DNA of 64,000 bases from Coptis chinensis (lineage: Eukaryota; Streptophyta; Magnoliopsida; Ranunculales; Ranunculaceae): the NCBI GenBank assembly GCA_015680905.1, contig CM027381.1, forward strand, positions 70,979,501 to 71,043,500. Reading direction: 5' to 3'. The notes beneath the pieces are model-generated. The model had not been told where the DNA came from. It searched no databases and worked only from the letters and a program-made list of their open reading frames with translations. This document shows, piece by piece, positions 1-64,000 of the stretch. Each line of letters begins with the position of its first letter. Position 1 is the first letter of the stretch. A program made the position numbers and the translations under genes.

Positions 1-47
1 CTTTCTGACCATTCGCCTACAGTTATCTCGATCTCCAATTCTTATTC

Positions 48-2113
48 ATGCAGGCCCCATTCCAGTTTCTGAATTATTGGGTTGTCAATCCTTCTTTCAA
101 GGACACTCTTATTAATTGCTGGTCTATTCCTAGACAGGGAAATCCATCTTTCATGTTTTGCAAGAAATTAAAGATGTTCAAGGAAGCCCTCAAGGGCTGG
201 CCTATATTCAGTTCCACTGATCTTCAAAATCAGGTGGTCGCTGCCTGGGCCAATCTAGAAGATATTCAAATGAAAATGCAGAAGCGACCTTTTGATTCTC
301 ACCTTTCTAATCTAGAAAGGTTCCATAGATCTGAGCTTTGTGACCTTATGCTTATGGAGGAGTATGACCTCATGCAGAGGACAAACACTGACTGGCTATC
401 CTTTGGTGACAAAGGTAATGCCTTCTTCCACAATTCTGTAAAGGTAAAGAAGACTAGGAACAACATATGGTCTATTTTGGATTCTCAAGGAACCCAGCAG
501 GATGGTTAATCTAATGTTGCTCAGGCATTCATATCTTTCTATAAAAATTTGTTGGGTACTTCTTCTTCATCTTCATGTAACCCTCGGATCCTAGAGCATC
601 TTAACCTTCAAGTGTTGCCCCCTGAGAGTGCCGCTAGATTGATCAAGGATATATATATCTTGGAAATCAAGGAAGCATTCTTCTCTATAGATGATAACAA
701 AACACCTGGGCCTGATGGATTTAATTATTTCTTCTTCAAGAAAGTCTGGGATATTGTTGGTGAAGATTTCTCTCTCGCAGTCCAACATATATTCAATCAA
801 AAGTCCATACCAAGAGGTACAAACTCCACTCTCCTATGTTTAATTCCAAAAAATCTTGCACGTTCTAAGGTTGATGAATTCAGGCCCATTGCTTGTTGTA
901 ATACCATTTACAAATGTGTTGCAAAGATTCTAACAAGCAGGATAAAAGAATACATGCCCTACTTAATCTCTCCGGCTCAGTCTGCCTTTGTACCAAGCAG
1001 AAACATCCAAGATAACATTATCCTTGCGCGTGAGCTTATTCGAGGTTACACCAGGAAACATGGCGCAATTAAGATTGACATAAAGAAGGCTTTTGATTCA
1101 GTCAATTGGGAAGCCATGGGTATGATTATGTAGAGATTTGGTTTCCCTCCTCTCTTTATAGAGTGGCTATGTATGTGCTTCACTACTCCTTATTCCATTA
1201 TCATCAATGGAACCTCTAAAGGATTCTTTGAAGGTGAACAAGGTCTGAGGTAGGGTGACCCTATTTCACCTTATATTTTTGTCCTTGTGATGGAGGTGCT
1301 CTCTGGCCTTCTAAATCAAGCCCTCTATTTTGGACACATTCATCCGCATTCTAAATGCTGAAAGCTGAGTATCCCTCACTTATTTTTTGCAGACGATGCT
1401 CTTCTTTTTTGCAAAGGAGATATGACTTCTATTCTTGCAATCAAGGAAATTCTTCAGCAATTTTCTCTCCTCACAGGATTGCATATCAACTCAGCTAAAT
1501 CATCTCTGTTGGTTAGTTGTATGTCTCATGAAGCTAGACTGGACTTGGCTAATGCTTTGGGTATACCCCTTATATCTCCGCCTCTTATATATCTTGGTTT
1601 ACCACTTACTTCTTCAAGGCTAGGTATACGAGATTGTCTTCCTATGGTAGAGAGATTGACTTCGCGAATCTCAAATTGGAAGAATATATCCTTGACAAGG
1701 GCCGGCGGACTTGAACTTATCCAATAAGTACTCTCGTCCTTCCAAGTCTACTGGTCTAAAACCTTTTTTTCTTGCCAAAAAAAGTCCTGGACAATGTATC
1801 TAAGATTTGCAATCATTTTTTATGGTCTGGCCCCAATATGACACGGAAGATGCATCGTGCCAGCCATGAAGTATTGAGGTATGCTAAAGATCAAGGTGGT
1901 TTGGATATGATTGATGTAAGAACTTGGAACAAAGTTGCTTACTGCGGCTTGATTTTAAGAATTGTTGTGAAAGATGGCTCACTGTGGTCAAACTGGACAT
2001 GGAGCCAACAAATAAAGCAGTCCTTCTTTTGGACTATGAAAACACCCGCAAGCTGCTCTTGGGTATGGAGGGGGATTATGAAGCATAGAAACATTGCTCG
2101 AAATTTTGTTTGA
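48..2113 (+). pseudogene. LINE reverse transcriptase region, broken
   Basis: Remains of the LINE ORF2 reverse transcriptase, which would copy the element's RNA at a nicked target. The PGPDGF block is near 703-720, the EFRPIA block near 877-895, and the KAFDSVNW block holding the first catalytic aspartate near 1085-1110. The FADD catalytic box is near 1385-1400. The block that is usually RQGDP reads R-stop-GDP near 1244-1260, which fits a single CAG to TAG change. Reading is open at 48-509, 549-1133, 1422-1727 and 1772-2113 in two frames. Stops, including TAA after 509 and TAG after 1133, and a frame change near 1730 break it. It is certainly inactive. Confidence 0.88.
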
Positions 2114-2307
2114 TATGTTATTGCAGATGGGACTAACACCCTCTTCTGGCACGACCCATGGTGTTCAAGTCAGCCTCTTTGGGAATCAACAGTAGCGAGA
2201 AACTCCTTCACTCTCCCTGTTGACGCAAAGGTTAGTGAAATCTTGGACCAAGGCAACTAGTCCTCACTGGTGACGTCTATTTCCTCGACTCCCCTGAAAA
2301 TCTCATC

Positions 2308-3498
2308 TTGGAATGCGTAATGAATCGCTTTCTCGACAAAGATGAAGTAATCTGGTCACCGAGCAGCTCGGGTGACTTTTCAGTCAAATCAGCTTATGCG
2401 GTTCTGCGAAAAGTGAGACCAAATGTAAAATGGTACAGAGTTGTTTGGGGCAAACTCTCTATTCAAAATTCTCTTTTACCTTGTGGCAATTGCTTTCAAA
2501 CTGCCTTTCTACTCAAGATAGATTGATACAGAAGAAGACCTTGAAATTCTCTAAATGCAGTCTCTGCGGTAAGCCGGTAACTCTTCTGAGCAATCAAAGC
2601 ATTTGTTCTTCGATTGTCAGTACTCCAAACAAGTATGGGCCACTGTGAAAAACAACATTGGACTAGGGGATCTTGTTAAAGACTCTACTTCGGAATTGTA
2701 CAACATTTTCAGGCTATGTAGACAAAGCTCCACTTGTGTCGATATATTTAAAGTCTTTGTTGGAGCCATTGTACATGAACTCTGGTGTGAAAGAAACAGA
2801 CGGAAGAAGAAGAATATTTCGCTGACTTCCCAACAGCTAAGCACAAAGATTATGGCCTCAATGAAGCTATATCTTCAGAAGAACCTGTCAGAAGTCAAAG
2901 ATTCTTATACCTTTCGAGCACTTGTAACCAGGCTCGGACTGCAACTAAATTTCAAACATCAGGAAGTTCTTTGGTGCAAGTGGAAGCCAGCTGAACAGGG
3001 AGCTTTCATGCTTAACACTGATGGATCTGTCTAGCAAACTGGAAATGGGTATGGAGGAACAATTTGCAATGCTTTGGGGAATGTAGCTCGAGCTTATGCA
3101 GGCATCTCTTCCAAGCACTCTGTTATCTTTTAGGAGATTCACGCTGTAGTGTAGCAGTTGGGCTTAAGCAGGCCCAAGATTTAGGTATTGACAAGCTGGA
3201 AGTCAATTTTGACTCTCTTGGGGCCATAAACATCTTAAATGGCATCGAGTGATGTCCATTATACTGTTCTAATATGGTAGCCTATATTAGATGTCTTACA
3301 AACTCTTTTGTAAAATGCTCTTTCAGTCATATCTTTAGAGAAGGAAATCGGGCAGCCGACTACTTTTCAAAGTTGTATAGATCGCCAGAAGAAGGTGTCA
3401 TTTTCTTTTCTCTTCCTCTAGATGCAAAGTTACATCATATAATAGAGGAAGATAGAATAGGTACTATGTATCCCCGAGTTTCATCTAATACAGGTTGA
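2308..3498 (+). pseudogene. LINE zf-RVT and RNase H region, broken
   Basis: This continues the LINE ORF2. A W-x-x-S-S-G-D-FSVKSAY block (about 2350-2400) and a C-x-x-C with a following FFDCQYSKQVW block (about 2560-2640) mark the zf-RVT region. An NTDGS motif near 3012-3030 and FREGNRAADYFSKL near 3338-3380 mark the RNase H domain, which would remove RNA from RNA:DNA hybrids. Three reading frames are used and a stop follows the NTDGSV motif. In plants this RNase H type is typical of L1 clades that gained the domain at the C-terminus. Confidence 0.83.
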
Positions 3499-3575
3499 GG
3501 TTTAATATAACCTTTAGCTTATTAAAAAAAAAAAACAACGAAACACAAGATAATCCTTGAGATAATAAGGCTTAC

Positions 3576-4385
3576 CACCACCATCCACGTTTTTTATATC
3601 AAATGCATAATCAGGTAGCACAATTAGGACATCCCGTAGAGCTGTGGAGAAAAGGTGTAAGTACTTCAGAAAGAGTACATCTAATAAAGTATTCAATAAT
3701 TCAATCTTGAACAAAAATACCACCTTTAAGCTTATTTGAGATCTCCCCATCAATTTCAGCACCAAAACCATACGGCATCTTACACCAAACAACGTAGATT
3801 TTCTTTTTCGCATCTTCTTCACTAGTAAATTGCCAACAATTAGAAAAGGAATATCAGTTAAAAGGATTATACATGGAAACCATATAAATGGAATGATGCA
3901 TAGAAACATGTAAGAGAGGTATTGATGCAACAAAACATACAATTCAAAAGAAAAGATGAATGGGTATTGATGCATAAGCACAAAAACAAACAAAAATATT
4001 GGGTGGTTGGGGCACGTGATCCGTTGGGCCAAAAATGTGAATTGGATAGCCTGTTGTGATACCATATCAGTTTAAAAGAATCTAACTAAAAGACAATTGG
4101 TAATGAGCAGAGCACCCCCAAGATCATATAGATTGTGATGCAAGGCTTTCAATGTCCCATTTGCGATTATATCTCTCTCAACTTACCTTCCAACAACCTC
4201 CGCTAATGTTCGAATACAAAAATCAATTTTTTGTTGCTCAATAAATTCCCCATCAGGTTGCTTTACATATATAATCCAATTATCGAAATTCCACTCCAAG
4301 TTAAACTTAGACAAATGATGATAGCTGAAGAAGTCATTTAGTCGGTTCTTCTGGTTGAGAGGAGTGAATTCGGAGACAGAATGTG
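3576..4385 (-). CDS. MORF/RIP (DAG-like) organellar RNA-editing factor, copy 1, partial
   Basis: MORF proteins bind PPR editing factors in mitochondria or plastids and are needed for C-to-U editing of organellar transcripts. Three exons can be read on the minus strand: 4385-4187, 3821-3724 and 3641-3576. Each is bounded by canonical AG and GT and all join in phase. The product contains the family's core: W-NFDNWII, then IRTLAEVVG, then SEEDAKKKIYVV, then YGFGAEIDGE and VLPDYAFDI. The exon breaking right after VVG and before S-E-E matches copy 2. The exon for the organelle-targeting peptide is not found. A terminal exon like that of copy 2 would lie beyond the LINE, outside the window. No stop or frameshift is seen, so it may still be intact. 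Family placement is from motif recognition. Confidence 0.75.
3868..4131. repeat. Dispersed repeat copy A (about 265 bp), retroelement fragment
   Basis: This stretch inside the first visible intron of MORF copy 1 is nearly identical to 26145-26414. Read on the minus strand it contains TGATATGGTATCACAACAGG, which resembles a primer-binding region complementary to initiator Met tRNA. It is therefore probably a piece of an LTR element. Both copies stop at the same word (AGATCATATAG). Confidence 0.6.
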
Positions 4386-4589
4386 CTGTAGGAGAAGAAA
4401 AATATTTTAAAACCAAAAAAGAGATTTGTTTCAAGTTAAAAGTTGCAACCTAGTCTGATACAAATCATACAGTAAATTAAATAATAACAAAAAACATTGA
4501 GTTCCAAACATCATTGCACAAAGATTTCAGACCGAGGATTTCTATCTGAAAAAAGAGAGTAAAGAATTGATAATTTATTCCAAGGTATA

Positions 4590-4843
4590 ATGAAACCTTT
4601 TAAATATGGTGTGGCATTATATTATTTTCCTTGTCCACAATTCATTAAGGATGAAGCGAAAATTATGTCTAGAGTGGCACAAGCTATTTCATGCAAGATA
4701 AATGGGAAGTTGTGTCCTATTATTGACACTGGGAGCAATGAGAATATTGTTTCCCAAAATATGGTTGAAGTTTACAACTTACTATTAAGCCACTTCCCGA
4801 ACCGTATTATATTAGTTAGATGGATGGTCACTGCAACAGACTG
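4590..4843 (+). pseudogene. Retroelement aspartic-protease relic (gypsy-like)
   Basis: A short open frame holds CKINGKLCPIIDTGSNENIVS, the shape of the aspartic protease of plant Ty3/gypsy polyproteins; the D-T-G catalytic triad lies near 4725-4733. Nothing of the flanking gag or reverse transcriptase remains next to it. The reading frame runs out after about 84 residues and continues in another frame (4820-5092) into non-domain sequence. It lies between MORF copies 1 and 2 and is evidently a small remnant of a retroelement. Confidence 0.6.
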
Positions 4844-5280
4844 ATCGTCCACTACAGGATTCAGGAGCTTATCAAGACACTATTTGATGTGGACAACAAG
4901 TCCTGGTCAAGTCAAGCCCAAGGGTGCACATGCAGTAGGGGTTCCCTTATTGTAGTTTATTTACTTATTTTAATTAGTTATTTCTTTGTGGCGTATTTTA
5001 ATTGGTTTACTTCGTTGTCAACTAGTATAAATAAAGGGCTTGAAATTAGATTTAGGTCAGAGTTGATGTTATTGAATTATATGAGAGACTAAAAACAAAA
5101 GTGTGTTAGGGTTTATGAAGAACTAGGGTTCTTGATTAATTTAGTAGAGTGTGATTTTCATAATTTTTGCTTCCGCCAATTATCATCCATATTGTTGTAT
5201 CTCATACATTGCAAAGAATGACGCTTTGTCTCGAGGCTCCTACACACTGCCTTATTTTTTCTTTCCTTTTTGACTTAATC
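4844..5280 (+). other. Non-coding stretch, possible LTR remnant
   Basis: No gene is visible. The TATAAATAAAGGG word near 5027 and the T-rich stretch before it look like an LTR promoter region following the protease relic. A matching second LTR was not found, so this is only a guess. Confidence 0.3.
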
Positions 5281-5420
5281 AAAAAGTAAATTACTACAAA
5301 GAAATAACAAAGTTGCAAGAGTCACATTTCACTTGAAATATTTATGCAAGGAACGAACATAGTAGTATTGCACAGGCAGCAATCTACTTGAACAAAAAAA
5401 ATATTCCAAAATCCAAATTA

Positions 5421-7129
5421 TCATTCAGTAGGATAAGGATCACCTGAATACGGATCAAACTTAATGGGATGATAAGTTGAATTGCCAGATTCACCAACTT
5501 GTTCCTCTATACGGATAACACAATGCTCATAAATGTATTCTTTAGTCAGATGATAATAACTATATCTCGATCCCATGGATGGTGGAAATATACATAGGTC
5601 TGCATATGAGATGATTGAAAAAGATATGAAACCAGAACTACGATCGATTCAAGCTATATGATGCTTTTTCAACAAATTACGCAATATATCAAAGAACAAA
5701 AAAAATATGTGTCCCCAATTCAACTTTCTTGGGGATCGAGAGCAAGGACTTTTGGCAGAATCTTGAATCTTAAATCATAATTTCCTTGGAAAAATAGTTC
5801 AACAAGAATTTCATGCAAGACTTCTCTACAGGGGATGCTTATAGATTCAAACAATTCTTGCAGTAGAATCGATTTTAAACATGTTGTAGTACATCTTCAA
5901 GGAGAAGAAAAATATGTGTATGCAATTAGGGTTTTCAAAAAATTATTGGGTTCTCACAAGTGCTAATAAACAGTTGAGAAACACTAGATAAATCTTTCTT
6001 CAACAGAGAATCGGTTGGTTTATACGTGAAGGTTGAAACCAGGATCACCATGGGCCGATTAGGATGACCCAGTTCTGAAAACCATGACTTCAATAGATAA
6101 CAACATAAGAAAACATGACCCATGTGATTAATAGGCATACCTCCCCTGTCTTTGTCCTTAAGATCGTATGCATAATCTGGAAGGACTGTTAGAACATCCA
6201 CCAAACCTGTCAAGAAGTAATGTAAATAGCTTCATCGAAACTCCATCCCACCATTAAATGTCGTTCCTAAAATAAGAATATGAAAACCTTTAAGCTTATT
6301 TAAGGTCTTCTCATCAATTTCCACGCCAAAACCGAAGGGCAACTCGAACCACATAACGTAAAGTCTTTTCTTTGTTTCTTCCTCACTAAAAAATAAAAGA
6401 TAAAACAAAAAAAGAAAAAGAAATAAAATTAAAACAGTGAATATAAAAGAGATCATATGAATGTGGTTAACATATATAACAGAAGATATTGATGCTTTAT
6501 TGACCATGATCTTTCATCACCTGCAGCAAAACCACTTTCATGCCAACACCACCGCCAAAGCCACCCAATACCACTTTCACCATCATTGTGGTGGTTCACC
6601 ACCTCACCACAACTAGTGAAGAAATATATCTTATACCATTCAACAAAATAAATAAAAGGAGAAGTTTACTAAAGAAGCATCATGTTTATACGAGGAGAAG
6701 TTTAAATTCTTAAAAAAGGATGTTGCTTTTCTAAAGATAGCCATAAACCTTTCTCCCATTCCTAACAACATGGTAGTTCAAGTTGTCCGCTAGTTAATAA
6801 CTATCATAGTGAGTCCACTTTCTAGGACTCCGAATTCTGAGAACCAGACATAGCGTAAGTTAAAGTAGGCTAAAATCTGTGGAAATGAAAATCACTCGTA
6901 GTATACCTTCCAATAACTTCAGTTAGTAATTTAGCATAAAAATCATAGATTTGCTTTATCTTAGCGATATGACCATCAGGTAGCTTTAATAATCGATCAG
7001 GTAGCTTCAAGTTAATAAGCCATTGATCATAATTCCACTTTGAGTTTCGTTCAGAAAGATGGTAGTAGCTGAACATATTATCAAGACGGTGATTCCGGTT
7101 TTTCGGAATAAAGCGGGCAACTGATCGGG
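5421..7129 (-). CDS. MORF/RIP (DAG-like) organellar RNA-editing factor, copy 2
   Basis: Four minus-strand exons join in phase to an uninterrupted frame: 7129-6907, 6385-6288, 6206-6141 and 5599-5421 (TGA at 5423-5421). All junctions are GT-AG. Motifs in order are W-NYDQWLINL, LLTEVIG, SEEETKKRLYV, FGFGVEIDEKTLNKLKG, VLPDYAYDLKDKDRGG and a hydrophilic tail with YHPIKFDPYSGDPYPTE at the end. The family acts in organellar C-to-U editing complexes with PPR proteins. The first exon begins after a good acceptor (TTCTGTGATGCAG), so an upstream targeting exon should exist but I could not place it. A LINE fragment lies just upstream at 7380. An in-frame ATG at 7157 is the alternative start. A 21-bp tandem duplication adds seven residues (LPDRLLK repeat) relative to copy 1. 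It is probably the most intact gene here. Confidence 0.78.
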
Positions 7130-7379
7130 CTGCATCACAGAAACAGAGAATAACCACTAATTAGGTTAGTCTCCATACAATATAGTACACAACTTGAGCA
7201 TATCACGAAAAAAAACCCTGGAATAAGATTGTCTTTCCACATTCATATTTGTAGGGAACTAGCGAGCGCATAATAGCTACGTATTTACAGATAAGCACCG
7301 AGCCATTGCCATCCTAACCCAACATGAACTACCTGTGCGTGCTTGAGAAAAAAAAAATCAACCCCCCCCCAACCGAAAG

Positions 7380-7784
7380 TTGTTTGCGGTCATAGATATT
7401 TGCTTACACTGGAGGAGGACCATCAGGTCTGTGGCGTATCAGGAATTAAAAGCTATTGAGAAAGGCTTGGAGGAATGTATTACAAGATGTTATAGTAGAG
7501 TTGTTGTTACCTCTGACTCTATGCGGGCTGTGCTTATTATGAAGGAGAAAGATGTGCCACCATGGAATTGTCTTAATGTAGTTGCCATCATCAGGAGACA
7601 CATCCTTCTTTTCAATGAAATCTCATTCACACATGCATACAGGGAAGTGAATCGGGCTGCAGATCATCTAGCTAAACTATCCATTACTTTTCCTGGTGAT
7701 CATTTGAGTTTCATTCCACCATTATGTAATATTTTGAATCAAATTGTACTTGAGGATGTTGTATTAACTTATTTAAGATATTAA
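7380..7784 (+). pseudogene. LINE-type RNase H relic
   Basis: The open frame ends with YREVNRAADHLAKL, the C-terminal signature of plant LINE RNase H, and contains a middle VVVTSDSMRAV block. The catalytic N-terminal D-G-S motif is absent, so this is a 5'-truncated piece. A run of nine C follows a run of nine A just before it, and a short A/T-rich stretch follows. It lies directly upstream of MORF copy 2 and may have separated that gene from its first exon. Confidence 0.7.
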
Positions 7785-8049
7785 TACAGGTGGGGATCTA
7801 CCTAATCCCAGTAACTTTTCTAAAAAATAAATAAGTAGGCATTAGAGTTTCATAAGCATTTAGAATTTATCCCTTCCAAACCGACGTAACATCTAATATA
7901 GATTGCCCGATTGGGAGCATGTGTTTGTATTTTTCCAGGGAGAAACTGAAGGGAATAAAAAGAGAGTGAGGATAATGATTGTGATTATGCAGTGTCTAAA
8001 GTGGTTTTTGTTTGCAAGATAAAATCGTTGTTGATCCGCAGTGCCTAAA

Positions 8050-8444
8050 TGATGCGGAATAAAAGTGATTTAGAAGAAAAGATGCAGAGATCTTCAAAAG
8101 GGGGAATAAATTTAAAGAGGAAGAAGATTGAATAGAAGAATTGTAGAAGTTGAGGGAGAAAAGTATAATAGGTTTTGAATATTTGAAGATTTGATAATTT
8201 GATAATTGATCATTCAATTCCGGAACTAAACTACAATGGCCTCCTTATATAGATAAGCCATACTTGATAACCAAGAAACCAAAACTTCTATATCTAATCT
8301 ACACTTCTAAAACTACTTAAACTTTAAATAGAAAATACTAAATATTCCAAATTCCTAATAAATAATAATTCTAATTTGAAAATAATAATCTTAGCGCAAA
8401 AGAAGGAATCATGGTAAGAAAGAGGGGCTAGTAATCCTACATCA
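8050..8444 (-). repeat. 3' LTR of the 8.0-9.8 kb element
   Basis: About 395 bp, close to identical to 9374-9760. Read on minus it starts TGATG and ends CATCA. Confidence 0.9.
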
Positions 8445-8915
8445 TTCTTCTCTTCTTTTGAAAAACTCAACTTCGAGTTGATGATAAGAAAATAAAAATA
8501 AAAATAACATTGTTTTGTCAAAAACAATATTTTCACAATCTTTCCATCGCTTCTTTCGACTTTTTGGGTGAAATTTTCGTAGTTGTTTGTTTGAAGTAAA
8601 TACATGTCCAAAAGAAGCTTCAAACGAACTTTCAACAAATTTCTTTTGATGACACTTCTTACGATATTTCTTGTGCTTCTTCAAATAGCGTGTAACTATT
8701 GGAGAAGAGAACAACGCAAACAGATCTTCATAAGATGGAAAGATAAAAGTTGGTGTGCACTCCTCTTCTTGAAAAAAATCTATCTTTTGAAAAATCTCAC
8801 ATTTTTGTCCAATTTGTAGACTTTGAAAGTTGGAATCTTCATAAGCAATAATATGTAGAGTATTCTTTGTAACTTGTGGAGAACCAACATACGAAACAAC
8901 ATCTTCTTCGTTCAT
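8442..8915 (-). CDS. Retroelement-encoded protein of unknown function
   Basis: A 157-residue frame lies at the 3' end of the small LTR element's interior. It is acidic at first, then very lysine- and arginine-rich in the middle (LKKHKKYRKKCHQKK), and ends HQLEVEFFKRREE. No catalytic domain is visible. Its stop codon is the first TGA of the downstream LTR, so the frame ends exactly at the element boundary. The basic centre could bind nucleic acid, but that is a guess. I do not recognise the family. Confidence 0.5.
   Translation of the reverse strand: MNEEDVVSYVGSPQVTKNTLHIIAYEDSNFQSLQIGQKCEIFQKIDFFQEEECTPTFIFPSYEDLFALFSSPIVTRYLKKHKKYRKKCHQKKFVESSFEASFGHVFTSNKQLRKFHPKSRKKRWKDCENIVFDKTMLFLFLFSYHQLEVEFFKRREE
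8445..8459 (-). promoter_or_regulatory. Polypurine tract
   Basis: On minus the sequence AAAAGAAGAGAAGAA ends directly at the TGATG of the 3' LTR. This is where plus-strand DNA synthesis would be primed. Confidence 0.75.
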
Positions 8916-9025
8916 ATTTTCAACTTTTTGAGTATAGATTAGTATTGGTGGAGGTAAGATTGGAGGTATAATTGGAGTGGTAAGGAAATTTTTTAGTGGG
9001 GATATAGGAATGATGGTCTCATGGA

Positions 9026-9280
9026 TTATTGCAGAGGTGTTAGGGTTTGTAAAAGTGGTGGTGGATGCTGCGGAAGTAGATTTGGGATTTGTGAAAGTGG
9101 TGGTGTTAGCCTATTAGGATTTGCAAAAGCTTTAGTGTGAGGGAATCCTTCTTTGAACATATTCATGAGTCTCATCTCCATAGCTTCAAGTTTTGAATCA
9201 ATGTTCAATTCTAACTTAAGTTTGTTGATAGCGTCATTGATAGTGTCTACTAGTTCTTTCTTTGTAACATAATCAGCCAT
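9026..9280 (-). CDS. Short gag-like retroelement protein
   Basis: An 84-residue frame begins about 90 bases after the primer-binding site of the small LTR element. The first 45 residues (VTKKELVDTINDAINKLK and following) look like an amphipathic helix or coiled coil, and the tail is proline-rich. That layout recalls the N-terminus of a gag protein, but no zinc knuckle is present. It may be the start of a deleted gag gene. Confidence 0.45.
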   Translation of the reverse strand: MADYVTKKELVDTINDAINKLKLELNIDSKLEAMEMRLMNMFKEGFPHTKAFANPNRLTPPLSQIPNLLPQHPPPLLQTLTPLQ

Positions 9281-9357
9281 TTAAGAGAAAAAAAAAAATG
9301 GTGGCTTGCAGAAGTGGTGGTGGCGGATTGCTTACTAGATCAGAATCTAAAAAGTGG

Positions 9358-9372
9358 GGCTCTTGATACCAA
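9358..9372 (-). promoter_or_regulatory. Primer-binding site (initiator Met tRNA type)
   Basis: On minus, TTGGTATCAAGAGCC follows the 5' LTR end by one base. The classical plant site is TGGTATCAGAGC; here one extra A is present. Confidence 0.8.
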
Positions 9373-9373
9373 T

Positions 9374-9760
9374 TGATGCGGAATAAAAGAGATTTAGAAG
9401 AAAAGATGCAGAGATCTTCAAAAAGGGGAATAAATTTAAAGAGGAAGAATATTAAATAGAAGAATTGTAGAAGTTGAGAGAGAAAATTATAATAGGTTTT
9501 CGAGATTTGATAATTTGATAATTGATAATTCAATTGCTGAACTAAACTACAATAACCTCTTTATATAGATAAGCCATACTTGATAACCAAGAAATCTAAA
9601 CTTCTGTATTTAACCTACACTTCTAAAGCTAATTAAACTCTAAATAGAAAATACTAAATATTCCAAATTCCTAATAAATAATAATTCTAATTTGAAAATA
9701 ATAATCTTAGCACAAAAGAAGGAATTATGGTAAGAAAGAGGAGCTAGTAATCCTACATCA
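9374..9760 (-). repeat. 5' LTR of the 8.0-9.8 kb element
   Basis: About 387 bp, the partner of 8050-8444, sharing the same ends and only scattered differences. Confidence 0.9.
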
Positions 9761-9985
9761 CAAAGGGTTGTTTGAGAAAAGTTGGAGCCTCATGGATCAT
9801 TTTGAATAATCCATCCGGGTACTTGTTGAGGTGGTACGATTGTAATGAATCATCATTGTGAGTTTTATTGTATTATGTCATATGTGAAGGGAACAAACAC
9901 CAAAAAAGCCAAAAGAAGTTAGACCCAAACACATTAGCACTTAAGAAAGGCATTACTCTTGAAGAAGTAATTAGCAAATAGAAAG

Positions 9986-10282
9986 TGTCGCACCCCAATT
10001 ACCGCGACATCACAATTTACTCATACGCGCTCTCTTTTGGATCGGCTGCACCAATTAGGTTGCCTACGTACCCTTTCGGGATCAAGCCGCCGTAGTTCAC
10101 CTCCACTCCCTCCTCCTCCTTCTCTCCTCCCTTATCTTCTTTTTTATATCCCTCTCTTAGGGTTACTCATGGGGAATAGTTTGGCCCTGGGCCCAATTTC
10201 TGGGCCCAATACATACTATGGTCTGGGCCTTATCTCTTGGCCCAGTACCTATGTGATACATCCCCTAAATATGGCTACTACA
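9986..10282 (-). repeat. 3' LTR of the composite element
   Basis: About 297 bp and clearly related to 22943-23215, with a few small indels. A purine-rich word (GAGAGGGGCAAT on minus) borders it on the internal side and may be the polypurine tract. Confidence 0.82.
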
Positions 10283-10289
10283 ATTGCCC

Positions 10290-12430
10290 CTCTCGGGTTC
10301 GGGGGCGATGACGACGGCGGACCCGAGAAGTCCTCAAACTTCCCTGTCTCTCTCTTTGAACTTTAGATCCACAGTGTCCTGTGACTGTATGTAGTCTTCT
10401 TCTCCTCAGGACATTTCATATCCATGTACCTGCTACTGGACCATATGTCTGTGAAGTGTCTCACTCTATCGGTTCTCATTCATATAACTCATTAGCATAT
10501 CCACGAAGGGTCTCATCTCCTTCGCTCTCACTCTTCAAACTCAATCCTCATGCCAGCGAAGTGTCTCATCCCAGCTATCCACTCTCATCTACAAAATTCA
10601 CTACCATACCCACAGAGCGTCTCATCCCGGCCATAAGCTCCCCTCCACATAACTTACTACTATGTGCCCGGAGTGTCTCACCCTTTCGTAGAACTCAACA
10701 TTGTATCCGCCAAGGGGCTCATCCTCTTTGCCCTTACTCATGGACCTCGATATCCCGTCCGCAAAAGGTCTCGTCCCCTCCCAATTGCAGTTTGGAACTC
10801 TGGCTCGCGGAAGGCTCATCCCCCCTGCTGTCTTTGTTCTGGAATGGAGCCTGATGAAGGACAACTCAGCTTGCCCCCATGTTTGATTCGGATCTCATGT
10901 CCGCGGAGGGCTCATCCCCCCGCTGTCTCTGCTGTGGAGTGGAAAGTCTGATGAGGGGCAACTCAGCTTGCCCCCATGTTTGACTCGGATCTCATGTTTG
11001 CGGAGGGCTCATCCCCCTTGAGGCTGCGGACAAGAGGGTCCGGGACAGCTCTGCCTGCCCCACACGCGCTGTTTGGACACGAGGGTCCACGGATCCTATC
11101 CCGTTCAAGGCTTCGGACACACCGATCCGGGACAGCTCTGCCTGCCCCACACGCGCTGTTTGGACACGAGGATCCGCAGAGGGCTCATCCCACTCTGCGG
11201 GCTCGACCGGGTTGTCGCCGGTTGGGGCTCTCTATTGCCCCATGTATCTCTAGCATCTCTGATCCGCGGAGGGCTCATCCCACTCCGCGGGCTCGACCGG
11301 GTTGTCGCCGGTTGGGGCTCTCTCATTGCCCCATGTATCTCTAGCATCTCTAATCAGTGGAGGGCTCATCCCACTCCACGGGCTCGCTTCGGACTCTCGC
11401 CTGTTGAGGCTCTCTCATTGTCCCATGTATCTCTAGTATCTTTGATCCGCGGAACGCTCATCCTACTCCGCGGGCTTGACCGGGTTGTCGCCGGTTGGGG
11501 CTCTCTCATTTCCCCATGTATCTTTAACATCTCTGATCCGCGGAGGGCTCATCCCATTCCGCAGGCTCGACCGGGTTGTCGCTGGTTGGGGCTCTCTCAT
11601 TGCCCCATGTATCTCTAACATCTCTGATCCGTGGAAGGCTCATCCCACTCTGCGGGCTCGCTCGGACTCTCGCCTGTTGGGGCTCTCTCATTGCCCCATG
11701 TATCTCTAGCATCTCTAATCCGTGGAGGGCCCATCCCACTCCACGGGCTCACTCGGACTCTCGCCTGTTGGGGCTCTCTCATTGCCCCATGTATCTCTAG
11801 CATCTCTGATCCGCGGAGGGCTCATCCTACTCTGCGGGCTCGACCGGGTTGTTGCCGGTTGGGGCTCTTTCATTGCCCCAAGTATCTCTAGCATCTCTGA
11901 TCCGTAGAAGGATCATCCCATTCCGCGGGCTCGCTCAGACTTTCGCCTGTTGGGGCTCTCTCATTGCCCCATGTATTTCTAGCATCTCTGATCCGTGGAG
12001 GGCTCATCCTACTCTGCGGGCTCAACCGGGTTATCGCCGGTTCGGGACAGCTCTGCCTGCCCCACACGCGCTGTTTGGACACGAGGGTCTGCGGAGGGCT
12101 CATCCCCCCCGCACTCATTTGGATAGTCCCATGACATATCCGCGAAGGGTCTTCTCGAACCCCTCTGCTCTCTTCGAATGCACATCCGGGAACAGCTCAA
12201 CCTCCCCCATGTTTGATTCGGACACGAGGGTCCGCGGAGGGCTCATCCCCCCCGCTCTCTGGCTTAGAGGCACCTCCTCTCTATCTCTTCCCACAAGCTC
12301 AATCTCCACTCTCTTCTGCGGATCTTTCTCTTTCTCTGTAACCTGCCGCGGAGTATGCCTCTCTACATTTGTTGTAATCATCTTACCATCTGTATTCAGA
12401 TGCTCCAAGCCGTCGATCTCAGCCCCAATC
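10290..12430. repeat. GC-rich non-coding zone of degenerate repeats
   Basis: This zone is much richer in G and C than its surroundings and is built of recurring words (CGGAGGGCTCATCCC, GGGACAGCTCTGCC, ACACGCGCTGTTTGGACACGAG). Open frames on both strands are by-products of repeats whose length shifts the frame. Such zones near the 3' LTR are known from several plant gypsy lineages. Confidence 0.8.
11165..12040. repeat. About ten tandem copies of a 91-bp unit
   Basis: Each unit runs from GATCCGCGGAGGGCTCATCC through a GTTGGGGCTCTCTCATTGCC block to CTAGCATCTCT. Unit starts recur near 11260, 11350, 11440, 11535, 11626, 11717, 11808, 11898 and 11990. Two alternating versions of the middle (GACCGGGTTGTCGCCGG and CGGACTCTCGCCTG) suggest a higher-order pattern. 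Confidence 0.88.
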
Positions 12431-12439
12431 CATTGATCC

Positions 12440-13250
12440 TATTGTTCCTTTGTCTCCGCTGTCGATGTTGTTACATTGAATACTCTACAAAACTAAAATC
12501 ACCAATAACACAAGGGAGAGGACTATACTGCCCCTTGTTAAACCCATCACCATTCTGACAATACTTGGCATGATCATCAACCCCTTTCAAGCTTTCAATC
12601 ACTTGCTTCCTTTTCCTTCCCTTCTTTCCTTAGATACGACCACTATAAATCAGCACATCCTTATCTTCGACATCATCCTTATACCCTCCAGACCAATACA
12701 ACGCTTACAGCCACAGGTTCTTCTTCACAGTCAAACTTGAGACTCATGTAGTCGATCCCAACCATACTTGGAACATGTAATCCAACAAAACACATCTCAA
12801 TTCTGAAAATGACAATGTCCCCAATCTCAATCCCAGGAACAGCTCCAATCCATTTCCTTGTATTCACTCAAATCCCATTGTTCATCAATGCTGTACTAGC
12901 TCTTAATTCAGCCCGTTTATTACCAGAACTTGTTTCTTTAGCATCTTCAAGCTGAGAGAACCTCCGTCTAAGTGCATCAAACTTCATCCTGACTTCCCCA
13001 ACCGATTTAACATCACCATCTACCGGCGCAAAAAATCTAATCTCGTCATTTCTCTTAACTTTCTTATGCGACTTCGTCTTCTGCACTCCATTACTAGTCC
13101 CTTCTTCAACACTACTAGAAACCTTAACTAAAGAAGGCGATCTGGCAGGATTAACTCTATGCCCACTTTGCATTTCATCAAACTTGCGCATATTATCATT
13201 CCACACCTTATCTCCAGATTCCTCCCACAAAAATAAAGAGCCTCAGAGCC
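12440..13250 (-). pseudogene. SUVH histone-methyltransferase fragment (SRA/YDG domain)
   Basis: SUVH proteins read methylated DNA with an SRA (YDG) domain and methylate histone H3 lysine 9. The minus frame at 13230-12679 shows a pre-SRA block (FDALRRRFSQLEDAKE, then KRAELRAS) followed by RKWIGAVPGIEIGDIV, CFVGLHVPSM and GIDYMSLK, which is the first half of the SRA domain. A TGA stands where an arginine is expected just before NTRKWIG (12874-12876), fitting CGA to TGA. After PVAVSVV the frame shifts by one base, then SGGYKDDVEDKDVLIYSG continues. The rest of SRA and the pre-SET, SET and post-SET parts are missing. It is a non-functional fragment inside the composite LTR element. Confidence 0.85.
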
Positions 13251-14019
13251 TCTGACTCTCACCCTCCATTTAAGTCCGCTAAATTACATGACTACACTCC
13301 AATAATCAAACCAAGACCATTTCCTGATAATTACTATTATTTGACCTGTTCAATGATGCCTGCAGAAGGCGTCATATGAGCCAATAGTACTTGAATGCTA
13401 TATGGGTGTATGTTCCGTCTGCATTTGGATTGGGTCATGGTCTATGACCCAAATACCCCGTGTAATGTCTTAACGAACCTTTCCATCATTTTCTTTCTAA
13501 CTCTATCCGCTTCAGCAAATCTACCTACACCAGCGTAAATACTGGCTAACAACACATAATTTACCATGTTGTTTGGCTCCAACTCAAACAAAATGTTCGC
13601 TGCAAGCTCAGCTTCTTCGCCATTTCGACAGCCTCCAAGATGAGCTCCCCATGCCGTTGCTGTTGCTTTTATAGGCATTTCCTTTATAACTTTATATGCT
13701 TCGCGCAATCTCCCTGACCTGCTCAAAGCATCCACTAAACACGCACATTGCTCACTGCGAGGTTCAACACCATAAATCTGCATTTGTCCAAAATACTTCA
13801 GGGCTTCATCAGCCAGCCCTGCATGACTCCAAGCCTTCAGTACTCCAAGAAACGCAATCCCATCAGACCGTACTCTTATTAATTCCATTTCTCAAAAAAT
13901 TGACAATGCGCTCTCAGCCTCCCCATGAAGTGCATAGGCCGAAACCATACTGCTCCATGCCACTACATCTCTTTCATCTATCCTTTCAAAAACACACCTC
14001 GCGTTTCTAAGACACCCGC

Positions 14020-17000
14020 TGTAACGCCCGTATTTTTTAAATACGTATTTTTCTATTTATTAATTAATTAAATTATTTATTTTCAAAATTCGTCGGATTG
14101 GACTCGGGATACGTGGGCTGGTTTACGGGCCCGAAGTTCGTTGGAGGGCTTGGGTTTCGACCCAAGTATATATAAACACATTGTTCGAAAAATAGGGTTC
14201 GAGAAAAAAAAATAATGAAAAATGGAAATGGAGAGATTAAAGCTTGTTTGCTCGAGCGTTGGAGTGCGACGATTCGGACTACGAGGAATTTATCGAGCTG
14301 TTAGTTAAGGTGAGTAGCTATTTTGCTATTTCACCGGATTTGTAGTTTACATATATCGGCGTATACTGTTTCTGTTTTTTTTATTGCTCATTTTTCCTGT
14401 TGTATTGGACTTCGTGCCATTTGTAGTTATTAAACTTTGTTAAATTCGGATTGGTATTAAACTGTCGAAACTTTGTTGATTTGGGTAAACTGTTCGAACT
14501 CTGGAGGTTTTAATGGCGGCACTGAGAACTCGCCAGTAAACCTTTATGGGTGGACTGTTAGTGTTGGAATAACGAACTTAGTTGGTTGTTGGGGGTTAGA
14601 TCGCGGTGTGGGGAAATTTGGGAGCCCTTGAATAGGCGTCAATGGCGTCGAACGCATTACTGTCATACTGTGGTTGGAACTTTTGAAATTTTGTTTGTTT
14701 GGTTTTGTTGGTTTGAGGAATCGTTGGTGGTGGTTGTTTGATTGAGTGTTTAGGAGTGGTGGTCGATCTTTGCCAAAGCTTGGTTGAGGCGTTAATGGCG
14801 ATGGACGAACCGGTGGTTGGGCTGTTTTTGGTTTAAATTGGTTGTTGTGTTTTGTGGTGATGTGTTGTGAGGTTGGTTAGTGGTGTTTGAGTGTGTGTGA
14901 AGAAGGCTGAAAATGTTTTGTCGATTGGAGCTTGAAACAAGCTTTAATGGAGGTCTAATTTTAGATCTAGGTTGATGTATAAATGGGGATTGAATGATTG
15001 GAGTTTTTGTTTTCATTAAAGTTGGTTGGGTTTGGATGGGGAGTCTAACCGACTTAATGGAATGGGAGTGGGTGGCCTAGCGTTTTGTGGTGGTGGAGGA
15101 AAAATTTGGGGAAGAAGATGCAATCAGAAATTTGTGGTTGGGCCTTGGGCGAATCCACTTGCTATATGGGCGACCTTTGTTTTGTTTGCTTGGGCCGAAG
15201 TTCAGTTTTGGGGCCTTGGTAATTAGTTGGGCCCGATTATGTTCTAAAGTGTTGGGCAGTTCATTTCTATTTTGTTTGGGCCCTTTTCCTATTAGTTGTT
15301 AACTTGTTATGGGCCAGTTCTAATTTTTGTAATTGTGGGCCGGTTTTCTCTTATTTTGTGGACCTGTTTAATTTAAAGTTTTCGGGCAGTATAAGTTTTT
15401 GGGCCCGTTTCTAATATTGTTTGGGGTCACTCCATAGGACTTAAAATAGATCTAATTGGGTCTTTAAATGTTTGTACTTTCGGGTTATAAGGTTTGGGCT
15501 TGGCCAGTTGGGTCCGAATCATGACTTTGGTCATGAGCCCATGAGCCATGCACTTTTGACCTTAGCCATGAACCGTATGACCACGAACCTCATTGAACGA
15601 TGGAAACAATATTTTGACCTTGACCATGACGTGTTGACTTTGACTTTGACTGTGGAATGTTGACTTTTCCCGTTTTTCACATATTTGATTATATGGATAA
15701 ATATAGTAATAATATATTGTTGAACATTATATAACATTGTTTGTCATTATCTAATTAAGATTTGACGTGAGTAGTGTGTAAAGCATATATCTATTGGGCT
15801 TTGATTGTGGACTGTGGACTGTTTAATTGTGTTGCATTTTATGTTGTAAATTGTATAAATTTGGGGGTCATTATCTAATTAAGATTTGACGTGGATATTA
15901 TAATATTATATAATATGTTGGGATATATATAAATGCAATATGTTTGGGAGAAATAAATGTATAAACACTCCATTAGTATATATGTGAGATGCTACTATGA
16001 GGTAGTAGTATTGGTGCATATTTGCCCACGGGAGTGTGGCGTAGTGCAATAATATATTGGCACGTGAAAGAATGAAAGTGGTTATGAGATATAATTGAGA
16101 TATTTTCTAAATATTGTGGTTTAGTGCAATAAGGTATTTGACCTCGCGACGATATAATGGAATGTTTATGAGTCATTAATGTATGACACCTGAATAAATT
16201 ACGTAACGAAAATCCTAGAACATGACTACCACAACTCATGTGATTGGCCCTTCCCGGCGTTTGATTAATCCGAATGGCCTTCGGGCGTAAAATAATGTGA
16301 TTGGCCCTTCCGGGCGTTTCGCTTAATCGAATGGCCTTCGGCGTAAGTAATGTGATTGGCCCTTCCGGGCGTTTCGTTAATCTGAATGGCCTTCGGGCGT
16401 AAAAATGTGATTGTGATTGACCCCTCCGTCTCCGCATAGCGAATAGTGGCTTGATTATTCCGTTCGCCAAAATAGAACGATGACGCGATATATTTTATGC
16501 CGAATAGTAGCAAGATTTCTTACATAGATTTGGCTTCCGTGTGAGGATTTACGGTGTGCGGCATCCCGCCGGGTAGTTACGCCGGGAGTGGCTCATTATG
16601 TAAGGGAGGCATGTGGATGTACATGTTCAGCGTTGGGTAGCGATTGTGGTAGCCAGAGAAACTAGGTAAGACATAGATACGACGTGATTTTAGGGACACA
16701 CAAAGAAAGTCTAAATTAATATAATTATGGTAATATGTTGGTAAATGATATATCTTTAGATAGATGATTGTATATGATTTGGTCGGGTTAGTATTTTTTA
16801 GTTAGAACCTAAGGCGCCTCGTGGAGGAACTAAATGCCTTTTTATTATGCGTATGGTATGTTGTATTAGTTGTTGGAAGTTAAGGCGCCTCAGTGGAGGA
16901 ACTACCTGCCTAGATTATTGTACTTAAGTATGTTATATTAGTCGTTGAAAGTTAAGGCGCCTCGGTGGAGGAACTAACTGGCCGTGGATTATGTATATAT

Positions 17001-17481
17001 TTGTATAAGTATATGTTGTTTTAGAGCTACTCACACCAAATTTTTATAATCGCTTGACCGATTTGCATGTTTGCTTATCGGGTGTGTTCATTCAATGAAC
17101 ATAATTGATAAGTTTTGACAGATTTAGTGTTGAAGAAGAGTGGTTCTTTGCTTGTGGTTTTCATAAGTAAGCGTTGCATCTCGTGATTTGTTTTGTTTTC
17201 CTTGAGGTGATATAGAATTTCAGTCTAGACAATGTTTTTGTATTTCATTTGTAAATTTTATTAAAGAGTTATTGAAATGAGAGTTGTAACCTAATCTTAT
17301 TTGTGAATCTTTGTCATGAAGAAGACTTTTGTTTAAGTTAAAATTTTTATTGGTTTTTATTATCCGCATATTTAAACTGTTTATGGGTTTTTGGAAGTGG
17401 AGAGTGCGTCACACCTCGGAGATCGAAGAGTCGGGGACAAATAATATTTTTCCGAATTCTGTCGAAATTCGGGGTGTGACA
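14020..17481 (+). mobile_element. Solo LTR (3.46 kb) inserted in the PPR fragment
   Basis: It starts TGTAACGCCCG, ends GGGGTGTGACA and is flanked by CCCGC on both sides (14015-14019 and 17482-17486). No coding sequence is present. These ends are typical of large-LTR plant gypsy elements. The same family occurs in the opposite orientation at 52614-55904; both share the GTGTGTTCATTCAATGAAC block and the GGCGCCTC-GTGGAGGAACTA repeats. Confidence 0.9.
16240..16470. repeat. Minisatellite inside the solo LTR
   Basis: Three to four copies of a roughly 55-60 bp unit (TGATTGGCCCTTCCGGGCG then GAATGGCCTTCGGGCGTAA). The GCCCTTCCGGGC and GCCTTCGGGC words could form small hairpins. Confidence 0.75.
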
Positions 17482-18059
17482 CCCGCACCGCCCGTAAACT
17501 TCTATAAGACCACTACTCAACTGCAAATGCAAATCTATTCCATTCCTAATCGAAGATCCATGAATTTCCTTAACCGAATTCAACGCCCCAACCCCCGCAA
17601 ATACACGTAACAAACCAAGAACTGTAACACAACTCGGCTTCACCCCAAACTCCCGCATTCTTCTATAAAACGCAAGTGCCTTAGTACACCCACCATCCAA
17701 CTCACTCAACCCAGACGTTATCGAGTTAAAAGTAGAGGCATTAGGTTTAACATCCATAACTTCAAACAACTGAATTGCAGTCCCAACATTCTTACAACCC
17801 GCGTAAAGTGAAATCATCGCGTTCCAAACACCAACATTTCTTTCACTCATTTCATCAAACAATTTTCTACCCGAGTTTAACGAGGCACATTTTCCATACA
17901 TGTCGACGAGTGTGTTTAGTTCCGGAAGATAAGACCACAAACTCCATAAATAAATAAATTAAGGATCGGACAAGGGAGATTTGAGTTTGTTAATTAAAGG
18001 TGACACCTTTTCTTTGTATTTGCTGCGGAACATGGTATTAGCAGTAACTGCCCACCATC

Positions 18060-18180
18060 TACTACACCATAATAGAATATTTGCAACACGCACCTTTTTT
18101 TATTTGCAACGCTTATTTAGCGTTAGTAAATTTCCAACGCTTAGCAATGTTGTAAAGCGTTGCTTTATTTGAGTGAATTT
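18060..18180 (+). repeat. Left end of the CACTA element
   Basis: Terminal inverted repeat plus subterminal words TTTGCAACGC, AACGCTTATTTAGCGTT and AACGCTTAGCAATG. It matches the right end inverted. Confidence 0.83.
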
Positions 18181-18239
18181 CTGGAATTAATTACTAACCC
18201 TTAAAAAAGAAGAAGAAGAAGAAGGTCAATCTAATTTCA

Positions 18240-18457
18240 TCAAATCTTTGAATTTTTCATTCAGTTGATTCAATTACTACTCATCTGTTATCAATTCTTG
18301 ATCTTGTTATCTGTTATCTTTGATACTTGTTGTTCTACACTTAAAACGAGTAAATGGCTCGTAGTAATCAAAATCAAAATCAAAATCCCTCGACTCGAAA
18401 TCCAATCCATTGAATCAAACTCCATTAAATCCTTCAGCTCCTTTTCAACCTCCAACT
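18240..18457 (+). pseudogene. Captured 5' gene end, identity unknown
   Basis: Following a GAA repeat (18207-18224) and a leader-like stretch, an ATG at 18355 starts MARSNQNQNQNPSTRNP, then a one-base shift leads to NQTPLNPSAPFQPPTSMMN. The low-complexity N/Q/P-rich start looks like the N-terminus of a nuclear protein. It ends abruptly at the Gbeta fragment, which runs in the opposite direction. I do not recognise the gene. Confidence 0.4.
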
Positions 18458-19006
18458 TCAATGATGAATAACACAGATTCTCTGACCAGTCGTAACATCC
18501 CACAAAGCACATGTCTGATCACCAGAGCTAGTTATCAAATGTGTATCATCATTTGGAACATACTGACACGAGGATACATAACCTTTATGCCCACTTAACA
18601 TTCTTGATAAAGGTAAATTCCCATCCTTATCAACTGGTGAATTGAGATTAAAAATGGAACACGTATTATCCAGCCCCCCACACGCAACAAACTGACTACT
18701 AGGTGAGAATGTGCATGTCATTACCCAAGCACAGGGCAGTTTTATAGCATGTGTTTTCTGACTTGTTAATGCATTCCATATAATTAATCTCCCGTCTTGT
18801 GATGCACTCACAATTCGATTCTTCTCACTTGTCCAATCCAATGAATACACCTGTCGAATATGAAATGTGAGAGTGTGAGATTAAAGATTAATAAATATTT
18901 ATATAACTTACTTTCCCAGAATGGCCTTGTAGTGTTCTACAACAAACTAGATCGGTTGGTCCGAAACTAACTGGCGTTCGTGACTGAGACCTCACGTGAG
19001 TTGCTA
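18458..19006 (-). pseudogene. AGB1: G-protein beta subunit fragment (two exons)
   Basis: Gbeta pairs with Ggamma at the plasma membrane and forms a seven-blade WD40 propeller. Two minus exons are visible: 19006-18912 (VRSQSRTPVSFGPTDLVCCR, then TLQGHSGK) and 18850 to about 18458 (VYSLDWTSEKNRIVSASQDG, SQKTHAIKLPCAWVM, HLITSSGDQTCALWDVTTGQ). The intron between them is GT-AG and in phase. The N-terminal coiled-coil exon that binds Ggamma is absent, and so are the last three to four blades; the frame stops at VIHH where the captured piece ends. It covers about 160 of the family's usual 375-380 residues. It is a captured genomic fragment in the CACTA element, not a gene. Confidence 0.9.
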
Positions 19007-19174
19007 CTGCAAATCAGAATGAAAATAAAATGATTACTCATTGATGAACATCCTCTGTTTTCATTTCAGTTTATTGAGGAGGCTGAGCGAAATTATATCA
19101 AATGGTAAGCAAATTACTCATTGAGTTGTTGTCATTGTTATGGTTATTCTCATGTTACCATCTGTTTTCACCAG

Positions 19175-19652
19175 GGAAAAATCTGCTGTTAGTCATAGCA
19201 TTACATGGCAAAATACCATTTCTGCCAATCGAGTTGAAATTGAAGGAGCAACAGCTTTCGCAGTTTCTGGTTTGTTGTGTTGTTCATTTTAATTTCCCGT
19301 CCTTGCTATTAGCATTTTGTTTTCTGCAGACGAGCTGTAATGAGCTCTTCTTGTTATATTTCCATCAAACACGTTAGGATGTTCACGACCATTCTTTCCC
19401 ACAGGTACACCAGCAGACTGCACTGCTTTGGGAATCTCTAAAACCATCTTTCCTGAAATTCCTGACCTGGTAGTTCTCAAAACTCATTTTCCTAGACGAT
19501 GTTACGAACATTCTTTCATTCGGAAGATCGTGACTTGATTAAAAATGTTCAATTTGATAAAAATCATATTTTACGTTGTTAATATGTATTTTCTGTGTAT
19601 GTTTGCAGGTACTCAGTGGAATCAACATGGGTACCAACTGCGGATACCACAT
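19175..19652 (+). pseudogene. SurE-like phosphatase fragment (three exons)
   Basis: SurE proteins are metal-dependent 5'/3'-nucleotidases. Three plus exons join in phase: 19175-19269 ([24 protein letters not shown]), 19405-19469 (TPADCTALGISKTIFPEIPDL) and 19609-19652 (VLSGINMGTNCGYH). All have AG before and GT after. The S-G-I-N and G-x-N-x-G-Y-H blocks are the family's hallmark. The N-terminal metal-binding DD motif and the C-terminal half are missing. Introns are retained, so it was copied as DNA. It lies in the CACTA element next to the Gbeta piece, on the opposite strand. Confidence 0.85.
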
Positions 19653-20055
19653 GTTAGTAAACTGCCTATTCACTTCTTCATGGTTGTTCTTTTGTTTCTT
19701 ACATTCTGATCAGTAAAGGAGATATATATTACTTGCCAATCAAAGTATATTACCTTAGAATCAAAGTATATTACCAATCAAAGTATATTACCTTAGAAAT
19801 TATTCTCATTGTTATGGTTATTCTCATTGAGATGATAATGGTGAAAACAGATGGTAAGCAAATTATATCAAATCCCAGTTAATTCATGAGCTCAAAATAC
19901 ACTGGTTATATTCATATATTCTACATATATCTTGGGCATTCTTGGTTCAGTCTCTAGTAAAAGTCATGATTAGAAGTAATTCATAATGTGGAATGGTATT
20001 AAATCTGGATCTTTGAGATGAGAGAAAAAGAAGGAAGACGAACACCTCTGTAAAA

Positions 20056-21098
20056 ATGCTTAAATCAATCTCAATTCGTCTCTACTACTATTACAAACTA
20101 CACCCTATATTAATTTTTTCCCTTTCTTTATCACTTGGTGTAACAATTTTAATTCTTTTTTCCATTTACGAAAGACGTTTTCGGTTAAGTTATAGGCAGA
20201 GTGAAGAAATGGGTTTGGTTTCCAAGAATTCTTACCCGTTTTCGAATCTTAGGAATTTAGTTATTGTTTTATGCTTGGTTAAAGGAAAACAAACTAGTTA
20301 TCTGACTTAATTTCTTTTACTTTTGGCAGGTATCTGTTGGAAAAGGGTATGATCCTCGAAATTTGTGTCTTCAATTTGTAGAACAGGAATATACATGCCG
20401 TGTATAAAATCTTTTCTAATTGATGACTTTCAAGTCTCGAGTTTGTTGCTTCTACTCACTGTTGGGATGAAGAAACAAATTGAGATATATCTTTTTAGTT
20501 TGTATTTTGTACATTATGGTCTTCGTTCCCTTCTGTTTCTAAACCTATCATTGGGAAATCTTGCGTGTGTGTGTCTGTGTGCATTTTGGTTGTAGACTAA
20601 TTTTGAAGCTGAATGTTTCTTGCAATAGAATAAATTGATTCCTTAACTGCTGTTATAGGTTGGTGATGGGTTGGCTAAGATTCTCAGAAAGCGAAAGGCA
20701 GTTTGATTGCCTAAAGAAACCTTCCACTGTAAGAATGCACAACTGCATATTACATTAATAAGTAAAAGGGCTTCACTATATTGTGGATATCTAATTAACT
20801 GGTCTACTAGCAGGCCCACCCTATTCCTGTTCATGTTGAAGATATCAAAGGTATCAAACAATAGTTAATTTGATGGTCTTTCAATCAGAATTGACAGTTT
20901 TTTTTATTCTCTTATCTACTTTACTGCGTAAAATATCAATTTTTGGGCTTGTTAAGTAAGTGGAAATTACAGCAGTACAAGGTTATAAGTGTCAGGAGGC
21001 TTTACTTTTGTTTAGTGGTGGGGAGACTAGGAAAGATGCTGGTCCTAGAAGTGAGGCTCAGAGTTACTGGGCTGTTGCTGAATCAAAAGACTGGTTTG
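20056..21098 (+). pseudogene. DUF218-like membrane protein fragment
   Basis: The ATG at 20056 opens a frame with a short basic start, a long hydrophobic helix (about residues 16-38, ILIFSLSLSLGVTILILF) and then NLRNLVIV. A later block at about 20996-21098 reads EALLLFSGGETRKDAGPRSE then AQSYWAVAESKDWF, ending at a GTGAGT donor. These two blocks match the start and the G-G-x-T-R core of a conserved eukaryotic family with a DUF218-like fold whose function is unknown. The middle and the C-terminus are missing or unreadable. It is another captured piece in the CACTA element. The last 20 bases of its second block plus intron start recur at about 21940-21965. Confidence 0.68.
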
Positions 21099-21263
21099 GT
21101 GAGTTTGTTATTGTTAAGTAGTGGGAGTCAAGTTGGATTTTCGTTGAGTCTCCATAAAGTGTACGACATATATAACAGTTCGTCTAGCCAAAAATGAATC
21201 TAAACGAATATCACTTTCAATGTTGACTAAATGTTGCTTTGCACTAATTAATCTGGAATTTAG

Positions 21264-21851
21264 GAACTGTTCCACCTCCTCAAGGTAGTTCTCTTCCTAT
21301 CTAATATAGGGTTTCTTTCTCTTTGAGCTGTAGATCGAGTTGTGCTAATTCTTTTGTTTTATTCTATTATAATTAGGTTATCCAAAGGACGCATACCCTC
21401 CACCAGGGTACCCTCCACAAGGTTATCCACAGAGTTACCCTCCTCAAGGTTACCCTCCCCAAGGTGGATACCCTCCACAGTACTCTCAACCACCGCCACA
21501 AAAAAATCAGAGCAGCGTTGGTTGCATGGAAGGATGGTAAGTTGTTTCTTTGTTTGCTTTATTTTGATCGGTCTTAAACAACTAGATCGAACGATTATAG
21601 TGTTTTGGTGTAGCGTGTGGACTTCACTGTCATTCACGTTAATCTCGTGACACTAATTGTTTTCTTTTTTCTTTACGCAATATATAGCCCCATATTCACG
21701 CAGTCGTTGAATATGGCGTAGAGAGGGGGAAACATAGTATTTTTATATCAAATTTATATTTATTAGCCCAACGAATTAAATTGTGTGTTTAATGATCTTG
21801 TGCAGTTTGGCCGCTCTTTGCTGTTGCTGCCTTCTGGAAGCGTGCTTTTGA
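21264..21851 (+). pseudogene. Cysteine-rich transmembrane (CYSTM) protein, start missing
   Basis: CYSTM proteins are short tail-anchored membrane proteins linked to stress tolerance. Three plus exons join in phase: 21264-21284 (GTVPPPQ), 21377-21536 (repeated P-P-Q-G-Y units, then SSVGCMEG) and 21806-21851 (CLAALCCCCLLEACF and stop TGA). The C-terminal cysteine-rich helix is complete and all splice sites are canonical. Only the first exon with the start codon is missing, so it is the most complete of the captured pieces. It lies in the CACTA element between the DUF218-like and L37 pieces, all on plus. Confidence 0.88.
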
Positions 21852-22001
21852 GCACTGAGATGATGGATGAAGGACGGACTTAATAATTTGATTTCAATAC
21901 ACAGGCGTTCATGTACCCCTTCTGTGCAGGATATTGGGGAAGACTGGTTTGGTGAGTTTGTTATTGTTTTTTGAGTTGTTTGTTATTGTTTCCATCTACA
22001 G

Positions 22002-22369
22002 AAGAGTCGTTGTTCTGCTTGTGCTTACCCAGCTAGTCGCATCAGAAAATGTAACGATCTAAAAATATTGTTATTTTATTTTTGCTATTATTATTATTAA
22101 TAATAATAATTTGGTTTAATAGATAACTGGAGTGTGAAAGCTATTCGAAGGAAGACTACTGGAACTGGAAGGATGCAGTATCTTCATCATCTTCCTCGCA
22201 GATTCAAGAGTAGTTTCAGAGAAGGTATATAATAAACAAACAAACAAACAAACAAGCCCCCTTTGTTTATATTAGTTGTTTGGTTTTATATATAGTTTAT
22301 TGAAAATGGGAAATGATTTTAGGTACTCAAGCTGCTCCCAGGAGTAAGGGAGCTGCTGCTTCTTCTTAA
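22002..22369 (+). pseudogene. RPL37: Ribosomal protein L37 (eL37) fragment, start missing
   Basis: eL37 is a zinc-binding protein of the large cytosolic ribosomal subunit. Three plus exons join in phase: 22002-22050 (KSRCSACAYPASRIRK), 22123-22224 ([18 protein letters not shown], then RFKSSFRE) and 22323-22369 (GTQAAPRSKGAAASS, stop TAA). The C-x-x-C of the second zinc pair is present, but the exon with the start codon and first zinc pair is gone. A few residues after TGRM differ from the family (QYLHHLPR). Introns are retained. It is the last captured piece before the right end of the CACTA element. Confidence 0.92.
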
Positions 22370-22559
22370 TTGATTGAACGTGGCGATATGTGGTATTGTT
22401 TTTGTAGTTGTTTTAGAATCGAGGGGAATGAATTTTGTCTGTTTTGAGAAATGAATGACTTGATGTTTTGAGAATTTTATGTTGAATATGCTTGTTCAAT
22501 TAATTGGTTTAGCTGGTCTCGCTACAAAATATGAGAAATTATTATTTTTTTATTAGCAA

Positions 22560-22896
22560 CCCATTAGCAATGGTTTATAACCGTTACAAACGAATTTTAA
22601 ATTATTTTTTTTAAATTAACTAACAACTTTGCAACGGTTACTAACCGTTGGTAAAAATTTGAACAAATTACCAACGCTTAAAAAGCGTTTGTGAAATAAA
22701 AAAGCGTTGCAAAGGTTTTAAATATGTGTACGCAATAGTTATCATAAGTGTTGGAAAGTTCTGTTTGCAATGCTTTTTAAGCGTTGCAAATATTTCCAAC
22801 ACTTTACCGACGCCATATTTGCAACGCTTAAAAAGCGTTGCGAAAATTATTAGCAACGTTTTTTTGCCGTTGCAAATAGCCTGTTATGGTGTAGTG
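22560..22896 (-). repeat. Right end of the CACTA element
   Basis: Terminal repeat plus many CAACGCTT/AAGCGTTG and AACGGTTA-type subterminal words in both orientations, as expected for transposase-binding regions of CACTA elements. Confidence 0.85.
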
Positions 22897-22922
22897 ATCT
22901 TTGCCTCATCTACTGCCTCGTG

Positions 22923-22940
22923 TCCCCACAGACGGCGCCA
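22923..22940 (-). promoter_or_regulatory. Primer-binding site of the composite LTR element
   Basis: On minus, TGGCGCCGTCTGTGGGGA starts two bases after the LTR end. The same class of site, with one change, is at 59516. Confidence 0.82.
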
Positions 22941-22942
22941 TT

Positions 22943-23215
22943 TGTCGCACCCAAATTACCGCGACATCACAATTTACTCATACTCCCGCTCTCTTTTGGC
23001 ACTAATTAGGTTGCTTACGTACCCTTTCGGGATCAAGCCGCCGAGTTCACCTCCACTCCGTCCTCCTTCTCTCCTCCCTTCTCTTCTTTTTTATATCCCT
23101 CTCTTAGGGTTACTCATGGGGCATAGTTCGGCCCTGGGCCCAATACATACTATGGTCTGGGTTTTATCTCTTGGCCCAGTAAGTATGTGATACATCCCTA
23201 AATATGGCTACTACA
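22943..23215 (-). repeat. 5' LTR of the composite element
   Basis: About 273 bp, partner of 9986-10282. It is shorter because of small deletions, including one in the GGGCCCAAT region. Confidence 0.82.
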
Positions 23216-23311
23216 TACATAAAGCAGTGAATAAGAGTACATAAACATATAGCAATATAGAGAGAGCATAAAATAGAATATAATGACTTAAATGTTTCCA
23301 CGGCTGCTTAC

Positions 23312-23823
23312 CACTAAGGGGGACCTTGTTCCGAGCATCATAGTAGCAATCTTCCTCAACTAAATTAAGCTCCGACCCAGCTACAGAAAAAGATATAAAG
23401 AGCTGTAACATTTATGTCCATAACCAATAACCGAGTCTTGAACTAATAAAGAAAACAGTGAAACACTAACCAAACTGCAGCGCCAAAACCAAAGGACAAA
23501 CAACATAAATTTTCTTTTTTGCTTCTTCTTCACTATAGTACGTAGATATAAGTTTAACCGTTGATATATCTATGGTATAGGAGAAAATCATATAAAAAAA
23601 AGGTTGGTCCGAGAACACAAGCTAGACGCTCAAGATAAAAATGATACAACTCGTGCTCTGAATCGAACTTTAAACCGGTGATAAACAGCCTACAAAGCCA
23701 GCGAGTCTTAACAACGCTAGGTAAACCTCGCCACGACTCATGCTTCAAAGCTCCGTAGTCTTTGACGATTAGAGGCGGAGTCCAAAAATCAGAGGATAGG
23801 TGACGAAGCAGTGTGGAATGCAC
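23312..23823 (-). pseudogene. MORF/RIP-like copy 3, diverged
   Basis: Three exon-like blocks on minus match the layout of MORF copies 1 and 2. The first is 23823 to about 23600 (HELYHFYLERLACVLG in place of the TLAEVVG helix). The second starts at 23532 after an AG (SEEEAKKKIYVVC, then a one-base shift into FGFGA). The third is 23380-23312 (a 69-bp block with GT-AG borders). The last exon is absent; the composite LTR element begins where it should be. The frameshift and poor donor after the first block argue for a pseudogene. The SEEEAKKKIY motif makes the family assignment fairly firm. Confidence 0.65.
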
Positions 23824-24395
23824 GGGAACAAACAGTTTGTGATGAAAACAGAGGAGGAGGAGTGACCATGCAAAATTGTATAGAGACTAATGACAGAAGA
23901 CGACGAGTAACCCACTTTTACATTGTACACGCGATTTTATATTTAGCAGCCGAAATATCCCTCGGAATAACCGGTAAGGACTTTATTCCGAACAACAATC
24001 TAGATTTATCTCTTTTCTAATTTGCTTGAGGTACTTTTTTTTTTCTTCAATTCAATATGTTGTTTTTAATTTTTTTGTTTGCAAACATTTCTAAGATTTA
24101 TTGACGGGTTGTGATAGTATTAGTGAGTTGAAGTTAGGGATGCTGGAGTTATTTGTGAGTTCTCGTATTGTTTGTTGTTAGGGATTGTTTTTCATATAAA
24201 TCAAATGTGTCTTGATGTAAGAGATTAATTGTTTCCATATATTTCTTGTTTATGCTTATGCAATTTTTCTTATTTCGTCACTTGGAGTTGCTGGCTACCT
24301 TACATCCTTTTATTGTGTGATAGATTAGTTATGATTTTAACCTCACTACACTGTAGGTACTTACAAATGGTATAGAAGTGAAACTACAAAGAAAT
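23824..24395 (+). other. Upstream region of the SAP30-like gene
   Basis: No gene is recognised. It is T-rich with intron-like character. An AG acceptor-like site at about 24356 (CACTACACTGTAG) could end a leader intron of the SAP30-like gene. Confidence 0.35.
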
Positions 24396-25548
24396 GCCCT
24401 TAGCTCAAACTGGTCTTGAGGATGATGATGACCTTGAATGTGAGAGTATGCAGTGGAGTGTCTTAGATACGGGTGAGTATAAAATTTGTTTTGTAGATAT
24501 ATAGAACTTCTTTTTACATTTGGTATCCAAACTTAAAGTCCTCATCCACAACATAGATGCATTGTGTGACCTTTATTTTTGCAATTCTGCTTTCCTATTT
24601 TCATCTGTACAAGCTTGGCTTATGCAACTTTTTTTCAGCATCTGATGACACTCAGAAGTCCTAGAGGCCAAGAAATCGACCTGACGATTAACCGGTCTCT
24701 TTCCTGTCATTCACAGTCTAAAAGTTCCATTTCAACTTGAAATGCTACGGTATGTGGCTGCTAAATTAAATTTAATGAATCTTGTATATCTTTTTTCTTT
24801 CAAGTGCATCTATCGGATCTTTTCATTTGAAATGTTCAATTCTCTAAACTTTAAATGATTGCACAGAAGGTTGATCTCCGCAAACTAGAAACAACAGCAT
24901 TGCGGAAATATTGGCGACATTTTAAACTTGTGAGTATGTTCATCCAGTTTCGCCATGTGGCTGAAAATTTGACATCCTTATTAGTTTTAAATCCAGAAGA
25001 ATCAGTTACATGAGTACAGCCTTTTGTAATTGTGTGTGCTCATTTGCATAATCTTTTCTGTCATTAACAATTACCGTATCGAATTTTCATTTAGGTGGAT
25101 GACATCCCCAATCCATCTAAAGAACAGCTGATTGACATTGTTCAGAGGCATTTCATGTCACAGGTACTTATCACTAACCTCATTATATCCTTTCAATTGA
25201 AGTCCCAAAGCGCTTGCGTTTTCCCACAATTATCTGATGTTGTGATAGGACCATTTACACTGAACAGATCTTGATGAGAACATCATACTATATAAAGTGA
25301 GGGTTCTGTAGCTTCAAAATATGAAACATCATTATCTCCTTGCCTCTTTGGACATGGGATTGATTGATATAATCGGGTGCATCACTGCATAAATACCCCT
25401 AGTATTTCTTAAACTTTTAAGATATGTGATAATTGTCTGATTCGTGTCTTAAACACAATTGTTTTTTGTCTTGAAGCAATTGGATGAGTTGCAGGTCATT
25501 GTAGGTTTTGTGCAGGCTGCAAAGCGATTGAAGACAATCTGCAATTGA
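24396..25548 (+). CDS. SAP30-like subunit of a histone deacetylase complex
   Basis: SAP30-type proteins bridge Sin3 and histone deacetylases in transcriptional repressor complexes. The Sin3-binding region is read from three plus exons: 24867-24929 (KVDLRKLETTALRKYWRHF), 25095-25163 (VDDIPNPSKEQLIDIVQRHF) and 25477-25548 (QLDELQVIVGFVQAAKRLKT then ICN, stop TGA). All have GT-AG borders and join in phase. An upstream exon probably starts at ATG 24396 (acidic EDDDDLECESMQW) with a donor at 24473. The exon between (from about 24651) has an in-frame TAG after eight codons, so either it is spliced differently or the 5' half is damaged. No introns carry transposons. Downstream to about 25800 is probably its 3' UTR. 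Confidence 0.72.
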
Positions 25549-26144
25549 CCTTTTGAGAGACAACCGTTGCATCTTGGTTGTCCATACTAACAAATGTCAG
25601 CATGTTTCCTTCCCTAGGTCTGTATCTATCTTCTGTAACATATTTGTGCTGGGGGTCTTAATTTATCTTATTCTCAACAGTTTTAACTGAGTTGGTTAGA
25701 GTTATGTAGAGAGCTATCAGGTTATGTTAGTATTGTACATATTTTAATTGAAGAGACTAAAAAATGCTTATTGGCTTCCATATGTTTGGTGGTCATGCTA
25801 ACTTATCAGGGGATGTGAAGGTTGTAAATATGCCCTAGTTTTCCTTATATATCTCTGTCTCTCTTCTTCTGCCTTCTTGTATATCTAACTTGCTTTAATT
25901 GATATGGGCAGTGTTCCGTTTTGCTACACATGGTGCCCGTACTCTGAGAAATATGAAGACCAGGCTAGGTCCTGCCAAAGGAAGGTTGTAAATATCTATG
26001 GGAATGATGTGCCTGCATGTCACTTTAAAAGTGACTTTTGTAAGTAAACAATATCAAGAGTAGTATTTTCTTGTGCGTGTTTATTTCCAATGAGGAATAT
26101 ATTGTGAGATATCGCTTTTAGTACGAGATTTGTGCGGAAGTTTG
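25549..26144. other. Downstream flank of the SAP30-like gene
   Basis: AT-rich sequence without a recognised gene. A short exon-like block (about 25916-26000, after a GGGCAG acceptor) reads CYTWCPYSEKYEDQARSCQR in one frame, but I do not recognise it. Confidence 0.3.
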
Positions 26145-26414
26145 AACATATACATGGAAACCATATAAATGGCATGATGCATAGAAACATGTAAGAGAGG
26201 TATTGATGCAACAAAACATACAGTTCCAAAGAAAAAAGATGAATGGGTATTGATGCATAAGCACAAAAAGAAACAAAAATTTTGGGTGGTTGGGGCACGT
26301 GATCCGTTGGGCCAAAAATGTGAATTGGATAGTCTGCTGTGATACCATATCAGTTTAAAAGAATCCAACTAAAAGCCAATTGGCAATGAGTAGAGCACCC
26401 CCAAGATCATATAG
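26145..26414. repeat. Dispersed repeat copy B
   Basis: Nearly identical to 3868-4131, including the reversed Met-tRNA-type primer site (TGTGATACCATATCAG on plus). Most likely a fragment of an LTR element. Confidence 0.6.
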
Positions 26415-27296
26415 CACTTCACTGGGAAACCTAGGCTAAGCAGCGGTTGCATGTATCCTTAGGTACTCGGAAGAAAATTTTCTAATAGGAGCAGCAATAC
26501 CTATTTTTCATGCAACAAACAATGAAGCAACATCCCTTGCTCGACTATATGGCGTTCAACTTTTACTAAAGACGAATTATAGGAAAATAGAACTAGATAC
26601 CGGTTCTGGAATTTTATGAGGTATCCAGCATCTTAGTAGGAAAGGTTGAAAAAATCCCAGCAAATGAACTATAACCAATAGGAGTCCAGCCCATCTTATT
26701 TTCTCAAATGAGTGAATAATTTCCACTAATCAAAGACACCTAAGAGGCTAAGACTACCAAGCACATTTACCATTTATGGCACCAAGAGTGCATTTGCATC
26801 ATCAACCCTCTGCTCATGGGCAACCTTTGGAAAAAAAAAAGACAAATCAGAATGGCTAGTTTCTTTAACTCATTCTACCACGTTCATACATCTCTGTTTC
26901 TATTCTGTTTTTTTCTTCATTTAGTTCCTCCTTTGTTTCTCTTGCACAGAGCTCTATACATAAAAAGAAAAGGATCGAAGGATCTTCCCATTTCAAATAA
27001 TCCCTCCAAGCTATAGCTGATGTACAGTAAGACTAGCCAAGGGAACAACTATAAATTACAGCCGAGGGGATTTGTCTCTAACTCTTATTCTTTTCCAAAC
27101 TAACCCTCCAAACCTTCCCAAACTACTCATCTGTAAACAACCCCCTAAAACTTTGAAAAACCACAAAAAACAAATACATGCATGGGTGCAGATTATGATA
27201 CCCCTCCTCTATCAGTTGGCTCACATGACACCAGTATTGGCAAACTTCAGCAATGAAAGCCAGAAAAATGAATAAAATGTATTTCACGCCGCAAAA
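26415..27296. other. Region without recognised genes
   Basis: Short open frames only, without family motifs. The part nearest 27.3 kb may belong to the 3' flank of the PP4R3-like relic. Confidence 0.4.
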
Positions 27297-27640
27297 TGTT
27301 CTAGCTCAATTGGTTGTGTACCCCTCTCCTCATGGGAGAGGTTGCAAGTTCGAACCCCACCAAGTATTGGTTGGGATTCCTTTCTTGTGTAATTATGCGA
27401 TGGGCCTTTGGGCCAGGTGAGCCTTCGGACAAGAGACAGAGTGTTGCTACGATAGATGGACCAAAGAGCGAAAGCAAGTCTTCAAGGACAAAGTGGAGAC
27501 GGTTGGGTCTACTAAAAAATGGCGCATCGACGAGAGCCTTCAGGCTAGATTCCCTTTGGGGTCCATGAGCCCTCGGGCTAGGGTCCTTCAATGTAACCAG
27601 TGTGGGTCTGCCTTAACCCTCTAACTTCTTCAAAAAAAAA
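27297..27640 (+). mobile_element. tRNA-derived SINE
   Basis: An internal RNA polymerase III promoter is present: box A TAGCTCAATTGG at 27302-27313 and box B GTTCGAACC at 27348-27356. About 280 bases of non-tRNA body follow and a nine-A tail ends at 27640. Non-coding; it would depend on LINE enzymes. I could not see a convincing target duplication. Confidence 0.8.
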
Positions 27641-30119
27641 GTTTGTGGCAAACAACCGACAAACCTAACATGGATGCTGTCAGAAAACAGAATACCAGGT
27701 AAACTTTTTCTTTGATCCCTCGGTGGTGTTTTCTCCACACTTCCCGTTAACTAGAATAAGCAACGTGAAGATCACTTTCTCCGCAGAAAATCTTCCATTC
27801 TTGCGAAGCAGAGGAACTTTGGTGCTGCTGCTTCCCAAGTCTTGTTGCATGAAAAAAAATAAAGAACGAGATTAGCCGTCACCGTACTGAATATGGTTCG
27901 GAACCAGCGACAATGGCACCATTTGCTGCCATTTCCAAAGAAGACTTATTTCCACCATTTGGCACCAACAGGGGACTAACCTCTTCACTGGCTTGTCTAG
28001 TGTCAGCAAATATGGGGCATGCAATCAGAACAGCCTCTTGAATTTGCACCTTCTTCTCAATAGTTTTTTCATTAGAATTGTTGTCCCTGTCCGAGAATTT
28101 AGTAATATTATGCTTCAGCACGAAGTCTCCCTTCATGAATGATGAGAAACTGCATGTTGAAGGGGAAGTAGCATGAACATTATTGCTCAAGGTCTTATCC
28201 AGCCTTTGCTTTTTTCCCAGCTCCTTTTCCTCCTCTCATTGGAAGATCTTCTTTTCAATTTATGAGTAGATTTTTCTGTTCTTTCATCTACAGCAGAATT
28301 TTCAAGCTTACTTCGTCATCGTCATCATCATAGTCTACCAATCTGCCAGGTATTGGTCTAAAAAGAGAGGTTAAAGCTTATGAATATTCCAAACGACCCA
28401 TGAAGAGGAGCATTGAATACGAGTTTTTTTATGAAGTTATAATACCTTAAGCTGAATCTGATTCTGTTAGATATGGGTTGAGCTTCTTGCTTTCTGATGT
28501 GTGATGACTGAGCAGATGTACTATCCTCTTCATCACTGACAAAATAACAAAGTTCAACACATCAGTGAGAGATAACTGCTTTATCACAACACTAATCATT
28601 TAGGTACAAACCTGTCCTCATTAAAGTAATCTTTCTCTTCTTTCTCAAGAGCACATTCATCAATTCGCTTTCTTGGGTCCACAGCATTGACAGAGCCTCT
28701 TACTTTGCAGTTTTCACGGTACTGATGAAAGGAAAATTTGACAGAACTTCTGGTATTAAAGAGTTTCCGAGAGAGAGAGAGACAGAGAGAGACCTCATAT
28801 TTAGCTTTTAATGCATTAATACTTGTGAAGTTATCAAATATAACTATTTGATTCCAAAACGTGTCAATTAAATATGCAACCAAGGTTTTGAGATTCTCCT
28901 GCAAAATAATAAAAAGAAAAATATTAAGTATGGCATAAAAAAAATACTCGTACTGAAGGATGAGAATGGTATAAGCGAGATAAGCACCATTCAGATATAT
29001 TCAAAAAATTCCAAGACTGCAGAATTGAGCAAATTGTATCTATTCCCATTACGAACAAAAGCATCCACTAACAGTTTAAGAAGATTGTTCTTAACAATGT
29101 GAAGCAAAAGCTGCTCATCCTGAAAATCAATAATGCAATTATTCTTCGGTTAGACACTTGAAAACTGTTCTAGTTCCATAAATAAAGAAAGGTAGAGTTA
29201 AATCAACATGTAATCTTTAATTGATATCACAACAAACAAAATCATTACGAAAAGCTGACATCCTATGAATAAATGGGCATAGGATACAAAAGTGGTTGTC
29301 GTGTATAAATGGTAATCATCAATAGAATGATAGTGGGTCAGGATGATGCGGTAATAATGAGAAAGCATGATGTGTCAGAGCTACAAGCACCAGCAAGATT
29401 TACATTCACTTCTCAAATATGGAAAGAAATACAGAGACCAATTGTCAGAAAACAAATGGTTTTCGGATTCTTTAAGGTCATAACAAAAACACTCACGTGT
29501 CGAGAAATAATAGTGCACACAAATCGAACAGCAGCTACCACTAGGTACTTTTCCCTTCTAACAGTGAGATACAAGACTTTCCCAATCACATTATTGAAAA
29601 GAAGTTGCACCTGCAATGCACACAAATAAATAAGTAAATAGTGACCATGCACGCTGCCAAGTGGAGGGATAAAACTAAAAGAAATTTACTTTATCCTGTA
29701 AGGATGGTGAAGAACACAGAAGCATAGCAGTTCACAGATACTTGACAAAATTTCCGACGACAATATTTTCATCCTTCCCATCAGAGCCAGACGATTTACT
29801 CACTACATGAGCAGCATCTTTCGGTGAACACAATAAGACCATAACTTCTATCAACTGGTCCAAGTGCTTCTCATAAAAAATCTCTATAATGGTATCTCTC
29901 TGCAGTGCAGATATAAACACGTGATATATTTAGAAAAAAGTGTATGAAAGCAACCGAGATACTTTGAAAGCGTGTTATACTGAAGAGTATAGATGTGTAA
30001 TCTTACAGGCCATGTCAGCAATAAGTTTCCAACAATTCCGATCAAAAAATTATTAACTAATAAAGGACATTCAGTTTCATACCAGCATAAATAGAAGCTG
30101 AGTAGGTTGCTGTGCAAAA

Positions 30120-31214
30120 ATACTATACAAGAAATTTTAAACTAACACAGCATTATTATTTATATGGGTTTAACATTCTGGATACTCGACCACCAAAACC
30201 ATGATACCAACTATGCAGTCACAGGCTCAGAGAACGGCTAGACATGGGGTTGATCCTAGAGCCTAGCGCATGGCACCCTGCCCACTATAACTGAGTGCCC
30301 CCCTTGTGTCCACCACGATTCAACCATGGAATTGGTGTACGTGTCCTAGTTATACAAAAACAAAAGCTCACTATAAATATTTCTATAATTTAAACACAAT
30401 TTGATACAACAACATCCAGACAAACATTAAGAGAATAGTTGAACATTACTTTACTTTTAAATTTGTTGGAAACCTGTTTCTGAAATTTAGGAAAAATATA
30501 AAAGAAATTGAATCCCAAATGACTACGTATCGATTGACTATCTCAACTATAGCTAGAAGTTTATTGAGGCATTGCTAAAGATTAACGTTCATATATATAT
30601 GAAGTATCAATAGTTTAGTACCAAAAACTGAGCTAATAGCAGAAAGATTGCAGAACAGATAGCCAGGGTAAAAGGAAAAAAATAAAATAAAAATGGTGAA
30701 AAGGGGAAGTAAAACGAGAAGATAATTAGGGGAGAAAAACTAAAAGGGAGAGAAAATGACATATAAAAAATCTGACCAACAAGAGACTGAAATGATGAGG
30801 TAAAAAAAAAACTAAGATATAAATTCTTACTAACCTGAAACGTGTCAGGAGAGTTAGGCCCGGAAAGAGAACGAAATATCGAGCGTTAAACTATCCTTTT
30901 TTAGGTATACGGGGTTTTTTATTCTAAAGTTTTATTGTACTGGAAGAATACATATACAAATTAACTATTTTAGAGTGCTAAAATGTGTTAAAAAAGGGAG
31001 AAAACTGTGAAGTCAAGCGACTAGTCGCCTAAAAGTGGTGGGCCTGAGGCTAGCCCAGGGCGACCACCTAGAAACTCTAACCAGTACCTAGATTAAGGCT
31101 CTCAAGCAGTGCATAGCGCCCAGGCTCACCTTTGACTGCATAGGAAACTATATATGGAAGAGTAATAATGGGTCAAGCAAACAAAAGTAAGGAACAGTAC
31201 TTACATCGAATTAT
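30120..31214. other. Intronic or unassigned AT-rich stretch
   Basis: No gene is seen. It lies within the large gap between PP4R3-like exons, next to the LINE. A GC-richer patch at about 31010-31140 (GCGACTAGTCGCC and CGCCCAGGC words) may be part of another small repeat. Confidence 0.35.
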
Positions 31215-32700
31215 AGAAGAACTACTTACGCTTCCCCAATAACAATCCTAAAGTCCCAATGAACTTACTAGCATATCCCAATTGCACATGAAATCTGGAT
31301 ACATAACCCCATTGAAATAGGATTCGCACACCCCCAATCAAAAAGTTACTCTTTGAACCCTCCACAACCTTGACAAGTTCTCTTTCTTGTAGTTCAAAGA
31401 TCATAGAATTTCTCTTCTTCCACAATGTCCATATAATGGCTCTTGAAAGATGATCTGCTATCCACCTCGCCTTATTAGAGAGCGGTGTAAGGCTATAAAC
31501 TTGCTATATAAGGACTATCTAATAATAAGCGGTTGAATCTGTGGTTTGCCAAAAAATGAGAAGATCGCCTCCAAATCGCTACGAGAAAGAGCAAGTGAGC
31601 TGCAGGAAGTCCTAGTTTACGTAAAGAACACATTCCGAAGTTCCAAGCCCCTTTCATTTAAGATATCAATGGTCTTAAACCCACCCCCCCCCCCCCACAC
31701 ACACACCCACACCCACACACACAAAAAAAAAGATAGACAAGCCAAGACTTTGACCGAAACCAAAGCCAACCAAATCTTCTTGTACAGAAAATCTTAAATG
31801 ATCACCTCACCTTGTAAACCTACCAAGGAATGTTCTTTAGCCAAGACTTGATCACATGATCGTACCAAAAATTCCTCATTGTTCAACCCATCTCCTTCTT
31901 TTGACCTCCTCAAAAGACTCTCCTTCTTGATGGATAGTCAAACATAAGAGATATACTGCTTTCCATCTCCCAATAATTTAAACCCCTCTTAAATGCAACA
32001 TTCCATGCTACCCGTCGACTCCCTCTTTTGATATAATCCGAAACCTTTGCCTTTTTGTTAGAAGCCAACATATACATTCACTAAACTTCATTTTCAGTAG
32101 CATATCTCCCACCCACGTCCTCCCAAACAGAAATAGATTCGCCACTTTCGGGTTTAAAGACAAAGTCATCCGACCACTAACAATACTCCTCCAAAGTGTA
32201 ATCCCATATGGATTTTTGGAATTCTAGGTTCCACCTACTACCCCATCTCCATACTTTGCTACCACAACCTTCTGCCACAAGCTCTCCTTTTCCTCCCCAT
32301 ATTTCCACAACCATTTTGCCATCAATGCTCTATTTATTAGCAATATATTTTCACACCCCAACCACCTCTTCTATTTGGAGACAAAGTCTTTTCCATTTAA
32401 CCAAATGAATTTTTAGTTTCTCCCCTACACATCCCCAAATGAATATTCTAAATAACTTCTCTAGATGCTTTACCACACCCTTTGGAATTGGAAACAATGA
32501 CAGATAGTAACAAGGAATGAGTAGACTTGGACAAATAAGTCTTCCACCGATTGAAAAGCATTTGGATATCCATCCCGCAAGCCTTCATGTAGCCCTCTTA
32601 ATAACTTTCCCCAAATTGCCTTCGACTTATCTTAGCACCCAATAACAACCGCAAATAAGTTGCAGATTTCATAGTAGGATACGTACCATTGTTAGGTGAT
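31215..32700 (-). mobile_element. LINE fragment inside the PP4R3 relic
   Basis: Translated on minus, 32600-32150 gives SIGGRLICPSLLIPCYYLSL, FPIPKGVVKHLEKLF, FIWG and LVKWKRLCL, the region after the reverse transcriptase active site of plant L1 elements. 31425-31222 gives LWKKRNSMIFE and a C-terminal GLLLGKRK. Several shifts and stops are present. Only the 3' third of the element remains; reverse transcriptase motifs are absent. Confidence 0.8.
31682..31730. repeat. Poly-C followed by CA microsatellite
   Basis: A run of about 14 C is followed by CACACACACCCACACC words and an A-run. Confidence 0.85.
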
Positions 32701-33067
32701 CATGTATTGGAGTTTACCATACTTAGCATCTTGCTAAAAGGGTCATATTTGGAAATTGGTATATTTCCTATATAAAACTGTCTACTATGCATTGATATAA
32801 AAGTGAAATCTCCTGTTTCACCGATCACAAAACAAAAAGGAAGTCGGACAGGTAAACACATTTACAGGCACAAAATCAAAAATTTACTCAGCTCAGGGAA
32901 GAAAATGAATTGTTCAACAAGTAGCTATTAAAAAGCACCATAACAAATCGAAAGGAACTGAGGGAGACCTGTGATCCAGACAATGTGTAGGGTCCAACAA
33001 ATTGCGTAGAATTTCAAGAAACTGGCAATGCATGTCGTCCCTGAAATCCATTATCATCCCTTTAACC

Positions 33068-34519
33068 TGTATGTAAACAATTGCAGTTGCTCACCCATTA
33101 GTAGGCAGTTGCAAAAATAGATACCTATCCCAACATAAAAAGAAAAGCAAATGCAGTCTATAAACACTAATGAGAAACGATGACTAAGAACACTAACTAA
33201 AACAATAACAAAAAGGTCTAGTACGAAACACACGAGAAAAAACCTCTATATATGGTCAAAGTGACTCCAAAAACCAAAAACCATGGTGCCAACAAACAAG
33301 GAATATCTTTTCATAATTAAAGAGTAAAATGAAAAATTACCCTAAAAACACCATTTCGTAACACTTTTGGAGCACGTGTTAGGATTCACTGTTGCTCCAC
33401 TTTTTCGTCGATTATATATATATATGTGTGTGGGTGTGTGTGTGTGTGTGTGTGGTGGGTGTGCGCGCGTGTGTGTTTTTCGCAATAAATATATATTTCA
33501 TTAATAAATAAAATAGGACGAGATAGCCTACAATACAATAGAAAAGCATTACAACCAAGCGGCTAAAGACCAATCACAGCATATCCAGACCTAGAAATTC
33601 ATCCACTCTAAACACAAATTGCACAAAACGACAATTTCTAAAGTCCTTGAACACGCTTTCTCCGTCGAATATTATCATCGATGCAAAGCACAATTTTCCA
33701 TAATCCGATTTTGTTAGGCTTAAGCCTTCACAATATCTCTCTCCCTCTCCCTCTCCCTCTCCCTCTCCCTCTCCCTCTCCCATGCAATGCATTAAAAAAA
33801 AATGTAATGGGAGTCTTTCATTTCTTTCAATTATCTGCACTACCTTCGCTGGGTCTGAAGTGTCACAATTTCATTTGGCCAACCCCTCCAACAACCAATA
33901 TGAACGACCACCCCCACCCCATTTCCATTTCCATAATACACCTCAAGACTTTATAACTGAATATATCTTTCATAAACTCATTTGCCACATAACACAATTT
34001 GACATGTAATTTCCATTAAATTACTTTAATGGGATGTCTATAGCTGAAACTATCTTTTAGACTTGTGTCAGAAGAGGATAGTCGATAGTTGCAATCATAA
34101 AGGTACTGAAATAGATATGCAGAACCCATTATCGAGCGAGAGAGAGAGACCAAATTTAAAGAATTGCAAACACTCGAGCACATTTGCTTCAGTTATTAAG
34201 GTAACACAACCAACTTCTTGCATACCAGAAGTCCAAGAAGAGTGTTGCCTTCCTGTCAAGTGGCATACATCCGCAAAAGATTTGGATCTTGGTTCAAGAA
34301 AAGAATAAGAAAGTCCGTCCTGCATTCCCAATAAAATAACCAAATTAGACCATGACTCATGAATATACCACAACAAGATACAGCACCATTATACACAAAT
34401 TTCAAATAATGGAATGACAAGTGTGCGAAGAATAGCATATACCCAGTTAGAACAAAAGGACACTTGTCCTTGTGAATTGTCAAGAGAACTGAAATTGCAC
34501 AATTCCCTTCAAATTCCTT
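33068..34519. other. Non-coding stretch with simple repeats
   Basis: Probably the flank or former introns of the PP4R3 relic. A TG repeat lies at about 33422-33475 and a CTCTCC hexamer array at about 33737-33780. The EGEGEG-type open frame on minus is only the hexamer repeat. Confidence 0.5.
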
Positions 34520-34860
34520 CAGCTGACCCATTACATACTCATCAATTGCATCAACAATGTACAGTTCTCTATAGACTTTTTGCTCTCACCAAGTCACCAG
34601 TGATGCAGTAGATGTCATTCTGGCCTTCATCCTTGTGACATAGTCCTACAAACTGGTCAACTCAGGTAGAGTGACACCTGAGAAGTTCAGCAAGCTTGCT
34701 GTTCTGGGAGTCAATCAATACCAATTCTCAGATTCTGTGAGAAATCCTCATAGAACTTGTAAAAGTCATCCTTGTTCTAGCAATCTCAACAAAGAGCTCA
34801 GCTCACTTCTTAACCAGGTTGCTTCGAACAACCACACGAATTTTGTTTTGCCCTACCAAT
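34520..34860 (-). pseudogene. Hsp90 fragment
   Basis: Hsp90 is an ATP-dependent chaperone. The minus strand reads NLVKK-stop-AELFVEIA, KDDFYKFYEDFSQNLRIGID, then shifted pieces matching the region before EGQNDIY (present as EGQNDIYCITGD) and DAIDEYVMGQLKEFEG. This is the middle-domain stretch of cytosolic Hsp90. At least three frame changes and several stops, including TGA after KIRVVVRSNLVKK, make it a relic. It continues directly from the Myb/SANT-like sequence without an obvious boundary. Confidence 0.82.
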
Positions 34861-35954
34861 TTCTATTCTGAGTACCTCATTCTGTTCATCAACATTGTAA
34901 GCTGAATCACTATATCCTTCATCAACAGTTACATCCTTAAATATCACAGACAAGTGGAAGTGTGGAAGAGGTCTAGTGAAGTACGGCTTTGCATCAGGAT
35001 GCACCTGCACACGTCATGCACAAAATAACCTGAGCCTACATTCACACAAGTAATAAAAGATTGAAGGATCAAAAGCTCACCTTAATAGTTAATATAATCA
35101 TGACAGATATGGTCATCACCGGTCACCATTTGCCATGCATCATCCCAGACAAACCCACCCCTTCTGATCAAGAAGAACTTTTAAAGTAGTATATTGCCTC
35201 TTCAGAGTTTTGTAACAATTTTTCAAAACAGCCCTGTCATACTTGTAGCCAAATTTTGCAATAAACAACTCCGTCATGTGTATCCACGCATGCTTGCGGA
35301 ATGTACCATCAAACTGATTTCCCTGATGCACTTGCTCCAGCATAAGTTCAATGAAATAACTGTCCATTGGTTGTTGCCAGTAAGTCCTTGAACAACTACC
35401 ACTGCAGGCATCTACTGCATCTACTCCAGTCTGAAGTGTGTCCAATGCATTTTCTGAGGCGCTATCTTGCTTCCCATTTGCTGAAGCTGTATCTAAGGTG
35501 ACCATCTCGTGAAGCATATCAACCATGTTGTGATTAGGGCTCAAGAAAGAGATTGATTACATTGTTAGTTGTTGTTCGGCTACAATTCTATCCAAACTAG
35601 ATACCAAACGTTGCTCATCATCCACTAGATCTTCAGGAGCAACAGATATAGGTGAAGATTGTAGACCACCCACCATTCCACTAATCTCTGTTCCTTGGAC
35701 ATCACTGCTATAAATTCTTCTGTGAGTTCAATCATTGTCTCCAATAGACGCATCCAAAAAAATCTGTTTTTAGTCGAAAAATTTGTTACAGCTAAATTTA
35801 ACAAACAAAACACCTTTGTATAGTTGCTCCAAACACAATCGTCAACAGTCACCATGTGTTGTGTTTCGTCCCAAGTAAACCCATTCTGCTCGATAAGACT
35901 CTTTACAGCTCTATAGATCCTTCTGAACATAGTTATCAATATTGTCTGATACAC
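34861..35954 (-). pseudogene. Myb/SANT-like DNA-binding protein with two repeats, decayed
   Basis: This plant family carries a trihelix-like Myb/SANT domain related to Harbinger-transposon DNA-binding proteins. On minus, 35954-35810 holds the end of a first domain (SLIEQNGFTWDETQHMVTVD then DCVWSNYTK). 35544-35100 holds a second (YFIELMLEQVHQGNQFDGTF, KHAWIHMTELFIAKFGYKYD, LKNCYKTLKRQYTTLK). A one-base shift near 35158 leads to GFVWDDAWQMVTGDDH. The block HPDAKPYFTRPLPHFHLSVI followed by GYSDSAYNVDEQNEVLRIE (35003-34861) is the usual continuation after an intron. The first half of domain one is absent and the frame is broken, so it is a pseudogene or badly damaged gene. Confidence 0.78.
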
Positions 35955-35965
35955 GATACGTACTA

Positions 35966-36153
35966 AATAACTGCTAAGCAGTCGGGGGCGTGAGCGGAGG
36001 GTGGAGAAGAGAGAGGGAGAGATGGTTTTGTGGGTGGGGAGAGAGAGGGAGGGTTTGGTTGAGAGGGATAGGTGAGGACAGACAGACAGAAACCAACCAA
36101 CTTAGTTTTTGTCCCCCCTTCTGGCTAGATCGTTTGCTCCACTCACTTGATGA
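35966..36153. repeat. Duplicated segment copy A
   Basis: Shared with 58443-58605: GTGAGCGGAGGGTGGAGAAG, then GGACAGACAGACAGAAACC and TTTGCTCCACTCACTTGAT, with a local expansion of the purine-rich part in this copy. It lies just upstream of the Myb/SANT relic on minus and may be its old 5' leader. Confidence 0.75.
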
Positions 36154-36861
36154 TTGTATACTGCTAAGCATTTTTGTTCTCGTACCCTTTTCTGCCCAGA
36201 ACGTTCTATCTACTCACTTGATCAAAAGCAAATTGATACGTATAACCTATGTTACATTGACACGGACACATGTGTTGGTGTCCGACACGGATACAAGGTG
36301 TTGGATACGACGAGCTGTTGGAGATCAACACGGGGACACGACCCATGTAAGAAAAGCCCAATAAAACACAGCCCATGTAAGAGAAGCCTAATAAAAATTA
36401 AGCTTATTTGCAATGTTTAGTTAGACATAAAGCGCGGCCCAAGTAGGAGAAGCCCAGTAAATTGTTTTGTATGCAAGCCCAAGTTTTGAACAGGTATACA
36501 GATCCAATGTTTAGTTAGACTTTTAGTCATTACCTAATACCCACCTCAAACACAAACCCTAAATCTGCAACAAGAACTCAGCCTAACATTGGATTCAATC
36601 TCTCTGAAGAAGAAGAAGACTTGTTAAAAGAACTAAGGTTACCTGTTTTAATCAGAACCCTTTACTCGCATCCTTGGCTTCCAAATCGAGCACAGCAGCT
36701 GCTTGGAAGGATTCTTTCCTCCTGATGCGTGTTAGACATGGCCCTGCTCTTACTCTCCTTCTTGGCCCGTCCAGCATGGATATTTCTCCCAATCTATTAG
36801 GTGGTCAACCTGTTTGGATGAAATGATGTCAACCTGTGGCATTTCTTGGCTTTCGAGTGCA
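36154..36861. other. Region without recognised genes
   Basis: Contains an open stretch near 36650-36830 (plus) with ASLASKSSTAAAWKDSF and PALTLLLGPSSMD, which looks protein-like but is unfamiliar. It leads directly into the inverted repeat. Confidence 0.35.
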
Positions 36862-37403
36862 TTGGAGGAAACGGTAGAGGTGGTGAAGATAATATCGACA
36901 TTATAGCTATATGTGATGCTTCAAAACAGTTTAGAAATAAACAAATGTACACTGGAATAGAGATCTTTTTATGTTGGAGGGATGGTACTCTCATATATTT
37001 AGTAACGGCTACGGCTTCACCGACTGACAATAATGTGGGAGAAGTGGTCAGAATTTGGTTTTGTCTCCAAGTAAACAAAATTTTAGATTTAGATAATAAA
37101 ATATTAGAGATAATTAATGATAATAAGATAGCCCGTGGGTGTATAAATGGTCAAAAATTCAAGAAATCACCTACAATATAGTTGAAAGAGGCTATTGAGG
37201 CAATTTCAGAATTACGAAAGAATCAAAATTTTCAAATGGAAAATATAATAGCGCATGATTTGGCTCATAAATTGAAGAAAAATAGTGTTATATTGAAAAC
37301 ATCTTTTAAAAAGTTAGAAGAGTCGGGTAGAACTTATATTGTTAAAAAGACCAAGTCAGCGAGTAAATTTATAAAGTGTTTCAAAAACTTTAATAAGAAA
37401 TAG
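36846..37403 (+). pseudogene. Unknown protein-like frame in the left arm
   Basis: One frame is open from ATG 36846 to TAA 37403 except for a TAG at about 37179-37181. It reads GGEDNIDIIAICDASKQFRN, then YTGIEIFLCWRDGTLIYLV, ILEIINDNKIARGCINGQKF, and after the stop LKEAIEAISELRKNQNFQ and a basic C-terminus. The second part is predicted helical and lysine-rich. The same protein is encoded, on the other strand, by the right arm. I do not recognise the family; it may be a retroelement or caulimovirid-like accessory protein, but nothing visible proves that. Confidence 0.45.
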
Positions 37404-38262
37404 AAGGTGGATGTTTTTGTGGGACTTGAGTGTGTCTGGTTTCTAAAAACGGTTAGATACTAACAAGAATGACAAATCTGTTTGATTTGGTTATGTTAGT
37501 AAATCTTTGTAATTGTTTAGATTTCTTGTAATATATTTAGGTTAAGACGAGGTATTCAAACTAATATAAGAAATCTAAACGATTACAAAAATCCACTAAC
37601 ATAACCAAATCAAATAGACTTGTCATTCTTGTTAACATCTAACCGCTTCTAGAAACCAACACTCGAGTCCCACAGAAACATCCACATTCCATTTCTTATT
37701 AACGTTTTTGAAACACCTTATAAATTTATTCGCTGACTTGGTGTTTTTAACAATATGAGCTCCACCAATCTCTTCTAATTTCTTAAAAGTTGTTTTTTAT
37801 ATAACAATCATTTTTTTTCAATTTATGAGCCAACTCAGCCAAATCATGCGCTATTCTATTTCCCATTTCCTTCTTTTTCGTGACAAACTTGAAAATTTTG
37901 ATTTTTTCGTAACTCCGAAATTGCCTCAATAGCCTCTTTCAACTCTTCTTTAAGTGATTTCTTAAATTTCTGACTATTTATACGCCCACAGATGATTTCA
38001 TTATCATTAATTATCTCCAATGTTTTATTATCTAAATCCAAAATTTTGCTTACTTAAAAACAAAGTCAAATTCCGACCGCTTCTCCCACATTATTGTCAG
38101 TTGGTAAAGCCACAGTCATTACTAAATTTATGAGAGTACCGTCCTTCCAGCATAAAAAGATCTTTATTCCAGTATACACTTGTTTATTTTTAGACTGTTT
38201 TGAGACATCACATATAGTTACAATATCGATATTATCTTCACCACCTCCACTGTTACCTTCTC
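36862..38262. repeat. Long inverted repeat (arms about 670-700 bp)
   Basis: The left arm is about 36862-37530 and the right arm about 37566-38262, with a spacer near 36 bp. Corresponding words include GGTGGTGAAGATAATATCGA (left, plus) and its reverse complement at about 38222-38241, and TTGTTTAGATTTCTTGTAAT against AAGAAATCTAAACGATTACA at the centre. The arms have diverged by point changes and small indels but remain alignable along their length. A transcript through it would fold into a long hairpin. Confidence 0.88.
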
Positions 38263-38344
38263 CACTTCTACTATTACAATTCCTCTCTCCGACCACCTGT
38301 AAAAATTCAAATATATTCCACATCAAGTCCACTAAGCAAACCAA
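37856..38344 (-). pseudogene. Unknown protein-like frame in the right arm
   Basis: On minus, 38344-38066 gives GGGEDNIDIVTICDVSKQSK then YTGIKIFLCWKDGTLINLVM. 38041-37856 gives LDNKTLEIINDNEIICGRIN, KKSLKEELKEAIEAISELRK. This arm keeps codons where the left arm has a TAG but has its own frame break near 38050. The matching protein in both arms, with changes that often keep residues similar, suggests duplication of a former coding sequence. Confidence 0.45.
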
Positions 38345-39558
38345 CCGTAAACAAAATGCAAAAATTCAAATATATTCCATGTCAGCTACAAGCCTACAAC
38401 TACAACTACTTCTCACCTTCCTTAATAAGATCATTATCTTAGTGTAAACTTAATATAAAAAACGAAATGAGGCCACTAAGAAACACCTAAACTCTTTAGT
38501 ATTTATACACCAGCAAAATGGGGTTTTGTTTTTCCGGGCAAAAAAAAAATTGGGTTTTTGTTTTGGGCCTAATAAGACCCAGTCCTCAGTCCTCTTTTGT
38601 GGGCCTAATATTTATATTTTTTTGTTACTTAAAAAATAAAATTAAAAATAAATAGAAAAAACTAACCAACAATTTTATTTTAATATTTATAGTTTTTGTT
38701 AATCATCAATCAATATCAATATTAAGTAGCATTAACATAAATAGAAAAAATAATTATAATAATTATATGGAAATTGAGCTTTTCCACACCTTCTGGTTGA
38801 TTGATTGATGTTTTTGAAGCATTTAGAACAAAAGGAGGAGGAAAGATAAGCAAAGAGGAAAGTCTAAAGAGGAAAAGAGTAAAAAGAATGCTTTTTTATG
38901 TAAAATTAGGCATTTGGGTACCTTTCCATTGCTTGATTTGATCTGTTGTGAAAGAAAAGGCTCAATTGAATATCAAAGCCAGTACCGTCAATTGCCACAT
39001 CCCTCAAACCACTAACGACTGTTTGTTTATCATTCCCACCTTGCTAGGTTGATTTATAAGATAGAAACCCATCCGAATTTGTGAGATATGTTGAAAGAAA
39101 ACATCTTCTGCCTTTAATTTGCATCTGAACTAATGAATTTGACATGCCACCAACATCTTTTCTTCTTCTTCTTTCTTCTTTCTTCTTTCTTCTTTCTTCT
39201 CAGACTCTTCCTGTTTTAGTATATGAACGGTTTCACTCTCTCTTCTGGAGAATTTCCCATCCTAAATTCTCGTAACTTCTCTCTGTGAAGGGATGAGAGA
39301 GATTCGCCTCTCTGTTTTCAAGTAAGAAATTGGGCCTAGAGGACACGGTTTTTGGTGAGTAACTCGCAATAACAAATTCTAGCAATTAGTAACTCACGCC
39401 CAAGATTTCAAATTTTGTAACCCTCAAGAATAAAATAAGTTGGCCCGACCATTTTATTTTTTTTAAATGCCAGTTATACCCTTTTGTAAAAATAACCCTC
39501 AAGGACAAATGGCTCGGATTTAAAATAAATATTTTCCAATTTTACCCTTTTTGTCATT
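38263..39558. other. Region without recognised genes
   Basis: AT-rich, with homopolymer runs. A TTCTTC-type microsatellite lies at about 39162-39200. No coding signal is seen. Confidence 0.45.
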
Positions 39559-40236
39559 TTACTATGAACAATGAGTGTTCATACCTTAAGTTTTTAAGCT
39601 ATCAAAAAAAAAAATGAACAATGATTGTTCATATCCAAATAGGTGAATGTATCTTTTATAATTTCCATCTCATATATTGATGTATGAACATTGAATGTTC
39701 ATAGTGAATGTTCATACCCAAAAGGACCGAAGGACTATGAACGTCAATGTTCAAATAACCCTAAAATGATTATGAACATTGAATGTTCATACCCAATCAA
39801 TGTTCATATGATCATTTATGAACATTGAATGTTCATATCTATATGAACATCGAATGTTCATACCCAATCCATTCACCAACATTGAATGTTCATAGACTAT
39901 GAACATCATCCAATGTTCATACCAAAATGATTATGAACATTGAATGTTCATACCCAATCAATGTTCATACCTAAGGACTATGAACATCGAATGTTCATAC
40001 CTAAAAAGACTATGAACATTGAATGTTCATACCCAATCAATATTCATACCCAAGGACTGTGAACATTGAATGTTCATACTCAAAGGACTATAAATATTGA
40101 ATGTTCATACCCAAAGGACTATGAACATTGAATGTTCATACCCAATCAATATTCATACCCAAGGACTGTGAACATTGAATGTTCATACCCAATCAATGTT
40201 CATACCCAAAGACTATGAACATTTAATGTTCATACT
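39559..40236. repeat. Array of 21-bp palindromes
   Basis: The core is TATGAACATT, a single G, then AATGTTCATA, which is its own reverse complement apart from the central base. About a dozen full copies occur (for example near 39692, 39770, 39817, 39931, 40010, 40121) with variants such as ATCGAAT. Half-units (CCCAATCAATGTTCATAC) and the word AAGGACTA separate them. The spacing is irregular, roughly 40-75 bp. Confidence 0.88.
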
Positions 40237-40409
40237 AAATACACCGTGTTTAAATGCTTTCCCTGGCCGGATTAATTATTTCAAAATCGATCGAGTATAC
40301 TTGACATTTCATCTACCCGATCCGTTTTTTATTTCGCGTCAAGGGTATACTTGAACTTTCATCTACCCGGTTCTTGAGAGTTACAAAAATTAAAAGGTGT
40401 CCTTGAGAG

Positions 40410-40826
40410 CAGTGCCGACTCTGAGTTTCTGGTGGCCCGAAACCAACTCTTAAAATGTGGCCCTATATGTGTAAATTCACATGTCAAAAACAAAAATCAA
40501 TGCATTTTTTGTCTAGCGTTATTATTTGTTATCTCCTCTTTTTAGTCGAATTTCTTTTTGTTTTATTGTTTTATGTAACAAATAAGATTTTATGCATCGT
40601 TTGACTTCGTAATATATGAAATAGCAAGTGGATTTAATAATTTCATTAGCCATATATAAACTTCAATTAAGCTTATAACTATATTGTTCTTATTAATAAG
40701 TGTATATTGCAAGGTGGGTTAAACCGTTTTGAAGACTCTAGTGGTGGACTGGTGGCCCCTTACTTTGCCAAAATAATGGGGGCCCAAAGCGCTTGCTTGT
40801 GTGGGTTTGCCTTAGGGCCGGCACTG
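40410..40826. mobile_element. hAT-type MITE (417 bp)
   Basis: Ends CAGTGCCG and CGGCACTG are inverted repeats, flanked by the 8-bp duplication CTTGAGAG at 40402-40409 and 40827-40834. No transposase. Both ends carry GGTGGCCC/GGGGCCC-type subterminal words. Confidence 0.9.
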
Positions 40827-40834
40827 CTTGAGAG

Positions 40835-41459
40835 TTACTTTTTTGGCATTTTTGTCCTTGAGAGTCACTCCCTGGTTTTCAAGTTGAGAATAAAAAAATT
40901 GGGTATAATAAATGCAACCTAACCCAAACCAACCATCCTTCTATCCTTCTAACAAATACGTATGTGGAGAGCACCCTTCTATCATTCTAGCAAATACGTA
41001 CGTGGAGAGCACGTGACACCATGTGTCGGACTCCTCTCTCTGGGATTACATCTGGCATTTTGACATTTTCGGCATGTAAACGATATTTCTCACTCATTGA
41101 CTAGTCACATTTCTCCACCCTAAACAAACTCAAGTAATCGTTGTTAAAAATTCGCTGGCGAGTCCTAATCTATCCTTATAACATACTAGAAAGTGAGAGT
41201 GCAAAAACAAAATGTATGAATTTAACATATCCCTTTCCCTATGCTGGTATATATGTTCATCAAAGCAACTACAGCCCATGACATACGATACTTGCAGTTG
41301 TAGGAATGATCGACAAAGCAAGTAACCACCCACAATTGAAGATGCTCTGTATGTAGTTTGTGCCTATCCACAGTTAGTTAGTCTCATGAGGCGCCAGTTA
41401 GAAAGTGATCGATTAGTATACCCTGTAAGACAACAAATCTTTTATATACGCATGATAAC
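40835..41459. other. Region without recognised genes
   Basis: Includes a short tandem duplication at about 40935-41015 (CCTTCTA, AACAAATACGTATGTGGAGA and a near copy). No gene signal. Confidence 0.45.
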
Positions 41460-42929
41460 TGTCACACCCCAAATTTTCAGAAAAATTAAAACTGATATTC
41501 AATCATCTGGAAACCCGGGGCGAAACAAAACCCACTAACATATAAAAGAACAATGCTTCATTTACAAATAAAATTTTTACTAACCAACTTTATTACATCT
41601 GTTTCAATTCAAAATCGTACACTTTCAAAAAACTTAAACCAGAAGACTCCAAGAGCAAATCCAAGTCACGTGTCTTCATCCACTGCACTCCACCATCTAT
41701 GTTCCCAAGAACACACCCACGTTGCAAAACAAAGCAAATATGAGTCAGCAAATTGAATTTGCTGGTATAAGTAGACTAACAACAAAATATATATAATAAT
41801 ATTTCAAATGAATAAATATAACATTACCAACAATTTCAACTTGGAACACAATGTAGTTTCTTGGGAACATACAATACCAAAAACGACGTGTAGTTTCTTC
41901 CCAAGTAAGATTTCAACCCCAACATACAAATTCCAAGAATCTCATATAACAGTACTCGTCATTCCCACTTTCCAAAATAACTCACAATACAATACCACTT
42001 ACATTATATTTATTAAATGCACATATGATGACCTAATTAAATATGAGTTTGATATACCTTACCTTTAAGCCAACACGTCGTCTTAGGGTAGGATATTTAC
42101 GTCCCTGCAGAAAAGATTAATAGATCCTACCCTCCTGCAAAACAGAGTTAGACATCACAATAAAATGATTTATCTCAAAAAAATTAAATCAATTTCCATT
42201 CATAACCAAACCTCATTTAAGACATTTAAGTCTAATTGATATAACCTAGTTCGTCTCGCATATTTGGGGAATACTACTTATCATAATACCTATATCAAGG
42301 GTAGTCATTCATATGACATCATTACTTCATAAAGTTTTTGCGTGCATAACCATAGATCTCAGACTATCACAAGTCATTAATAGTTTCGTAATAACATATC
42401 AAGTTATAGTCAATTCACAAATACATAGAACTCACAATCATTTATTAATATTATTCACCGTCACACTTCATATCCATAACATCACGCAATTCATATACTT
42501 TTACTTTAGTATCACTCGTCTACTTATGAGAACGAGGAAAAGTCACAACCAAGGAGTACATTCATCCCTTATGAGTATCAACTCATACAAACCATGTATA
42601 TATTTCTCATAAGAAATCATATACATCATATGCAATAACTCTATCACACGAAAAATCAATATTTTTACTTTGCTTATTAATTATCTTGTTGACTAATTTA
42701 TTCAAAGACACAGCCCAACCTTTAGTTCCTACTCCACGATTTGCACTACACACATTTGCCAAATCACATATATCTGTGTGCCTCACTCACACCGAGTACC
42801 ACTACAAGACATATGTCCCAAGCGGGATATCGCCTCCAGGAAACATACTTTCATCTTGTAAACTCGTAACTTGTGAGTCACAGCCATCTCTGGGCTTTTC
42901 ATACACATAATCACAAAGCCTCTTTTGGG

Positions 42930-43235
42930 CATAACAAAATATCAGGTCATTCATGGCACATTCAATGAATACCTTGGGTCATTTCCGCCACATTCAAGGA
43001 ATACCCATCATAACACTAACGGGCCATTCATGACACATTCAATGAATGCCCTGAGTCATTCCCGCCACATTCAAGGAATACCCAAACCTACATTCCCATA
43101 CATTCAAGGAATACGACCAACCCGCAAGGCGAATACCTTAGTTCCTCTCTAGGGCAGTCCAAACTATTGGGTCATTCATGGCACATTCAATGAATAGCCG
43201 GGTCATTCATGACACATTCAATGAATACCCATCTA
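42930..43235. repeat. Minisatellite with CATTCA-GAATG words
   Basis: About seven degenerate units of GGGTCATTCATGGCACATTC then AATGAATACC, alternating with CGCCACATTCAAGGAATACC. Lies in the 4.7-kb LTR. Confidence 0.75.
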
Positions 43236-43691
43236 TCACATCTCATTACCAAATCCTGAGGCGTGGAGAGTTCTAAAAGTGTAGGCGACACATTAAAACA
43301 TTATTATCCCTTATAATTATACTAGCATTACTCATGTCAAAATAGACCACACATGCAGAGAGTCATTTTCGAGCGTCAAGGCAAATCAAGCACTTAAATA
43401 TCATTGAATATAAACAGACTTATAATCAAACCAATACAATTTACATAACCACACTCATATACACAATATCATAAACAAATAGTTCATTAGCCCAAATTCA
43501 AGTTCACACACACTAATGTCCAAAATAGATCCACATATACTAAAGTCTATATTCATATACAATTTCTATCTCACACATATATATTTAGGTAGTCTCAAAA
43601 TTTCTAACAACAATCACATATTATCTAACTAATAATATATAACTATATATTATATATATATTAATATATATATTAGTTTGTGTATAACTAT

Positions 43692-43726
<35 letters not shown>

Positions 43727-44009
43727 TGTATATATATAGTGTAGTGTAGTGGCTGCACTTTTTCTCAAAGCTGTCTACATATCCAAATCTTTCAAGATTG
43801 GAATCAAGCCTTCGTAGTTCTTATCAGCTACATAGTCAATGCTATAGTTTTTCCTACATTCATCCAAATGACATGTAACTTAATTATTTAGAAACTAAGG
43901 TATGTAGATATACTTTTTCATGTAGAACTCGAAGTCCCAATCTCAGCCCATCTAGAAGAAAACTTAGGTCGAAAACGGTAAAAACCCTAATATTCAACAA
44001 AATAGATTT

Positions 44010-44800
44010 CTGACGGACTATCTTCCAAATGACACAACTCTTTCCACAGATATCCAAACGCATCGAGGCTTTTTGTGTTGTAAAGCTGATACACAGAAAT
44101 TACTTTCTCATGTTTTACAAAAATACCCAATCTCATTCTAAATATGCCAAAACTAGGCTCGAACACAGTGCAAAGAAACTGATTTCTGACGCACTATTTT
44201 CTGCCAGTCAAACTTCCAGACACCATAATAAATTCCACGGGCCTCAGAATGCGAAGAGGCCAATTGGAATAGAAAACAGACTTCCAAATCTTATTTTCTT
44301 ATGTTTTATAAAATTCTAACTCTCACCCTAACTATTTTAAAACTGGACTTGAACACAGTACGCAGAAACTGATTTCTGACGCACTGTTTTCTGTCAACCA
44401 AACTTCCAGACCTTATATCTATCACCACAGACCTCGGAATGCGACGAGGCCAATTGAGTTGGAAATCAGACACATAAAACTTATTTTTTCATGTTTCGGC
44501 GAGAGTTTGAATCTGACCCTAACTATGTGAAAACTCGATTCCAAAACAGGCACAGACCGGATTTCTGAAATCAGAAAATTCTGACATGCCAACTTCCGAA
44601 CACCATAACCATATCCACAAACCTTGGAATGCAACGAGGTCAATTGGGTTGGAAATCAGACTTCCAGACCTTACTTTTTCATGTTTTACAAAAACTCTAA
44701 CTCTCCCCCTAGCTTTATGCAATTTGTGATCAAAACCTATACAGAAAACTATTTTAGGACGAATAGAATTTTTGAACAAAAATACTAACTCTCACTCTAG
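44010..44800. repeat. Degenerate tandem repeat, unit about 230 bp
   Basis: Four units can be lined up on the words ATTTCTGACGCACT, AACTTCCAGACA, GAATGCGACGAGGCCAATTG and TTTTTCATGTTT. Lies in the 4.7-kb LTR. Confidence 0.75.
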
Positions 44801-46090
44801 AATTTCTAGCGCCGACCAACCCGACATAATAACTATGCAATTCATTAATAATGGGTAACCTGCTAGCACCGACCAGCCAGGCCCCCAACATAAATCAAAC
44901 ACCTGTTAGCGTCGACCATCCAGGCCCGTAATAATTACTGAATGCATGCTAGCGCCAACCAGCCAAGCAGTTAGTAATTACCAAACCAATAATCCGCTAG
45001 CACCGACCAGCCACCTAGTTACTAACAACGCTATTAACAGTATCATGGCGTACAATAACAAATTTGAAACAAGAGAAAATGAGAGAACAAGTAGGAGCCG
45101 GCCTTCTTGCTTGCTAATGGGAAGAGCGTTGGCTTCTTGAAGTGAAAATTCTAGTGTTCCATTCATCCAATACATCTTCAATGCCTTCACGAACCGATAA
45201 GTTCGGTCTAATGACATCTCTGGAATTAATTAAGAATACGTCCCCTATATAAAGATGGCTGGTAGGAACATAAACACAGAACAACTCCTCTTCTCCGGAA
45301 TAGCTATAAGTTGGTAGAAGCATCTACAACTTAATAGGCAGTTGATTCAATCCAATTACTATGGTTACATGTACGCATTGCAAATATAATTCTGGACGAA
45401 GGAGACTGATACTTTATTGGGCGGATGGCTGAGTTTATATCCGATCATGCAAGCTTCCTATGTTTACATCTTTAAGTGAGGTACTCAAACCACATGATCA
45501 CTGTTTGAAGGACCCAAAGACTTTAGTTTTTCCTCTTATATTATATTAAAATCTTAGTTTCCTTCTTTCTAGTTTTCAGGTCTTGCAAGAAATCCCTTAA
45601 TTGTAGTAAGCGTTCATATTCAAGATTTACAAACAACAACTAAAAGTTGTATCTATTAATTGCGAAGTATAAAATTCTACTAAGCCAAATTCGGCTTGAA
45701 CAAATCCATATAATTGTGAATATAGAAGATCATTTTCTCCTTAACACAAAAAAATATGAAACGAGGAACAAACAGAAACCTTACATATTTGACAGTAAAG
45801 TTTTTAAACAGTCATAAAAATCTAGGTTTAGTGAAAGATAAAAATATATACTCACCCGTGATATGCTCCTGCTAGCAGCTATCTATCAGTAGATTTCCAG
45901 CAAGAATCCCCTCTTCTTCTTTATGTGAAAAACTTTATTTTTTATTTTCTTCTCTTTGTGTCCAATCCCCTCTACGTGTGAACCTTTTTTTTTTTTTTTT
46001 TTTTTTTAAAACCACCCCGAAAAATAGGGAATGGGGTTTATCCACTTTACCCTATCTCATTATAATCTTTATCCTTTTTTTATTTTTGTC

Positions 46091-46127
<37 letters not shown>
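46091..46127. repeat. ATT microsatellite
   Basis: About twelve TAT/ATT triplets, close to the end of the 4.7-kb LTR. A run of about 22 T lies at 45986-46008. Confidence 0.9.
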
Positions 46128-46178
46128 TAACTTAATATATATATAATTAAAAAAAAAATAGGGGTGTTATAATAACCT

Positions 46179-46842
46179 TGTTGGAGTTATCCCTTATATG
46201 AGGAGGAAAAGAAGTTCAGCTTGCATGGAGAAGCCTGAGCGCGCATGCGCTCAGATTGGTCTTGCTCAAGGCACGCACCCGCCCATACCTTGGATGACTT
46301 ACAGTATTTTCAGGGCGCGTGCGCTCGACATTGGCCTTACCGAGGGCGCTCCCGTGCCCATGCCTAAATTCGAAAGAATTCTATTTTTGCAGAACCGCGA
46401 GTTTGCAATACAAGTTGGGGTTTTTGACAAAACCTAACTAAGAAAGAAGACACGAAAATACACAACACACAGAGAGGAAACCCAATCTTGAAAGCAATCA
46501 AGATTGAGAGATAACTTTTACAGAGAAACAAGTCTGTAAAGAGAGGGGAGTGATCTAGTAAGGTGAGAGACTGAAAGGAGTGATTATAATCTTTATTTTC
46601 ACTTTATAAAAGGATTAGCTTTTGTGGAAGTAGGCACCATTGGCCGGACCATGATATATCTTTGTGTTGTGGTATATTTTTATTGTTTTACATTATTATC
46701 TGTTGTTAATAGTTGTTTAGCGAGTTGGGAATGTTAGTTTGGTTGTAGGGAATATTTAGATTGTTGTTTGGAGTTGTTATTGATCCTAGTACAAGTTATC
46801 TGTGTAGTGGGGATCGATTAGTATCGGTGTTAAACCCCAACA
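46179..46842 (+). repeat. 5' LTR of the copia element
   Basis: 664 bp. Contains short direct and inverted GAGCGCGC/GCGCTC words near 46235-46250, also seen in the copy at 61.5 kb. Confidence 0.92.
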
Positions 46843-46844
46843 AG

Positions 46845-46857
46845 TGGTATCAGAGCC
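46845..46857 (+). promoter_or_regulatory. Primer-binding site (initiator Met tRNA)
   Basis: TGGTATCAGAGCC begins two bases after the 5' LTR, the standard site in plant copia elements. Confidence 0.92.
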
Positions 46858-46952
46858 AGATTATATTAGCCTAGGGTGTTATCCAAATCTTGGTTGGAAG
46901 GTGTTTGACAAAACTCCTGAGAGAATATTTGAGTTGGAAATAACTTATAGAG

Positions 46953-48741
46953 ATGGACAATTCCATGAACACTCGCATGACGAGTCTGAATAAAAAGAAC
47001 TACACCATTTGGAAAGCCAAGATGGAAGACTTGCTTTATTGCAAGAACTTGACACAACCTATTGAGAATGGAAGAGAAATACCAGAATCAGTTGCTACGG
47101 CTGAGTGGAGCAAGCTTGACAGAAAAACAATTGGGTACATTCGATAGTGGATTGACGATAGTGTCTTTCACCATGTATCCCAAGAGACTACAGCTTTTGG
47201 CTTGTAGAAGAAACTCGAAAACCTCTATGAGAGGAAGTCGGGCGGAAACAAAGTGTTGTTCGTTAAAAAGTTTGCCAACGCGAAGTACCAAGAAGGTTCT
47301 CCAATATCTGAGCATCTTAACGAAGTACAAAATACCATCAATCAGATGCATTTGATGAAGATTGATATGGGAGACAAAGTTGAGGCTTAGTTTCTATTAG
47401 GCTCTATACCCGAAAGTTGGGAGACGTTAGCAGTCTCTCTACACAGATCAGCCAAGGATGGAATCGTTTCCATAAAGATGGCTACCGCGTCTTTGTTGAA
47501 TGAGAAGGCTAGAAGGAGTTCAAGAAGCAGGTCCTCTCACTCAGAGATCCTTGTCACAGAGAAATAGGGGAGAGGTAGAAACAGAAAACCATCTCATTCT
47601 AGAGGTGATGACAGAAGCAAATCTATGGGTGAAGCTAGAACTCCTAAGGCAGAGAGACAGTGCTACTATTGTGCCACCAAGGGCCACTTCAGATATGAAT
47701 GCAGAACACTGAAGAGGGATGAGAATAATAACTGTATACATGAAGACATGATAAAGAGGAACGAAAACTCGGGTAGAGATCGTACTACACTAGTCGATGA
47801 TGGTCTAGTAGGAATTATGTCAGATTGTGGTGAGTGTTATCTTAGTACCTCATGCTAGGATATATAGTAGGTGATAGATACAGGAGCATCCTATCACGTC
47901 ACACCGCACAGGGGATTCTTCATTGCCTACAGCTGTGGTAAATATGGTGAAGTGAAGATAGGCAACAGTGGAGTCTCGAAGATTGTAGGGATTGGGGATG
48001 TTCACATAGAAATAAATGTCGGATACACCTTGACACTCAAGGATGTAAGACATGTCCCTGACATTCGGCTAAGCCTAATTTATGCTGGGAAGTTAGATGA
48101 TGATGGTTTGTAAACTCGTTTGGTAACGGGGTATGGAAACAGAGCAGAGATTCCATTGTAGCAGCCAGAGGGAAGAAAACTTGCTCTCTTTATAAATACA
48201 CAGGCTAGTTTGTGTAAAATAGAAGTAAATGCGGCAGAAGAAAAAGCTTCCTCCGAACTGTGGAATAAGAGACTATGTCATATGGATGAAAAATGCATGG
48301 AAGTTCTTGACAAGCAAAAGTCCTTGCCAAACATCAAAGGTATACATTTAAATAGATGTACTCATTGTTTGGTAGGAAAGCAACATAGGGTGTCTTTCAA
48401 AGATTCCTGTCTCACAGAAAGGATAATGTCCTTGAACTAGTGCACACAGACTTATGTTGTCCTATAAAAGTGAAGTCCCACGGGGGAGCTTTATACTTCA
48501 TGACCTTCATTGATGATACGTCAAGAAAGGTATGGGAATATAGTCTGAAAACCAAGAATAAAGTACTTGGCGTGTTTGAGAAATTCCATAGCATGGTGGA
48601 AAGAGAGACAGGGAAGTTGTTGAAGTGTATTCACTCAGATAATGGGGGTGAGTACATTGGGCTGTTTGAAGAGTATTGCCAGAGTCATGGGATTCGTCAT
48701 GAGCAGACCGTTCCTAAAACTCCACAACAGAATGGTATAGC
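46953..48741 (+). pseudogene. Copia polyprotein, first part (gag, protease, integrase start)
   Basis: From ATG 46953 a gag N-terminus appears (LNKKNYTIWKAKMEDLLY). The nucleocapsid zinc knuckle is at 47661-47702 with spacing C-2-C-4-H-4-C. The protease D-T-G-A is near 47876-47887. The pre-integrase zinc region follows at about 48255-48410, with the H-x3-H part reduced and C-x-x-C present near 48358-48369. The integrase core begins near 48440; the D of HTDL, the D of HSDNGGE and the QNG block are seen. Frame shifts near 47140, 47380 and 47560 and stops near 47390, 47568, 47856-47870 and 48110 inactivate it. The integrase is cut at 48741 by a solo LTR. Confidence 0.88.
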
Positions 48742-50269
48742 TGATAAACGTAAAAAGATTACTTTTACTAATGAATAAAGCGAGGAAACTCTAAACGTAA
48801 GTAAAACTAAACGATAGTTTACGTTCCTAATTTATCAAAGATTTCTACTCTCAATCCTATGAGATATAGTGGAGTAGAGTGATTCGTTTCACTCCTAGTC
48901 CTTCCGCATGTTAATGTTCTCTAAGTATAAGTATTCTAACTCTAAAGTCTAATGAGAGATTTACGAAAAAGGCAACTAGACTACGATGCAACTACCCACA
49001 AAATGCAACTAGTCGACTATGGGAATAACTAAGGGAATGCTACATTGATTCGATGATAAGGAGTTAGAGGGGAATTGATTCCACTTTTACCTCGACTTAA
49101 TCCCATTAACTACAAATCGTCAGTAATCCGAATTGAATCGCTTCATGAACAATTTGGTTCTTCCTAATCCCTAATTACACATGACATTTCTACCAATTAA
49201 TAACTAGCATGTGAACGATTAAACCCATTCTCATGGTGAACTAAACGCTTTCTAGAGTGGAAAGGAAATTACGACGAATCTAATCTAATCGAATCAATCA
49301 ATCTTTCATCAAAGCTTCTCAACCCCCTCTAATGGAGGTTTAGCCGGGAATTATTACGCAATCATTTTCGATTAAATTTAAACTAAACATGATATAAAGA
49401 ATTGAAATTTACTTAATTAAACAATAATGAAATCTAATTTAATGACTAAAATGCAATAAGGACAGGAATTGAAATTGGATCTAGAAATGGAAATGACAAA
49501 AATCGAAATTGATAGAAATACTACTTTATTGACCTAATCAAAATGAAGAACAAGATTCCAAGGTTTAATCTAATACAATAATTGGATTTGAAACTACACT
49601 TAATAAAAAACAATTAAATAAAACTAGATCTAGAAGCTATTTTAATGACTACTTTCTATTCTAAGCTACTTTTATTTTCTAACCTAAAAATCTACCCTTA
49701 ACAAAGAATTAAGCTTTTGTTTTTATACTTTCAGATCCAAAAATCGTGCATGGGCTTGGAGCCATGTTTTGGGCCAGAGAATCAGGCCCAAAACCCAATT
49801 CTTTCAGTCCAGAAAGACCTCTTCAGCTGCAGTTGGCTTCAATAGACTTTCCATCCAATTCTGCTCCTCTAATTGGGTCAAGGCTTAGACCATTAGAAAG
49901 CTCTTTCCGAGCCGGTCGTTTTGACATAAGGTAGGCCCCATTCCGAGGTCTGAGTCCAAAGATATGTCCTTCGGAAGTTCTCACGACTTTGTGTCTTTGT
50001 TTTACGCCTGGCCGACTTTTCAGCTTTTGACCGGACTTTTAGAAAGGCTTTGTCTTCTCGAAACTTGGCCTTTAATCACGGAACTCCTTAGTAACCGACC
50101 TTTGCTCCTTTATCTCACTAAAGTGGCACATTTCTGCACATAATGGACTTTGAACCCTGAAAATGCATAAAGACACGTGAATCAGTGTTAACTCTTAATT
50201 ATTACTCACATAATTGGTCTAAAAGTATGACTGTTAAAGGGTTAAAACTACAGTTTTGGGCTCTTATCA
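48742..50269 (-). mobile_element. Solo LTR in the copia integrase
   Basis: 1528 bp, flanked by ATAGC at 48737-48741 and 50270-50274. Read on minus it begins TGATAAGAGCCCAAAACTG. The insertion at 56554-58030 begins TGATAAGCACCCAAAACTG, so both belong to related families. No coding sequence inside. The integrase frame resumes in phase immediately after the duplication. Confidence 0.92.
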
Positions 50270-50274
50270 ATAGC

Positions 50275-52480
50275 CGAGAGGATGAATCGGACCATTGTAG
50301 AGAGGATGAGATGCATGCTGTCTCACTCTAAACTACCTAGAAGCTACTGGGTAGAAGCAATGCGCACAGCCGTACATGTGATCAACCTATCGTCGTCAGG
50401 CAGAGATGTTAATTATGGATACTTTAGGGTATTTGGGTGCAGGGCATTTGTGCACATTTCGAAGGATGAGAGATCCAAGCTTGATGATAAAGTCAAGCAG
50501 TGCATTTTTCTAGGTTATGGAGATGAAAAGTTTGGTTACAAACTTTATGATCCGATTAACAAGAAGGTAATCCGAAGTTGAGATGTTGTGTTCTTGGAAG
50601 ACCAAACCATAGCAGACTTTGAGGAGGGTGAGAAGCTACAAGCTTTCACTAATGATCTTGTTGATTCAGAACCAGAAGTTCCTACTGTGGAACATGCAGA
50701 AGGCATTGAGAATGCAAAGAACCATGGGCTTGAAGCTCATGATGAGAATCCTATTGCTCATGATGGGATAAAACCTAGCTAGATATAGAAGATGCAGATG
50801 AAGTACATGAACCACCACCAGAGCAAGCAGAAGTGCATCCTCTTGAGGCACCAGCAGATGGGGTAAGGAGGTTAAACAGAAAGAGACAAGCTTCAAACAG
50901 GTATCCACCACATACGTATGTTTTACTATCTGACGGTGGAGAACCTATATACTATCAAGAGGCTCTTGAAGGTACATACAAAGAGAAGTAGTTGAAGACC
51001 ATACATGATGAGATTGATTCTTTGCATAAGAATCACACTTATAAGTTAGTTGAGAAACCGAAAGGAAGAAAAATTCTCAAGAATAAGTGGATCTACAAAG
51101 TCAAGCATGATGAGAACAATCCACATCCAAGGCACAAAGCTAGCCTTGTTGTGAAGGGATTCGGTCAAAGGAAAGGTATTGACTTTGATGAGATTTTCTC
51201 TCCTGTAGTGAAGATGACTTCTATCCGGGTGGTATTGGGTATGACCGCAAGTATAAACCTGGAGATTGAGCAGCTAGATGTTATGACAACCTTTTTTTAT
51301 GGAGACCTTGAAGAAGATGTCTACATAGACCAGCCAGAGGGATTTGAGGTCAAAGGCAAGGAGCACCTAGTATGCAAGTTGATAAAGAGCATGTATGGGT
51401 TGAAGCAAGCACCGCGACAGTGGTACATAAAGTTTGATTCCTTTATGGCGAAGCAAGGATACAAGAAGTCTGCTTCCGATCATTGTGTGTTTGTTCAAAA
51501 ATTTCCAGACGAGGATTTCATAGTGTTATTGTTGTATGTGGATGATATGTTGATAGTTAGCCCAAACATCAACAAGATATCCAAGCTGAAGAAAAACTTC
51601 AGTAAGTCCTTTGAAATGAAGGATTTGGGTCAAGCAAAGTAGATACTTGGGATACGGATTACTCATAATAGAAAGAGTAGGAAGTTGTGGCTTTCTCAAG
51701 AAAGATACATTGAGAAGGTGTTGAAGAGATTCAACATGGATCAAGCAAAGCCAGTCAGTTGTCCGCTTGGTGGCCAGTTTCGCATGACCAAAGAGATGTG
51801 TCCAAAGGGTGAGCATGAGCAGAGTCAGATGGAAAAGATTCCTTATGCAACCGCAGTGGGCAGCTTAATGTATGCAATGGTGTGTACAAGACTGGATATT
51901 ATTTTCGCCGTGGGTGTTGTAAGCCAATTTCTGTCAAATCCGGAGAAAGAGCATTGGGAAGGTGTTAAGTGGATAATGAGATGTCTCAAGGGCACTTCCA
52001 AACCGTGTTTGTATTTTGGTGGAAGTAAGCCCTTACTTGAAGGCTACACTGATGTAGACATGGCAGGTGATGTTGACTCGATGAAGTCCACCTCCAGTTA
52101 TCTGGTTACTTTTGCAGGGGGAGCAGTTTCATGGAAATCTAAGTTGGAAAAGTGTGTTGCCCTCTCCACCACAGAAGCCGAGTATATTGCAGCCACTGAG
52201 TGTTGCAAAGAGATGCTATGGATGAAAAGGTTCTTCGATGAACTAGGGCTAAAGCAGAAATAATTTGTAGTTCTATGTGACAGTCAGAGTGTCATCCATT
52301 TGAGTAAGAATCTGAGTTTTCATTCTAGATCCAAGCACATACATTTACGTTATCATTAGATTAGAGAAGTACTCGAAAACAAGCATTTGTGTATTAAGAA
52401 GATCTATACCGACAAGGACAGGTCAGATATAACGACCAAAGTATTACCAAAAAGTAAGTTTGATGTTTGTTGTGCTATTG
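50275..52480 (+). pseudogene. Copia polyprotein, second part (integrase end, reverse transcriptase, RNase H)
   Basis: The integrase resumes (MNRTIVERMRCMLSHSKLPR). Compared with the copy at 63.6-64 kb about 17 residues are missing after HVINLS. The reverse transcriptase starts near 50990 (NKWIYKVKH, GIDFDEIFSPVVKM) with the YVDDM catalytic box near 51534-51548. RNase H follows with DVDMAGD, STTEAEYIA and a C-terminal tail to about 52480. Stops where the other copy has W or Q (TAG near 50989 and 51640, TAA near 52261), plus TGA near 50580, show loss by point changes. Not functional. Confidence 0.9.
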
Positions 52481-52553
52481 TCGGAATAGTAGGTTGGTAG
52501 CACACTCCTCCTGTTGATTTAGAAATTGCATGGAGGTATCCCCCCTCACTGTT

Positions 52554-52565
52554 GAGGGGGGAGAT
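52554..52565 (+). promoter_or_regulatory. Polypurine tract of the copia element
   Basis: GAGGGGGGAGAT ends directly at the TGTTGG of the 3' LTR. Confidence 0.85.
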
Positions 52566-55500
52566 TGTTGGAGTTATCCCTCACATGAGAAGAAAAGAAG
52601 TTCAACATGGCGGTGTATCCACACACCTCGATTTCGGCGAGAGCTTATTTGTCCCCGACTCTTGATCTCCGGGTGTGACGACTTCCACTTCCAAAACCCA
52701 TAAACAGATTTAAAATATGGGATAATTAAAACCAATAAAAATTTCAATTATACATAAGTCCTCTTCATTACAAAAATTCCCAATTAAGATTAGGTTACAA
52801 ATCTCTTTTCAATAACTCTTTAATTAAAATATACAAATGAGAATACAAAAACATTGTCTAGACTGAAAAGCTATATCACCTCAAGGAAAAACAAAACGAT
52901 CCGGAGATGTAACGCTAATGCAAACCACAAGCAAACCCACCAACCTTCTTCAACACTAAACCTGGCAAAACTTATCAACTATGTTCATTGAATGAACACA
53001 CCCGATAAGCAAACATGCAAATCGGGTCAAGATTATTATAAACAATGCTTTGTGTGAGTAGCCCTAAAAATACGAATATACTTATACATATATATACACA
53101 ATCCATACGGCGCTTAGTTCCTCCATCGAGGCGCACCTTTCAAACTATACATCCTTAAACACAATAATTAAGGCAGGTAGTTCCTCCAATCGAGCCTTAA
53201 TTTTCCACTAACCACACAAACAAACTATACACATAATAAATAAGGCGGTAGTTCCTCCATCCATCGAGGCCTTTAGGTTCAACTAAACAAATAATCAACC
53301 AAGCATATTACCATAATTAGATTATTTCAGACTTTCTTTGCATGTCCCTAAAATCACGTCAGATCTATGTCTTACCTAGTTTCCTGGCTACCACAATCGC
53401 AACCCAACACCTAACATGTACATCCACATGCCTCCCTTACATAAATGAGCCACTCCGCGCGCGAACCACCCCTGGCGGGATGCCGCGACACCGTAAAATC
53501 CTCACACGGAAGCCAAATCTATGTAAGATCGCCACTATTCGCATAAAATATTATGCATCATCGCTTCTATTTTGCAATCAAGTCACTATTTGAAGTAATT
53601 CAGATTAATTCGCCCGGAAGGGCCATTCACATGAGTTGTGGTAGTCGTTCTAGGATTTTCGTTATGTAATTTTATTCGTGTCATACATTAATGACTCATA
53701 AACATTCCATTATATCACGCGTCTTGGTCAATTACCTTGTATTGCACTAAGCCATAATATCTAGAAACATCTCAATTATATCTCATAGTCACTTTCATTC
53801 TTTCATGTGCCAATATATTATTACCACTACACCACACTCCCCGCTCTCAAACATTCACCAATACTATATTAGCATCTCACATATAAAATAATGGAGTGTA
53901 TATACATTTCTCCAAGATATCGCATTTATATAACTATCCCAAAGATATTATATCATGTCACGCGTGTCAAAATACACAACATCAATGTCAAATCTTTTCT
54001 TAGATAATGACAACCAAATATATACTAGCTTCCACAAAGATTTTATTACTATATGTGTCCATATAATATACACATAAAACGTGAAGACAAATAAACAAAT
54101 CCATGATCAAAGCCCAATATATATATATATATGCTTTTACACACTACTCACGCCAAATCTAAATTAGATAATGACCAACCAAGTTATACAATATCGACAA
54201 TATTTTATATAATCAAATATGTGAAAAAGTGGAAAAGTCAATATTCCACGATCAATCTACAACCGATCAAAAAACTGGCGGTCAAAAGTCAACACATCAT
54301 GGTCAAGGTCAAACTCAACATGTCATAGTCAAAGTCAAAGTCAACATGTCATGGTCAAAGTCAAACTGCTGCTTTTCGCATAGCCATGGTTCATGGCTAA
54401 GGTCAAAGTCAAAAGTCAAACCGTCCAAACTGTCTCCGTCAAAGTCAAACTGCTGCTGCTTTTAGTTTGACAAGTCTGTTGGTTCATGGGCTCATGGCTA
54501 AGGTCATGGTTCGGACCTAATCGCCAAGCCCAAACCTTAGACCCGGAAGTCTAAACATTTAAAGACCCAATTAGATCTATTTTAAGTCCTATGGACTGGT
54601 CCCAAGCAATATTAGAAACTGGCCCAAAACAGTTAAGTGATCGGCCCAAAGGAAACTAATTAAATTGGTCCAACACGTAAAATGGTTCTATCCATCAATT
54701 TAATCCGGTACTGTCCATAGAAAAGGGCCAAATAAAACAAATAGAAAAGGGCCCAAACAACTAAAACAATCCGGGCCCAAACTTAAAACATTTCGGCCCA
54801 AGCAACAAATGAAATTAGACCGGCCCAAAAACTGAAACCGATTGAGCCCAAGCCGTCAAATTAACTAAAAATCCGGCCACCACAAGCCTCCACACAACCA
54901 CCCATTTCAACCAATCGGTTTTACTCATTTCAACAACCCCTGCAACATTAACAAAGGCAAAAACTCTAATCCTTTGATCCCTCATCTTCCTCAACATTAG
55001 ATCTGATTTTCGCCGCCATTAATGGCTTCTCCAAGCTATCAACAGCCCCCACGCACTCAAACACACCCCCTTCAACAATTCCAACATTACCAACATACAT
55101 CAACCATTCAAAATCACAACCAAAACAGTTGGAACTACAAAAAACGCAACTTTCAATTTGAGCGATGCGTTCGGAGAAGCTCCCAATCCATACCCGACGT
55201 CCATCAACCAATCAAACCATTCAAGCCGATGAAATTTAGAATCACCGTGACAAGGTTTCAAACCGCCGTCGATAGGCGATGCCATTATCGCCGGACACAA
55301 AACTTCATAGAATCCCACCCAATCAATACCTCATACCCAACACGCACAAAAAACAGTTAATAAAAACTAGATGCTTTCTTGCTGTTGGACTCTCATGGCT
55401 GCCGCCATTGACCGACTTCCGAAGTTCCAATGGTTCCAAATCCCAAAATTTTTTGAGTTTAAGTTTTTAACTACACAACATTTCAATAGAGTTTTCAATG

Positions 55501-56351
55501 ACAGACAACCGAATTAAAACAATATAATGACCAATATATAAAAACATAGACATTAAACAATATTCACCGATACACGAAAACCATCAATCCGGTGAAATAG
55601 CAAAATAGCTACTCACCTGTATGAACAGCTCCTACGAATTTCTCCGAAGTCCCGAGCCGTGGCTCCCACCCTCCGTAAATCCAAATTTTCATCTCTCCTC
55701 CATTTTAATATATTATTTTTCTCTGAACCCTATTTTCTAGAAAAATGTGTTTATATACTTGGGTCCGAAACCCAAGCCCAACACAGACTCGGGCCCCGAA
55801 AATCAGGCCCACATGTCCCGAGTCCAATCCGACGAATTTTGAAAATAAATAATTAAATTAATTAATTAAATAGATAAAAATGTATTTAAAAATACGGCGC
55901 TACACGCCTTGATGATGCCTTTTTTGGATGACTTACAATGTTTTTCGCCTAAAACATTAACCTTGGCCTTGTTCAATTTTTGCCTAAATTCGAAAGAATT
56001 CTATTTTTGTAGAACCGCGAGTTTGCAATACAAGTTGGGGTTTTTGGCAAAACCTAACTAAGGAAGAAGACACGAAAATACACAGCACACAAAGAGGAAA
56101 CCTAATCTTGAAAGCAATCAAGATTGAGAGATAACCTTTACAGAACCATTGGCCGAACCACGGTATATCTTTGTGTTGTGGTATGTTTTTACTGCTTTAT
56201 ATTATTATCTGTTGTTAATAATTGTTTAGCGAGTTGGGCATATTAGTTTGGTTGTAGGGGATATTTAGATTGTTGTTTGGAGTTGTTATTGATCCTAGTA
56301 CAAATTATCTGTGTAGTGGGGATCGATTGCTATCGGTGTTAAACCCCAACA
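52566..56351 (+). repeat. 3' LTR of the copia element, interrupted
   Basis: The LTR parts are 52566-52613 and 55905-56351. About 70-80 bases present in the 5' LTR around the insertion point are missing or scrambled here, so the nested insertion came with a deletion or later rearrangement. Confidence 0.85.
52614..55904 (-). mobile_element. Solo LTR (3.3 kb) in the copia 3' LTR
   Basis: Read on minus it begins TGTAGCGCCGTATTTTTAAA and ends near GGTGTGTGGATACA. Same family as 14020-17481 (shared AACTCATTC-type, GGCGCCTC-GGAGGAACTA and TTCATTCAATGAACA words). The flanks GGCGG and CGCCT do not match as a duplication. Open frames in it are not family proteins. Confidence 0.85.
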
Positions 56352-56553
56352 AACCTATTTCAGAAAAGTACTCCTAATTAAACGACTTAAGTTACACAAC
56401 TTTAAGATGTAGATTGTACAACTTTCATTACATTTTTTCCTTTATTTTCTAGCAAGATTTTCTATTAAAACGACATAATGAACTCTTTAGACTCCAAGTA
56501 GTATTGGATCTACGAACTAATAGCAACAGTTAGGTTAGAACTAATGTAGAGGG

Positions 56554-58030
56554 TGATAAGCACCCAAAACTGTAATATAACCCCTGTAGAGACATTACAT
56601 ATTGGTTAATTATGTGTGTAATAAATGCAAATTAATTGTATTTCCATACTTTTGCAGGTTTCAACACGTAAACGATGAAATTTCAACAAAATTGGCATTT
56701 TGGCATGGAAACAAGGTGAATATGCTAATTGAAAAAAGCCTTTTTATCAAGTCCAAAAGAAGCCAAGCCCATTGGAAGCTTAAATCAAGCCCATGATGCC
56801 TGGTCAAAATAGTCAATTCCGGGTCAACCCTGGTCAAATCTTGTAAAAAAATCAATGAAACTTCGGAAAATCATATCTTTTGACTCCGAACTCCGTTTTG
56901 GGTGTGTGACCTGTCAAAACGATCAGCGTAACAAGCTCTACACAATGGTATATAGCTTCCATCAATTTACTGGACTGGAAATTAAAACAAGTCCGAACCA
57001 AGACAAAGTAAAAATCCAATTACTATTCATCATGATGTCATTAAGTGGAAGCTTATGTAATCACCCACTTTCTCTACTTAATAAGTGCACAAACCACTCA
57101 TAATTATTTATCTTGTAATGGGAATTACTATTCACCCACTTTCTTCAATTAGATTAAATAAATTCCATTATAAAAGTACATTAATTTGTAATCTTTGGAT
57201 TGAAAATGTAAGATGTAATCTTGGCCACCCATCTTACTCTGAAAATATAAATAGGAGGGGTGATGCTCTAAATAAACTTGCCAATTTACTTGTGATTTGT
57301 GGTCTTATAGCCCTTCACTCTCTTCTTCTTCTTCTTCTTCTCAATCTCTAGTTCTTCTTAAGTATCTCTTGTAAGTAGTTCATAGGTCCTAGGATCATGA
57401 GCTAAAACCCTCCTTTGTGGAGGGTTGATGATGCTCATCTGAGGAGAATCTCCATTAATGGAGTTTTTCATTACTTTAATTTTTCACAAGCTTGTTATCA
57501 ACATTAACTCCAAAATAGTTTATGTTAATAACAAGCTATAACTTGTTAGGGTATTCTAGAGATAGAGTACCATAATAAGTCCTCATGCTAGTAGGTTGTC
57601 TTAAAGATAAGATAAATCTACTAGGGATCAAACTTGATATTATTCTTGGGTTTGTCTATGAACCCAATAATGATTATAGTTTTTGTAATGAATTGATTAA
57701 AAATAGTAGTTATCCTTGCATGAGTGAAGTTAATCCTCCACATATAACTCTCCACAACTTTCTCTCTCTTCTATCTTCTCTAAGTAATTTTATAATAAAT
57801 TTGTTATATTGTAATTTGAAAGTGAATTTAAAGTAAGTCTAGTATAAAACTTCCACCTAAAGCCTTCTCTCATTTAAGATTTCTCTTGAGCAGTCTACCT
57901 AAGTTGTGAACAAGTGATTCAATGTTAGGCATGGGACGATTCCTTTACTCGAACTATATTTCAACATGAATCGAGAGTAAGATAATTGATTTAAGTGTGA
58001 GTTGGAGTAAGTCTAATTTAATACTTATCA
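56554..58030 (+). mobile_element. Solo LTR (1.48 kb)
   Basis: Starts TGATAAGCACCC and ends ACTTATCA, flanked by GAGGG at 56549-56553 and 58031-58035. Non-coding. A CTTCTT microsatellite occurs at about 57320-57340. Confidence 0.92.
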
Positions 58031-58035
58031 GAGGG

Positions 58036-58442
58036 CAATTGTATTTTTCTGAGAAAGGACAAATTGCAAACAGACAATTTAAATGATGACATCTGAATTG
58101 TTTACTCTACTAGGAGAGTATGTAGGTCATTGTCTCGTAGATCTTACACTGGTTTGATTCCAATTATATAGTGATGCAAAGTTGTAAATGACAACCTCGT
58201 GAAAAACAAGCCCTTGTCTAATTTTTATGCATACTTGCTTAATATTTGTAGTTCAAGCAGCTAAAAAGGTGTCACGTTCTCAACATGCATAAATATCATA
58301 TTCCAGTCTTTGAACAACCTGAATTCCTGCATTGAAGGTTGAGCCCGGACACTAGCTAAGAATGAATTGCAACGTAAAACTTTCAGCAGCGCCCAATTGT
58401 ACTATCATAAATAGATTTCGGCTATTTAACTTAAACTACTAG
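58036..58442. other. Region without recognised genes
   Basis: AT-rich, no coding signal. It leads into the duplicated segment shared with 36 kb. Confidence 0.4.
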
Positions 58443-58605
58443 ATAATTGCTAAGTAGTGGGGGCGTGAGCGGAGGGTGGAGAAGAGAGAGGGAGAGAGAA
58501 AGGGATAGGTGAGGACAGACAGACAGAAACCAACCAACTTAGTTTTTGTCCGCATAACCCCCCCTTCTGCCCAGATCATTTGCTCCACTCACTTGATTAA
58601 TTGAC
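58443..58605. repeat. Duplicated segment copy B
   Basis: Partner of 35966-36153, lacking about 40 bases of its purine-rich part and carrying a short extra GCATAACC. The similarity starts at GCTAAG-AGT-GGGGGCGTGAG and ends at CACTTGAT. Confidence 0.75.
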
Positions 58606-58762
58606 AGGAAGGGGCAATTACTCCATATGACTATAGTGCATTAACCTTCACTGTTTTCACTACTTGTCCACTTCTACGGTATGTCTTTATGCTTCTTTAA
58701 TATGGGTGGACACGTGGTTGTGGAGTTGCACAAGATCGTTCCTTATTATGGCGCGGTGCAAA

Positions 58763-58889
58763 CAGGGGCGGATCCGTCGAAAAAAAACATAATAGTTATA
58801 ATAGTGTATGATTCACCCAAAAACAAAATATGAGTAGTGTGTGTTAGTAGTAGCAACCCTCTTGAGTGGCAATCCTGGATTCGCCCCTG
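58763..58889. mobile_element. hAT-type MITE (127 bp)
   Basis: Inverted ends CAGGGGCGGATCC and GGATTCGCCCCTG, with the 8-bp duplication GGTGCAAA at 58755-58762 and 58890-58897. Non-coding and very short. Confidence 0.92.
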
Positions 58890-59048
58890 GGTGCAAACAC
58901 ATATGGGAGAAGGCATCCTGAGAGTTGGTGGACACTGATAGAGGCGGAGTTAAGATGTCTACACTAAGAAGCTTAATCTGGAAAAAAGATAGATTAGAGG
59001 AATATATGCTGATTTATTACCATGGTGAAGTGAACCAATGCACAATAC

Positions 59049-59514
59049 TGTAAGTGAATATTTCTAATTGAATGGGGTAAAACTTACTTGCTTGTGACAT
59101 GGCGACACTTGGCAATAAGGAGCAGGCAGTAGGAAAGTACAGTGGCAACATATGGCATCAAGAAGTTGGTGACACATGGATAGGTGGCCTGAGGTGAAAC
59201 ATGAGCTGGATTACTCGAGATGAGATGGACATGAGCTGGCAATCCAACGCCATGTCCATGCACACAAACATGAGGTGGAGCTCACAAAGATGAGGTGGAT
59301 AAAGAGATGATTATGTATAAATAGAGGGTCAAGACAATAAACATGGAGGAGGAGATTTTATGGACTCATCTAGCTAGCAAGGGGAAGAACAGAGAAATAC
59401 AAGTGATATAAACATGTATAAAATAACTAATCATGAAAACCCAATTCTATTACTCCATTTCTTGTAAAGGATGGATAGACTACTTAAGTTCATGGTAGAA
59501 ATTTGGCACTTACA
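59049..59514 (+). repeat. 5' LTR of an otherwise missing retrotransposon
   Basis: 466 bp, starting TGTAAGTG and ending CACTTACA. A TATAAATAGAGG promoter word is near 59316. A primer-binding site follows directly, so this is a 5' LTR. No partner LTR is seen downstream. Confidence 0.8.
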
Positions 59515-59515
59515 T

Positions 59516-59533
59516 TGGCGCCATCTGTGGGGA
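59516..59533 (+). promoter_or_regulatory. Primer-binding site
   Basis: TGGCGCCATCTGTGGGGA, one base after the LTR. It differs by one base from the site at 22923-22940. Confidence 0.82.
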
Positions 59534-60441
59534 GCGTAACGCAAAGCTATGTTTCACGTTTTAACTTCAGTGATGCTGAAGTGGTGGAATTGATTCTTAA
59601 AAGCAAAAGAAAAGGTTTGAATTGGTCAAGTACAGAAGTGGTTACTAATTTCCTCCATAAACATTAAGGTGGCAATTGGTTGCTAGAGCTCTTGGTGGAA
59701 TTATTTGTTGGACATTTATTTCCAATGCGTTTCTCTGGAGCCCATCCTTCTCACAAGTTTTGGTGGCGTTCATAATTTATTAGGCAGACTAGGGATGTTA
59801 TTTTTACTATGGAATATTAATTGGAGCTTTTGAATTTCTTATCTAATCATTGTTTTGCAGTGTGACTTGGGCATCATCCTTGTGATTGCTTTGTTTTTCA
59901 TTTCTCTTTTGTGATTGTTGTGTTTGTCATTTCTCTTACCCACTGTTCCTTAATTGATATGCTTATATTTTGAAGGATTTTTTAGGCAACAAAAGGAAGG
60001 TTGTCTAATATACTCATTCTAGCTGTGAGACTGACAAGCTTGTAGTTCTTCATTATTGAAGTGTCCTAGGGTTCACAACTCATATACGTGCTTACTGTTT
60101 CGAGATTGGGTCCTGGACGACCTTGGTCTCTTTCTGGATTCTGCTTTGGTTAAAGTTCGACTGGTGTACAACATTATAACTACCAAACATATACTGGTTA
60201 AGGGAGAACGTTCTGTACTGCACTGCTGACAAAGTGGTTAAGGGAGATATACTGGTTTTTCATTTCAAACAAAGGTTGTTCATCATTTAAATTACGAAAC
60301 ATGTGTGGCAAATATGCCTAGTATAAAACAACACACTGTTTTCAGGCAAGGGGGTAATACGAGGAACCGCCACTGCTCACATTTTCTTGGTGCGCATCGT
60401 TGAAAATCTCAAATTGCCTGGGGTATTTAGTGTGTTTGCAG
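59534..60441. other. Region without recognised genes
   Basis: Non-coding, T-rich. It contains no retroelement domain although it follows a primer site, so the element was cut soon after that site. The right part is probably intron of the FtsH-like gene fragment. Confidence 0.4.
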
Positions 60442-60994
60442 GACAACTTCCTGGGGATTGGGAGTTCTTTGTGTCGTACTTGCTTGGGAGCATCTCTCTG
60501 GTAGTCTGGCTATAGGTAATGTTTCTCCTGGGTAAGCATTTTCTCTTTTACCCAAAGAACTATGAACATTCTTCCTTGGCTTCTTCAGGCAGCCATTGGT
60601 GGGTTTTCTGTTTTCTATCGTTTTTTTTCTCTTGATTACCAGGACAGAATTGCAAGGCATGAAGTTGCACAATTTTAGGTGCTTTACGCTGTTGTGTTTC
60701 ATACTAGTTTGTAGTGGCATACTTGTTCAGCCTTCCTATCCTGGGATATACATTGGATATTGGAAAAGAACATGTCAACCGGATTAATGACAAACTTCAA
60801 AAGCTTAGATATAGTGGACAACTTGATGCGAAGGAATTAGACAGGTTATATGCTGTGTCAATGGCGAGACTTGCAATAGAAGGTTTGAAATATGATAAAG
60901 TGATAGCGCAGCCTGCGGATTTTTTCAGTCTCCAGAGATTTATTAAAAGAAACAAACCACAAATAAGCAAATAACATCAACAAAATCTTACTAG
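60442..60994 (+). pseudogene. FtsH/peptidase-M41-like protein fragment, cut by copia copy 2
   Basis: The family is a plant plastid-type protein with an M41-like domain but no AAA module (At5g27290-like). Visible plus blocks are 60442 to about 60530 (GQLPGDWEFFVSYLLGSISL, then a one-base loss before AIGNVSPG), about 60584-60677 (LLQAAIGGFSVF, then DRIARHEVAQ where HE-AAH is usual) and 60715-60974 (VAYLFSLPILGYTLDIGKEH, YSGQLDAKELDRL, ADFFSLQRFIKRNKPQISK). A TAA at 60972-60974 replaces an expected E. After it HQQNLT still matches up to 60994, where the copia LTR starts. Missing H in the HE-x-x-H motif, a frameshift and the stop indicate a pseudogene, already decaying or decayed since insertion. 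Confidence 0.75.
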
Positions 60995-61670
60995 TGTTGG
61001 GGTTTAATCTCGATACTAATCGATCCCCACTACACAGATAATTTGTAATAGGACCAACAACAATCTATAGACTAAAAATCTAAATTTTCACTACAACCAA
61101 CCTCGCATGCCCAACTCTCTAAACAACTATTAACAACAAATAATAATGCAGAGAAAGTAAAACATACCACAACTCAAGATGTAACGTGGTTCGGCCAATG
61201 ATGCCTACTTCCACAAGAGCTAATCCATTTATAAAGTGGGAATGACGATTACAATCATTCTTTTCAGTCTCTCACCTTACTAGATCACTCCTCTCTCTTT
61301 ACAGGATTTTTTCTCTGCAAATGTTATATTTCAATTTTGATAGCTCTCAAAATTTGGTTTTCTCTCTCTTGTGTTAGCTTGGTTTTCGTGTGTTAGGTTT
61401 TGCCAAAAACACCCAAAACTTATACTGCAAACTCGCGGTTTCGCAAAAATAGAATTCTGCCAAAAATAAACATGGGCGCGGGCACACTCTCGGCAAGGCC
61501 AATTCCGAGCGCGCGCACCCTCAAGTGCCTGTTTCGTTTTTTCCAGTACCAAGGGCGCGGGCGTGCCTTGGGCTAGACCAATCTGAGCGTGTGCACACTC
61601 AGACCTCTTCACGTAAACAGAACTGATTTTTATTTTTTTTCCCATTCTCATGTGAGGGATAACTCCAACA
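60995..61670 (-). repeat. 3' LTR of copia copy 2
   Basis: 676 bp, matching 46179-46842 inverted. A purine tract (CAAGAGGGGGAGAT on minus) lies at 61671-61684. Confidence 0.9.
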
Positions 61671-61889
61671 ATCTCCCCCTCTTGAACAATGAGGAGGGAT
61701 ACATCCATGCAATTTCCAAATCAACAAGAGGAATGTGTTACCAGCCTACCATTCCGGCGGTAGCACAACAAACATCAAATTTATTTTTCGATAAGACTTT
61801 GGTCACATATCCAACCCGTTCTTGTCAGTATGGATCTTCTCAATACACAAATGATTGTCTTCGAGTACTTATCTAATCCAATGATAACG

Positions 61890-64000
61890 CACATGTATGT
61901 GCTTAGATCTAGAATGAAAACTCGAATTCTTGCTCAAATTGATGACACTCTAACTGTCATATAGAACTACAAACTGTTTCTGCTTTATCCCTAGTTCATC
62001 GAAGAACCTCTTTATCCATAACATCTCTTTGCAACACTCAATGGCTGCAATATACTCGACTTCTGTAGTAGAGAGGGCAACACACTTTTGCAACTTAGAT
62101 TGCCAAGAAACTGCTCCCCCTACAAAAGTATCTAGATAACCGGAGGTGTACTTCATCGAGTAAACATCACCTGTCATGTCTGCATCAGTGTAGCCTTCAA
62201 GTAAGGGCTTATTTCCACCAAAACACAAACACACTTTGGAAGTGCCCTTGAGATATCTTAATATCCACTTAACACCTTCCCAATGCTCCTTACCCGAATT
62301 TGACAGAAAATGGCTTACAACACCAACAACGAAAGCAATATCCGGTCTTGTACACACCATTGCATAGATCAAGCTGCCCACTGTGGATGCATAATCAATC
62401 TTTTCCATTTGACTCTGCTCATGCTCACCCTTTGGACACATCTATTTGGTCATGCGGAACTGGCCACCAAGCGGACAACTGATTGGCTTCGCTTGATCCA
62501 TGTTGAATCTTTTCCACACTTTCTCAACGTAGCTTTCTTGAGAAAACCACAACTTTCCACTCTTTCTGTCACGAGTGATCCGCATCCCAAGTATCTGCTT
62601 TTCTTGACCTAAATCCTTCATCTCAAAGGACTTACTCAAGTTTTTCTTCAGCTTGGATATCTTGTTGATGTTTGGGCCAACTATCAATATATCATCCACA
62701 TACAACAAGAGCACTATGAAATCTCCATCTGGAAATTTCAGAACAAACACACAATGATCGGAAGCAGACTTTTTGTATCCATGCTTCGCCATAAATGAAT
62801 CAAACTTTATGTACCACTGTCTTGGTGCTTACTTAAACCCATACAAACTCTTTATCAGCTTGCATACTAGGTGTTCCTTGCCTTTGACCTCAACCCCTCT
62901 GGTTGGTCCATGTAGACATCTTCTTCAAGGTCTCCATGAAGAAAAGTTGTCTTGACATCTAGTTGCTCAACCTCTAGGTTCATACTTGCGGTCAGACCCA
63001 ATACCACCTGGATAGAAGTCATCTTGACTACAGGAGAGAAAATTTTATCAAAGTCAATATCTTTCCTTTGACCGAATCCCTTCATAACAAGGCGATTTTT
63101 GTGCCTTGGGTGTGGATTGTTCTCCTTATGCTTGACTTTGTAGATCCACTTATTCTTGAGAATTTTTCTTCCTTTCGGTTTCTCAACTAACTCATAAGTG
63201 TGATTCTTATGCAAAGAATCTATCTCATCATGCATGGTCTTCAACCACTTCTCTTTGTCTGTACCTTCAAGAGCCTCTTGATAGTACATAGGTTCTCCAC
63301 CATCCGATAGTAGAACATACGTATATTGTGGATACCTAGTTAAAGCTTGTCTCTCTCTATCTGACCTCCTTGCCCCCACCTGCTTGTGCCTCAGGAGGAT
63401 GCACTTTTGTTTGCTTAGGTGGTGGTTTATGCACTTCATTTGCATCTTCTATATCAATAGGTTCTATCCCATCATGAGCAATAAGATCATCATTATGAGC
63501 TTCAAACCCATGGCTCTCTGCATTCTCAATGCCTTCTGCACGTTCCATAGTGGGAACTTCTGGTTATGAATCAACAAAATCATTAGTGAAAGCTTGTAGC
63601 TTCTCACCATCCTCGAAATCTGCTATGGTTTGGTCTTCCAAGAACGCAACAACGCGACTTCGTATTACCTTCTTGTTAATCGGATCATAGAGTTTGTAGC
63701 CAAACTTCTCATCCCAATAACCCAGAAAAATGCACTGCTTGGCTTTGTCATCAAGCTTGGATCTCTCATCCGTCAGAATATGCACAAATGCTCTGCACCT
63801 AAATACCCTCAAGTATCCATAATCAACATTTCTACCTGACCATACTCTCTTTAGATAATCACTATTCAGAGGCTTCGACGGCGATAGGTTGATCACATGT
63901 ACGGTTGTGCGCATTACTTCTACCCAGTAGCTTCTAGGTAACTTAGAGTGAGACAACATGCATCTCATCCTCTCTACAATGGTACGATTCATCCTCTCGG
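61890..64000 (-). pseudogene. Copia copy 2 polyprotein (integrase end, reverse transcriptase, RNase H)
   Basis: Minus frames are open at 63992-63564 (integrase C-part, MNRTIVERMRCMLSHSKLPR), 63548-63357 (linker), 63445-62867 (reverse transcriptase start, NKWIYKVKH, QLDVKTTFLHGDLEEDVYMD), 62792-62442 (YVDDILIVG catalytic box) and 62441-61950 (RNase H, ADMTGD, STTEVEYIA, up to CDS-like end). A TAA replaces the Q of the K-Q-A-P-R block near 62832, a TAG-type stop splits the frame at 62442, and shifts occur near 62870 and 63400. It keeps W and Q codons that copy 1 has lost, so the two decayed independently. Confidence 0.9.

Follow-up and report, generated by a model that had tools for sequence, protein, structure and literature searches.

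At positions 18060-22896 of the window, the whole 64,000-nucleotide stretch of Coptis chinensis DNA analysed here, lies a complete non-autonomous CACTA element of 4837 bp, bounded by the TSD ATC and carrying pieces from six likely donor loci elsewhere in the 935.6-Mb host genome. We consider it probable that it is a non-autonomous Pack-CACTA whose interior was rebuilt piece by piece through template-switching gap filling, and that its captured exons are passengers.

Results

The element and its family

An earlier note, made from the letters of the window, had described CACTA-type inverted ends, one with its first C changed to T, together with matching ATC flanks, subterminal repeats and no transposase; the element so described is confirmed as real, and each of these features was recovered. 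The 5' terminal and subterminal end (18060..18207, plus strand) begins TACTACACCATAATAG, with the initial C replaced by T to give TACTA, and is 85-87% identical to the 5' ends of eight other delimited elements. The 3' subterminal repeat region and TIR (22502..22896, plus strand), which end in CTGTTATGGTGTAGTG beside the second copy of ATC, are matched on their own at 88-96% by at least 22 places among the matches listed. The 16-nt termini carry 1 and 0 mismatches; at up to two mismatches this terminus occurs twice in the window, at the two element ends (0.12 matches expected), and none of 100 shuffled windows contained two matches. The subterminal motif of the element is confined to el 22-73 and 4570-4808, where el denotes positions counted within the element; repeat families D1-D3 are also present. 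Ten of the longest stop-free frames, the Gbeta frame excluded, had no Pfam match, so that a transposase was not found in the element, and its place is not one of the 150 PF02992 places scored from 2715 candidates.

A genome search for other copies with the same ends, which had been suggested as a check, returned 1601 termini (control, 0), which would amount to some 800 elements at most if every one pairs. On contig C1, the 78 perfect termini among those listed form 21 neighbouring plus/minus pairs 1.6-25 kb apart, with about 0.5 expected by chance on a rough estimate, and perfect 3-bp TSDs flank six of the nine delimited elements. The relatives have parts of the interior in common with the element and hold other host pieces besides; among 40 scored of 1761 candidates, the single near-full match to the exact mosaic was the element itself. 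One relative of 17,662 bp, with the same ends and likewise a perfect 3-bp TSD, contains Transposase_21 and DUF4218 domains (two frames match PF02992, E 4.4e-11 and 4.2e-19, another matches PF13960, E 4.7e-21, and the fourth has no Pfam match), and is a plausible candidate source of enzyme for the family, its transposase matches falling in separate frames. TIRs, a 3-bp TSD, subterminal repeats and a Transposase_21 (tnp2) in the family, outside the element, place the element in CACTA (En/Spm), and host DNA with donors elsewhere, the lack of its own transposase and many copies sharing its ends place it among the Pack-CACTAs.

Captured pieces and their likely donors

The earlier note had counted at least five host genes, and the count holds, with six likely donor loci that include one, L016, which it had not listed: Gbeta (C2, 97% identity), SurE (C5, 96%), DUF218-like (C4, 96-98%), L016 (C4, 97%), CYSTM (C2, 91%) and eL37 (C3, 87%). 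Five of the six long matches are genes recognisable by sequence. The search for parental genes that the note had proposed thus led to separate, unlinked places on four contigs, and the matching donor loci showed no paired CACTA ends. Several gene-like exons do lie close together in the window, as they would if a CACTA element happened to flank a long-standing, ordinary cluster made up of host genes or pseudogenes, but the donor map already contradicts such a cluster, given that the likely donors are unlinked, that pieces start mid-exon, and that relatives at other sites hold parts of the set inside the same ends; we regard it as extremely improbable.

Behind the 5' end lies a family-shared segment (18223..18479, plus strand; 84% to L009e) that had been read as an unknown 5' gene end. 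The segment is present, and el 149-421 has five matches in the genome. One is the element, one L009e and one L031, where the 5' terminus is found as well; the remaining two lie next to family elements L014 and L020 and are themselves probably family elements. No free donor was seen among these five, nor any Pfam match. The Gbeta piece (18477..19033, minus strand) comprises two exons with introns, as described, is 97% identical to C2:8306369-8306925 and matches Pfam WD40_Gbeta in an unspliced frame (E 3.6e-48); it occurs at three places in all, the element, the donor and a 77% paralogue. Piece X (19029..19120, plus strand) holds a 35-nt exon-like stretch, FIEEAERNYIKW, and has parts common to L021e, L027e and L012e.

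The SurE piece (19121..19762, plus strand) has the three exons reported for it, with introns, is 95.6% identical to C5:86910979-86911630 and matches Pfam at E 1.1e-18 on hand-spliced exons. Two fillers follow: a second copy of part of the SurE intron (19800..19827, plus strand; 92.9% to el 1067-1094 and donor L017), and an inverted stretch of that intron (19839..19857, minus strand), which forms a 19-nt perfect inverted repeat with 19155-19173 and also matches donor L017 inverted.

The DUF218-like sequence is in three parts. The first, with its upstream sequence (19853..20268, plus strand), is shared with L021e at 96.7%; 20043-20267 is the donor-gene match (96% to L032, C4:22515619-22516114), and for the upstream sequence several further places match at 91-96%. 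The second (20994..21115, plus strand; 98.3% to L032) is an exon end and intron start, and the third is a 41-nt scrap at the head of the eL37 piece (21942..21982, plus strand; 97.6% to L032). While the pieces and their likely donor were thus found, the tentative name DUF218 has no Pfam match behind it in the pieces or the donor exon. Inserted into this sequence is the L016 piece (20276..20993, plus strand), whose longest match seen beyond the family elements is C4:53882384-53883096, at 96.7% identity; a 107-nt part of it matches three further places at 97-99%, and its hand-spliced reading has no Pfam match. Short parts of the DUF218-like and L016 pieces are matched equally well or better by other places, and the loci named here are the likeliest donors.

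A stretch common to L009e (21116..21261, plus strand), inside a 98.5% match over el 2312-3202, also has an 86% match at C4:93425816. The CYSTM piece (21269..21909, plus strand) has three exons, as claimed, the first truncated, and matches Pfam at E 5.9e-10 on hand-spliced exons; apart from the element itself, it is matched at length by its donor alone, C2:113505250-113505922 (91%), the others being one short 75% stretch and, in the remaining listed places, matches to the tail part of the query. The eL37 piece (21988..22512, plus strand), exons and introns with the first exon truncated, is 87% identical to C3:4854132-4854640, plus 34 nt at 97%. Its gene assignment was upheld (Ribosomal_L37e, E 1.3e-7 on hand-spliced exons), but not the first of the three exons proposed, which begins mid-exon, the apparent acceptor CTACAG being exon sequence in the donor.

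Donor introns are present in the captured pieces, and therefore capture at the DNA level is supported, as had been argued from the window; capture of processed cDNA is rejected since the introns are retained. Intronless eL37 copies exist separately in the genome (C8 and C3 places).

Joins between the pieces

At the six testable joins, those with fillers or with one side of unplaced source being left out, microhomology amounts to 3, 2, 4, 0, 4 and 9 bp, a total of 22 bp against 4.5 expected (P=2e-4; 20,000 simulations). By alignment bounds, two further joins carry 7-nt fillers, and stretches of the SurE intron were copied again, one in each orientation. Therefore, gap repair with template switching is favoured as the process that stitched the pieces in.

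A different route has been put forward in PMC8903248 and PMC13317346 for Pack-TYPE elements, the Pack-CACTAs of Arabidopsis among them: host DNA comes to lie between two adjacent CACTA elements that lose their inner ends, after which the outer pair of ends moves everything as a single element. Such tandem insertion accounts for whole intron-exon stretches. On the other hand, across nine elements the subterminal motif lies only at the ends, save one hit in L021e, and inner TIR-like matches occur in two of the nine, that of the present element being found also in the CYSTM donor intron. This scarcity of inner ends is weak evidence because the tandem-insertion model also predicts their clean loss, and the motif test is weak because about one chance hit per element is expected on a rough estimate. 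The recopied and inverted SurE intron, the fillers and the microhomology fit switching better, and the likely donors are spread, unlinked, over four contigs; we give tandem insertion perhaps one chance in four.

The order of capture is read from the sharing of pieces among elements. The Gbeta and CYSTM pieces are found in no other element and thus are probably the latest captures; the ends are shared, like the SurE piece and the tail of eL37, and these would be older. Transposase from elements like the 17.66-kb one would move the family; gaps in the interior, probably from excision or stalled replication, would be filled by a polymerase that switches templates at short microhomologies, with host genes, and possibly other elements too, serving as templates. 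A broader proposal, which we hold tentatively and think somewhat less probable than its negation, is a modular assembly line with constant CACTA ends and an interior repeatedly cut and refilled from elements and host genes. If it is true, exons once captured pass among many elements and recombine into new sets, and the present element would consist of modules seen apart in L009e, L012e, L020 and L021e plus two private captures.

The 3' tails

In L010, L012 and L013 the 5' body is mostly 0-2% different, with a few 250-nt windows at 3-7%, and the last kilobase is 3-13% different. Swapping of 3' tails between elements was considered and dropped, given that the differences, scrambled changes of 1-3 nt in the alignment, are massed at CAG/CTG sites and the AT-rich introns are nearly identical. 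Between the element and seven other tails, divergence was 6.9-16.2% near CHG/CG sites (bases no more than 4 nt from CHG or CG) and 1.2-4.6% outside, and most of the tail excess probably reflects errors in the consensus or mutation of methylated sites. A literature search on methylation-linked nanopore errors found none. The PHI test gave no support for recombination in the shared tail (P=0.43, 0.93, 0.88), with 48% of informative site pairs incompatible.

Against a reading as error or methylation, the SurE piece showed no excess in these elements (0-1.0% near such sites), and el 1-148 likewise.

Reading frames

In-phase splice sites, which had made chimeric transcripts conceivable, hold within two blocks: X and the SurE exons form one reading frame, and the fused L016/DUF218 exon is in frame through CYSTM to CYSTM's own stop. 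From SurE into the fused exon, however, the chain is out of frame and meets an early stop, which excludes a single frame across all pieces for a plain splice chain, and the Gbeta piece is reversed in orientation. Differences from the donor are fewer in the Gbeta exons (6/440, against 5/114 in the rest of the piece), as selection would predict, but SurE exons and the rest of that piece are alike (3/200 against 6/437), with exon bounds set by hand to within a few bases and site numbers too small for a statistical comparison. The exons of soybean Tgm-Express1 are spliced into host transcripts (PMC1947982). Taken together, we think it unlikely, at about one chance in ten, that the fragments yield functional chimeric transcripts or proteins under selection. 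The captured exons are most likely passengers without protein function, and may be a source of chimeric or small RNA.

Discussion

The way in which DNA transposons acquire host genes is a matter of debate. Given that likely donors, intermediates holding different subsets of the pieces, a transposase-bearing relative and 1601 termini are present in one assembly, the order and chemistry of capture become readable from the joins. None of the Gbeta, SurE, CYSTM and eL37 pieces in the element is a gene, which is also a warning for gene annotation.

Capture of several genes by a CACTA element is already known, and the present element is a further, unusually well resolved case. Tgm-Express1, of the soybean wp allele, likewise carries intron-bearing pieces of unrelated host genes, five of them in 5.7 kb, as described in PMC1947982; its donors are others, and it lies inside a gene intron with chimeric transcripts demonstrated, whereas for the present element six likely donors, relatives and a transposase-bearing element were located. 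In Arabidopsis, rice and maize, the Pack-CACTA and Pack-TYPE elements are TIR elements too, likewise non-autonomous, and contain host DNA drawn from a single locus or several; Pack-CACTAs of maize often carry several and have the highest number of loci, according to PMC8903248. The view that five or more donors are unusual is weakened by these two accounts. In contrast to the tandem-insertion model given for Pack-TYPE elements in PMC8903248, the scars of the present element favour template switching. Animal Pack-TIRs, for which gap-filling and FoSTeST models are described (PMC8277862), resemble it in breakpoint microhomology, with a median there of 2 bp, but the present element is a plant CACTA with several captures in one element. 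Finally, Chenopodium CACTA elements also hold captured gene fragments, for example of AP2 and Neprosin, and, compared by description rather than by sequence (PMC8978399), differ in carrying these fragments beside their own coding region.

Ends and coding content of the element

The CACTA element lies at window positions 18060-22896 (el 1-4837, with window = el + 18059), and its description as a structure with CACTA-type inverted ends, ATC flanks and subterminal repeats but no transposase was upheld. Both ends are present, the first C of one being changed to T, the ATC duplication stands at both sides, and the repeats are short and confined to both element ends; across the 64 kb of the window, the 16-nt terminus is present at these two ends and nowhere else. 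Since ten of the longest stop-free frames other than Gbeta gave no Pfam match (0/10), no transposase was seen. A PPR-like reading frame noticed by eye (window 17347-17940, minus), some 120 nt before the element begins, appears to belong to a pentatricopeptide repeat gene.

Likely donor loci and DNA-level capture

The genome (935.6 Mb, 116 contigs) was searched with the whole element and then with single pieces; scores cover the best candidates only, and further matching places may exist. Among these best-scored matches, six loci stand out as likely donors: for Gbeta C2:8306369 (97% identity), for SurE C5:86910979 (96%), for the DUF218-like piece C4:22515619-22516114 (L032, 96-98%), for the L016 piece C4:53882384 (97%), for CYSTM C2:113505250 (91%) and for eL37 C3:4854132 (87%). 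Short parts of the DUF218-like and L016 pieces match other places equally or better (44 matches in the genome search), some of them within a few kb of listed family 3' ends (C1:33944464, C2:106764728, C4:33300025). L032 is the likely donor of the DUF218-like pieces because the whole exon is uninterrupted there, and L016 is likely that of the piece inside them because it is the longest match outside any element. At the Gbeta (L019), SurE (L017) and eL37 (L022) donors, inspection by eye showed that the gene extends past the captured stretch, and the same was seen at L032 for the DUF218-like exon. No CACTA end pair was seen in the other five donor loci (L016-L019 and L022; 9.0-9.5 kb each, ≤3 substitutions), nor any CACTA ends in the 5 kb of L032 examined; the CYSTM donor has one CACTA-end likeness, inside an intron, which was copied along into the element.

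The pieces retain introns whose sequence matches that of the donors, bearing out capture at the DNA level. The intron-separated eL37 stretches of the element lie joined at C8:79875242-79875370, C8:80339124-80339252 and C3:118867637-118867765, which are likely processed pseudogenes without the intron.

Joins between pieces

At the six joins for which both sources are known, the overlaps are 3, 2, 4, 0, 4 and 9 nt, summing to 22 nt versus 4.5 expected (P = 2e-4, 20,000 random joins); outside this test stand two filler joins, the X-SurE join (source known for one side) and the join of a DUF218 scrap to eL37. The 7-nt fillers, by alignment bounds, are at el 2209/2217 and el 3202/3210, and a SurE intron is recopied beside the SurE piece, one copy per orientation. 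The overlaps, fillers and recopied intron are the traces that interrupted gap repair with template switching should leave (PMC8277862), and they favour it as the origin of the joins: gap repair would break off, the polymerase would switch template, and the pieces would become joined. Capture by tandem insertion and re-mobilisation, as set out in PMC8903248 and PMC13317346, is the less probable origin.

The CACTA family and a transposase-bearing relative

A search for further copies with the same ends (28-nt pattern, ≤2 mismatches; places listed for C1 and part of C2) was amply answered, with 799 forward and 802 reverse termini in the genome and 0 in the control. Among the 78 perfect termini listed on C1 there are 21 neighbouring +/- pairs <30 kb apart, spanning 1.6-25 kb, versus ~0.5 expected by chance from a rough formula. 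Nine elements were delimited, and six have a perfect 3-bp TSD; L009e, L011e and L027e lack a perfect one. In these other members Pfam identified further host pieces, of acetyl-CoA carboxylase in L009e (loci L009 and L030; Biotin_lipoyl and ACC_central domains, in two frames ~2.0-2.5 kb into the element), TCP-1 chaperonin in L021e, HSP70 and nucleotide-sugar transferase in L024e, and enoyl-CoA hydratase in L011e; SPT5 KOW1 in L021e was barely over the cut-off in one search and under it in another. The Pfam searches gave no match for 3/10 pieces in one set and 2/3 in another.

The 3' tails of family copies L009-L015 show, against window 21955-22896, scrambled 1-3 nt differences crowded around CHG or CG sites, at most 4 nt away, and AT-rich sequence near those sites is almost unchanged between copies. 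Errors of the consensus where repeats are methylated are the probable source of these differences, and the divergence of the tails is therefore unfit for dating.

Two terminus pairs ~328 kb apart on C1 delimit 17,681 bp (C1:32449387-32467067) and 17,662 bp (C1:32777664-32795325). The second, the one read for domains, has the TSD AAT, ends in common with the element (identity 85% at 5', 92% at 3') and frames matching the transposase domains Transposase_21 and DUF4218, and is plausible as a putative transposase-bearing partner. Transposase_21 is abundant in the genome, all 150 scored places (the best 150 of 2715 first-look candidates) being over the cut-off.

Shared and private pieces

The element has el 164-420, 1096-1767 and 2312-3202 in common with L009e, el 1016-1461 with L012e, L010 and L013, el 970-1035 and 1794-2209 with L021e, el 2030-2344 with L020, and the eL37 tail with seven others. 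Gbeta and CYSTM pieces were not found in other elements among the best candidates scored in genome searches per piece. The X-SurE arrangement (X being the short piece 5' of SurE) probably predates L009e, because el 1040-1099, which spans the X-SurE join, is inverted there, as it is in L014. In L021e the DUF218-like piece is continuous and the L016 piece absent, which suggests that the L016 piece was inserted into the DUF218-like piece at a later time.

Coding potential and known systems

The earlier note had four pieces with in-phase splice sites, and this was correct in part: X and SurE exons A-C form a single reading frame, and from the fused L016/DUF218 exon (window 20973-21098) the frame stays open across CYSTM as far as its own stop codon, but joining SurE exon C to the fused exon breaks the frame and soon runs into a stop. 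Plain splicing of these exons would thus give two separate chimeric frames rather than one.

Tgm-Express1 of soybean is described as a CACTA element of 5.7 kb that carries five host genes, and splicing brings their exons into transcripts (PMC1947982); host pieces are likewise reported from grapevine CACTAs (PMC2528002). As these elements, on those accounts, already carry host-gene pieces as ours does, the Coptis chinensis element is a further example of a known phenomenon.
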